A DNA stretch of 40,134 nt from an uncultured Bacteroidales bacterium (GTDB lineage Bacteria > Bacteroidota > Bacteroidia > Bacteroidales > F082): NCBI GenBank assembly GCA_947303625.1, contig CAMYYV010000013.1:1-40134 (forward strand), given 5' to 3'. Below, piece after piece: positions 1 through 40,134 of the stretch; within the stretch, counting starts at the first letter, position 1; every line of letters starts with the position of its first letter. The notes beneath the pieces were generated by a model, which did not search any database, was not told the origin of the DNA, and saw nothing but the letters and a program-made list of their open reading frames with translations. Both the position numbers and the translations under genes were made by a program.

Positions 1-625
1 CGGCGTCGAGGACGGTGCGGTTAGCCTTGATCACTTGGTCCTTGCCTTTGAACTTAGTCTCGAAATAAGCATAAACGGTGTCGAGATTGCGGTTGAAGAG
101 ATACATCACGATGCCGAGGGCGAACATGTTCTTCGATTTCAGCATCGACTTGTTGTCCATGCCGAAGTCCTTCAGGGCCTCTTTGGTGAGTTCCGAGATG
201 GGGGCCTTGACCACCTGATAGTCAGCGAGAGTACCGTCGATGGTCGGGTCGTCGTCATAGCCAGCCTTCTCGAGGGCCTTTTCGGTCACCGAGTCGGAGT
301 CGAAGATGATGATGGTTCCAGGACGGAGCCAGCGCATGTTAGCCTTAATGGAGGCGGGGTTCATGGCCACGAGGACGTCACAGAGGTCGCCAGTGGTGTG
401 AACGGGTTTGTGTCCAAAGTGCACTTGGAAGCCAGAGACGCCAGCCACGGTGCCTTGCGGCGGGCGGATTTCAGCCGGATAGTCCGGGAAGGTGGCGAAA
501 TCGTTTCCGGCAAATGCTGTTGAATCCGAAAAGAGATTTCCGGTAAGTTGCATACCATCGCCTGAGTCGCCAGAGAATCTGATGACGACATGTTCAAGCG
601 GTACAACCTTACTTTTTGCTGTCAT
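1..625 (-). CDS. korA: 2-oxoacid:ferredoxin oxidoreductase, alpha subunit (5' part, runs off the window)
   Basis: This is the N-terminal 208 residues of the alpha subunit of a 2-oxoglutarate (or related 2-oxoacid) ferredoxin oxidoreductase. The complex oxidatively decarboxylates 2-oxoacids with CoA and passes electrons to ferredoxin. The start is the ATG at 623-625 (MTAKSKVVPLEHVVIRFSGD). The gene has no stop inside the window. Visible features are the gamma-type N-terminal domain with SGDSGDGMQLTGNLF, then FPDYPAEIRPPQGTVAGVSG and DVLVAMNPASIKAN, typical of alpha subunits with a fused gamma domain. A Bacteroidota-type promoter lies upstream at 763-795. The divergent neighbour encodes a 2[4Fe-4S] ferredoxin, the natural electron acceptor. 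The exact 2-oxoacid cannot be settled from the N-terminus alone. Confidence 0.88.
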   Translation of the reverse strand, partial: MTAKSKVVPLEHVVIRFSGDSGDGMQLTGNLFSDSTAFAGNDFATFPDYPAEIRPPQGTVAGVSGFQVHFGHKPVHTTGDLCDVLVAMNPASIKANMRWLRPGTIIIFDSDSVTEKALEKAGYDDDPTIDGTLADYQVVKAPISELTKEALKDFGMDNKSMLKSKNMFALGIVMYLFNRNLDTVYAYFETKFKGKDQVIKANRTVLDA

Positions 626-762
626 GATTATTGATTTAAAGATTTAATATTCAAATATTTAAAGATTTCTAAATGGCTTTCAGCTTGCAGCAATCAGACT
701 TCAGTCAGTCTAAACCGATCTGATAGCAGACTGCCAATGGCAGACAGCCTTAAAAAACGCTG

Positions 763-795
763 CAAAGTTATATAATAAAAAGGTGCAATCCCAAA
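763..795 (-). promoter_or_regulatory. Promoter of the korA gene
   Basis: On the minus strand, TAACTTTG (763-770) matches the Bacteroidota -7 consensus TAnnTTTG. TTTG (792-795) lies 21 bases upstream as the -33 element. The implied leader is about 130 bases and includes the A/T-rich heptad patch. Confidence 0.6.
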
Positions 796-924
796 CAATT
801 CCGCTTTTTATTTTCCTTTTTAGAAGCATTTTCCTATCCGTTTCATTGTCAAATGATTAGCTTATATTCTTATTTAGACTGAATAAAAATTTCCTATTTG
901 GTCGCATTGGAATGAAAGTTGTAG

Positions 925-932
925 TATTTTTG
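925..932 (+). promoter_or_regulatory. -7 element of the ferredoxin promoter
   Basis: TATTTTTG fits TAnnTTTG exactly and lies 47 bases before the ferredoxin ATG. The -33 element is less clear: TTG at 907-909 is a little close and TTTG at 897-900 a little far. Confidence 0.5.
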
Positions 933-979
933 CGGCACGAAAAACGAAAACTCAAAACTAACTTAAAATTAAAAACACT

Positions 980-1147
980 ATGGCTTACAAAATCACTGAT
1001 GCCTGCGTTGCTTGCGGCACTTGCATTGACGAATGCCCGGTGGGCGCTATTTCGGAAGGCGACATCTATGTCATCGACCCTGATACCTGCGTTGGTTGCG
1101 GCACTTGCGCCGGCGCTTGCCCGAACGAAGCAATCGTTGAAGACTAA
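980..1147 (+). CDS. 2[4Fe-4S] ferredoxin
   Basis: A 55-residue bacterial ferredoxin that carries low-potential electrons in the cytoplasm. It has two complete cluster-binding motifs of the form CxxCxxCxxxCP: C9, C12, C15, C19 and C37, C40, C43, C47. The two halves resemble each other ([17 protein letters not shown] and [17 protein letters not shown]), as expected for the gene-duplicated clostridial type. The start is the ATG at 980, giving [12 protein letters not shown]. The divergent 2-oxoacid:ferredoxin oxidoreductase is a likely electron donor. A strong terminator follows, so it is probably transcribed alone. It could also supply other ferredoxin-dependent enzymes, including the bilin-reductase-like protein at 17462. 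Confidence 0.95.
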
Positions 1148-1178
1148 TTGACACGAATGAAACTACATTAGAGATGAG

Positions 1179-1206
1179 AAAAGCCTGCCCAAAACAGGCT
1201 TTTTTC
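1179..1206 (+). terminator. Intrinsic terminator after the ferredoxin gene
   Basis: The stem AAAAGCCTG (1179-1187) pairs with CAGGCTTTT (1195-1203) across a 7-base loop and is followed by a T-rich tail. Confidence 0.85.
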
Positions 1207-1222
1207 ATTTTTTTTGTCAGTT

Positions 1223-1255
1223 TTTGGCAGTTTGGCAAACTATTTGCTATTTTTG
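1223..1255 (+). promoter_or_regulatory. Promoter of the lipoprotein gene at 1321
   Basis: TTTG (1223-1226), a 21-base spacer, then TATTTTTG (1248-1255), an exact TAnnTTTG. The leader would be about 60 bases. Confidence 0.65.
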
Positions 1256-1320
1256 CACCGTTCTTTGAAAGAAAAGACTTCAAACAAATAACCTAATTAC
1301 TAACTAAAATCATTCAAAAA

Positions 1321-2136
1321 ATGAAGAAATTAGCTTTGGCACTTGTGTGCCTCGTCAGCGTTGCCTTCTTAGCAAGCTGCGATCCGGAAATCACCAATCC
1401 GCAACCTACGATCGCCGTCATGACTGGCGAAAACTTCGTGTATGATGGCCAAGTCCTCGATGTCAACACCGATTACTCACTTGGTTTCAACGCTGCTTCA
1501 AACAGCCAGACCCTTAAGGAACTCAAGACCTTCACTCTGAGCATTAAGATTCTTGACAACGATGGTGAAGAGATGGATTCTAACGTCAACACCATTGATG
1601 TGAGCGGAACTGAGTATCAGTACCTTGATGAAGAGTTCGGCTTCGTCCTCAGAAGCGAAATCATCGGCAAGGCTGAAATCACTGCCACAATCACCGACGT
1701 TGATGGCCAACTGGCCACCACGACCCTCGTTGTGAGCATCAACATGCCCGCCGAGCCTCTGACCATCACCGATTTCACCTGGAACCGTCACGGCGCCGCC
1801 GATGCCACCGGTCTGGCCGAATTTGGTCTGAAATGGACGAAGAACGAGAGAGCCATCTATGCCGTCATCGAGCCCCTGGCTGGTGCCACGCTGTACAAAT
1901 TCGAGCCCTCCGTTTGGAATCAAGTGACCACCACTGTTGAAAAGGCTGCTGCCTTCGAAGGCATGGTGAGCATTTCGCAATGGAAGGAATTCAACACCGC
2001 TGGTGCTGTCAACCAAGACCTGGATGTTGTTTTGGGTTCCATCTACAATGGTGAGATGTACCTGATGCACGTCACCCACGGCCACATCGAATCCTTCAAG
2101 GGTACCGATGTCACCCTCACTGGCCAAGCCAAATAA
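1321..2136 (+). CDS. Lipoprotein of unknown function, probably Ig-like fold
   Basis: This 271-residue secreted lipoprotein has the signal peptide MKKLALALVCLVSVAFLASC, with lipobox LASC and lipidated Cys20. The mature part is acidic and rich in Thr and Val, with alternating hydrophobic residues. Runs such as KAEITATITDVDGQLATTTLV (positions about 121-141) suggest one or more Ig-like beta-sandwich domains, followed by a C-terminal domain containing FTWNRHG and GSIYNGEMYLMHVTHG. I do not recognise the family. It has its own promoter and a bidirectional terminator, so it is a single-gene unit. An outer-membrane location is inferred from the lipoprotein signal, not shown. Confidence 0.8.
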   Translation: MKKLALALVCLVSVAFLASCDPEITNPQPTIAVMTGENFVYDGQVLDVNTDYSLGFNAASNSQTLKELKTFTLSIKILDNDGEEMDSNVNTIDVSGTEYQYLDEEFGFVLRSEIIGKAEITATITDVDGQLATTTLVVSINMPAEPLTITDFTWNRHGAADATGLAEFGLKWTKNERAIYAVIEPLAGATLYKFEPSVWNQVTTTVEKAAAFEGMVSISQWKEFNTAGAVNQDLDVVLGSIYNGEMYLMHVTHGHIESFKGTDVTLTGQAK

Positions 2137-2155
2137 GGGAATCCTTTCCGGAAAC

Positions 2156-2189
2156 AAAAAAGGTGCGCTGCAACAGCGCACCTTTTTTT
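2156..2189. terminator. Bidirectional terminator between convergent genes
   Basis: AAAAAAGGTGCGCTG (2156-2170) and CAGCGCACCTTTTTTT (2174-2189) form a strong stem with a CAA loop. It has A- and T-runs on both sides, so it can serve both the lipoprotein (+) and the GH2 gene (-). Confidence 0.88.
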
Positions 2190-2192
2190 GTC

Positions 2193-4001
2193 TTACTCCG
2201 CGAAGGCGTGACTGATCTTCCGGTTGATTTGCAATAGCCGCTTCTCGTCCAGTTTCACCACCGCACGGTCGTATGTCATCAAACCGTTGAGTTCGGTCTC
2301 GCAGTCGGTGGTCTGCGTATAGACCGCAGCCGAGAACCCTTGGAAAGCCATCTTGTATAACTGCTCGGCATATTCCACATAGGTGTCGGTCACTTTCTCC
2401 TCAGTGTCAAATTCCACATAGCCCCAGCCTTGGTCCTTCACCCAGGTGTGGCCTTCCACCTTGCGTCCAATACCACCGTATTCGCCTAAAACCGTAGCAC
2501 GGGTTGGGTCAAACAGCACCATCTTTGGGTCGGGATAGTGGTGCAGGTCGAGGATGTCGCCACATTGGTAGAAGTTGCCTCCCGAAGCGGGATTAACGAG
2601 ACGCGTCGGGTCGAGCCGCTTGGTCATCTCCACAATCTCCGGGGTCTTGAATTGTCCCCAAGCCTCGTTGAAGGGCACCCATACGCCGATGCAGGGTACT
2701 GACTTGAGGCTGTTGATGATCTCCGTCCACTCCTTCTTGTAACACTCCTCCGACTCAAGCGAGCGCAAGCTCTCAGGACCTTGATAGTATTGCGTCGTCT
2801 GCCACTGAGGGCTCCGTCCGCCACTAGGCATGTCCTGCCACACGATGATGCCGATGCGATCGCAGTGATAGTACCACCGAGCAGGCTCCACCTTGACGTG
2901 CTTGCGGATCATGTTGAAGCCCAAGTCCTTGGTCTTCTGGATATCGTAGGCCAAAGCCTCGTCGGTAGGCGCCGTATAAAGGCCATCGGGCCACCAGCCT
3001 TGATCGAGGGGACCGAAGTGGAAGATGGGAAGTCCGTTCAAGGTGAGGCGCACGATGCCGTTGTCATCGCGCTGTGTGCCAAAGCTACGCATGGCGAAAT
3101 AGCTACTCACTTCATCGATCACCTTGCCCTTGCGTAACACCTTCACCTTCATGTCGTAGAGGAAAGGATGGTCGGGGGTCCAGCGCAGAAAGTCCTCGGG
3201 CATGTTCACCTCGACGGCTTGTCCGTTGATAGCCTTGCCCACAGCCACCTTCTGTCCTTCAAATGACACCTCCACCTGATAGAGATCGTCCTTGGTCGGG
3301 TTGGAGAAATCGACCTCCACGCTGACCGTGGCCTTATCGAAATCGGGCGTGGTGACGAGGTTTTGAATGTAGTCTTCAGGCACATATTCGAGCCACACCG
3401 TCTGCCAGATGCCCGTCACGGCGGTATAGAAGATGCCGCGCGGATTAAGCACCTGCTTGCCGTGTGGAATGTAGCTGTCGTTGGTCGGATCCCACACGCG
3501 GACAATCATCTCATTCTGTTTGCCTTGCAGGGCTTGGGTGATGTCGAAGGTGAAAGGCGTGTAACCGCCTGTATGTGAGCCCACTTTGATGCCATTCACC
3601 CAGACGTCTGTCATCCAGTCAACAGCACCGAAATGCAGCAGGACGCGGCCATTTTTCCAGTTGGTTGGCACGGCAAAGGTCTTCTGGTACCACAGAGCCT
3701 TCTCGGGTCCTACCTCTTTTTGCACACCCGACAGCGATGACTCGATACAGAATGGCACGAGGATATCGCCTTCAAATTGTTGGGGTGCCTTCTCCCCTTT
3801 CGCAGTGATGGCATATTGCCACAGGCCGTTGAGGTTTTTCCATTCGGGGCGAACCATCATAGGACGTGGATATTCGGGCAGGGCATTCTCGGGCGCCACC
3901 TGATCCGCCCATTTTGTCTTGATTTTGTCACCCACGGGAGCGTATTGGGCGAAGGCGAGATTGGCCATGAATGATATTAGTAGTAAAAACTTGATTTTCA
4001 T
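2193..4001 (-). CDS. Secreted glycoside hydrolase family 2 (beta-galactosidase/glucuronidase-like)
   Basis: This 602-residue enzyme has a signal peptide (1-18, ...ANLAFAQ). It has the GH2 order: N-terminal sugar-binding jelly roll (about 50-205, with WYQKTFAVP and GAVDWMTDVWVNG), immunoglobulin-like domain (about 210-310), and TIM barrel (about 320-600). The acid/base is probably E446 in PFNEAWG and the nucleophile E507 in VLGEYGG. The barrel also shows GFNMIRKHVKVEP and IIVWQDMPSGG. GH2 enzymes hydrolyse terminal beta-linked galactose, glucuronic acid, mannose and others; the substrate cannot be read from these motifs. There is no SusC/SusD pair beside it, so it is not in a classic polysaccharide utilisation locus here. 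It is shorter than E. coli LacZ and lacks the C-terminal domains. Confidence 0.9.
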   Translation of the reverse strand: MKIKFLLLISFMANLAFAQYAPVGDKIKTKWADQVAPENALPEYPRPMMVRPEWKNLNGLWQYAITAKGEKAPQQFEGDILVPFCIESSLSGVQKEVGPEKALWYQKTFAVPTNWKNGRVLLHFGAVDWMTDVWVNGIKVGSHTGGYTPFTFDITQALQGKQNEMIVRVWDPTNDSYIPHGKQVLNPRGIFYTAVTGIWQTVWLEYVPEDYIQNLVTTPDFDKATVSVEVDFSNPTKDDLYQVEVSFEGQKVAVGKAINGQAVEVNMPEDFLRWTPDHPFLYDMKVKVLRKGKVIDEVSSYFAMRSFGTQRDDNGIVRLTLNGLPIFHFGPLDQGWWPDGLYTAPTDEALAYDIQKTKDLGFNMIRKHVKVEPARWYYHCDRIGIIVWQDMPSGGRSPQWQTTQYYQGPESLRSLESEECYKKEWTEIINSLKSVPCIGVWVPFNEAWGQFKTPEIVEMTKRLDPTRLVNPASGGNFYQCGDILDLHHYPDPKMVLFDPTRATVLGEYGGIGRKVEGHTWVKDQGWGYVEFDTEEKVTDTYVEYAEQLYKMAFQGFSAAVYTQTTDCETELNGLMTYDRAVVKLDEKRLLQINRKISHAFAE

Positions 4002-4014
4002 ATTATTGTTAATT

Positions 4015-4145
4015 TAGATTCCCTTCGGGAATGGAGTGTTGTCGTTGTATCATATTGCGGCGGCCTCATGATCCTTATGACTTGCAAGCCTTCAAACCGC
4101 CGCCTTACAAGCCAAACTCGCTTTGCCATTCCCGCAGGGAATCTA
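4015..4145 (-). repeat. Intergenic double-hairpin element, copy 1
   Basis: A 131-bp element bounded by TAGATTCCC and GGGAATCTA. Each end is a hairpin (GATTCCCTTCGGGAATG at 4017-4033 and CATTCCCGCAGGGAATC at 4127-4143). The interior carries a second inverted pair, GCGGCGGCC and CCGCCGCC. The same layout and much of the sequence recur at 35204-35332. The TAG at its right end (minus-strand reading) is the stop codon of the upstream gene. It fills the gap between the 4143 gene and the GH2 gene. Confidence 0.75.
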
Positions 4146-4556
4146 TTCCTCCATCACTTCTTTGTTGAACGCTTCAGCGGCAGAAAGCAGACTTTGAATG
4201 GCGCAATGCATAAGCGTGCCCATATCGGGTGTGGCATCCAGAACCTGCTCGTAGCACATCCATACCGAGGCGCCTTTTTCGTTGCCGTCTTCATAGTCGT
4301 AAAGCACTGCCTTCACCACCTTATAGTTCCAATTGACGTTGTTGCACGCCATGATAGCCTTGGCAAAGTTGTCGTCGGTGACATCAAAGATGCCAGGAAG
4401 GGTGAGGCGGAAAAACAAGGGGTCGTCGACATCATTCCAAAACAAGAAGTTCCAGCCCTCATAGATGAAATTCAGGCCCAACTCGTTTTTGGTCGCCACG
4501 ATGCCGTGCGACTTCAAGTATTTCAGCACCCAGTCTTTGGCGTTCATGGCATTCAA
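4143..4556 (-). CDS. YbjN-like (type III chaperone-fold) small protein
   Basis: This 137-residue soluble protein has no signal peptide. The pattern YLKSHGIVATKNELGLNFIY, then DDPLFFRLTLPGIFDV, then a helical C-terminus with VWMCYEQVLDATPD, resembles YbjN-family proteins, which share the fold of type III secretion chaperones. Its start overlaps the stop of the kinase-AAA+ gene by four bases (ATGA at 4553-4556), indicating translational coupling and probably a physical or functional partnership. The stop codon lies inside the intergenic repeat element. An alternative in-frame start (Met4) is possible. The family assignment is moderate; the function is unknown. Confidence 0.6.
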   Translation of the reverse strand: MNAMNAKDWVLKYLKSHGIVATKNELGLNFIYEGWNFLFWNDVDDPLFFRLTLPGIFDVTDDNFAKAIMACNNVNWNYKVVKAVLYDYEDGNEKGASVWMCYEQVLDATPDMGTLMHCAIQSLLSAAEAFNKEVMEE

Positions 4557-6301
4557 TTCTTGTTGAAACCGATGCGTGTCTTGGTGGAATAGGTCGGGTT
4601 CTTGTATTTCAGCACATCGACAAGGATTTTTTGTGAGATGGGCACGTCGTTGTAGGCGGCAGTCATGGCGGCTTCGTTGACGGCCTCGGTGATGTCACCG
4701 GCATTGAAGTCGTCCGACATCCTGGCGAGTTCGTCGAAGTCAATTTCCTCGCAGGGACGGTCTTTCAGATGGTCAATGAAGATGTCCTTGCGGGCCTCAA
4801 AGTCGGGCTGCGGCACGAAGAACACACGGTCGAAGCATCCGATGCGCATGATACTTTGGTCGATGAGGTCGGGACGGTTGGTGGTAGCCACCACGAGGAT
4901 GCCTTTCTTCGAGCATTCGTTCATCATGCCATAAAGGGCCGAGATTTGCGGGGTGACATTCTCCTCGCCTTCGGCGTTGGGGTTGGGTGCCAAAAACTCG
5001 AGCTCATCAATACAGATGACAAACGGTGCCTTGATTTCAGCGGCGTCGAATACGCGTTGCAGGTTATCGAGCACACCCTCCTGATAGATATGGCCCATCT
5101 CGGGACCACGGATGATGGTGTAGTTGAAGCCCAGTTCCTCGGCGAAGCTACTCAAAACCAAGCTCTTGCCGCATCCAGGAGGTCCATACAGCAGAACACC
5201 GTTGATAGAAGGCAACTTATAGGCTTTGGCTTTCTCAGGGTTCTGAAGGGCAAAGAGCACCTCTTTTCGCAGCTGTTCTTTCAGCTCGTTGCGTCCTGTC
5301 ACATTGTCGAAACCACTACCCGAGCCTTTCTTGATGGTGATGACGGGGCTACCGTTGTCCTGGCCTTGTGCTTCGCCTTGCGAGTTGCTCTTCGAATGAT
5401 CGTCTTCAATCTTTTTGGCCAATTCAGGCATTATCTGTTCAAACAATGCCTGGGCAAACTCGCCAGCCGAAGCAAAGCGGTCGTCAGGTTTTTTGGCCAA
5501 CGCTTTCAGAAGGATGGCTTTCATGTAATCGGGCAGTTTCACCTCATCGGTTTCCAGCACGAGCTCCTGTTTGCGTGCCTTCTTCACCGCATCGGCCACC
5601 AACTTCTTGTCGCCATTGGCGGCAGTCAGGTCCTCCTCCCATGGCGACTTACCAAAGATCAGATAGTAGAGAAGTGCGCCAGTGGAGAAGATGTCGCTCT
5701 TCACCGTATAGACCCCATGAAACGTCTCGGGAGCGCGGAAGAACGGCTTCAAGTCCTCGACAGAGAATGTCGGGCGGCCTTTGACCATAAATGAGATATG
5801 GCCGAGGTCGATGATGGTGGGCATCAACATGCCGTCGTCGAGTTCCTGAAGCATGATATTAGACGGACGTATATCATTGTGTATCAAAGCACGGGAATGG
5901 ATAAACGACAACCCACCCAACACGCACAACGTGATCTGCACGGCATCTTCCACATCGAAGCGGCCTTCGTTGGCAACCGCCTCGGAGAGCAGAATACCAC
6001 GATAGAACTCGGTGACAAGATAATGGTAGACTGTGTTGCCCTTGCGCACCTCGCCGTTGTCGACAAAGCGGATGACGTTGGCGTTGTCGCTGGTATTGAG
6101 TTCCTTGCAGAGCTGGATCTCATACACCTCCTTGCCTTCAAAGAGTTGCTCATGCGGGATGCTCGCGATGTCGAACACCTTCATGAAATACATCATGTCG
6201 TCGGGGCCAAGCACCGTATACGACTCAGCCACAATGCCTTTCTTTATGAATGAGTTGATGACATATTTGCCGATCTTCTCCCCTTTCTTGAATGTCTCCA
6301 T
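4553..6301 (-). CDS. Protein kinase-AAA+ ATPase fusion protein
   Basis: This cytoplasmic fusion protein has 582 residues from the ATG at 6301. An upstream in-frame TTG (6322) would add seven residues but falls at a probable promoter, so ATG is preferred. Numbering here counts from that TTG. The kinase half (about 12-295) has Lys48, the catalytic loop HNDIRPSN (Asp150, Asn155; HND replaces HRD), DLG at 172 and APE at 197-199. Its glycine-rich loop is poor (KKGIVAES). The linker (about 300-335) is polar. The AAA+ half (about 336-589) has Walker A GPPGCGKS (380-387), Walker B CIDE (437-440) and sensor/SRH ATTNRPDLIDQSIMRIGCFDR, where the usual second arginine finger is Cys. It is coupled to the YbjN-like gene. 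A role in signalling or remodelling of a partner is inferred; I know no named system with this exact pair. Confidence 0.85.
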   Translation of the reverse strand: METFKKGEKIGKYVINSFIKKGIVAESYTVLGPDDMMYFMKVFDIASIPHEQLFEGKEVYEIQLCKELNTSDNANVIRFVDNGEVRKGNTVYHYLVTEFYRGILLSEAVANEGRFDVEDAVQITLCVLGGLSFIHSRALIHNDIRPSNIMLQELDDGMLMPTIIDLGHISFMVKGRPTFSVEDLKPFFRAPETFHGVYTVKSDIFSTGALLYYLIFGKSPWEEDLTAANGDKKLVADAVKKARKQELVLETDEVKLPDYMKAILLKALAKKPDDRFASAGEFAQALFEQIMPELAKKIEDDHSKSNSQGEAQGQDNGSPVITIKKGSGSGFDNVTGRNELKEQLRKEVLFALQNPEKAKAYKLPSINGVLLYGPPGCGKSLVLSSFAEELGFNYTIIRGPEMGHIYQEGVLDNLQRVFDAAEIKAPFVICIDELEFLAPNPNAEGEENVTPQISALYGMMNECSKKGILVVATTNRPDLIDQSIMRIGCFDRVFFVPQPDFEARKDIFIDHLKDRPCEEIDFDELARMSDDFNAGDITEAVNEAAMTAAYNDVPISQKILVDVLKYKNPTYSTKTRIGFNKN

Positions 6302-6319
6302 AGTGAAAAATTTATTGGG

Positions 6320-6350
6320 CAAAGGTCACGAATTATTTTGATTTGTGCAA
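6320..6350 (-). promoter_or_regulatory. Possible promoter of the kinase-AAA+ gene
   Basis: On the minus strand, GACCTTTG (6320-6327) is one base off TAnnTTTG and TTG (6348-6350) lies 20 bases upstream. It overlaps the TTG-start extension of the kinase gene and so supports the ATG start at 6301. Confidence 0.4.
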
Positions 6351-6370
6351 GAGGGGGAAGCATTTTTTAC

Positions 6371-6397
6371 AAAAAAAAGGCCGCTTTCGCGGCCTTT
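6371..6397 (-). terminator. Intrinsic terminator after gyrB
   Basis: Minus-strand stem AAAGGCCGC/GCGGCCTTT (6376-6384 with 6389-6397) with a 4-base loop, followed by a run of eight T on the minus strand. Confidence 0.88.
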
Positions 6398-6418
6398 GCA
6401 ATGTAACAAACGGCAGCC

Positions 6419-8419
<2,001 letters not shown>

Positions 8420-8428
8420 TTAAAGGTG

Positions 8429-8462
8429 CAAAGATACGGAATTTTTCGGCACGACATGCAAA
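8429..8462 (-). promoter_or_regulatory. gyrB promoter
   Basis: Minus-strand TATCTTTG (8429-8436) is an exact TAnnTTTG and TTTG (8459-8462) is the -33 element with a 22-base spacer. The leader is about 30 bases, which argues for the ATG start at 8395. Confidence 0.7.
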
Positions 8463-8557
8463 AAAGTCGAAAAATTGTTTTTCCTCCAAAACGGCTCTAC
8501 AGGGCTAAAAATAGGCAAATTTTTAAAATGCCTTGTTATCTCGCGCACGCAGGAAAG

Positions 8558-8588
8558 AAAAAGCCACTTCGACGAGAAGTGGCTTTTT
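8558..8588 (-). terminator. Terminator after the TPR/outer-membrane operon
   Basis: AAAAAGCCACTTC (8558-8570) pairs perfectly with GAAGTGGCTTTTT (8576-8588) around GACGA. It ends in T-runs on either strand and follows the minus-strand gene at 8607. Confidence 0.85.
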
Positions 8589-8606
8589 AGAGTGTCTGAG
8601 ACGTTT

Positions 8607-10334
8607 TTAGAATCTCAGCTTCACACCGGCGAAGAACTGAATGCCGGTAACAGGATAGTTGTAGTAAAGTTGGTACTTTTGGCAGGCCACGTTGTCAAGC
8701 AACGCGAAGGCGGTGATTTGGTCATTCACCCTATAGTCGGCACCGAGGCTGAGGTCAAAGACATCTTTCAGTTTCTCTGCCTTGAAGTTGAAGTTCTGCC
8801 AGTCGACGACGCCATCCCACACTTTGGCATAACGTCCACCTTGATAAAGGAAAGTGGTGTTGAAAGCCAGCTTGTCATTGAGGTCGTAAGTCAGCTTGAG
8901 TTTGCCTTCCATCGTTGGGCGATACCATGCGTATTCTTCCACCGTAGGCTTGCAGTTGTTGTAGGCGAAGCCCAAATCGGACGTGATGCCGGAACGCAGC
9001 TTCATGCGCATATCGGCTCTGACGGTCACCGTCTGAGTCTCGTCATAGACGAGGTCGAAGGCATTCAGAAGCGGGGCATAGCCTTGAGGCACTTCGTTGG
9101 AGCTGGGGATGTGATAGACATACAGCGGGTCGTTGTCGGTATGGCGATAGCGCACGCCCATGTGCAGGTCCACAATTTCGGCGATATTGGTACGAATGCC
9201 GCCCTCGAAGCCAAGCTTCACGTTTTCGACGCACAACGATGGGTTGAGGTCTGGCGACATGAAGGGGTTATCTTCTACTACATCACTGAAACGCAGCATC
9301 TTTCGGCCACCGTTCAAGCCTGCATAAAACTCCAGTTTCTTGTCCAAGACAAACAGACTGCCGCTCAAATCGGGACGGACACTTAAGAACTTGTCGTCAT
9401 CAGAGCCTTTCGTGGCGCCGTCGAGACGCACGCCAAGACGAAGACGGTAGAACTCATCGCTCATCTCAAAGAACGGATTGGCCTTGAACCAGATACGGTC
9501 AACGACAAACAGATTGTTGACCTGACCTATGCAGTAGTCATACTGGAAACTCAAGTCGGCTCCTATCTTTTGTGGATGGCTCTTGTCGCCCCAGAAATTG
9601 TCGGCATAAGAGAGTGTATAGCCGACGTCAATTGAGTGTTCCCTATCGAAAAGATAGAAGTAGTCGACATGGGCATCGTGGCTCAGTTCACCGACGCGGG
9701 TGGTCGTAGAAGCCAACCCCACATGTCCGCCCACCTTGTTATAAGTGATCCTGGGATCATAGACGGCAAGTTGCTCGTCCGTCAACGGGTTCTCGGCCAA
9801 GTTGATGCCATAAAAATGGTACATGTCGTTCTTGTAATACACGCCGCCATCTACCTGGAAACCGTCGAACTTGCTCGTTGTAAGGTTGATGTCGAAGGCA
9901 TTGTTCATATAGCTCGAAGGCGCGTAGTCTTTGATGTCGAGCCACGACGAGTTATGCTTGATGCCCACACCGAGGCCGAGGGTCTTGGTGAGCATGGAGT
10001 TGTGCTTGTAGAGGAACAGCGGCGACAGCCTTGTCCCGATGCCTGCCATGATGAAGTTCTGTGTCGGGGTGACGAGTTTGTCGTTTTTGGAAGAGTAGCC
10101 CGTCGGTGCGATCTTTTCTAGGTCGAGGGCGAACTTCTGGGAAGTCTCCTTGGGGGTAACCTCCGAGCTGGGGAACTCGTAGGAGGGCTGTGGCACCTGA
10201 GGTTGCAGCTGCAGTTTGCTGACCTTATTGACTTTTGGGCGGTATTTGCCTTCCACGGTGACTTGTTCATCGTGTTGGGCGAAGGCCTGCATGGAGAGCA
10301 GGGCTAGGGCTGCTATTAGGATGTGTCGTTTCAT
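8607..10334 (-). CDS. Outer-membrane beta-barrel protein, TonB-receptor-like
   Basis: This 575-residue protein has a signal peptide (1-19, ...ALLSMQAFAQ). A short periplasmic segment follows (VEGKYRPKVNKVSKL), then repeated amphipathic strands rich in Tyr, Asp and Asn (for example VGYTLSYADNFWGDKSH). It ends in a terminal Phe (GVKLRF), the usual end of an outer-membrane barrel. No plug domain or TonB box is obvious, so it may be a plain barrel rather than a TonB-dependent receptor. It starts two bases after the stop of the TPR gene and must share its transcript. The arrangement of a large secreted TPR protein with a barrel suggests an envelope complex. No substrate can be inferred. Confidence 0.75.
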   Translation of the reverse strand: MKRHILIAALALLSMQAFAQHDEQVTVEGKYRPKVNKVSKLQLQPQVPQPSYEFPSSEVTPKETSQKFALDLEKIAPTGYSSKNDKLVTPTQNFIMAGIGTRLSPLFLYKHNSMLTKTLGLGVGIKHNSSWLDIKDYAPSSYMNNAFDINLTTSKFDGFQVDGGVYYKNDMYHFYGINLAENPLTDEQLAVYDPRITYNKVGGHVGLASTTTRVGELSHDAHVDYFYLFDREHSIDVGYTLSYADNFWGDKSHPQKIGADLSFQYDYCIGQVNNLFVVDRIWFKANPFFEMSDEFYRLRLGVRLDGATKGSDDDKFLSVRPDLSGSLFVLDKKLEFYAGLNGGRKMLRFSDVVEDNPFMSPDLNPSLCVENVKLGFEGGIRTNIAEIVDLHMGVRYRHTDNDPLYVYHIPSSNEVPQGYAPLLNAFDLVYDETQTVTVRADMRMKLRSGITSDLGFAYNNCKPTVEEYAWYRPTMEGKLKLTYDLNDKLAFNTTFLYQGGRYAKVWDGVVDWQNFNFKAEKLKDVFDLSLGADYRVNDQITAFALLDNVACQKYQLYYNYPVTGIQFFAGVKLRF

Positions 10335-10336
10335 TG

Positions 10337-13300
10337 TTATTCCATTTCTATAGGTTCGATACCGTTGCTGTTACTCACTTTGGGTTCCTTGCGTTCCACC
10401 TCGGCGAGTTTGGCGCGGGCTTCTTGTTTCAGGTCGTTGCCTTTGTAGTTGTCGATGACGCTGCGGAGGGTCTCCTTGGCCTGGAAGTAGTTTTCCTTGG
10501 CCACGTAGACATCAGCGAGGGCGATGAACGACTTGGCCACCCAATAGTCATACTTCGAGAAGTTGTCGGAGACATCGAAGACCTTGTTCTCGGCCTCGTC
10601 ATATTTCTTCAGCTTGATGGACGCCACCGCAGAGTAGTAGGCACTTTCGGCGCCATACTCCGACTTGTCGTTGCGGGCACTCTTGTCGAGGCGTTCGATG
10701 GCGGCACTGTAGTTGCCTTTCTCAAAATACGACTTGCCCACGATATGGTTGACCTGGTTGACTTGCTCGTTCGACAGGTCACGCGACTGGCGCAGGCTCT
10801 CGCCCATCTCGATGGCCTTGTCGTACTTACCTTGGAAGAAGTAGCTCTTCATGCTGCCTTCGAGGGCCTCAAGACGTTTGAGCGGTTCCTCCGTGATGCG
10901 CGACAGACGTTCGTAGTATTCGCCTGCCTTCTTATAGTTGTTTTTCTCGTATTCGATGCGGGCCATCTTGAGAAGGGCATTGTCGGTGTAGTCGTTGTCG
11001 GGTTGCGACAAAATATAATTAAGGTGCGTGACAATCTGCTCTTCGGTCCCAACTTTCTCGGCGCACTCATAGGCGTAGTAGTGGGCCTTCAGGATGTAAG
11101 CGCCGTTGCGGAAGTTGTCGAAATAGTACTGCAAAGCTGTCTGTGCCTTCTGGTACTGGCCGTCCAAATAGAAATTCTCCGCATTGGCAAAAGCCAGCGA
11201 GTCTTGCTGCGTCACTTTCACCTGGCCACCGTTGGCGTTGACATAGCCAAAGTATTCGTCAAGGTTGTTTTGCTCCATGTAGATACTACGGATGATACTA
11301 AGAGCCTCACGTGACTCGTCGGTGTTGGGATAGGTGGCCACGAGGTTCTTCAGGTTGGCGAGAGCCTGGTCGTATTGGTTGTTGTTATAGTAGATCATGC
11401 CGACCTTCATCATGGCCTGGCGCGTATAGGTGGAACGCGGACGGTCTTTGATAAGGCGGTTGAAGTTGGCGATGGCCGAGCGTTTGTCGCCATGCACCAG
11501 ATAGGTGTTGCCGATCTCGAACAAGGCTTGCTCATAATACGGCGTGCTTGGATAGTTTTGAAGCAGGTCGTTGAGCATGTTGATCTTTTGGTTCACGTTG
11601 CCTTTGGCACCATAACACAACCCCTTCTGATAGAGAGCATAATCAGCGTTGCGTTTGCCAGTGCGGGTGGCAAGGTCGTAGTTGCTAATGGCCTTGTCGT
11701 AGCTGCGCTCCATGAAGTAACAGTCGCCGAGACGGACATAAGCATCGGCTTTAAGTTCTTTTTGATCGTCACCGGCCACACGAATACAGTTTTTAAAGCG
11801 CTCCGCAGCAGCGTTATAGTCGGGTTTTTGATAGTAGATGTAACCCAAGTCATACTCGGCAAGGCAAAATTCAGGCAGACCTGAGACACCGCTCATGCCC
11901 TTGAATTGGTTGAGGTATTTCCCTGCCTTGTTGTGGTCGCCCATCTGGTAGGCCGACTCGCCCATCCAGAAGCAGGCCAATGCCTTGTTGGTGGACGACT
12001 GCTTGCTGTTCATGATCTTGGAGAAATAGACCTGAGCCTTGTCGTAATAACCCTTTTGGAAGTTGTCGATGCCAGTGGTGTAGAGCAGATCATTGTAGAC
12101 GGCTTGCAGCTCGGTGCTTTTCTTCTTCATCGCCTCAAGGCGGCTGAGGGCCTCATCGTTCTCTTTCGCGTTGAGCAACAGATAAATCGACATCTCTTCG
12201 GCTTCGGCGATGCGTTCCGACTTGGGATGCTCGGCGATAAAATTGTCGAGCAGCCCCACGGCCTCGTTGAAAGGGTCGGCGCCCGGGATGAGGCTCAGAC
12301 GGGCATAATCGAACAGCGACTCTTCGGCGAGTTCCTTGTCAAAGCCTGCGGAATAGGCGTTATAGAAAGCGCTACGAGCATATTTCGGTTCGTCGGTCTT
12401 GGCATAGCAAGAACCCAGGTAATATGAGGCATATTGGGAGAGGATGTCGCTGCTGCCTGCCACCTTCTGCAGGTCGGCGATGGCGCCCTTGTAGTCGTCC
12501 TTCATCATCTTGCTCACACCCATCTGATAATAGGCCTCGCGCGACATGCCACGGGTCAGGTTTTTCTTGTAGATGTCGTAGTATTCCAACGTCTTGTCAT
12601 AGTCCTTCTGCTGAAAATAGGCGTCGGCAACGATTTGTGCCATCTCCGACTTGCGTTTCTTGTCGGCCTTGCGGATGTATTCGGGGCCTTCCTCGATGAC
12701 CGACTGGTAATCGCCCTTCATGTAGTCGATCTGCATGATATAGGAAGGCACCACTTTGCCGTAGTCCTGATGCTTACGCAACAGGCGGAAGTTGTCCAAA
12801 GCCTCATCGTATCTCTTCTTGACATACTGGATGTGGGCATAATAATAACGCGCCTGGTCTTGGTATTTGCCTTCGTTCATCATCAAGCCGTGGAAGAGGG
12901 GCATGGCCTTGTCGAGCTCGCCCGACTGGAAGTTGGCGTAGCCCATGTTGAACTGCATCTGCTGCGCTTCGTCGGCAGTGAGGGAGAAGGCATCGGTATT
13001 TTCGTAGATAGCCAGAGCCTCCTTATATTTCTTGTTTTGGAACAAGTGATTGGCATATAGGAAGTTGGCATAACGAGCCCAAGTACTGCCCGGATTGTCG
13101 TTCACAAACTGGATGACTTTGGCAGGGCCGTCGGCATGGCCGAGGTAGAGGGCACTGACAGCCTCGTAATACTGCGCGTCGACAAAGCGTTGCGACTTTG
13201 GGTCAGCGTTTTGGGCGCGGTATTGGGCAAAGGTGGAGAGGGCCGCACCGTATTCTTGGTTTTGGAACGCCAACACACCTTCGTTGAAAAGAGCTTCGGG

Positions 13301-13393
13301 GTCGTAGGCTTCGATATGTTTTTGTGCTGATGCAGAGACGGTTAATATCAGCACCATTCCTAACATCATGCCAATTCTAAGTCGTGGTTTCAT
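10337..13393 (-). CDS. Large secreted TPR-repeat protein
   Basis: This 1018-residue protein has a signal peptide (1-23, ...ILTVSASAQ). Nearly the whole mature part is built of tetratricopeptide repeats. Clear units include ALFNEGVLAFQNQEYGAALS (about 34-53), YDEALDNFRLLRKHQDYGK, YDKAISNYDLATRTGKRNAD, YDQALANLKNLVATYPNTDE and NYKKAGEYYERLS. TPR arrays mediate protein-protein contacts, here in the periplasm. The C-terminal tail is charged (KEPKVSNSNGIEPIEME). It is the first gene of an operon with the barrel protein at 8607, and the two probably work together at the outer membrane. The precise role is unknown. Confidence 0.88.
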   Translation of the reverse strand: MKPRLRIGMMLGMVLILTVSASAQKHIEAYDPEALFNEGVLAFQNQEYGAALSTFAQYRAQNADPKSQRFVDAQYYEAVSALYLGHADGPAKVIQFVNDNPGSTWARYANFLYANHLFQNKKYKEALAIYENTDAFSLTADEAQQMQFNMGYANFQSGELDKAMPLFHGLMMNEGKYQDQARYYYAHIQYVKKRYDEALDNFRLLRKHQDYGKVVPSYIMQIDYMKGDYQSVIEEGPEYIRKADKKRKSEMAQIVADAYFQQKDYDKTLEYYDIYKKNLTRGMSREAYYQMGVSKMMKDDYKGAIADLQKVAGSSDILSQYASYYLGSCYAKTDEPKYARSAFYNAYSAGFDKELAEESLFDYARLSLIPGADPFNEAVGLLDNFIAEHPKSERIAEAEEMSIYLLLNAKENDEALSRLEAMKKKSTELQAVYNDLLYTTGIDNFQKGYYDKAQVYFSKIMNSKQSSTNKALACFWMGESAYQMGDHNKAGKYLNQFKGMSGVSGLPEFCLAEYDLGYIYYQKPDYNAAAERFKNCIRVAGDDQKELKADAYVRLGDCYFMERSYDKAISNYDLATRTGKRNADYALYQKGLCYGAKGNVNQKINMLNDLLQNYPSTPYYEQALFEIGNTYLVHGDKRSAIANFNRLIKDRPRSTYTRQAMMKVGMIYYNNNQYDQALANLKNLVATYPNTDESREALSIIRSIYMEQNNLDEYFGYVNANGGQVKVTQQDSLAFANAENFYLDGQYQKAQTALQYYFDNFRNGAYILKAHYYAYECAEKVGTEEQIVTHLNYILSQPDNDYTDNALLKMARIEYEKNNYKKAGEYYERLSRITEEPLKRLEALEGSMKSYFFQGKYDKAIEMGESLRQSRDLSNEQVNQVNHIVGKSYFEKGNYSAAIERLDKSARNDKSEYGAESAYYSAVASIKLKKYDEAENKVFDVSDNFSKYDYWVAKSFIALADVYVAKENYFQAKETLRSVIDNYKGNDLKQEARAKLAEVERKEPKVSNSNGIEPIEME

Positions 13394-13410
13394 TATGTCA
13401 AAATTTGGGA

Positions 13411-13444
13411 CGAAATTACAGAATTCTCCTTAATGCTCGGCAAA
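13411..13444 (-). promoter_or_regulatory. Possible promoter of the TPR operon
   Basis: Minus-strand TAATTTCG (13411-13418) differs from TAnnTTTG at one base and TTTG (13441-13444) lies 22 bases upstream. The start codon is 18 bases downstream. Confidence 0.4.
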
Positions 13445-13509
13445 AATGGTCAAAATTCGTGCCGATGAACAATTATGTAAACGGAATCCGCCTGGTTTTA
13501 TTATCGGCA

Positions 13510-13544
13510 TTTGGCAGTAGGAAGGCAAAAAAGCACTACTTTTG
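13510..13544 (+). promoter_or_regulatory. Promoter of the AspT-type permease gene
   Basis: TACTTTTG (13537-13544) is an exact TAnnTTTG. TTTG (13510-13513) is upstream with a slightly long 23-base spacer. The ATG is 36 bases downstream. Confidence 0.55.
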
Positions 13545-13579
13545 CCCATCGTTTAGCAACATAAAAACCAAAGCGCGTC

Positions 13580-14755
13580 ATGTCGAGTCTTTTCACCGGT
13601 GCGGGCGTAGGTCCCACCATTCTATACCTTGCCTTGTCCATATTCATCGGGCTGCTATTGGGTAAGATCAAAATCGCCAAAATCTCATTGGGCATCACCT
13701 GGGTGCTCTTTGTGGGCATCGCCTTCAGTGCCTGCGGCGTCAGCCTCAACGCTGAGATGCTGCATGTCATCAAGGAGTTCGGTCTCATCCTCTTTGTGGT
13801 AGCCGTGGGCCTGCAAGTGGGTCCGGGATTCTTCCAGTCGTTCAAGAAAGGCGGTCTGGCTATGAACTTGATGGCCTTGGTCAATGTTGCTTTGGGTGTT
13901 TTGATTACCGTCATCATCGCCAAAGTAGCGCATCAGGATTTGGCTGACATGGCGGGCGTCTATACAGGTGCCATCACCAATACACCTGGTCTTTCTGCAG
14001 CCCAACAAGCTGTCACTGACATAGGTATCGAAGGTGCCTCGGAGCGCCTTGCGGCAGGCTATGCCGTAGCCTACCCCCTTGCCGTGGTGGGCATGATTAT
14101 GACCTGCATCATCTTCCGTCCCAAGAACCTTGCCGCAGAGCCGACGACCCTATCGGGCCAAACTCTCAACTCTAAACCCTCAACTCTCAACTCAGCGAAG
14201 CACGGCTTCGCCCTCATCCCCATCTTCGTCATCATCGCCCTTGGCATCATCGTTGGCTCCATCCCGATTCCTGTGGGCATGAAGGCTCCCATCAAACTCG
14301 GTTTGGCAGGAGGTCCCTTGGTGGTGGCCATCCTCGGCGGCTGGTTAGGCGTGAAGAGAGGCTGGTATGGCACTGACTTCACAGACGGGCAGGGCGTCCA
14401 TGCCTTGCGTGAAGTGGGCATCGCGCTCTTCCTCGCTGGCGTGGGACTGAGTGCTGGCGGACAGTTTGTGACTACCGTGCAGGAGCATTACATGTGGGTC
14501 GTCTACGGCATCATCATCACCATGGTGCCGCCTCTTTTGGTCGGGCTCTTTGGCCGTCTAGTGTTGAAGATGAACTACTACACGCTGATGGGTTTCATCG
14601 GCGGCTCGCACACCGACCCTCCTACCCTCGCCTTTGCCAATACCGTGGCACCCGAGGGTTGCAAACTGCCCAATATGGGCTATGCCACCGTATATCCGCT
14701 GACCATGTTTTTGCGAATCTTTACGGCGCAGTTGTTAGTACTGCTGGCTGTGTAA
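13580..14755 (+). CDS. AspT/YidE-YbjL-type putative transporter without RCK domains
   Basis: This 391-residue inner-membrane protein is built of two similar halves, as in the aspartate:alanine exchanger family. The N-half (about 1-190) has helices such as ILYLALSIFIGLLLGK and LILFVVAVGLQVGPGFFQSF and the motif GAITNTPGLSAAQQA. The C-half (about 210-391) has LALFLAGVGLSAGGQF-like and GFIGGSHTDPPTLAFANT segments. Family members of about 550 residues carry two TrkA-C (RCK) domains between the halves. Here they are absent and replaced by a short linker (about 194-206) encoded by a repetitive CT-rich DNA patch. The substrate is unknown; amino or carboxylic acids are typical. It is the only long plus-strand gene in its neighbourhood and converges on the flavodoxin operon. 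Confidence 0.85.
   Translation: MSSLFTGAGVGPTILYLALSIFIGLLLGKIKIAKISLGITWVLFVGIAFSACGVSLNAEMLHVIKEFGLILFVVAVGLQVGPGFFQSFKKGGLAMNLMALVNVALGVLITVIIAKVAHQDLADMAGVYTGAITNTPGLSAAQQAVTDIGIEGASERLAAGYAVAYPLAVVGMIMTCIIFRPKNLAAEPTTLSGQTLNSKPSTLNSAKHGFALIPIFVIIALGIIVGSIPIPVGMKAPIKLGLAGGPLVVAILGGWLGVKRGWYGTDFTDGQGVHALREVGIALFLAGVGLSAGGQFVTTVQEHYMWVVYGIIITMVPPLLVGLFGRLVLKMNYYTLMGFIGGSHTDPPTLAFANTVAPEGCKLPNMGYATVYPLTMFLRIFTAQLLVLLAV
14158..14197 (+). repeat. CT-rich seven-base repeat patch inside the permease gene
   Basis: CAACTCT/ACTCTCA-type units recur, as in AACTCTCAACTC and CCCTCAACTCTCAACTC. They encode a low-complexity peptide (QTLNSKPSTLNS) in the inter-half linker. The patch differs in composition from the flanking coding sequence. 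Confidence 0.7.
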
Positions 14756-14771
14756 AACGACAAAAACCTTC

Positions 14772-15299
14772 TCAATTCATCAACCTACTCTCACCCCAAT
14801 TGTATTGAGGATAAGCCTTCTTGAGGTCGCTGGCCGAGCCTTCCACTCCGCTGCCACCGCTGGTAGCAAACACGTTGAGGGTCTTGCCACTGAGGTCGTG
14901 GGCCTCGATGAAGGTGTTGACGATGGTCGGGGCGGTGTACCACCACACAGGGAAACCGATCCACACGGTGTCGTAGTCGGCGATGTTCTCGCAGCGGCCC
15001 TTAATGGCGGGGCGCGAGGTCTTGTCGGTCATCTCAAGCGTGGAGCGCGAGGTCTTGTCGCGCCAGTTGAGGTCGGCATCGGTATAAGGCACCTCCGGCG
15101 TAATCTCATAGAGGTCGGCATTGAATTCCTTGGCCAACTTTTGTGCGGCAGCCTTGGTGGTACCGGTGGCCGAGAAGTAAACAATCAAAGTCTTTTTCAT
15201 CTCTTTGTTCTCCTTTCCTTTCGTATTCTGTGTCGTGTTTTGTGCGCAAGCGCCCAACATCAGGCAGCAAACGGCCATTAGCAATGCGATGTGTTTCAT
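14772..15299 (-). CDS. Flavodoxin-like lipoprotein
   Basis: This 175-residue protein has a lipoprotein signal (MKHIALLMAVCCLMLGAC, Cys18), then a polar linker and a flavodoxin domain (about 34-175). The FMN phosphate loop is YFSATGTTKAAAQKLAKEF. Later strands show DTVWIGFPVWWYTAPTIVNT and LNVFATSGGSGVEGSASDLK. Flavodoxins transfer one or two electrons through FMN. A surface or periplasm-facing lipoprotein form is common in Bacteroidota, but its electron donor is unclear. It begins nine bases after the stop of the second flavodoxin gene and shares an operon with it and the C10 peptidase. It ends almost at once after the conserved core, so the C-terminus is short. Confidence 0.85.
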   Translation of the reverse strand: MKHIALLMAVCCLMLGACAQNTTQNTKGKENKEMKKTLIVYFSATGTTKAAAQKLAKEFNADLYEITPEVPYTDADLNWRDKTSRSTLEMTDKTSRPAIKGRCENIADYDTVWIGFPVWWYTAPTIVNTFIEAHDLSGKTLNVFATSGGSGVEGSASDLKKAYPQYNWGESRLMN

Positions 15300-15308
15300 G
15301 ACTTGTCT

Positions 15309-16139
15309 TTATCTGATTACCTTGGTAAACACAGGGGTCTCCTCCCCTATCACGCTCACATAGACTTGCATCTCGCCCGCAGGTGGCATGTCGGGACCAC
15401 CCTCACGCGGGAGGTCGACGGCGGTGAAGAGGTATTCGGTGCCCTCGGGGATGGAGCGCGAAGCCACGCTCTTGGCCTGGGCATGCATCATGGGGTAGTC
15501 GCCCACGGCGGCATCAAAGATAGCGGACTCCTCGTCTGTCACAGGATGAGGGGCAGGAAACTCCTCCAACTTGGTGTATTCACCCTCGATGAATCCGCCT
15601 GCCTTCAGGAACTGGTCGAGTTCCTTGGGCATGGCTTCGAGGCGGGCGGCACGAACGCCATAGCCGGGAAGAATGTCGGCCTTAGGTTCAGCCTTAGCCA
15701 AGTCCTTCACACTCGACTCGAGTCCACCGCTGCCGAAGGTGCAGAACGGGACGACTTTCTTGCCGCTCAGGTCCACTTGATTCAGGAAGGTGAAGACTGG
15801 CGGTGCGTAGGTGCCAAACCATATCGGGTAGCCGAGGAAGATCACATCGTAGTCGGCGACATCGACCTTGAGAGGCTGAATCTCTGGAAAAGCACCCTCG
15901 TCGAGTTCTTTCTTGCCGCGCTCGATGGTGGCGTGAAAGTCACCATCGTAGGGCTGCACCGGGACAATTTCAGCCAAGTCGGCGCCAACCTGCGAGGCCA
16001 GTTTTTCGGCCACCACTTTGGTGTTGGAAGTCTGGGAATAGAAAACCACCAGCGTCTTTGGGGACTCTTTTTTGGGGCCGCACGAGACGACGGCCAGCGT
16101 CATGGTCGCAAGGACCAAAGTCATTTTCAAGCTTTTCAT
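15309..16139 (-). CDS. Flavodoxin-like lipoprotein with C-terminal extension
   Basis: This 276-residue protein has a lipoprotein signal (...TLAVVSC, Cys20). The flavodoxin domain (about 28-190) contains FYSQTSNTKVVAEKLASQ as the FMN loop, DVIFLGYPIWFGTYAPPVFT, and CTFGSGGLESSVKDL. An extra domain of about 85 residues follows, with MMHAQAKSVASRSIPEGTEY and a C-terminal beta-rich segment (EMQVYVSVIGEETPVFTKVI). The smaller paralogue downstream lacks this extension. The gene starts 18 bases after the C10 peptidase stop. The pair of exported flavodoxins beside a secreted cysteine peptidase suggests redox handling in the envelope. That link is inference. Confidence 0.85.
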   Translation of the reverse strand: MKSLKMTLVLATMTLAVVSCGPKKESPKTLVVFYSQTSNTKVVAEKLASQVGADLAEIVPVQPYDGDFHATIERGKKELDEGAFPEIQPLKVDVADYDVIFLGYPIWFGTYAPPVFTFLNQVDLSGKKVVPFCTFGSGGLESSVKDLAKAEPKADILPGYGVRAARLEAMPKELDQFLKAGGFIEGEYTKLEEFPAPHPVTDEESAIFDAAVGDYPMMHAQAKSVASRSIPEGTEYLFTAVDLPREGGPDMPPAGEMQVYVSVIGEETPVFTKVIR

Positions 16140-16157
16140 ATCTTTATCATTTACAGT

Positions 16158-17270
16158 TCATTTTACTACAAATTTAGCCGTTCTATGGAATTGGTCTCCT
16201 TTTATTTGCAAGAAATAAAGACCTTTTCCCAAAGCTTCGACGGAGATGGCTCCATGAGACGCCCCCGTGGCCACCTCTTGTCCCACCACATTATAGATGG
16301 AATATTCCACCTGTTCGCAAGGAAGATGCTTCAAATAAAGGACATCGGAAACGGGATTGGGATATACCATCAGCGGCTGTTGGTGGGCAGGCTCGTGAAT
16401 AGCCGAAGGGGCATCCGCAGGGATGATATTCAAGATAATACCTTCCATCTTGGTCATCCCGTAATAAAAATTGGGGTCAGGGATGTCGTACCAGTCGTCC
16501 AAGACGCCACCGAAACCAAAGTTGACATGGAACTTGCCGTCCTCTTTGCGATAGCCATCGACAACGACATTGTGTCCAACCGTCCCTCCGGGATCTTCAA
16601 TGGCCAAGTGGGCAGGATAACCGGAGAGCAAATTGGAGATAAGAGTAGCAAACATCACCGAATCGGGTTCACGAAACAACTGGCAGTCCGTAAAGCCAAA
16701 CCGCTGGTAGGCCGCCAATGCCTGATCCACACCAAAAGTGCCGGAACCTTGCGAAGTGTACACCTGTGTGAGGGCCGTGCCGCAAGCGAACACCACGGCA
16801 GCTGCCAATGGGTCAGGAAGGTTTTCGCCGCGCTCGAAAGTGGCATCAACAGAATCCAGCATCTCGTTCAACTGAGGGAAGGATGGGAACTGCAGCGTTT
16901 CCCAGTCGTCATCAATCACATAATAGCGGCCGGCATAGTTATGGACATAGTCGTCATCATCAGAAAAGCGGGTGCCTTGCGTCGTCCGCAAATAATTGAT
17001 AATCTGCCCCATGGCAATAGCGGGGCAACCGGCATAGCTGTATGAATTGCCATTGGACGGGTCTCTCGGGCAGAGCTGGTTGTATGGAGATTCCTGCGTC
17101 CAATGCGTAGTCAACATCCCGTCGGCTCGAAGCATCGGAATGGTCGCATCAGGTATTTCGACAGTTTTAATGGAAGGAGTTTGCGCCCAACCATTCGATG
17201 CGCCAAAGAACGCCAACACAGAAAGGGCCAACGACATTCCCAATAAACGCCATGAAATATGCTTATTCAT
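16158..17270 (-). CDS. C10-family (streptopain-like) cysteine peptidase with T9SS sorting domain
   Basis: This secreted peptidase has 370 residues from the ATG at 17270 (MNKHISWRLLGMSLALSVLA). A longer reading frame upstream runs into the repeat array and is not credible. The signal peptide ends near residue 30. The catalytic Cys is probably C82 in YAGCPAIAMGQ and the His H233 in VGHNVVVDGY, both in the streptopain pattern. The preceding HWTQESPYNQLCP is also typical. Residues about 300-370 form a type A T9SS sorting domain (VYPNPVSDVLYLKHL ... GLYFLQI ... KFVVK), so it should be exported through the type IX system and anchored or released at the surface. No long inhibitory prodomain is seen. 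It is the first gene of an operon with two flavodoxin lipoproteins. Confidence 0.88.
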   Translation of the reverse strand: MNKHISWRLLGMSLALSVLAFFGASNGWAQTPSIKTVEIPDATIPMLRADGMLTTHWTQESPYNQLCPRDPSNGNSYSYAGCPAIAMGQIINYLRTTQGTRFSDDDDYVHNYAGRYYVIDDDWETLQFPSFPQLNEMLDSVDATFERGENLPDPLAAAVVFACGTALTQVYTSQGSGTFGVDQALAAYQRFGFTDCQLFREPDSVMFATLISNLLSGYPAHLAIEDPGGTVGHNVVVDGYRKEDGKFHVNFGFGGVLDDWYDIPDPNFYYGMTKMEGIILNIIPADAPSAIHEPAHQQPLMVYPNPVSDVLYLKHLPCEQVEYSIYNVVGQEVATGASHGAISVEALGKGLYFLQIKGDQFHRTAKFVVK

Positions 17271-17295
17271 TTGAAAATTCTTTAGATGTTTTTTT

Positions 17296-17377
17296 GACGC
17301 GGGACGCGGGACTTTGGGACTTCGGGACACGGGACAAACCAAATTGTCTCGCGTCTCGTGTCTCGCAGTCTCACGTC
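17296..17377 (-). repeat. Seven-base repeat array in the C10 peptidase leader
   Basis: On the plus strand, GGGAC recurs six times at about 7-base spacing (GACGCGGGACGCGGGAC...). After a short AAACCAAATT spacer there is a run of GTCTC units (GTCTCGCGTCTCGTGTCTCG). The two half-arrays are roughly inverted copies and could fold into a long imperfect hairpin in the mRNA leader, between the promoter at 17422 and the start at 17270. Confidence 0.75.
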
Positions 17378-17421
17378 AAAATGTAAACTAAATATGCTCA
17401 TCTACTTATTGATTAACACTG

Positions 17422-17452
17422 CAAAAATACGTTTTTTTCAAAATAATCCAAA
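17422..17452 (-). promoter_or_regulatory. Promoter of the C10 peptidase operon
   Basis: Minus-strand TATTTTTG (17422-17429) with TTTG (17449-17452) 19 bases upstream. It implies a leader of about 145 bases that contains the whole heptad array. Confidence 0.65.
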
Positions 17453-17461
17453 ACGACCACC

Positions 17462-18100
17462 CTAATCCGTGCCGAAAAGGAAGCGGCGAAACAGTGTCTC
17501 GGCTGCTTCGTCACCGAGCATGCCACGCACAGCGTTGATGGCAGGACCTCCATTGCTGATGAGGCCTTCGACGTATGTGCGATTCCTCTCGGTCTTAACA
17601 GCACGGTCGACATCGCGAGCGGTGCCAAAAAGGTCGAGATATGCGGTCGTCATCGCCGTGGCCAGTTGTGCCAAACGGGGTCCAGGACCTTTCTTGAAAG
17701 TACTGGGAGAGAGTCGGAGGCTGTCGTACCAGGCCGGCTTGGGGTGCTCGTCCTTCAAGTCCCCGAAGGATTCCTTCACCGCGTCCATAGCCGACAAGTC
17801 GACAGGATCCACCTGGGTGTCGTACACCTCAAGCAGCAAACTCTTTTTGCCGAAAGCGATGATTTTATCGTAAGAGAAGATGGGGAGGTCTTTGGCGTAT
17901 GGCGTGCAGATGAGGGTCTCCATCTTCATCAGGCCGAGGAAAGCCCGCATCGTGAGGTACGACACACACGCACAACCGTCCCAATCGTAGGACTGCAATT
18001 GGAATTTCATCCCCTTGCCGGAGAATGTCTGCCAAGGAGTCACATCCTTCGCGACGAGATTGCCTCTTTGGGCAAAAAGATCAACCACGGAGCCATTCAT
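17462..18100 (-). CDS. Ferredoxin-dependent bilin reductase (PcyA/HY2) family homologue
   Basis: This 212-residue soluble protein has no signal peptide. Several segments follow the bilin reductase pattern. YAKDLPIFSYDKIIAFG (68-84) matches the family's [DG]LPLFGxDIV strand, so Asp78 would correspond to catalytic Asp105 of cyanobacterial PcyA. WYDSLRLSPSTF (124-135) resembles the W..(I/L)FS region. TYVEGLISNGGPAINAVRGM, with LFRRFLFG at the end (175-210), resembles the YCxxQxxND..RRVLEKAFG...LFD C-terminus. The His88 position is not conserved. These enzymes reduce biliverdin or related open tetrapyrroles with ferredoxin electrons and are best known from phototrophs and phages. The gene overlaps the DUF1295 gene by 20 bases. 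The substrate is unknown and no heme oxygenase is visible here. The call rests on by-eye alignment. Confidence 0.55.
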   Translation of the reverse strand: MNGSVVDLFAQRGNLVAKDVTPWQTFSGKGMKFQLQSYDWDGCACVSYLTMRAFLGLMKMETLICTPYAKDLPIFSYDKIIAFGKKSLLLEVYDTQVDPVDLSAMDAVKESFGDLKDEHPKPAWYDSLRLSPSTFKKGPGPRLAQLATAMTTAYLDLFGTARDVDRAVKTERNRTYVEGLISNGGPAINAVRGMLGDEAAETLFRRFLFGTD

Positions 18101-18884
18101 GACGTGCTACAGAATAAATGGGTAATAATGGGATAAGTATAGGGGTTTTCTTGACGTAGGCCTGATATTCGGGATCAGACCCATAGTTGGCGTTCTGGCG
18201 CAGCTCCAGCCGACGGGCACCGCTGAACATAATATACACAATGCTGACATAGCCCAAGGCACTGATGAGCCATTGCCACCAAGTGCAACTCGCACCGATG
18301 CAGACCAACAGGCAGCCTGTCCACATGATCACTTCGCCAAAGTAGTTGGGGCAACGGACAATACGGTAGAGGCCCGTGCTCACGAAACGGTTAGGGTTCT
18401 TTTTCTTTGCGGCGGACTTCTGTGCGTCGGCCACCGACTCCACGATGATGCCCAGAATCATTATTCCAGCACCGACCCAAGCCCAAATGTCGTTCACGGA
18501 CAAGCCCAAAGCTGTGTTGTCGAGCCTTGCCGCAACGGGACACACCTCAGCCATATAAAGGAAGGCACAGGCGAGCCAGATGACGAGCGTGACAAAAAAT
18601 GGATAGTTGCCTTCTTTGGTACTCTCCGCGAGAACCTTGCGGTACGACGCGCTCTTAAGCTCCCTCAGCAAGAGATAGCCGCCCAGCCTGCATCCATAAA
18701 GGAAGAGGATGGCACATAACGGGATGGTGGGTGCAGTGAGCACGGCCCAATACTTGATGGCTACGGCCACTGCGCATCCTGCAATACTAAATCCATAGCC
18801 GATGCTGATGAAATAGATGAATTTCTTCCAGCCGATGGCAGAAATCACCAATGCGACGAGAAACAGAATCCAATAAATACTCAT
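18081..18884 (-). CDS. DUF1295 membrane protein (steroid 5-alpha-reductase / isoprenylcysteine methyltransferase-like)
   Basis: An integral membrane protein of 267 residues from the ATG at 18884. A TTG-started extension overlaps the -7 element and is rejected. It has about seven hydrophobic segments (for example IYWILFLVALVISAIGW and FFVTLVIWLACAFLYMAEV). The C-terminal signature is FVSTGLYRIVRCPNYFGEV, then RRLELRQNANYGSDPEYQAY, typical of DUF1295. Relatives are NAD(P)H-dependent reductases of steroids or lipids, or membrane methyltransferases; which activity applies is unclear. It overlaps the bilin-reductase-like gene by 20 bases, so the two are co-translated. The overlap hints that the small reductase may act in the same pathway. 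Confidence 0.85.
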   Translation of the reverse strand: MSIYWILFLVALVISAIGWKKFIYFISIGYGFSIAGCAVAVAIKYWAVLTAPTIPLCAILFLYGCRLGGYLLLRELKSASYRKVLAESTKEGNYPFFVTLVIWLACAFLYMAEVCPVAARLDNTALGLSVNDIWAWVGAGIMILGIIVESVADAQKSAAKKKNPNRFVSTGLYRIVRCPNYFGEVIMWTGCLLVCIGASCTWWQWLISALGYVSIVYIMFSGARRLELRQNANYGSDPEYQAYVKKTPILIPLLPIYSVARHEWLRG

Positions 18885-18908
18885 CTTTTGCGTGTGTTTT
18901 TGGATGGG

Positions 18909-18916
18909 CAAAGATA
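18909..18916 (-). promoter_or_regulatory. -7 element of the DUF1295/bilin-reductase-like operon
   Basis: Minus-strand TATCTTTG is an exact TAnnTTTG and lies 24 bases before the ATG at 18884. No clear TTG lies at the -33 position. Confidence 0.5.
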
Positions 18917-18941
18917 AGCATTTTTTGTCTACGGCCTAAAT

Positions 18942-20111
18942 TTAATAGGCATGTACCCCACCCAAAAGCAGATTGACCCCAAAATAAGTGAACAGCACGC
19001 TCATAATGGCGAGGATGCCATAGATATGGAAAAACAAAGGCTTTTGGAATGTTTTCCATAGTTTCTCGTGCAAGGGCGCAGCATAGATGAGCAAGGCAAT
19101 CAAGGCCCAGACCTCTTTCGGGTCCCACGACCAGTAGTTGCCCCATGAGACGTTGGCCCAAATCGCGCCGACAAAGATGCCGATGGCAAGTAAGGCCACT
19201 GCCGGATAAAGCATCGCAGTGCTGAGGCTTTTCAGCCGTTCCAGACGAGCCTTGTCTTTCGGCTTCATGACAGCGATGATTCCGACCACCATAATGCCCA
19301 TCAGCAAGGCATAGGCTGTGACGATGGTCGAGATATGGAGGCTGAAGAATGGCGAACGCAGCACGGGAAGCAAGGGATGGGTGAGCATCCTGATGTAGAG
19401 AAACACCATCAAAACGATGAGCACTCCTATCCATGACCAGGTGACGGCACGGAATGCCTTTCTACGTTCAATAAGGATAGCCACCAAGGCCACGAAGAGC
19501 AGCGCATAGCCCGCGTAGGTCACCCCGATGCCCCATGGGTCGCGGGCGACGTCGAGGATGGAGTTTCCCTGCTCGTCGTAGTCGCTTTGGTAGAAACGGT
19601 AATGCTTGTGTTTCAGGATGTGATTCATGGAGATGATGATGTCCTGTCGGCTCTCGCCATCGCGGAGTTGGAGGTAGCTCACGTAGTCCTTCGGCTTTTC
19701 GCTGTCGGGATATTTCTCGATCTCGAAACGGTTCAAGACGAGGCTGAAAGGCAGTGCCTCTTTCGTGATCTCTTCTCCGTGTTTGATGAAGAATTGGCTG
19801 TTGGGTCGGTTGGGTTCGAGTTTCATGCGGCCGTGCTGTCCCGTGAGTTTGGTGAGCAGTGCTCCCAACAATATCAAGAGGATGGCGGCATGCAGGGCGC
19901 AGACCGCCATTCTTTTCCACATACGGCATTTCACCGCCATATAGACCATGAGACCTGCCACCAGTGCCCATAAACCAACAAACCACCAAGTGCCATACAC
20001 ATGGGTCAGCGCGTATTCCGAGCCGTGCAGCTTCTCGACGATGGTGCCAGCGGCAAGGACGGCGATCAAGATGATGATTAAAACAGTTGTTATATGACGA
20101 ACATATTTCAT
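18942..20111 (-). CDS. ccsBA: Fused CcsB-CcsA (ResBC) cytochrome c maturation protein
   Basis: An inner-membrane protein of 389 residues from the ATG at 20111. A TTG extension overlaps the promoter. It handles heme export and attachment to apocytochrome c in system II biogenesis. The N-terminal part (about 1-200) is ResB/CcsB-like: membrane helices, then a periplasmic domain with KHYRFYQSDYDEQGNSILDV. The C-terminal part (about 200-389) is CcsA-like with the tryptophan-rich WWD segment WGNYWSWDPKEVWALI (323-338). Candidate heme ligands are His74, His259 and His348. The fusion is the form common in Bacteroidota, often near nrfHA; no nrf genes are in this window. A c-type di-heme protein in the window (32178) is one possible client. 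Confidence 0.88.
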   Translation of the reverse strand: MKYVRHITTVLIIILIAVLAAGTIVEKLHGSEYALTHVYGTWWFVGLWALVAGLMVYMAVKCRMWKRMAVCALHAAILLILLGALLTKLTGQHGRMKLEPNRPNSQFFIKHGEEITKEALPFSLVLNRFEIEKYPDSEKPKDYVSYLQLRDGESRQDIIISMNHILKHKHYRFYQSDYDEQGNSILDVARDPWGIGVTYAGYALLFVALVAILIERRKAFRAVTWSWIGVLIVLMVFLYIRMLTHPLLPVLRSPFFSLHISTIVTAYALLMGIMVVGIIAVMKPKDKARLERLKSLSTAMLYPAVALLAIGIFVGAIWANVSWGNYWSWDPKEVWALIALLIYAAPLHEKLWKTFQKPLFFHIYGILAIMSVLFTYFGVNLLLGGVHAY

Positions 20112-20143
20112 AGCAGTATAGTTTCGTTTACGCTGCAAATGTC

Positions 20144-20151
20144 CAAAAATA
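20144..20151 (-). promoter_or_regulatory. -7 element of the ccsBA promoter
   Basis: Minus-strand TATTTTTG fits the consensus and lies 32 bases before the ATG at 20111. The -33 element is not clear. Confidence 0.45.
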
Positions 20152-20209
20152 GTCACTTGTCCAACCTCCCCATGTTTGGCGATTTTCGAATGGGAATGTC
20201 CTCATTAAT

Positions 20210-20249
20210 AATGATGTGGGGGCAAACCTACGTGTTCGCCCCCATCATT
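20210..20249 (-). terminator. Probable terminator after the 1072-residue T9SS protein gene
   Basis: AATGATG-T-GGGGGC (20210-20223) pairs with GCCCCC-ATCATT (20238-20249) across a 14-base loop. The T-tail is weak, so it may be a hairpin end rather than a strong terminator. Confidence 0.6.
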
Positions 20250-20251
20250 TA

Positions 20252-23200
20252 TTATTCCACCACGATCTTCTGCGTCTTCACGTCGTTGCCGCTGATTAGG
20301 CGAAGGATATACACGCCTGGGGTCATCCCTGCTGTAGAGACGTTGCGCGCAACGTCTGTACTGCGAACCACGTGCCCCGTCATGTCAATCACCTGCAAGG
20401 TGTAGGTCCCTGAGCCTGTCGAAGGGCCGTCCGTGATAATGATGTTCCCATTGCTAATGAAGGCAAAGGTCTCGTCGGACGCTGAGTCTGTCGAAGCGTC
20501 TTTCACGCTGAACACCAGCTTGAAACGACTGGCGTAGTCGGTGGTCTTGGCGGTGAAGGTGTAGGAGGCTGGTCCCTGAGCCTGTCGAAGGGCCAGCAGA
20601 TCCACGTCGTTGCCAGTGAGGTTGTCGATGAGATGGAGGTAACCCATCTCCACGTTCTCGGGATTCACCGTGAGGGTGTAAGTGCCGTCTTCGGCGGCCT
20701 TGAAATTGACGGGCATCTCGTTGGTAGAGACGTTGCGCGCAACGTCTCTACCATTACCTACGCTGACAATAGCATATTCATTTCCGCCCTGCGGAATGTA
20801 GAGTTTGGTGGCGTCGGGATTGAGCGTGAATTTGTCGACCGTGGTGCCTTCGCCGAAGTTGATATAGGCGCGGTCCAATAAGGTGGCGTCTCCTCTTGTG
20901 GCTACGGCTTGGCTCACCTCGATTTTCAGGTCGCCATTGTTGTTGCCGTTGCTTCCTTCAGGCCATGTGTGGTTGAAATGCAGCGTGCCGGCATCGGTGG
21001 TTTGGATGAAGAAGCCGCCGCAAGGAGCAATGTCGGAAGGATTCTGATTCACGACAACATTGCTGCCGTTGAGTTCGTAGATGGCGGTAATGTGCGAATA
21101 GCTGCCGTTGACTTCCATGGCCAAACTGCTGATGCTGAGGTTGCGGGCGAAAGGATTGCCCACGAGGTTGAAGCCTGTCAGTCTCGGGGCTGAGGCCGTG
21201 ACGGCGAGGGTCGGGTCGGCGGTGCTGGCGTTCAGCGTTCCGTTGAAGGCGAGCGATGTACCATTGTTGCTGGCATAGAGGTAGCCTTGGCCGTTATTCA
21301 GATTGAAGGTTGCACTCCTGTAATTCTTCCATAATATGTTAGGCTCGTTATAATAATACAGGTCGTAAGTGGATGTCTCAGGCGTGACATCGCTTCCAAA
21401 ATCATCGGTGATAAGGCCGATTGTGGAAGGATTGACAGCTGTGCTTATCGGCGAGGCGATGAAGTTCCAGCCGCCGCCGAGGTTGTTGTCATGGCCTGTG
21501 ATGCTCTTCTCCACCGTGGCCTGCACGCCAGTATTGGTGTGGATGAGCTGTCCGCCGTCAGCAATGGTGATACTGCCTTCCAGATCAATCGTGAGGCTGT
21601 TGCCCGTTTGGGCGATGCAACCGTTAGGGATGGTGGCAGCTTTGGCAATGACAATCTCCTTGTCGCCTGTGGGAAGTTGATTCCAGCACCAGTTGGAAGG
21701 CTCGTTCCAGTTGCCAGCGGTGGTGAAGACATCGTAGGTGTTGAAGCGAGAGGTGAGGCTGACGTCACCGTCGACAGTGTAGCTCTCGCCAGCAAGGTGA
21801 AGTTCTTCATTCTCTCCGACATGAGGATCGGTGAGATGAAGCTCGCTTGGTGAGCCTATGCGCCAGCCCACGAAACGGACGCCTGCAGGCAGGTAGGATG
21901 CCTGAGGGGCGGGCAACTCGAAGCTGCTGCCAGTGACCAAATCTGCCGTCCAGAGAGGTTCGGCGCCGTAGGTGTAGGTGCCGTTGTTGTTCACGGGCAT
22001 ATAGACGCTGACGGTGCTGACCGAGGCGCCCACGCCGCAAACAGTGCATACGTTGTTCTCGTTAAAGGTATGCGTATGGGTGGGACTGTGAAGACAATGG
22101 GTGCAGTGCAGGGTATGTGTGCCGTTGGCATCAGTTCCATTGACGGTGTATGTCGCACCCTCGTGGTTGCAAACTTCGATGACGGCGTATGGACGGTAGA
22201 AACAAGCGGGGACGCGAGTGGCGGAAGGGAATAGAGAGGTGGTGGTGGGTGTCTGTCCAGCGTGGACCATCATGGCGTTACCGATTTGGAGCGTACCACG
22301 GTGGTTGTCACCGTCCTCGCTGCCGATGGCACAGCCGTTCTTGTTGCCGGCGTCTTCGCCAGCCCAAGCCGTCACGCTGCCGCCTTTGATTTCTACTGTG
22401 GCACCATCGGAATCCTCGCCGCCGCCGATGCCGGCACCCCAGCCAGTGCCGTCGGCGAAGACGGTGCCGCCGTAGACGGTCAGAGAGCCGCCGTGCCTAT
22501 TGCCAGATTTCTGCTCACCGCTGCCGATGCCCGCCGCGTCGGTGCCGCCAAATGCGGAGACAGTGCCACCATAGATGGTGACGGTGCCTCCGTTGCCGTT
22601 CATGCCGCCGCCAATGCCAGCGCCGAACCTACAGCTACGGGCAGTGACGATGCCGCCGTAGATGTCGATGGTGCCGCCTGCACCTAGGTTTGATTCACTA
22701 CCAGATTTGGAATTTCCGCCACCAATGCCCGCACCGCGATCATGACTTTCGGCGTTGACGGTGCCGCCGTAGATGGTGAGTCTGCCACCGTTGCCGCCGT
22801 ATTCAGATTGTTGTACTGCGCTGCATCCGCCGCCGATGCCGGCACCATAATAACCTTTGGCAGTGATGGTGCCGCCGTAGATGGTAACGGTACCGCCATT
22901 GCTTACAGACTTGTCGAAGAGAACCACCTTTCCACTGCCTCCGATACCGGCAGAACCTCCACCTCCTACCGATGGGGTTTCGGTATAGCCCTCGGCGTTG
23001 ATGACACCGCCGTGAATTACCAAGGTTCCCATATCACCACCTTCTTCACTGGAACCGATGCCAGCTGTAATAGTATAAGTAGCAAGTCCAATTGTGTATC
23101 CTTTGGCCACGAGCTGTCCCGTGCCGCCGCTTTGGGCGTAGATGTTGAGACAACATCCATTGTTGATGGTTATCTGCGCGGTGAGTTTGGCACCATCACA

Positions 23201-23470
23201 GAGGATGAGGTTTGCAGCCGTGCCAGAGGGGGCTATGAGCCTTTTGTACTTCACGTCGGAGCCGCTGACGACGTACCAGCGGTCGGAGGTCAGCGTGTAC
23301 TCATCATTGGAGTTGCTGCCATTCAAAACAATGAAATCGCTTTCGTTCCTTGTCTCCGAAACGACCGAGTTGACGTCCCAGTAGCGATAAACGTAACTGA
23401 CGCTTTGTGCCCAAGCCATTTGTCCAAAAGCAAAAAAGGCGAGAAGGATGAGGATAGTGGTTTTCTTCAT
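20252..23470 (-). CDS. Large repetitive surface protein with T9SS sorting domain
   Basis: This 1072-residue exported protein has a signal peptide (1-21, ...FFAFGQMAWAQ). Residues about 100-400 are built of repeats such as GGTVTIYGGTVSA and GAGIGGG, which read as rungs of a right-handed beta-helix. Residues about 410-480 hold paired cysteines (LHCTHC, CTVCG). An InlB-like stretch (FVGWRIGS) follows, then a beta-rich domain. A type A T9SS C-terminal sorting domain ends the protein (GMTPGVYILRLISGNDVKTQ). An adhesin or glycan-facing surface role is likely but unproven. The C-terminal third contains several short palindromic DNA elements in frame, encoding DVARNVST twice and RQAQGP once. It is paralogous to the protein at 23674 and to the fragment at 30658. 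Confidence 0.88.
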   Translation of the reverse strand: MKKTTILILLAFFAFGQMAWAQSVSYVYRYWDVNSVVSETRNESDFIVLNGSNSNDEYTLTSDRWYVVSGSDVKYKRLIAPSGTAANLILCDGAKLTAQITINNGCCLNIYAQSGGTGQLVAKGYTIGLATYTITAGIGSSEEGGDMGTLVIHGGVINAEGYTETPSVGGGGSAGIGGSGKVVLFDKSVSNGGTVTIYGGTITAKGYYGAGIGGGCSAVQQSEYGGNGGRLTIYGGTVNAESHDRGAGIGGGNSKSGSESNLGAGGTIDIYGGIVTARSCRFGAGIGGGMNGNGGTVTIYGGTVSAFGGTDAAGIGSGEQKSGNRHGGSLTVYGGTVFADGTGWGAGIGGGEDSDGATVEIKGGSVTAWAGEDAGNKNGCAIGSEDGDNHRGTLQIGNAMMVHAGQTPTTTSLFPSATRVPACFYRPYAVIEVCNHEGATYTVNGTDANGTHTLHCTHCLHSPTHTHTFNENNVCTVCGVGASVSTVSVYMPVNNNGTYTYGAEPLWTADLVTGSSFELPAPQASYLPAGVRFVGWRIGSPSELHLTDPHVGENEELHLAGESYTVDGDVSLTSRFNTYDVFTTAGNWNEPSNWCWNQLPTGDKEIVIAKAATIPNGCIAQTGNSLTIDLEGSITIADGGQLIHTNTGVQATVEKSITGHDNNLGGGWNFIASPISTAVNPSTIGLITDDFGSDVTPETSTYDLYYYNEPNILWKNYRSATFNLNNGQGYLYASNNGTSLAFNGTLNASTADPTLAVTASAPRLTGFNLVGNPFARNLSISSLAMEVNGSYSHITAIYELNGSNVVVNQNPSDIAPCGGFFIQTTDAGTLHFNHTWPEGSNGNNNGDLKIEVSQAVATRGDATLLDRAYINFGEGTTVDKFTLNPDATKLYIPQGGNEYAIVSVGNGRDVARNVSTNEMPVNFKAAEDGTYTLTVNPENVEMGYLHLIDNLTGNDVDLLALRQAQGPASYTFTAKTTDYASRFKLVFSVKDASTDSASDETFAFISNGNIIITDGPSTGSGTYTLQVIDMTGHVVRSTDVARNVSTAGMTPGVYILRLISGNDVKTQKIVVE
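20334..20361. repeat. In-frame palindrome, family A copy 1
   Basis: Core GACGTTGCGCGCAACGTC flanked by GTAGA and TGTAC, nearly a perfect palindrome. It encodes DVARNVST inside the T9SS sorting domain of the 20252 gene. Confidence 0.85.
20405..20428. repeat. In-frame palindromic element, family D copy 1
   Basis: Contains CCTGAGCCTGTCGAAGG, flanked by GGTC and GGCC. An imperfect palindrome that encodes GPSTGSGT on the minus strand. Confidence 0.8.
20478..20500. repeat. In-frame palindromic element, family D variant
   Basis: GACG-CTGAGTCTGTCGAAG-CGTC: same core as copy 1 with compensating changes in both arms (GACGC/GCGTC in place of GGTCCC/GGGCC). It encodes DASTDSAS. Confidence 0.7.
20571..20594. 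repeat. In-frame palindromic element, family D copy 2
   Basis: The same 24 bases as 20405-20428 but read in another frame, giving ALRQAQGP. Confidence 0.8.
20723..20752. repeat. In-frame palindrome, family A copy 2 (perfect)
   Basis: A 30-base perfect palindrome with core GACGTTGCGCGCAACGTC and outer arms GGTAGA/TCTACC, encoding GRDVARNVST. Confidence 0.88.
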
Positions 23471-23474
23471 TTGA

Positions 23475-23560
23475 TATTTAAAGGTTCAAAGATTTAAGAT
23501 TGACTTCGTCGAATGCATTGCATTTCAAAGATTTAAAATTTAAAGATTCAAAATTGGGGA
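23475..23560 (-). repeat. A/T-rich heptad repeats in the leader of the 20252 gene
   Basis: TTCAAAG, ATTTAAA and AAAGATT-type units recur (TTCAAAGATTTAAG, TTTCAAAGATTTAAAATTTA) between the promoter and the start codon. A similar patch lies at 631-668 before korA. Confidence 0.55.
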
Positions 23561-23597
23561 TTACCTGTGGAATGAAGGGAATCTCAAATTGAGGGCG

Positions 23598-23605
23598 CAA
23601 AAGTA
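23598..23605 (-). promoter_or_regulatory. -7 element of the promoter for the 20252 gene
   Basis: Minus-strand TACTTTTG fits TAnnTTTG and sits right after the terminator of the upstream gene. It implies a leader of about 120 bases containing the A/T-rich heptads. Confidence 0.5.
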
Positions 23606-23607
23606 CG

Positions 23608-23649
23608 AAAAAAGTGGAGACCATCCGAAGATTGTCTCCACTTTTTTTT
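23608..23649 (-). terminator. Intrinsic terminator after the giant T9SS gene
   Basis: AAAAAAGTGGAGAC (23608-23621) pairs with GTCTCCACTTTTTT (23634-23647) around a 12-base loop, with T-runs on both strands. Confidence 0.88.
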
Positions 23650-23673
23650 GAGTGTATTATTCTAAAAATCAAA

Positions 23674-26600
23674 TCATCTCACGACGATCTTCTGCGTCTT
23701 CACGTCATCACCGTTGATGAGGCGAAGGACATACACGCCCGGCGTCATCCCGCTGGTAGGGACGCATTGAATGCGTCCGCCACGGGTGACGACGACGCGT
23801 CCCGTCATATCGATGACCTGTAGCGACGCATCGCATGCGTCCGCTGTGATGATGACGTTGCCCGAGGCGTCGATGTAGGCAAAGGTCTCATTGTCAACAT
23901 CTGCGTCCTCGCAGATGGTTGAAAACACCAGCTTGAATCGGCTGGCATAGTCCGTCGTTTTGGCCTCGAAGGTGTACGAAGACGTGGGAGATTGCGGGTC
24001 TTCGCCCGCAATGAGGACGTTGGGGCGGAGTAGGTCGATGTCGTTGCCAGTGAGGTTGTCGATGAGGTGGAGATAGCCCAATTCCAAACCTTCAACATTC
24101 ACCGTGAGCGTGTAGGTACCATTTTCCGAGGCCTTGAAATTGACAGGTATCTCGCCCGTGGTTTCGGCGCAGGCAATGGCGTATTCCTTGCCGCCCTGCG
24201 GCAGATAAATCTTCGTGCTGCCCTCGCGGATTTGCAGTTTGGGCAGGGTCTCACCCTCACCGAGGCGGATGATGGCGCGGTCGATGATGGCGGCGGTGGT
24301 GCAAAGGTTGATGATGATGCGCTCCTCGCTCTCGCCGTCTTTCGAAGGCTCGGCGAAGGTTACCGTCTCGCCGTTCGTGTTGGCCACCACAAAGATGCCT
24401 TCCATGGCGGCGACGGTGGGATTGGTGGCGGCGATGATTTCGGTGCCGAGGTCGTTCATGCGGTAGAACGGCTTGCTGCCGATGGTCTTGGCTGTGCCAA
24501 ACGGGTTGCCAATAAGGTTCCAGCCCTCAAACTGCGCGTCGGCGGTCTTGGCGAGGGTCACTTGACCGTTGCCGCTGTAAGGCGTTCCGTTGAACACCAA
24601 GGTGGTGTTGGCTTGGCTGGCGTAGAGGTAGCCGCGACCGCTTTCAAGGTTGAAGTGGTAGTGGTTGCCCGTCTGCTTCCAGTTCTCCCATTCCAAATCG
24701 GCGTCTTGGTTGAAGCGGTAGAGGTCGTAGGCGGCGGTGAGGAAGCCGTTGCTTGCGGTGGGCGTGTTGTCGTTTACCACAGGCGAGGCGATGAGCGCCC
24801 AGCCGCTGCCAGTGCCGTAGCCGGCGATGGCCTTGAGCGCATTCCATCTCGCATAGAGTTTCACGGTGTGTGGGGTATTAGTCAGGTTGGTTACGCTCTG
24901 ATGTTCGTCATACACCTTCGGTCCGTTAAGTGTGGTGGCCCATCCATCCCAAGTGTAGCCTGTGCAGGTGAAGAGGTTGTAGACAAGGTTCTGCGCCACA
25001 TTGTACATGAAGTCCATGTTGGCCATGGAGCCTGTACCGCCGTTGGCATTGAAGGTGACCCTGTAGGGGAAGGTGGTGAAGGGGCTTTGTGTGATAAAGC
25101 CAGTCTCCACGGTGCCGATGGTGACGGATTGGCAGCTGCTATTATAGCCTGCGCCGATGGCGTTGTCGCAACTACTGCCTTTTGTGGCGGTGACGCGGGT
25201 CACGACTTGGGTAATAGAGATGCTCCCACAATCGGAATAGTTTCTACCGCTGCCGATACCCGCACCATAATCACCGCCAGTGGCTGTGACGGTGCCGCCG
25301 CTGATGGTGATGTTGCCGCAAGAGGATTGGTAGTAGCCGCTGCCGATGCCCGCAGCGCCATAACTACCAGTGGCTGTGACGGTGCCGCCGTCGATGGTGA
25401 TATTGCCGCAAGAGGATTGGTAGTAGCCGCTGCCGATACCCGCAGCAAAGTATCCGCCAGTGGCCGTAACGGTGCCGCCGTTGATGGTAATGCTGCCGCA
25501 ATCGGATTGGTTGTAACCGCTGCCGATACCCGCAGCAGCATAACCGCCAGTAGCCGTGATGGTGCCGCCGCTGATGATAATGTTGCCGCAAGAGGATCTG
25601 TCCTTACCGCCGATGCCCGCAGTCAGCGAACCGCCATTGGCGTTGAGTGTTCCGCTGCCTTGGATGGTGAGGGTCTTGTTTGCAGGCATGTAGATGCCGG
25701 AACTTTCATATCCACCATTTACGGTGTTGGTCGTACCCTCACCCAAGACGATGACGGCGTTGCCCAAACAATCGATGCCTGGCCACTCGTAGTTTTCGTC
25801 ATTGGCAATGGCGGTGATGTCCACGCCGATGAAGGTCACCGTGGCACCGTCGGCAATTTTGACGCGGGTGTTGGGGCCTCCCGTACCTATAAGCGTGTTA
25901 CCGTCTTGGAGCAGCACTTCTCCGGTTTCTTGTGTCAGCGTTACCGTGTTTGTCCATTTCGCGTATAAGGTCACGGTGGCACCTGCGGTCTGCGTCAGGT
26001 TGCTCACGCTCTGCCCATCGGTATAGACTTCTGGCCCGTTGGCCGAAGTGGCCCATCCTAAGAAGTGAAGTCCCCCGTTGGTGAAGGCATTGGCTGTGAG
26101 GTTTTGTGCCACGTTGTACATGAAGGGCATGCTGGCCATCGTGCCTGTACCGCCGTTGGCATTGAAGGCGACCGTGTAGGGGAAGGTGATGAAGGGGCTT
26201 TGTGTGATGAAGCCTGTCTCCACGGTGCCGATGGTGACGGTGCCGCAGGTACTATTATAGCCCGCGCCGATGGCGTTGTCGCAACTATTGCCTTTTGTGG
26301 CGGTGACGCGGGTCACGCTTTGGGTAATAGAGATGTTCCCGCAAGAGGATTGGTCTTCACCGCTGCCGATGCCCGCAGCTTCGTATCCGCCAGTGGCTGT
26401 GACGGTGCCGCCACTGATGGTAATGTTGCCGCAAGAAGATTGGTTGTTGCCGCTGCCGACACCTGCACCATAATTCCCGCCAGTGGCTGTTACGGTACCG
26501 CCATTGATGGTAATGCTGCCGCATGAGGAAAAGAAGGAACCACTGCCGATACCAGCAGCTGCATATCCGCCAGTGGCGTTGACAGTACCGCCGCTGATAG

Positions 26601-28674
26601 TAATGCTACTGCAAGAGGAGTTGTAGCCGCCGCCGATACTCGCACCATACTCACCGCCAGTGGCGTTGACGGTGCCGCCACTGATGGTAATATTGCCGCA
26701 AGATTGGTAGTAGCCGCCGCCGATACCCGCAGAATTACCACCGCCACTGGCGTTGAGTGTTCCGCTGCCTTGGATGGTGAGGGTCTTGTTTTCAGGCACA
26801 TAGAGGCCGGAACTATGATATCCACCAGTTACGGTGTTAGTCGTACCCTCACCCAAGACGATGACGGCATTGCCCAAACAATCGATGCTTGGCCATTTAT
26901 GGCCACTGTCATTGGTAATGGCAGTGATGTTCACGCCACTGAAGGTCACCGTGGCACCGTCGGCAATTTTGACGCGGGTGTTGGGGCCTCCCGTACCTAT
27001 AAGCGTGTTACCGTCTTGGAGCAGCACTTCTCCGGTTTCTTGTGTCAGCGTTACCGTGTTTGTCCATTTCGCGTATAAGGTCACGGTGGCACCTGCGGTC
27101 TGCGTCAGGTTGCTCACGCTCTGCCCATCGGTATAGACTTCTGGCCCGTTGGCCGAAGTGGCCCATCCTAAGAAGTGAAGTCCCCCGTTGGTGAAGGCAT
27201 TGGCTGTGAGGTTTTGTGCCACGTTGTACATGAAGGGCATGCTGGCCATCGTGCCTGTACCGCCGTTGGCATTGAAGGCGACCGTGTAGGGGAAGGTGGT
27301 GAAGGGGCTTTGTGTGATGAAGCCTGTCACCACGGTGCCGATGGTGACGGTGCCGCAGGTACTATTATAGCCCGCACCGATGGCATTGTCGCAATTGGGG
27401 TCTTTTGTGACGGTGACGCGGGTCACGCTTTGGGTAATAGTGATGTTCCCGCAAGAGGATAGGTCGTAGCCGCTGCCGATACCAGCAGCCGCAAATCCGC
27501 CGCTGGTGGCGTTGACAGTGCCGCCGCTGATAGTAATGCTGCCGCAAGAGGATTGATAGCCGCTGCCGATACCCGCACCATACTCACCGCCAGTGGCGTT
27601 GACGGTGCCGCCGTTGATGGTAATGTTGCCGCAAGAGTCGCTGTCACCGGTGCCGATACCCGCAGCATAATCACCGCCAGTGGCGTTGACGGTGCCGCCG
27701 TTGATGGTAATGTTGCCACAAGAGGATGGGGAATAGAAGCCGGCGACGCCACCGATACCTGCAGCAGACTGTGCGCCTGTAACGTTGAGTGTTCCGTTGC
27801 CTTGGATGGTGAGGGTTTTGTTTGCAGGCACATAGATGCCGGAACTGTAATATCCCCCTTTTACGGTGTTTGTTGTGCCTCCACTTAATACGATGACGGC
27901 ATCGCCCAAACACCAGATGCCTGGCCACTGGTGGTTTTCGTCATTGGAAATGGCGGTGATGTTCACGCCGTTTAAGGTCACCGTGGCACCGTCGAGGATG
28001 ATGACTTGGGTGTCGGCGCCGCCCGTGCCTGTGAGGATATGGCCGTTTCGGAGTTGCACTTCTCCACTCCCCGAACTCAACGTCACCACGTTGGCCCCCG
28101 CGGTGGTGGCAACATGCATATAGATGTAGGCGGAGTTGGAGCCGCAGCCTGAGTTGAGGTCATAGCCGGTGCTACCGCCGTTTTCGCCCACGGCACCGTT
28201 TTGGGTGGTGTTGAAGGTGATGCCGGTGACGCCGTGGTTGTTCGTCAAGGCATCCCTGGTGTAATAGAGGTGGATGTAGGCACCACCCGCATTGTTGTTC
28301 AGGTCGCCTTGGCTGTTTGTGAAACTCTCGCTTCCGTTGCATGGAACAAGATAGTAGGTTCTTCCTTCGTGGGTGAGGCTGTTGGGGGGATTGTTGCCCG
28401 TCCTGATGTAGAAGTCAGTGATGGGTACGCCCGTGTTGCCCAAGCTGCTCTGCTTTCTGTAGAGCAGGTGGATGTAGTCGCTGCCGGAGCCGCAGCCAGC
28501 GTTCAAGTCATAGTTGATGTCTATCCAACCTGCTGCCGTGAGGTCGCTTAACTGGCTGTTGAACGTATTCTGGTTTTTGTTGCCGAGAAGCATCACGTCG
28601 GTGATGAAGTCGGTGGCCGACGCCGTTAGCGTCATCGCTATGAGGATGGATAGTGTGAGTATGCGTTTTTTCAT
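23674..28674 (-). CDS. Giant repetitive surface protein with InlB-type repeats and T9SS sorting domain
   Basis: This 1666-residue exported protein has a signal peptide (about 1-20, ...MTLTASA). Residues about 21-195 hold two similar units (NYDLNAGCGSGSDYIHLLY and GYDLNSGCGSNSAYIYMHV). Three modules of about 370 residues follow. Each is a beta-helix-like array of about 27-residue units (SSCGNITISGGTVNATGG ... AAGIGSG) closed by an InlB/Listeria-Bacteroides repeat (YTVAFNANGGTGTMASMPF ... FLGWATSANGPEVY) at about 455-535, 825-905 and 1196-1275. The C-terminal region (about 1590-1666) is a type A T9SS sorting domain (GMTPGVYVLRLINGDDVKTQ). InlB-type repeats are common in surface proteins that bind host or cell-wall partners. 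Modules 1 and 2 share 358 identical bases. Adhesin function is inferred. Confidence 0.9.
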   Translation of the reverse strand: MKKRILTLSILIAMTLTASATDFITDVMLLGNKNQNTFNSQLSDLTAAGWIDINYDLNAGCGSGSDYIHLLYRKQSSLGNTGVPITDFYIRTGNNPPNSLTHEGRTYYLVPCNGSESFTNSQGDLNNNAGGAYIHLYYTRDALTNNHGVTGITFNTTQNGAVGENGGSTGYDLNSGCGSNSAYIYMHVATTAGANVVTLSSGSGEVQLRNGHILTGTGGADTQVIILDGATVTLNGVNITAISNDENHQWPGIWCLGDAVIVLSGGTTNTVKGGYYSSGIYVPANKTLTIQGNGTLNVTGAQSAAGIGGVAGFYSPSSCGNITINGGTVNATGGDYAAGIGTGDSDSCGNITINGGTVNATGGEYGAGIGSGYQSSCGSITISGGTVNATSGGFAAAGIGSGYDLSSCGNITITQSVTRVTVTKDPNCDNAIGAGYNSTCGTVTIGTVVTGFITQSPFTTFPYTVAFNANGGTGTMASMPFMYNVAQNLTANAFTNGGLHFLGWATSANGPEVYTDGQSVSNLTQTAGATVTLYAKWTNTVTLTQETGEVLLQDGNTLIGTGGPNTRVKIADGATVTFSGVNITAITNDSGHKWPSIDCLGNAVIVLGEGTTNTVTGGYHSSGLYVPENKTLTIQGSGTLNASGGGNSAGIGGGYYQSCGNITISGGTVNATGGEYGASIGGGYNSSCSSITISGGTVNATGGYAAAGIGSGSFFSSCGSITINGGTVTATGGNYGAGVGSGNNQSSCGNITISGGTVTATGGYEAAGIGSGEDQSSCGNISITQSVTRVTATKGNSCDNAIGAGYNSTCGTVTIGTVETGFITQSPFITFPYTVAFNANGGTGTMASMPFMYNVAQNLTANAFTNGGLHFLGWATSANGPEVYTDGQSVSNLTQTAGATVTLYAKWTNTVTLTQETGEVLLQDGNTLIGTGGPNTRVKIADGATVTFIGVDITAIANDENYEWPGIDCLGNAVIVLGEGTTNTVNGGYESSGIYMPANKTLTIQGSGTLNANGGSLTAGIGGKDRSSCGNIIISGGTITATGGYAAAGIGSGYNQSDCGSITINGGTVTATGGYFAAGIGSGYYQSSCGNITIDGGTVTATGSYGAAGIGSGYYQSSCGNITISGGTVTATGGDYGAGIGSGRNYSDCGSISITQVVTRVTATKGSSCDNAIGAGYNSSCQSVTIGTVETGFITQSPFTTFPYRVTFNANGGTGSMANMDFMYNVAQNLVYNLFTCTGYTWDGWATTLNGPKVYDEHQSVTNLTNTPHTVKLYARWNALKAIAGYGTGSGWALIASPVVNDNTPTASNGFLTAAYDLYRFNQDADLEWENWKQTGNHYHFNLESGRGYLYASQANTTLVFNGTPYSGNGQVTLAKTADAQFEGWNLIGNPFGTAKTIGSKPFYRMNDLGTEIIAATNPTVAAMEGIFVVANTNGETVTFAEPSKDGESEERIIINLCTTAAIIDRAIIRLGEGETLPKLQIREGSTKIYLPQGGKEYAIACAETTGEIPVNFKASENGTYTLTVNVEGLELGYLHLIDNLTGNDIDLLRPNVLIAGEDPQSPTSSYTFEAKTTDYASRFKLVFSTICEDADVDNETFAYIDASGNVIITADACDASLQVIDMTGRVVVTRGGRIQCVPTSGMTPGVYVLRLINGDDVKTQKIVVR
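23760..23778. repeat. In-frame palindrome, family B copy 1
   Basis: GGACGCAT-TGA-ATGCGTCC, perfect 8-base arms. It encodes GRIQCVP on the minus strand in the sorting domain of the giant gene, at the place where the 20252 paralogue has DVARNVST. Confidence 0.8.
23825..23841. repeat. In-frame palindrome, family B copy 2
   Basis: GACGCAT-CGC-ATGCGTC, 7-base arms, encoding ADACDASL. Same arms as the copy 50 bases away. Confidence 0.65.
23991..24012. repeat. In-frame palindrome, family C copy 1
   Basis: ATTGCGGG-TCTTCG-CCCGCAAT, perfect 8-base arms. It encodes IAGEDPQS. In the paralogue at 20252 this position holds a family D element instead. Confidence 0.8.
25831..26188 (-). repeat. Long identical direct repeat, copy A (giant T9SS gene)
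   Basis: 358 bases identical to 26941-27298 with an offset of 1110 bases. It covers the end of a beta-helix module and the following InlB-type repeat. Confidence 0.85.
26941..27298 (-). repeat. Long identical direct repeat, copy B (giant T9SS gene)
   Basis: Identical to 25831-26188. The flanking 100-200 bases differ at only a few positions, for example gaaggtggtg against gaaggtgatg. Confidence 0.85.
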
Positions 28675-28708
28675 GATGACATGTTTTTGGGTGTTCAGTT
28701 GTCAGTTA

Positions 28709-28762
28709 GCAGCCATGTCATCCCAACGTAGGCTTGTGCGCTGGCTTGGGATCTATGGCTGC
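28709..28762 (-). promoter_or_regulatory. Hairpin in the leader of the giant T9SS gene
   Basis: GCAGCCAT (28709-28716) pairs with ATGGCTGC (28755-28762), and ATCCCAA (28720-28726) with TTGGGAT (28746-28752), closing a loop of about 19 bases. It lies between the promoter at 28791 and the start codon at 28674. A regulatory role is possible, but no known riboswitch is recognised. Confidence 0.5.
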
Positions 28763-28790
28763 GTCCTTCCCGAGCACGCTTTTCTGGCGG

Positions 28791-28822
28791 TAAAAATAGA
28801 AAAAAATGGTTTTCGATACAAA
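28791..28822 (-). promoter_or_regulatory. Promoter of the giant T9SS gene
   Basis: Minus-strand TATTTTTA (28791-28798), one base off consensus, with TTTG (28819-28822) 20 bases upstream. The leader is about 110 bases. Confidence 0.5.
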
Positions 28823-28943
28823 AAAAAACGAATTTTGTTAATAAAAAATCCCGCCATCGCTGATAAAGGCGAAGGTCCCTATGCCTGCGGTCCCAGAGAC
28901 CAATCGAAGGGCCGAAGGGCCGACCTTAAAGCTTGCTTTTGCA

Positions 28944-30209
28944 TTAACCGTTTCCCAAATAGGAAGCAATCTCACCGATCAATGCTTCAGTGACCTCGTT
29001 TCTTCGGGCTATTTCGGGGAACTGGCGCACGGCATTTCTTATCTCGTCAATGGTTCTTCGGACATCCCCTTTTTTCAGGTCGAATTGTCCGGCTACCGCA
29101 AACAGGTCCTCATCAGTGATGTCGCTCACTTTGGAATTGACGCTGAGCGCGTGATAGTTCTCAAACGGCAAGGCCTCCAAATCGACGCTGAAGGTCAAGT
29201 CGTAGGCCGGTGCCAAACTCCATCGGCCTTTGCGGTCCATCAGGAAAGAGAAATTCTTAGCGTGGTCATCCACATTGTGGGCTATTACATTAAACGCCAT
29301 TCTCCTGAAGGCCTCAAGGAGGTCGGGATAACCCAGTCCGAGTTTCCTTACTGCATACAGGTAGTTCTCATAACTGTCGGCGGAAGGATAAAGTGCCATG
29401 AGGGTTTGGGAAAAGAGTTTGACGTTTCCAACCCTGTCGAAACGATACGTCAGAAAATGGTTCACACCTTCGCATTTGATTATCTCTGAATCCATCATCT
29501 GAATGCCGCATGCCTTGGCCATCTCATGGTAGGTCATTTCAAGTTCTGCGGACGGATAGTTATGCTCCTGAAATTTCAGAATGGCGTGTCGGAAACCGTC
29601 GGGAACATCCCCCTGCCCGCAGCAAATCATGTCAGGTTCGTTCATTCCCTTTTTGATGGCGATGATGGCCTTCGGACGCTGTCCACCGGCGGATGTCCCC
29701 ACTTTGAAGATGTCTTGAAGTGCCAATGAATCATCCAAGGTCAGCCGCAAATCCAAACGGCCTTGCAAGATGGCCTGCGCATAACGGTACAGTTCAACCA
29801 CATTGACGACATCCGGCCCTTTTGCATCAAGGTCGTAGGCGGGTTCAAACTCCAACGCGCCCATGCCGCGTTTCCCAAGATAGAGCAAGAAGTCCAATGG
29901 GGTAATCTCGTTCGGATTAATTTTTTGCTGTTGGCACCACGAGGCAAATACCTTACTTCCCCAGCGGTCGGGCAACGAATCGGCCACAAAGGGAGGGAGA
30001 CCTTTGAAACGGCCACGGATACCTTTAATAGGGAAGTTTTTCTGTTCACGCAGTTTGGGTAGGCCATAGATGATTGGGGAAATGTCAAGGCCTTTCTCTA
30101 AAAAAAGCAGGTCGAACTCAAAATAGGATAGCGACTCCTTGGCATCCCAATAGAGCGTCCCTATCGGGCTTCCCCAAAGCATGACATGTATGGCGTTGTT
30201 ACTCTTCAT
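28944..30209 (-). CDS. hipA: HipA-family serine/threonine kinase toxin
   Basis: This 421-residue cytoplasmic kinase is the toxin of a type II toxin-antitoxin module. HipA of E. coli phosphorylates glutamyl-tRNA synthetase and causes dormancy; other homologues use other targets. An N-terminal HipA domain (GLPKLREQKNFPIKGIRGRF, VADSLPDRWG) is followed by the ATP-binding loop GTSAGGQRPKA (171-181). Ser173 there corresponds to the autophosphorylated loop Ser. The catalytic segment is HNVDDHAKNFSF (Asp314, Lys318, Asn319). The metal-binding Asp is probably Asp337 in APAYDLTFS. All key residues are present, so it looks active. It overlaps the end of the HTH gene upstream by 11 bases, the classical antitoxin-first order. 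Confidence 0.9.
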   Translation of the reverse strand: MKSNNAIHVMLWGSPIGTLYWDAKESLSYFEFDLLFLEKGLDISPIIYGLPKLREQKNFPIKGIRGRFKGLPPFVADSLPDRWGSKVFASWCQQQKINPNEITPLDFLLYLGKRGMGALEFEPAYDLDAKGPDVVNVVELYRYAQAILQGRLDLRLTLDDSLALQDIFKVGTSAGGQRPKAIIAIKKGMNEPDMICCGQGDVPDGFRHAILKFQEHNYPSAELEMTYHEMAKACGIQMMDSEIIKCEGVNHFLTYRFDRVGNVKLFSQTLMALYPSADSYENYLYAVRKLGLGYPDLLEAFRRMAFNVIAHNVDDHAKNFSFLMDRKGRWSLAPAYDLTFSVDLEALPFENYHALSVNSKVSDITDEDLFAVAGQFDLKKGDVRRTIDEIRNAVRQFPEIARRNEVTEALIGEIASYLGNG

Positions 30210-30528
30210 CGGTTTTCCTCCTTGGTTTAAACACGCGCTCGCGGTGTGCCTTGTTCAATTTTGCCATGACCACTGGGCTGGGGGGCAACGGCTCCAATAG
30301 TTTGTCGACAGCCTCAATCATGCTGATGGCCCGCAGCATTCGGAAGAGCGAGTCGAGCGTAATGTTCTTCGCCGAGCCGTTCTCGAACTGGCTCACTGTA
30401 AACACGCTGAGGCCGCAAAACTCAGCGACTTCCTTCTGCGACTTGCCCGTGCGTATTCGATAGTCTTTGTACCGTTCACCTAACATGGCAACCAGTTCGG
30501 TGTTCGACATGTCCTTGATTTGCATCAT
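30199..30528 (-). CDS. hipB: HipB-like XRE-family antitoxin/repressor
   Basis: This 109-residue DNA-binding protein has a Cro/C1-type helix-turn-helix at about 21-75. KSQKEVAEFCGLSVFTVSQF is the helix-turn-helix proper and NGSAKNITLDSLFRMLRAI follows. The C-terminal tail is basic (NKAHRERVFKPRRKTDEE). It should bind HipA and repress its own promoter. Two adjacent Met codons (30528, 30525) are possible starts. An inverted repeat pair flanking its promoter (30543-30604) is a good operator candidate. Confidence 0.88.
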   Translation of the reverse strand: MMQIKDMSNTELVAMLGERYKDYRIRTGKSQKEVAEFCGLSVFTVSQFENGSAKNITLDSLFRMLRAISMIEAVDKLLEPLPPSPVVMAKLNKAHRERVFKPRRKTDEE

Positions 30529-30541
30529 TCCATTTTTTTTG

Positions 30542-30604
30542 CAAATATAGAAATTTCAAAATTAATGGCGATAATTTTTTATAAAATTTTATATTTCTAT
30601 ATTT
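30542..30604 (-). promoter_or_regulatory. hipBA promoter with flanking operator-like inverted repeat
   Basis: Minus-strand TATATTTG (30542-30549) is an exact -7 element 13-20 bases before the start codon. The 12-mer AAATATAGAAAT (30543-30554) recurs as its exact reverse complement ATTTCTATATTT (30593-30604), 38 bases away. One arm overlaps the -7 element. Confidence 0.6.
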
Positions 30605-30615
30605 AGAACAAGAAA

Positions 30616-30640
30616 GGCGATCTTCATAATGAAGGTCGCC
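30616..30640 (-). terminator. Hairpin after the truncated T9SS paralogue
   Basis: GGCGATCTTCA-TAA-TGAAGGTCGCC (one mismatch pair). It lies downstream of the fragment's stop and upstream of the hipBA promoter; the T-tail is short. Confidence 0.5.
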
Positions 30641-30739
30641 TGGTGTTGTTTGTCAAATCATTTTATAACAATCTTCTGCGTCTTCACGTCGCTGCCGTTG
30701 ATGAGGCGAAGGACATACACGCCCGCAGGCATTCCGTTT

Positions 30740-30766
30740 GTAGAGACGTTGCGCGCAACGTCTGTG
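30740..30766. repeat. In-frame palindrome, family A copy 3
   Basis: Core GACGTTGCGCGCAACGTC, encoding DVARNVST in the remnant's sorting domain. Confidence 0.82.
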
Positions 30767-30804
30767 CAACGAATGACGCGACCCATCACATCCATAATTT
30801 GAAA

Positions 30805-30828
30805 GGTCCCTGAGCCTGTCGAAGGGCC
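30805..30828. repeat. In-frame palindromic element, family D copy 3
   Basis: Same 24 bases as 20405-20428, here encoding GPSTGSGT. Confidence 0.8.
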
Positions 30829-30977
30829 GTCGTTGATGATGATGTTGCCCGAGGCGTCGATGTAGGCAAAGGCCTCATTGTCAACATCTGCGTCCTCGCA
30901 GATGGACGAGAACACCAGCTTGAATCGGCTGGCATAGTCGGTGGTCTTGGCGGTGAAGGTGTACTGTGGCGCAAGAG

Positions 30978-30999
30978 ATTGCGGGTCTTCGCCCGCAAT
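30978..30999. repeat. In-frame palindrome, family C copy 2
   Basis: Same arms and loop as 23991-24012 (ATTGCGGG-TCTTCG-CCCGCAAT), encoding IAGEDPQS. Confidence 0.8.
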
Positions 31000-31344
31000 G
31001 AGGGTTTCTGGGTGGAGCAGGTCGATGTCGGCACCCGTGAGGTTGTCGATGAGGTGGAGATAGCCCAATTCCAGGCCTTCGGTGTTCACCGTGAGCGTGT
31101 AAGTGCCGTTCTCAGAGGCTTTGAAATTGACAGGTATCTCGCCCGTGGTTTCGGCGCAGGCAATGGCGTACTCCTTGCCGCCCTGCGGCAGATAAATCTT
31201 CGTGCTGCCCTCGCGGATTTGCAGCTTTGGCAGGGCCTCGCCCTCGCCGAGGCGCACAATGGCGCGGTCGATGACGGCGTCGTTGTTGCAAAGGTTGATG
31301 ATGATGCGCTCCTCGCTCTCGCCGCCTCTCGTTTTGAGTTTTGT

Positions 31345-31647
31345 TTATTCCACCAACTCATATTGTTCTTTCAAAGCTTCTATTTCGGCCAAATAAGGGC
31401 TTTCAGCAGCCTCAAATTCACCATAATAAATATCGTATGGGTCAATGTCGAACTGCGTGCCCCAATGGATTTCGTAGTCGTTGATTTCAAACTGCTGAAA
31501 CAGCGTTTTGTCAATGTATTTGTGTATAGAAGGGTGAAGGCTTTTGGAAATAAAGCCATAGAAGTCGGCCAGCCGTTTCTGTCCGTCGTCGAAGGTGATT
31601 AAAACCTTGTAATCACCCGAATACTCCGCGTTTACTATCTTATACAT
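31345..31647 (-). CDS. DUF2442 domain protein
   Basis: A 100-residue small acidic protein. The pattern YKVLITFDDGQKRLADFYGF, then FEINDYEIHWGTQFDIDPYD, is that of DUF2442 (beta-rich, ends with WxxxxDIDP-Y). DUF2442 genes very often follow DUF4160 genes, and the pair is thought to be a toxin-antitoxin-like module. The start lies two bases after the DUF4160 stop. An acidic C-terminal extension (EFEAAESPYLAEIEALKEQY) goes beyond the usual domain. The stop codon lies immediately before, and in frame with, the T9SS remnant. Confidence 0.8.
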   Translation of the reverse strand: MYKIVNAEYSGDYKVLITFDDGQKRLADFYGFISKSLHPSIHKYIDKTLFQQFEINDYEIHWGTQFDIDPYDIYYGEFEAAESPYLAEIEALKEQYELVE

Positions 31648-31649
31648 GG

Positions 31650-31955
31650 TTATTTCACTTTTTTATTGATGGTTTCACAAGTAACATCAGCTTTCAAGAC
31701 AAAGAATTGATACCATTTTTCTGAAATGCATAATGCATATTCCTCCACAAACTTTTCTGCCAATTTCATTTTATCGGGCGGCAGATGGTCTTTGCCGCGT
31801 TTTTTACGACGCTTCAATTCCAAAAGCTTTCCTTGGGAAAATATAATGTCGAATATGGTTTCATTTTCTCCACATACGGCATGAACATGCAAAGGCTCAT
31901 GGTCATTCGAGTAGAATTTGAATATGATTCCGAAATACGAATAAATGTTAGGCAT
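31650..31955 (-). CDS. DUF4160 domain protein
   Basis: 101 residues from the ATG at 31955 (MPNIYSYFGIIFKFY), the canonical N-terminus of DUF4160. The in-frame extension upstream overlaps the promoter. SNDHEPLHVHAVCGENETIF contains the conserved H-x-P-x-H-x-H pattern (here HEPLHVH), which could bind a metal. Usual DUF4160 proteins are 80-90 residues; this one has a longer helical C-terminus (KMKLAEKFVEEYALCISEKW). It is paired with the downstream DUF2442 gene; a toxin or antitoxin role has been proposed for such pairs but is not shown by the sequence. Confidence 0.8.
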   Translation of the reverse strand: MPNIYSYFGIIFKFYSNDHEPLHVHAVCGENETIFDIIFSQGKLLELKRRKKRGKDHLPPDKMKLAEKFVEEYALCISEKWYQFFVLKADVTCETINKKVK

Positions 31956-31979
31956 AACGCTTTTTGTGTTTTTCACCTG

Positions 31980-32010
31980 CAAAAATAGGCATAATTCTGA
32001 AAATGTGCAA
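31980..32010 (-). promoter_or_regulatory. Promoter of the DUF4160-DUF2442 pair
   Basis: Minus-strand TATTTTTG (31980-31987) with TTG (32008-32010) 20 bases upstream. The ATG at 31955 is 24 bases downstream. Confidence 0.6.
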
Positions 32011-32011
32011 C

Positions 32012-32041
32012 AAAAAAAATCCCGCTATTGCAGACGGGATT
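32012..32041 (-). terminator. Terminator after the di-heme oxidoreductase gene
   Basis: Minus-strand stem AATCCCG/CGGGATT (32019-32024 with 32035-32041) followed by a run of eight T on the minus strand. Confidence 0.7.
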
Positions 32042-32043
32042 AT

Positions 32044-32168
32044 GGGCTGTAGGACCACGGTGTGACAGCCCTAAAGACGGGCAGAGATTCCCTTTGGGAA
32101 ATCGAAGATTCGACGAAGGGAATCCATTCACCTTATGATGGTAGAGACGGTGCATGCACCGTCTCTAC
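32044..32168. repeat. Composite intergenic repeat patch
   Basis: Three nested structures follow one another. First is a hairpin GGGCTGT...ACAGCCC (32044-32071). Second is GATTCCCTT (32086-32094) inverted as AAGGGAATC (32116-32124), resembling the ends of the double-hairpin element. Third is a perfect 28-base palindrome (32141-32168; core GACGGTGCATGCACCGTC), a variant of the family A elements found inside genes. It lies between the 32178 gene and its terminator. Confidence 0.7.
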
Positions 32169-32177
32169 AAAGGGTGA

Positions 32178-33773
32178 TTAAATTGCGTCAATGAATTTCA
32201 CGACGGCGTCGCGGTCTTCTTTGGACAGTTCGCGGAATTTCTCCACCGAGCGGCGGGCGTCGCTTTGGGGGTTGCCGTGCCACATGATGGCCTCGATGAC
32301 GGTTTGGGCGCGGCAGTCGTGCAGACGGTCGCTGCGACCCGTGCAGATGGCCGAAAGTCCCCTACCCCACAACGGCGTGGTGCGGCACCAACCCGTGCGG
32401 ATGTCGTTCTCCATGTGGAGCTTGTGCTGGATGTAGTCGCTGTAAGGCCAGATCTTCTGGTTGGGATGGCGCGGCAAACGCGGGTCGCTGTCGGCGAAGA
32501 ATCCCGTCGGGTCAGTGAAGTCGTCGTCGCCGGTCTGCCATGAGGGACGGTGGCAGTAGGCGCAGCCCATGCTCTTGAAGAGCTCCTTGCCGTGTTGTAT
32601 CTCGGGGTCGTCCATGTGTCGGGCGGCAGGCACGGCCAAGCCACGGTGCCACACCATGAAGTTGACATAATCCTCGTCCTTCATCTCGGGCACTTTCAAC
32701 GACTCGGGGATCTGGTCGTTCATCATCAGGTAGTTGTAGATGTCGGTCTCCACATTGCCCGTGAGGTTGTACTGCGGGAAGTAGTTGTAGAACTCAGCCT
32801 GCACCTCGGGGTCTTGTGAGGCCTTGGTGGCGTAGGCGGCGGTCATGTAGTGACCCATCTTGGTGCGGTGCGTCACGTTGGTGATGTTCCAGATGGCATT
32901 GGCACCGGGAGCGTCCTGCAAGGGACCACGTGTGAGGGCATAGGTGTACTTCTTCGGGTGCGTGGTGTTGCCATAAAGGCCCGTAGGCGCCCAGTCGCTG
33001 CCCGCCCACATCGCAGGGTTGATGCCATTTTGCATGTAACCGTCGTTGTATTCCTTTTGGTACTGAGCCTTCAGCGAGTCATCGGGGATGGCGTCGATGA
33101 GGCCTGTGCCGTAGATGCCGATGGTCGACTCGAGACGCACCACCACATCGCTGTAGGGGATGTCGTTGCCACCCACCTGCAGCGGGACGTAGTAGGCTTC
33201 CTCAGGGATGTACACCTCAGGATAAGAGAGGTTGTAGGTCTCACCGTCGGGGAACTGGTTGCCCCAGTCGTCAACGTAGCTGAGCCAGTTGATTTGGATT
33301 TTCGTCTCGTCGATGGGTGCCTTGAAAGGTGCCACGGCCTTGGTCTGCGGCATACCCGTCAGAGAGCTGAGGTAGGTGTCGTTACGGTCGGTGACGACGA
33401 GCAGGTAGCCGTTGCCCCAGTCGTCGGCGCGATAGCGGTTCATCTTCATACCATGGCCGTAGCCGGGATGGCAGGCGATGCAGCTGCTGCGGATGTAGAG
33501 GGGTCCTAAGCCCTTGAAAGGCTCGTTGTTTTGCGTGTAGGTACGCTCAAAGAAGGCTTCGCCGTACTTGAAGGCACGGGTCAAGCCGGCCTGCTCTGTG
33601 GCAGGCGTGGGGTCTTCGTAGGCCGTGGCCGAGCTATTGAAGGTGGTGCCCAACTCACCGCCGGCGTAGGTCTCCTCGCTGATGACCTCAGGGATGGGGT
33701 CCTTCGGATTGCAGGCGGCCAAAGCCATGAGGCCTGCAAGAGCAAGGATGCTTAAATGTTTGTTTGTAAACAT
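32178..33773 (-). CDS. Di-heme oxidoreductase (DHOR/DUF1111) lipoprotein
   Basis: This 531-residue c-type cytochrome-like lipoprotein (signal ...LMALAAC, Cys21) has two CxxCH heme sites: C98-IA-C101-H102 within GLGPLYIRSSCIACH, and C404-AY-C407-H408. The first lies in the DHOR signature, and GTGLIDAIPDDSL (about 223-235) matches the family's conserved core. Distant relatives include the MauG/CcpA peroxidases. In many bacteria this family is encoded with imelysins in iron-acquisition loci, where a redox role in iron reduction or oxidation is suspected. Here it is downstream of the imelysin and porin genes on the same strand. Its heme would be attached by a system such as the CcsBA protein at 18942. 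Confidence 0.87.
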   Translation of the reverse strand: MFTNKHLSILALAGLMALAACNPKDPIPEVISEETYAGGELGTTFNSSATAYEDPTPATEQAGLTRAFKYGEAFFERTYTQNNEPFKGLGPLYIRSSCIACHPGYGHGMKMNRYRADDWGNGYLLVVTDRNDTYLSSLTGMPQTKAVAPFKAPIDETKIQINWLSYVDDWGNQFPDGETYNLSYPEVYIPEEAYYVPLQVGGNDIPYSDVVVRLESTIGIYGTGLIDAIPDDSLKAQYQKEYNDGYMQNGINPAMWAGSDWAPTGLYGNTTHPKKYTYALTRGPLQDAPGANAIWNITNVTHRTKMGHYMTAAYATKASQDPEVQAEFYNYFPQYNLTGNVETDIYNYLMMNDQIPESLKVPEMKDEDYVNFMVWHRGLAVPAARHMDDPEIQHGKELFKSMGCAYCHRPSWQTGDDDFTDPTGFFADSDPRLPRHPNQKIWPYSDYIQHKLHMENDIRTGWCRTTPLWGRGLSAICTGRSDRLHDCRAQTVIEAIMWHGNPQSDARRSVEKFRELSKEDRDAVVKFIDAI

Positions 33774-33815
33774 GATTATTAGGTTTTATGTTTATGCACT
33801 TTGTTTATGTTTCGC

Positions 33816-33980
33816 ACATCCCTAACGGGATGTAAAACTATTGATTATCGTTGTTTTTACCGAACGTAATTCCCTACGGGAATACCCAAGATAATCTATT
33901 GTTCCACAAGATAATCCCGTAGGGATTGACGTTCGGTTGAATTATGCATTGCTGCTGTTTTAGACATCCCATGGGGATGT
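33816..33980. repeat. Intergenic double-hairpin element, diverged copy
   Basis: The outer hairpins have the same arms: ACATCCC-TAAC-GGGATGT (33816-33833) and ACATCCC-ATG-GGGATGT (33964-33980). Inside are ATTCCC-TAC-GGGAAT (33869-33883) and AATCCC-GTA-GGGATT (33913-33927). A 9-base inverted pair ACCGAACGT/ACGTTCGGT (33859-33867, 33929-33937) is also present. The whole can fold as a cruciform. It fills the gap between the imelysin and di-heme genes. Confidence 0.75.
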
Positions 33981-33993
33981 ACCAAAACTTGAA

Positions 33994-35166
33994 TTACTTG
34001 TTATCAATCTTCGCAAACTCAGCCTTCACTTCGGCCATCACATCGGAGAGCTCTTGGCAGGCTTCCATAGCTTCGCCAGCAGAAGCGTCAGCATAGTTCT
34101 GTACGAAAGGAGCAGCCATGTTGTCGATGGCAGTCAGGGCCTTCTCGATGGCGTTGACGACCTTGGTGTCAAGCTCCTTATTGTTGTCCTTGATGTAGGT
34201 GTGCAGCGACATGCTCTCGTCTCTCTGGCCTTCCATACCGCCCATGTAGGCGTTCTTGACGCTGGTCATGTTGTCATAGAAGTCCTTGATTGACTTTTGG
34301 CTGTAGGGCGACTCCACGTAGGTCACGTCCTCACCGGTGTGGGGCTTGCCGATCTTGGAGGTGCCCACCTCGTCGGCGATGTCGATGCAGCCGTCGGCGA
34401 TGGCTTCGAGGGCATTGGTGAAGGTGGCGTAAGTGCTGCCAGCCTGCCCGCTCTGCAGCATGTTGTCGCCATAGGTGTTGTCTCTGCCATTGACGCTGGT
34501 GTTGAGTTCCAGCTCTTCCATCAGGGCCTTATGGGCTTCGGGAGCGTCGGCGTTCCAGCTCACTTCAAGTTGGAAGCAGCGGTTGCGCAGGTCGCGCGAC
34601 ACAGCCACCACATAGACGAGCATGTCGTCGGTGATTTCGTTCACGTTGCGGGGCTCGCCATCGCGGAAGAGGATGTACTCGATGCCATGGAAGCCGAGCA
34701 GGGCGTTGCCGAGCTGTTCGCCGGCCACGGTGCCGTCTTCATCGTCGGCCAGGGCGGCAATCATGTTGGGGCTACCCAGCAGATTGTTGAAGGCGTCTTC
34801 GTCGAGAGGCCAGGAGTCGATGTGCGGGTCGATGCCGAAGTCGGAGGCGGCGCCAAAGAGGAAGGCCTCGCTCATCTCCCACCAGTGGCGGGCTTCGATG
34901 AAGGTGGCCGCTGCGGCGTTGACGTTGGCTTGGGTTTGGTTGGCCTTGAGGGCTTCAAGGTTCTCGACCAATTTGTCAGCCTCGTTGGCCAGGTTCGTGT
35001 AGGTCGGATACACCGTGTGGTTGAGGTACTGCTTCACGATGGCCTCTTTGGTGGCCTTGTTAGCTTCTTCGGTGTTGTCTTGAGGGTCTTTGTTGCAGGA
35101 ACTGAAGTTCACTGTCAACAGGATGGATGCAGCGATAAGGGCTGCGGTTTTCAGGAATTTGTTCAT
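33994..35166 (-). CDS. Imelysin-family (peptidase M75) lipoprotein
   Basis: This 390-residue lipoprotein (signal ...LLTVNFSSC, Cys24) has the imelysin helical fold. The conserved GxHxxE motif is G158-F-H160-G-I-E163, in a position equivalent to the metal-linked motif of IrpA/EfeO-type proteins. Other typical segments are EARHWWEMSEAFLFGAASDF and the duplicated C-terminal half with IVKQYLNHTVYPTYTNLANE-like helices. Despite the M75 name, imelysins are believed to act in iron uptake, not proteolysis. It is flanked by a porin and the di-heme oxidoreductase gene. The intergenic gaps on both sides are filled by repeat elements, so it is unclear whether all three genes share one transcript. Confidence 0.88.
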   Translation of the reverse strand: MNKFLKTAALIAASILLTVNFSSCNKDPQDNTEEANKATKEAIVKQYLNHTVYPTYTNLANEADKLVENLEALKANQTQANVNAAAATFIEARHWWEMSEAFLFGAASDFGIDPHIDSWPLDEDAFNNLLGSPNMIAALADDEDGTVAGEQLGNALLGFHGIEYILFRDGEPRNVNEITDDMLVYVVAVSRDLRNRCFQLEVSWNADAPEAHKALMEELELNTSVNGRDNTYGDNMLQSGQAGSTYATFTNALEAIADGCIDIADEVGTSKIGKPHTGEDVTYVESPYSQKSIKDFYDNMTSVKNAYMGGMEGQRDESMSLHTYIKDNNKELDTKVVNAIEKALTAIDNMAAPFVQNYADASAGEAMEACQELSDVMAEVKAEFAKIDNK

Positions 35167-35203
35167 TTGATTATGTTTTAATAGTTGTTTCTTGATTTAT
35201 GGA

Positions 35204-35332
35204 GTTTCCCTTCGGGAATGGAGTGCTGTTTGTGTGTTATACAGCGGCGGCCTAAGACATTTACTGACTTGAAAAAACCTCATGCCGCCGCAGTTAAAAC
35301 GAACTCTGACCTCCATTCCCGCAGGGAATCTA
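35204..35332 (-). repeat. Intergenic double-hairpin element, copy 2
   Basis: A 129-bp relative of 4015-4145. TTTCCCTTCGGGAATGGAGTG is at one end and CATTCCCGCAGGGAATC at the other. The inner inverted pair is GCGGCGGCC and GCCGCCGC, with a shared GACTTG stretch. As in copy 1, the TAG at the right end forms the stop codon of the upstream gene, here the porin. Confidence 0.75.
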
Positions 35333-36730
35333 TCTGGTAAAAAATCCGCTATACGCCACGCCAAGGCTGAACATCGGTTCATCATTGTATTGTTCCTTCA
35401 GGAAGCGTTTGGCATATTCCGCTTTGATGACGACCTGCTTGATGGGATAATAGTTCAGGCCGAGGGTCATCACATGGCGGTCGGTCCACTGGTAGTCGGT
35501 GAGGGCGTTGGCGGTGGGGATGTAACTGTCGTAGTAGTCGTAGCGGCCAAAGAGATAGAGCTGTTGGGCGCCGGTGTTGTGCATCGGGCGCAGGATGTCG
35601 TAGGCGATCTCGCCGCCAGCGGCCATGGCGGCCTCGCCGACCAAAGAGCGCGGATAGGGCGAGAAGCTCTGGTGGTTCTGGTTTTTGTTCCAGGCCGAGA
35701 TGAGGTTGGCATCGCCGAGGTGACCATAGTCGAAGTTGCCGCGCACCACGAGGCCGTGGGCCTTGTAGTCGAACTCGGCCGTGCCGATGACGACGGTGCC
35801 TTTCACGTCTTTGTATTGGCTGGTCTCGGAGAACTCATTGGTGACGATGTCGTTATTAAAGGTGTTGCCGACGTAGCCGCTCACGCCCCAGTGGAAGTTC
35901 TTAATGCTATAATTGTCAATGCGCAAGGCGCCTGCCAAGTGGTTGGCCACGCGGAACTCATAACCCGAGGCCGAGCCGTTCTTCACCCAGTTGGCGTTGT
36001 TGAACATATTGGAGTTGAGGGCAGGCACCACGATGGCCTCATAGCGCCAGTCGCCGAGCTTTCCCCACAGGCTGATGCCGGTCTCATGCCAGGTGCAGGG
36101 CAGGATGTTGAACTCGCCTTCGGGACGGTAGCAGGTGAAGAACTGCGTGGGCAGGTGGGCGTTGTTGGTCTGTCCGACGGGCACCACGATGTGGCCCATG
36201 CGGATGTTGAAGCCCTTGCCGAACGACTTCTGGAGCCAAAATTGTTCCAACGCGACTTCACCGCCGCGCTCAATCTCATGTTCGAACTCGCCCGTCTCTT
36301 CGGCTTCAATCTCCACAGCCACTTCGTTGCCGCCGTGTTCAAACTCGATCTCCGTGCCCATGCTCCAGCCTTTGCCGAAGTCATAGCCCAGGTTGACCAC
36401 CACGTGGGGCAGATCGACGCGGCCATGGCCTTTGGCGTCTTTGTAACGCTCGGCATGAGAATAGCGGAACATATTGTCGCTGTAGAAATTACGAGTGTAG
36501 ACAGCCTCACCGTAGCCACCTACAGTAAGGCGTGACAGTGAAAACAGTTGGGTTGAATCATTAGACTTAAGTTCATTCGGATTTGCAATCCGAATGTCCT
36601 GAGTTGGGGATTTCAAATCCCCAGATTCGCTGCTGGCGGATTGCAAATCCGCCAGAACCCCAGCTTGCAAGGTGCCGACACTCAGTGTCAGACCTAGCAA
36701 TGCGCATGTTGCTATTGATTTCAGTTTCAT
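35330..36730 (-). CDS. Porin-like outer-membrane protein
   Basis: This 466-residue barrel protein has a signal peptide (1-23, ...TLSVGTLQA). The mature barrel starts near residue 65 with SRLTVGGYGEAVYTRNFYSD. It contains many aromatic-rich strands (GKGWSMGTEIEFEHGGNE, RMGHIVVPVGQTNNAHLP) and ends with a beta-strand (MFSLGVAYSGFFTR). The layout resembles phosphate-selective or generic bacterial porins. It is the first gene of the imelysin/di-heme cluster, so diffusion of an iron complex is a reasonable guess. Residues about 26-53, between the signal peptide and barrel, are encoded by three adjacent DNA hairpins. The stop codon falls in a repeat element. Confidence 0.8.
   Translation of the reverse strand: MKLKSIATCALLGLTLSVGTLQAGVLADLQSASSESGDLKSPTQDIRIANPNELKSNDSTQLFSLSRLTVGGYGEAVYTRNFYSDNMFRYSHAERYKDAKGHGRVDLPHVVVNLGYDFGKGWSMGTEIEFEHGGNEVAVEIEAEETGEFEHEIERGGEVALEQFWLQKSFGKGFNIRMGHIVVPVGQTNNAHLPTQFFTCYRPEGEFNILPCTWHETGISLWGKLGDWRYEAIVVPALNSNMFNNANWVKNGSASGYEFRVANHLAGALRIDNYSIKNFHWGVSGYVGNTFNNDIVTNEFSETSQYKDVKGTVVIGTAEFDYKAHGLVVRGNFDYGHLGDANLISAWNKNQNHQSFSPYPRSLVGEAAMAAGGEIAYDILRPMHNTGAQQLYLFGRYDYYDSYIPTANALTDYQWTDRHVMTLGLNYYPIKQVVIKAEYAKRFLKEQYNDEPMFSLGVAYSGFFTR
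36574..36655. repeat. Three adjacent hairpins inside the porin gene
   Basis: CATTCGGATT-TGC-AATCCGAATG (36574-36596), GGGGATTT-C-AAATCCCC (36606-36622) and CTGGCGGATT-GCA-AATCCGCCAG (36633-36655). All have perfect arms and share a GGATT(T)/AATCC core. They encode residues about 26-53 of the porin. Confidence 0.85.
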
Positions 36731-36758
36731 AGTATACGGAATTATTCAAATACGAGTG

Positions 36759-36814
36759 CAAAAGTCCGGCTTTTGTCCTCGCAGTCCAATCCCCATAAAT
36801 GGGTATATTGGACT
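36759..36814 (-). promoter_or_regulatory. Promoter and 32-base dyad upstream of the porin/iron cluster
   Basis: Minus-strand GACTTTTG (36759-36766) is one base off TAnnTTTG, and TTG (36787-36789) lies 20 bases upstream. The TTG falls in one arm of a dyad: AGTCCAAT (36783-36790) and ATTGGACT (36807-36814), with CCCATAAATGGG nested inside. The overlap makes the dyad a good operator candidate. Confidence 0.55.
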
Positions 36815-36841
36815 TTGAATCTCATCAATAATGAGGATACA

Positions 36842-36882
36842 AAAAGTCCGTGCGGAATGGAAAACCCTCCATCCCGCACGGA
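36842..36882 (-). terminator. Terminator after the WG-repeat gene
   Basis: TCCGTGCGG (36847-36855) pairs with CCGCACGGA (36874-36882), extended by ATGGA/TCCAT. It is followed on the minus strand by CTTTTTG. Confidence 0.8.
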
Positions 36883-36914
36883 TAACTAATTCAGATTATA
36901 GGCTAAATGAACAC

Positions 36915-38183
36915 TTACTTGCCCATGTCGAACGTGCAGTTGCCTTTGGCGTCGATGAAGCCGTACTGTCCGTCACGCTCCACTATGGCGACACCTTCTT
37001 TTATGTCTTCGGCATATTCAAACTGGCAGGGAAACACTTCATTGCCTTCACGGTCGATGTAACCATATTTCTCTGTGGTTTTGTCACAGATGCGGGCAAG
37101 ACCTTCATGGAAATCGTAGCAGGGCTGATGATAGTATAATTCGCTTTCGTCATCGTAGCAGGCCTCATAACGGAAGGGGATGACGACTTTTCCTGTCTTG
37201 TCGATGTAACCAAACTTACCCTCTTTGTTACACACCCATGCCAAGCCTTCGCTAAAGGTGGGGCAGAGTGGGTAGTTGCTGCATTCAATGTCTTCATCGA
37301 GGATAAGGGTTTTAAAGTCGCCAGTCAGTTCAAACTTGCCGTCGCGATTGATGAATCCACACGCGTTTTCGGTTTCGGCCCAGCAGAGACCGTCAACAAA
37401 ACGGCCGGCATGTTTGAAGGTGAAGGGGATGGTTTCGGAGCCTGTCTTGTCGACAAATCCGGAGCGATACACGAAATCATCGTTATCTGATGAGAATCTA
37501 CTGACTGCGGCAAGGCCTTCGCTAAAAACTTCGGCATTGCCCTCGCATTCAAAGACTTTATTCCCCGTTTTGTCGATGAAGATGCTCTTTTGGGAGTCGT
37601 AGTCATATCGTCTGCAGAGGCCATCGTTAAAGCTAACGGATATGGGGCCATTGCACATCATCATGTCGAGTTCGGCAGGGATGACCACCTTGCCTGTCTT
37701 GTCGATGTAGCCTTCCTTTTCGTCTTCGGGGTTGAAAATGGCCATCATTCCATCGTGGAATCCTATGTGAAAACCTGGGCGGTACTGGCCGTCAAACGAG
37801 GCTATTTCCTGACCTTTCTTGTCAATGAGGGACCACTCCTCGCTAGACTTGTAGACAACAGCTATGCCTTCGCTGAAGGCACCTGAAACATCATAGTATT
37901 GGCAGGGGATAACCTCGTTGCCTTTTCTGTCGATGAAGCCATAGAGATCGGTTTCCTTGTCGCAGACGACAGCCAGGCCTTCGCTAAAACCAGAGACCGA
38001 GCTGTATTTGGGCATCACCTTCGCCAATGCTTCCAAATCTGTCTGTGTCACTTCGGTCTGTTCAACGATTTGTACTGAAGCTTTTTTGTCATTCTTGTTT
38101 TGGTCGCAGGCTGTGCCTGTCGCAATGAACAGCAGTGCCACCGCCAGCAACGTTGTCCAGTTGTAGATGTTCTTTTTTTTCAT
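36915..38183 (-). CDS. WG-repeat lipoprotein
   Basis: 422 residues from the ATG at 38183 (MKKKNIYNWTTLLAVALLFI). The longer frame upstream overlaps the promoter. The lipoprotein signal ends at TGTAC (Cys26). The mature protein is a chain of WG/KWG repeats of about 35-45 residues, each with FSEGLAVVCDKET-like then YGFIDRKGNEVIPCQYYD-like halves; about nine units are visible to the end (DGQYGFIDAKGNCTFDMGK). WG-repeat proteins are beta-rich and usually of unknown role. Surface or periplasmic binding is inferred. It has its own promoter and terminator. Confidence 0.88.
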   Translation of the reverse strand: MKKKNIYNWTTLLAVALLFIATGTACDQNKNDKKASVQIVEQTEVTQTDLEALAKVMPKYSSVSGFSEGLAVVCDKETDLYGFIDRKGNEVIPCQYYDVSGAFSEGIAVVYKSSEEWSLIDKKGQEIASFDGQYRPGFHIGFHDGMMAIFNPEDEKEGYIDKTGKVVIPAELDMMMCNGPISVSFNDGLCRRYDYDSQKSIFIDKTGNKVFECEGNAEVFSEGLAAVSRFSSDNDDFVYRSGFVDKTGSETIPFTFKHAGRFVDGLCWAETENACGFINRDGKFELTGDFKTLILDEDIECSNYPLCPTFSEGLAWVCNKEGKFGYIDKTGKVVIPFRYEACYDDESELYYHQPCYDFHEGLARICDKTTEKYGYIDREGNEVFPCQFEYAEDIKEGVAIVERDGQYGFIDAKGNCTFDMGK

Positions 38184-38215
38184 TGTTTTGTATTTTTTTG
38201 GTGCTAAATAATGTG

Positions 38216-38223
38216 CAAATATA
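38216..38223 (-). promoter_or_regulatory. -7 element of the WG-repeat gene promoter
   Basis: Minus-strand TATATTTG fits TAnnTTTG. A TTG (38241-38243) is 17 bases upstream. The ATG at 38183 is 32 bases downstream. Confidence 0.5.
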
Positions 38224-38260
38224 GTGTTTTTTACAATTCGCAAGTGAGTTCTTTTAGCTT

Positions 38261-38974
38261 TTACATGAAGTTCTTTAGTGCACTTGATAACACAACAGGA
38301 AGCAACCCCATAAGGTTACCAGCCATGTGAACCAAAATGGCGGGGACGATGTTGTTGTATTTTTCTTGGTAATAGCCTGCAATCGTACCGAGGACGAAAG
38401 TAAACAATGCCGTTCGAATCATAAACGCCGTTCCAACGCCTGAGGCGAGAAGACCTAAATGGGATAGGCTGAAAGCCAATGCGGCAATCAACACGGGCAG
38501 GCTAATCCGCCTATGAAACACTGTGATTCCTTTGTTACCTAAAGGCTTCAAGTAATTCTGCAAGAAGCCCCGGAAAAGATGCTCTTCTGCCACTGGAGCC
38601 AAGATGAAAGTGAATAGCAAGAACTGTAACATCGTGGTGTTTCTCAAGGCAGGATGGCCTTCTATTCTGCCATGGAGAGCCGTGGTAATGATTCCCGTTA
38701 AAAGGTTGAGCACTAGGCTGGTTAGTAAACCGAATAGTATTGGCTTCCAAATCTGATTGAATTTAGGCACCGCGATACGATAGTCCAACTGTTTCCGGAA
38801 GGCGACAATCAACACGATAGCGAGGACCAGGATGATGAATCCCGGCAAAGCGAAGCTGGGGAAAAACTCGGAGTCCAACTTTACCACGTTGCGCATAACA
38901 ACGGCAACAACACAAACCGAAAAAGTCAGCAAAAGCCCGATGATCAGGCGTGATAGAGCAAGGTTTTTCTTCAT
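38261..38974 (-). CDS. CPBP-family intramembrane metalloprotease (CAAX-like)
   Basis: This 237-residue polytopic inner-membrane protein has about six to seven helices. The CPBP/Abi motifs are all present: Glu130-Glu131 and Arg135 in EEHLFRGFLQN, His172 in AFSLSHLGLL, and His216/Asn220 in PAILVHMAGN. These residues form the active site of CAAX-type intramembrane endopeptidases. In bacteria such proteins process or protect against peptides (for example bacteriocin immunity) or act on unknown membrane substrates. It lies 29 bases after the retropepsin-like gene and is probably co-transcribed with it. Confidence 0.88.
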   Translation of the reverse strand: MKKNLALSRLIIGLLLTFSVCVVAVVMRNVVKLDSEFFPSFALPGFIILVLAIVLIVAFRKQLDYRIAVPKFNQIWKPILFGLLTSLVLNLLTGIITTALHGRIEGHPALRNTTMLQFLLFTFILAPVAEEHLFRGFLQNYLKPLGNKGITVFHRRISLPVLIAALAFSLSHLGLLASGVGTAFMIRTALFTFVLGTIAGYYQEKYNNIVPAILVHMAGNLMGLLPVVLSSALKNFM

Positions 38975-39003
38975 GGTAAAACTATCTTTTTCATTAATAT
39001 TGG

Positions 39004-39387
39004 TTATTTCCCTTTCATATAAACCACAGACTGATCAAAATCGAATACGGCATCGGTTTTTTCGAAGAATTTCAGGCCGATATTGCCAGGGGTTGTAAAC
39101 AAAGGCAGATTTTTAGTGATGACGACCACAGCATTAGGGAAAGTGATGCCGAAAAGCCGGCACTGCTTTGTGAGAATGAATTGTCCCACCACCTCGCCAT
39201 TCGGAGCGATGGCATCCCGCAGTTCCAAATCGTCATTGTCGGTAAGGAACTTTTGGACTTTTTCGGCCTGATGGAAGAGGAACAGCAATTCCGGATTGCC
39301 AAAATCGATCATGAAATTGCCGCTGAGCGTTCTTGTCTTCACCCCGTCGTCAAGGGTCACACTGGTCTCGATGGCAGGCAGTCCCAT
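39004..39387 (-). CDS. Retropepsin-like protein, C-terminal part (separated by a frameshift)
   Basis: This 127-residue frame overlaps the gene at 39357 by 31 bases in another frame. Its start MGLPAIETSVTLDDG has no signal peptide and reads as a continuation: in the upstream frame the protein runs ...SEGKMKPKP and then loses sense. Inserting one base after CCGAAACC (about 39387) would join KPKP-YMGLPAIETSV. It contains GNFMIDFGNPELLF, the second aspartic-protease-like strand (DFG in place of DTG), and ends LKFFEKTDAVFDFDQSVVYM, as in bacterial retropepsin-like proteins. The break could be a sequencing error, a real inactivating mutation, or, less likely, programmed -1 frameshifting. Confidence 0.7.
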   Translation of the reverse strand: MGLPAIETSVTLDDGVKTRTLSGNFMIDFGNPELLFLFHQAEKVQKFLTDNDDLELRDAIAPNGEVVGQFILTKQCRLFGITFPNAVVVITKNLPLFTTPGNIGLKFFEKTDAVFDFDQSVVYMKGK

Positions 39388-39953
39388 ATAGGTTTCGGTT
39401 TCATCTTGCCCTCTGAATACGTCTTCTTTTTATCGTTAAGCGATGCCCTGCCCAGCATCCGGAGGCTTTGGTTGCCGAGGTCGAGGTTGACGATGCGGCT
39501 GCCTCCGTCAAGGTCGTTGTGCAGATACATCACCGGCACGGCCGCTTCATATGGTCCGTAGTCGTAATTTGCCAGCACAAACACTTCACCGGTATAGGAA
39601 GTGTTGTTACCTATCCGCACCGTTCCGTTTGCCTTGTGGGAGATCTTATAAACGCGTCCGCCAAGGTTCAGTTTCTCTATGTCAGTGACGGTCAGATCCA
39701 TGTCCGACAGAATGCCACTGCTGAAGACGTAGGCCGAATCGACCAGTAGGGCAGGTATTCCTGATTCCAACAGTATCGTGGCATCCGCTTTGCCGTTGAT
39801 GCTTGCGTTGAATACATAATGTGCTCCCTTTTTGATAAGAGGGAATGTGTCGCCTTCGGTATTGTTTTGCGCCGACAGGCCTTGGGCCGCTGCCGACATT
39901 GATGCCAGCACCAGCAAAGAGACGGCAATAGTTCTAAAAACGCTGTTTTTCAT
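39357..39953 (-). CDS. Retropepsin-like secreted protein, N-terminal part (frameshifted)
   Basis: This 198-residue frame has a signal peptide (1-23, ...LASMSAAAQ). The first domain has NASINGKADATILLESGIPA, where the aspartic protease DTG is ESG, so catalysis at this site is doubtful. It is followed by LNLGGRVYKISHKANGTVRI and LGNQSLRMLGRASLNDKK. The last residues (IWDCLPSRPV) are out of frame with the family; the true continuation is the frame at 39004. Together the two parts would make one protein of about 320 residues with two retropepsin-like halves. It starts eight bases after the stop of the thioredoxin-like gene, suggesting an operon with it and the CPBP protease. Confidence 0.7.
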   Translation of the reverse strand: MKNSVFRTIAVSLLVLASMSAAAQGLSAQNNTEGDTFPLIKKGAHYVFNASINGKADATILLESGIPALLVDSAYVFSSGILSDMDLTVTDIEKLNLGGRVYKISHKANGTVRIGNNTSYTGEVFVLANYDYGPYEAAVPVMYLHNDLDGGSRIVNLDLGNQSLRMLGRASLNDKKKTYSEGKMKPKPIWDCLPSRPV

Positions 39954-39961
39954 CTTTTACT

Positions 39962-40134
39962 TCAATTTTGCAACAACTCGGCCAGCATTGCATCCCATTC
40001 GTCAACTTGTTTGTCACGGGCGATGATTACGCCTGTTTGCCCATCGATGAGCAATGTGGTCGGAAAAGCATCAAGGGCGTAATCGTAACGGGCTTTAGCG
40101 TCTTTTCTTCCTCCGCTGAAGTCACAAACGTTGA
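39962..40134 (-). CDS. Thioredoxin-like/TlpA-type protein (C-terminal part, runs off the window)
   Basis: The last 57 codons are visible. The segment DYALDAFPTTLLIDGQTGVI contains the thioredoxin-fold cis-proline (FPTTLLID), and the end is DEWDAMLAELLQN. This is the C-terminal part of a redoxin/TlpA-like domain. The CxxC active site would lie outside the window, so activity cannot be judged. It precedes the retropepsin-like gene by eight bases, so they are likely co-transcribed. Confidence 0.75.
   Translation of the reverse strand, partial: NVCDFSGGRKDAKARYDYALDAFPTTLLIDGQTGVIIARDKQVDEWDAMLAELLQN

Follow-up and report, generated by a model that had tools for sequence, protein, structure and literature searches.

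Why does an uncultured Bacteroidales bacterium encode a protein that resembles bilin reductases (FDBRs), and what could such a protein reduce? The gene lies in a 40,134-nucleotide stretch of DNA, referred to here as the window (GenBank assembly GCA_947303625.1, contig CAMYYV010000013.1, positions 1 to 40,134, forward strand), which belongs to a metagenome-assembled genome (MAG) of 135 contigs that is 77% complete and 3.66% contaminated. Bilin reductases have been studied as the pigment makers of phototrophs and, lately, as older enzymes of heterotrophs (PMC10151467). The first-pass annotation of the window described such enzymes as known mainly from phototrophs and phages, a view overtaken by the "pre-PcyA" bilin reductases already reported from heterotrophs (PMC10151467).

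Our analysis identifies a divergent lineage of a known superfamily, FDBR/RCCR, rather than a proven bilin reductase. Membership rests on the predicted fold and a conserved motif, and the reductase activity is putative. The protein is probably a divergent superfamily member, and its most likely reaction is the reduction of a single double bond in a linear tetrapyrrole taken up from outside.

Organization of the locus

The bilin-reductase-like gene (17462..18100, minus strand) encodes a 212-residue protein, recognized from its open reading frame and translation, an AlphaFold2 model, Foldseek/VIA-align searches and profile comparison. Its start overlaps the 3' end of a gene for a 267-residue membrane protein of the DUF1295 family (18081..18884, minus strand) by 20 bp (18081..18100, minus strand). 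Both gene positions and the overlap are as the first-pass annotation gave them, and the overlap is kept in other loci. The DUF1295 protein is steroid-5-alpha-reductase-like and scores 98.3 bits against Pfam PF06966 (cut-off 20.4). A methyltransferase is conceivable as well; the matches to ICMT, PEMT and the NCBIfam isoprenylcysteine methyltransferase are all below their cut-offs.

Upstream of the pair lies a CcsBA-like gene (Pfam Cytochrom_C_asm and ResB). This neighbour, to which the first-pass annotation had drawn attention, is present in the window and was seen there alone among the 19 stretches compared, some of which represent the same place twice and several of which have short flanks. 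Downstream of the bilin-reductase-like gene follow a C10-family cysteine peptidase with a T9SS sorting tail (16158-17342, minus strand; Pfam/NCBIfam) and two flavodoxin-like proteins. The first of these (15309..16139, minus strand; Pfam Flavodoxin_4, 94.3 bits) has a lipoprotein-like N-terminus and is separated from the DUF1295/bilin-reductase-like pair by the peptidase gene. The second (14772..15299, minus strand) belongs to the same cluster and is 36% identical to the first; its homologues (79-81% identical) are found 3.3 kb (locus L020) and 4.7 kb (L027) from the bilin-reductase-like gene. Both are candidate electron carriers only. The two adjacent flavodoxin-type proteins (14772-15299 and 15309-16139) carry lipoprotein-like signal peptides and are apparently exported; a similar lipoprotein-like FMN_red protein is encoded at 5303-6127 of L017.

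Other features of the window and of related loci were noted. A homologue of the C10 peptidase (~69% identical) is located beside the bilin-reductase-like gene in L017 and ~6 kb away in L027. Two adjoining, very long glycine-rich repeat proteins (1072 and 1666 residues) are encoded at 20252-28674 (minus strand) and are 44% identical over 436 residues; the frame at 30658-31257 (minus strand) is related to them (76% over 204 residues). In L028, a gene for a 165-residue membrane protein with no Pfam match (7343-7840) precedes the bilin-reductase-like gene and starts 1 bp after an iron-sulfur-flavoprotein-like gene.

Sequence kinship to bilin reductases

On its own, the 212-residue protein has no match in Pfam or NCBIfam. 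Its sole matches among PDB sequences, TFIIH p8 and the like (best E 0.54), were rejected. We therefore rely on an alignment of 13 copies, including that of the window (A1; mean column identity 80%). Four of the 13 match Fe_bilin_red (PF05996) below threshold (best E 0.013), and no other Pfam family is found at E<=10. In the best of these matches, residues 61-209 align to profile positions 65-227. The best homologue scores 15.6 bits against PF05996, where the curated cut-off is 31 bits, and no A1 member reaches a curated cut-off in Pfam or NCBIfam. The significant Pfam hit to the bilin reductase family proposed as a check in the first-pass annotation was thus not obtained. With this model, three known FDBRs run as controls reach 66-255 bits, which makes the window protein a far outlier. 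One A1 member matches the NCBIfam PebA model (E 0.077), and in PHROGs two unnamed families are matched, one member each (E 0.074 and 0.24). A TrpC match of one A1 member (NCBIfam, E 0.2) was taken for chance. Among PDB sequences, no FDBR chain is matched by the A1 profile at E<=10; the top matches, designed PPR repeat proteins (E 6.3e-7), include no single stretch that passes and were taken for an artefact.

The profile-profile comparison was made with A3, a set of 18 FDBRs from phages and cyanobacteria that are annotated as such or closely related to annotated ones. The hhalign score of A1 against A3 is 37.7, with a moderate probability of 66%. A chance match is unlikely, since shuffling the columns of A1 100 times never gave a score above 23.4 and reversing the alignment gave 13.7. 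The window protein is 11-21% identical to known FDBR members.

Predicted fold

The AlphaFold2 model of the protein (pLDDT 82.9, pTM 0.83), built on a shallow input alignment of 13 sequences, predicts the alpha/beta/alpha sandwich of FDBRs over nearly the whole length. Foldseek and VIA-align match the model to PcyA, PebA, PebB, HY2 and RCCR, a line of evidence separate from the hhalign comparison. The first-pass annotation had tied its case to a family hit and to a PcyA-like fold; the predicted fold is that of PcyA/PebB, and the bilin-reductase-like reading therefore survives.

The structural scores also bear on the kind of enzyme. An RCCR-like action on chlorophyll-derived open-chain tetrapyrroles from forage is possible and is the alternative we take most seriously, although we think it the less likely role. 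The PebB, PebA, PcyA and HY2 rows (17.7-19.9) score higher than RCCR, and none of the 13 members matches the RCCR family in Pfam at E<=10. The PebS and PcyX rows score lower, at 13.9-15.9.

Active-site residues

The motif DLPIFSYD (codons 71-78; 17867..17890, minus strand) aligns ungapped in both MAFFT and hhalign. Its last residue, Asp78 (17867-17869), aligns without gaps with PcyA Asp105 and GtPEBB Asp99, the catalytic Asp of PcyA, PebS, PebA and PebB. In a comparison of a cyanophage PcyA with the PDB, the D105N mutant entry has Asn in the Asp78 column. The central Asp is critical in FDBRs, and vascular-plant HY2 has Asn instead (PMC6755814). Asp78 and the flanking motif are kept in all 17 full-length copies.

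PebB and PebS also require a second Asp, which sits in a loop joining two C-terminal helices, whereas PebA can do without it (PMC6755814). In the alignments and the model, the corresponding loop, between predicted helices 166-183 and 186-195, reads NGGP (codons 183-186; 17543..17554, minus strand), with Gly185 in the column of the second catalytic Asp of PebB/PebS. Four copies read NDGP, with the Asp one residue before this column. The absence of the second catalytic Asp makes a one-step, PebA-like reduction more likely than a PebS-like double reduction, and from these residues we infer a putative two-electron, one-site reductase.

Two further PcyA residues are not conserved: the Glu76 column is occupied by Thr50 and the His88 column by Glu/Asp61 (MAFFT). 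A one-residue gap, if allowed, would place Thr62 at the His88 column, which would match the pre-3 lineage; this assignment was dropped, both aligners placing Glu/Asp61 there. The first-pass annotation had recognized the family in three places of the protein. DLPIFSYD and the C-terminal block do align with FDBRs, the latter in hhalign and MAFFT. The central region is weaker, with just Pro122 and Ser131 nearly invariant in an 11-row alignment with FDBRs; among close homologues, Ser131 varies and Pro132 is invariant.

An FDBR-like fold is also found in 8xks_P, the "PcyA1" chain of a motor complex, and for this reason the fold by itself is no proof of function. It is conceivable, if rather doubtful, that the fold has been repurposed here, as a structural or binding protein or for another redox reaction with no bilin reduction. 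The retention of Asp78 and its motif in every full-length copy argues against this, and coproporphyrinogen oxidases score structurally below PebA, PebB, PcyA and HY2, with no member matching the coproporphyrinogen oxidase (HemF) family in Pfam at E<=10.

Pairing with DUF1295

The first-pass annotation suggested that the two overlapping genes are partners. The overlap recurs, with a length of exactly 20 bp in all seven loci that carry the pair; however, the pairing is not obligatory, as DUF1295 is absent beside 10 of the 17 full-length bilin-reductase-like copies. Close DUF1295 homologues also occur without the bilin-reductase-like gene. The window DUF1295 protein is 59-62% identical to paired and 55-61% identical to most unpaired homologues (one partial homologue reaches 67%). 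It is thus no closer to the paired than to most of the unpaired proteins, which we count against the partnership.

On the tree of the DUF1295 proteins, the pairing label requires three changes (18 of 500 shuffles are as low), the paired proteins do not form one clade, and few forks are supported. For the bilin-reductase-like proteins, the tree requires two changes of the label (none of 500 shuffles is as low), and 7% of bootstraps need just one. In L032 (genome G636, contig C13), a stretch of 14 residues, FGLMKMDTLICTPY, located one codon past the DUF1295 stop, matches residues 55-68 of the bilin-reductase-like protein; its alignment score is 76, whereas 100 shuffles reach 52 at most. This suggests a remnant of a lost partner, and hence past pairing followed by loss. 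The same search behind DUF1295, covering nine loci, found no remnant in the other eight (L100-L107).

In one lineage, the bilin-reductase-like gene is probably translated together with that of the membrane DUF1295 protein. The closest known kin of this protein are found in the steroid 5-alpha-reductase/DUF1295 family, and with its steroid-reductase fold it may share the hydrophobic substrate of the bilin-reductase-like protein or use a related one.

Distribution, selection and decay

A scan of titled genomes, made with short patterns from the window protein and therefore liable to miss distant kin, yielded 14 loci (10 Bacteroidales, 3 Bacteroidia and 1 Bacteroidetes). The titles name water buffalo rumen, yak rumen, yak omasum, sheep rumen and goat reticulum once each, red deer twice and the RUG series six times, and one gives no habitat, so that 13 of the 14 point to ruminants. 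The RUG-series labels (6 of the 14 titles) are presumed by us to denote rumen genomes (compare PMC6785717).

In a sample of the phylum, one of 395 genomes has the gene, namely the genome of the window itself. A sample of the order (393 genomes) gives 15 at E<=0.1: five are clear (E<=4e-50, own genome included) and ten are weak (E 0.009-0.1), one of the latter being the G636 remnant. In a profile search of 295 genomes of the order, 5 are found at E<=0.01, G636 among them. Within the family of the window, its own genome is the only one of 149 with the gene; in the family of G474, 11 of 31 genomes have it, all inside one genus of 26. No relatives were found in viral contigs, plasmids and phages. 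The Fe_bilin_red profile finds no genome over its cut-off among 198 of the order and 198 of the phylum (own genome in both), and because it misses the window's own copy, it may miss equally divergent lineages. L038 and L049, two of 22 sub-threshold Fe_bilin_red places inspected, were set aside, as the genes of both loci read as unrelated. Within these searches the gene has a patchy distribution and occurs in Bacteroidota alone, mainly in those from ruminants. The isolation of the window copy in its own family means that it may have been acquired by transfer, or that the contig may be mis-binned.

The copies are under purifying selection, and several are broken. In the 12 pairs for which it was computed, dN/dS (Nei-Gojobori) ranges from 0.05 to 0.36; among these pairs, dS is >=1.0 in three window pairs and one other, and two include a copy with a stop. 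Two of the 17 full-length copies carry one in-frame stop (L021 at codon 45, L027 at codon 24). The gene of L034 (G576, 250-786) breaks off around residue 117 and gives way to sequence that, in our reading, resembles the end of DNA polymerase IV; this is perhaps a recombination scar. L030 retains approximately residues 1-78, and L095, L096, L098 and a stretch of G970 are partial. As the genomes are MAGs, some of the broken copies may be assembly errors or contig ends.

Candidate substrates and electron donors

Heme oxygenase has a single match in the 77%-complete genome of the window, at 15 bits and under the 23-bit cut-off. A HutW/ChuW-type enzyme is found over the cut-off in none of 14 genomes; lower-scoring HutW matches in 13 of them were taken for HemN/HemW kin. 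With no heme oxygenase in the own genome and no HutW in the 14 genomes over cut-offs, we favour a bilin of external origin. Bile joins the digestive tract only beyond the rumen. If the ruminant titles of the relatives reflect the habitat, host bilirubin is therefore a less likely substrate than bilins that come from plants or heme; the more plausible candidates are bilins derived from chlorophyll and biliverdin formed from the heme of plants and microbes.

Reduction of host bilirubin or its products, which the first-pass annotation had put forward, does have a precedent in anaerobic gut bacteria, where it proceeds via BilR, the flavodoxin-like BilS and the MarR-type BilQ (PMC10769871). The systems share an open-chain tetrapyrrole, a flavodoxin-like partner and a MarR regulator with what is seen or proposed here: flavoprotein and MarR genes are located near some copies, within 6 kb of the bilin-reductase-like gene in L017 and L024. 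Nevertheless, we regard bilirubin as an improbable substrate, given that the titles of 13 of 14 relatives point to ruminants. BilR belongs to the Old Yellow Enzymes and has an unrelated fold, the TIM barrel (PMC10769871). Bilirubin also lacks the C10 methine of FDBR substrates (textbook). Our motif scan for flavoproteins was too narrow, being blank for L017, L024 and L027, where clustering shows such genes; as it misses known genes, its blanks are not evidence of absence.

That the whole similarity is an artefact of the structure predictor, as the low identity to known members and the 13-sequence input alignment could suggest, is very improbable, since the structure-free profile comparison beats all 100 shuffles, Fe_bilin_red is the sole Pfam family met at E<=10 and the motif aligns ungapped.

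For the preferred reading, a divergent bilin reductase, we propose the following mechanism. An imported linear tetrapyrrole, derived from plant chlorophyll or from heme, would enter the pocket, where Asp78 would protonate a ring carbonyl. A low-potential carrier, which may be a ferredoxin, a flavodoxin or an iron-sulfur flavoprotein, would donate two electrons singly. One double bond would be reduced by these two electrons, without a bound cofactor.

Discussion

The window protein resembles PebA, PebB, PebS, PcyA and HY2 (PF05996) in its predicted alpha/beta/alpha fold, the central Asp, a DLPxF-type motif and the C-terminal block. It differs from them in scoring below the Pfam cut-off, in its low identity, in the lack of Glu76 and His88 and in the Gly at the second Asp. 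Unlike these enzymes, it occurs in a genome with no heme oxygenase over the cut-off and in hosts that, judging from taxonomy, are not phototrophs. The pre-PcyA bilin reductases of heterotrophs (pre-1, pre-2 and pre-3) lack both Glu76 and His88 (PMC10151467). The lineage described here is similar to them in its non-photosynthetic hosts and in the loss of these two residues, and it keeps Asp105 as do pre-2 and pre-3 (PMC10151467). In pre-PcyA clusters, the reductase gene is accompanied by genes for heme oxygenase, V4R, Fe-S and globin proteins or by a B12-binding gene (PMC10151467), none of which is present among the 14 neighbours Pfam-scanned here (4 in the window, partner included, and 10 around relatives). 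The main text of PMC10151467 contains no word beginning with Bacteroid-.

In the part of the literature searched, a collection of open-access papers, no match was found for bilin reductase with rumen and none for rumen chlorophyll breakdown with pheophorbide. Bilin reductase with Bacteroidetes matches one paper, judging by its listing on phytochromes, and the term FDBR is absent among the matches listed for Bacteroidales with metagenome-assembled genomes.

A more far-reaching idea, which we offer as speculation, is that rumen Bacteroidales possess an independent anaerobic module for the reduction of linear tetrapyrroles. It would consist of a divergent bilin reductase produced together with a steroid-reductase-like membrane enzyme and would lack its own heme oxygenase. 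Bilins derived from chlorophyll or heme would serve it as a substrate or an electron sink, or would be toxins that it neutralises. If the proposed function is true, a Bacteroidales lineage from anoxic habitats, in which heme oxygenase was not found, would widen the phylogenetic range of the superfamily. It would also bear on the root between FDBR and RCCR and offer a way to study what becomes of the large amounts of chlorophyll that pass through ruminants.
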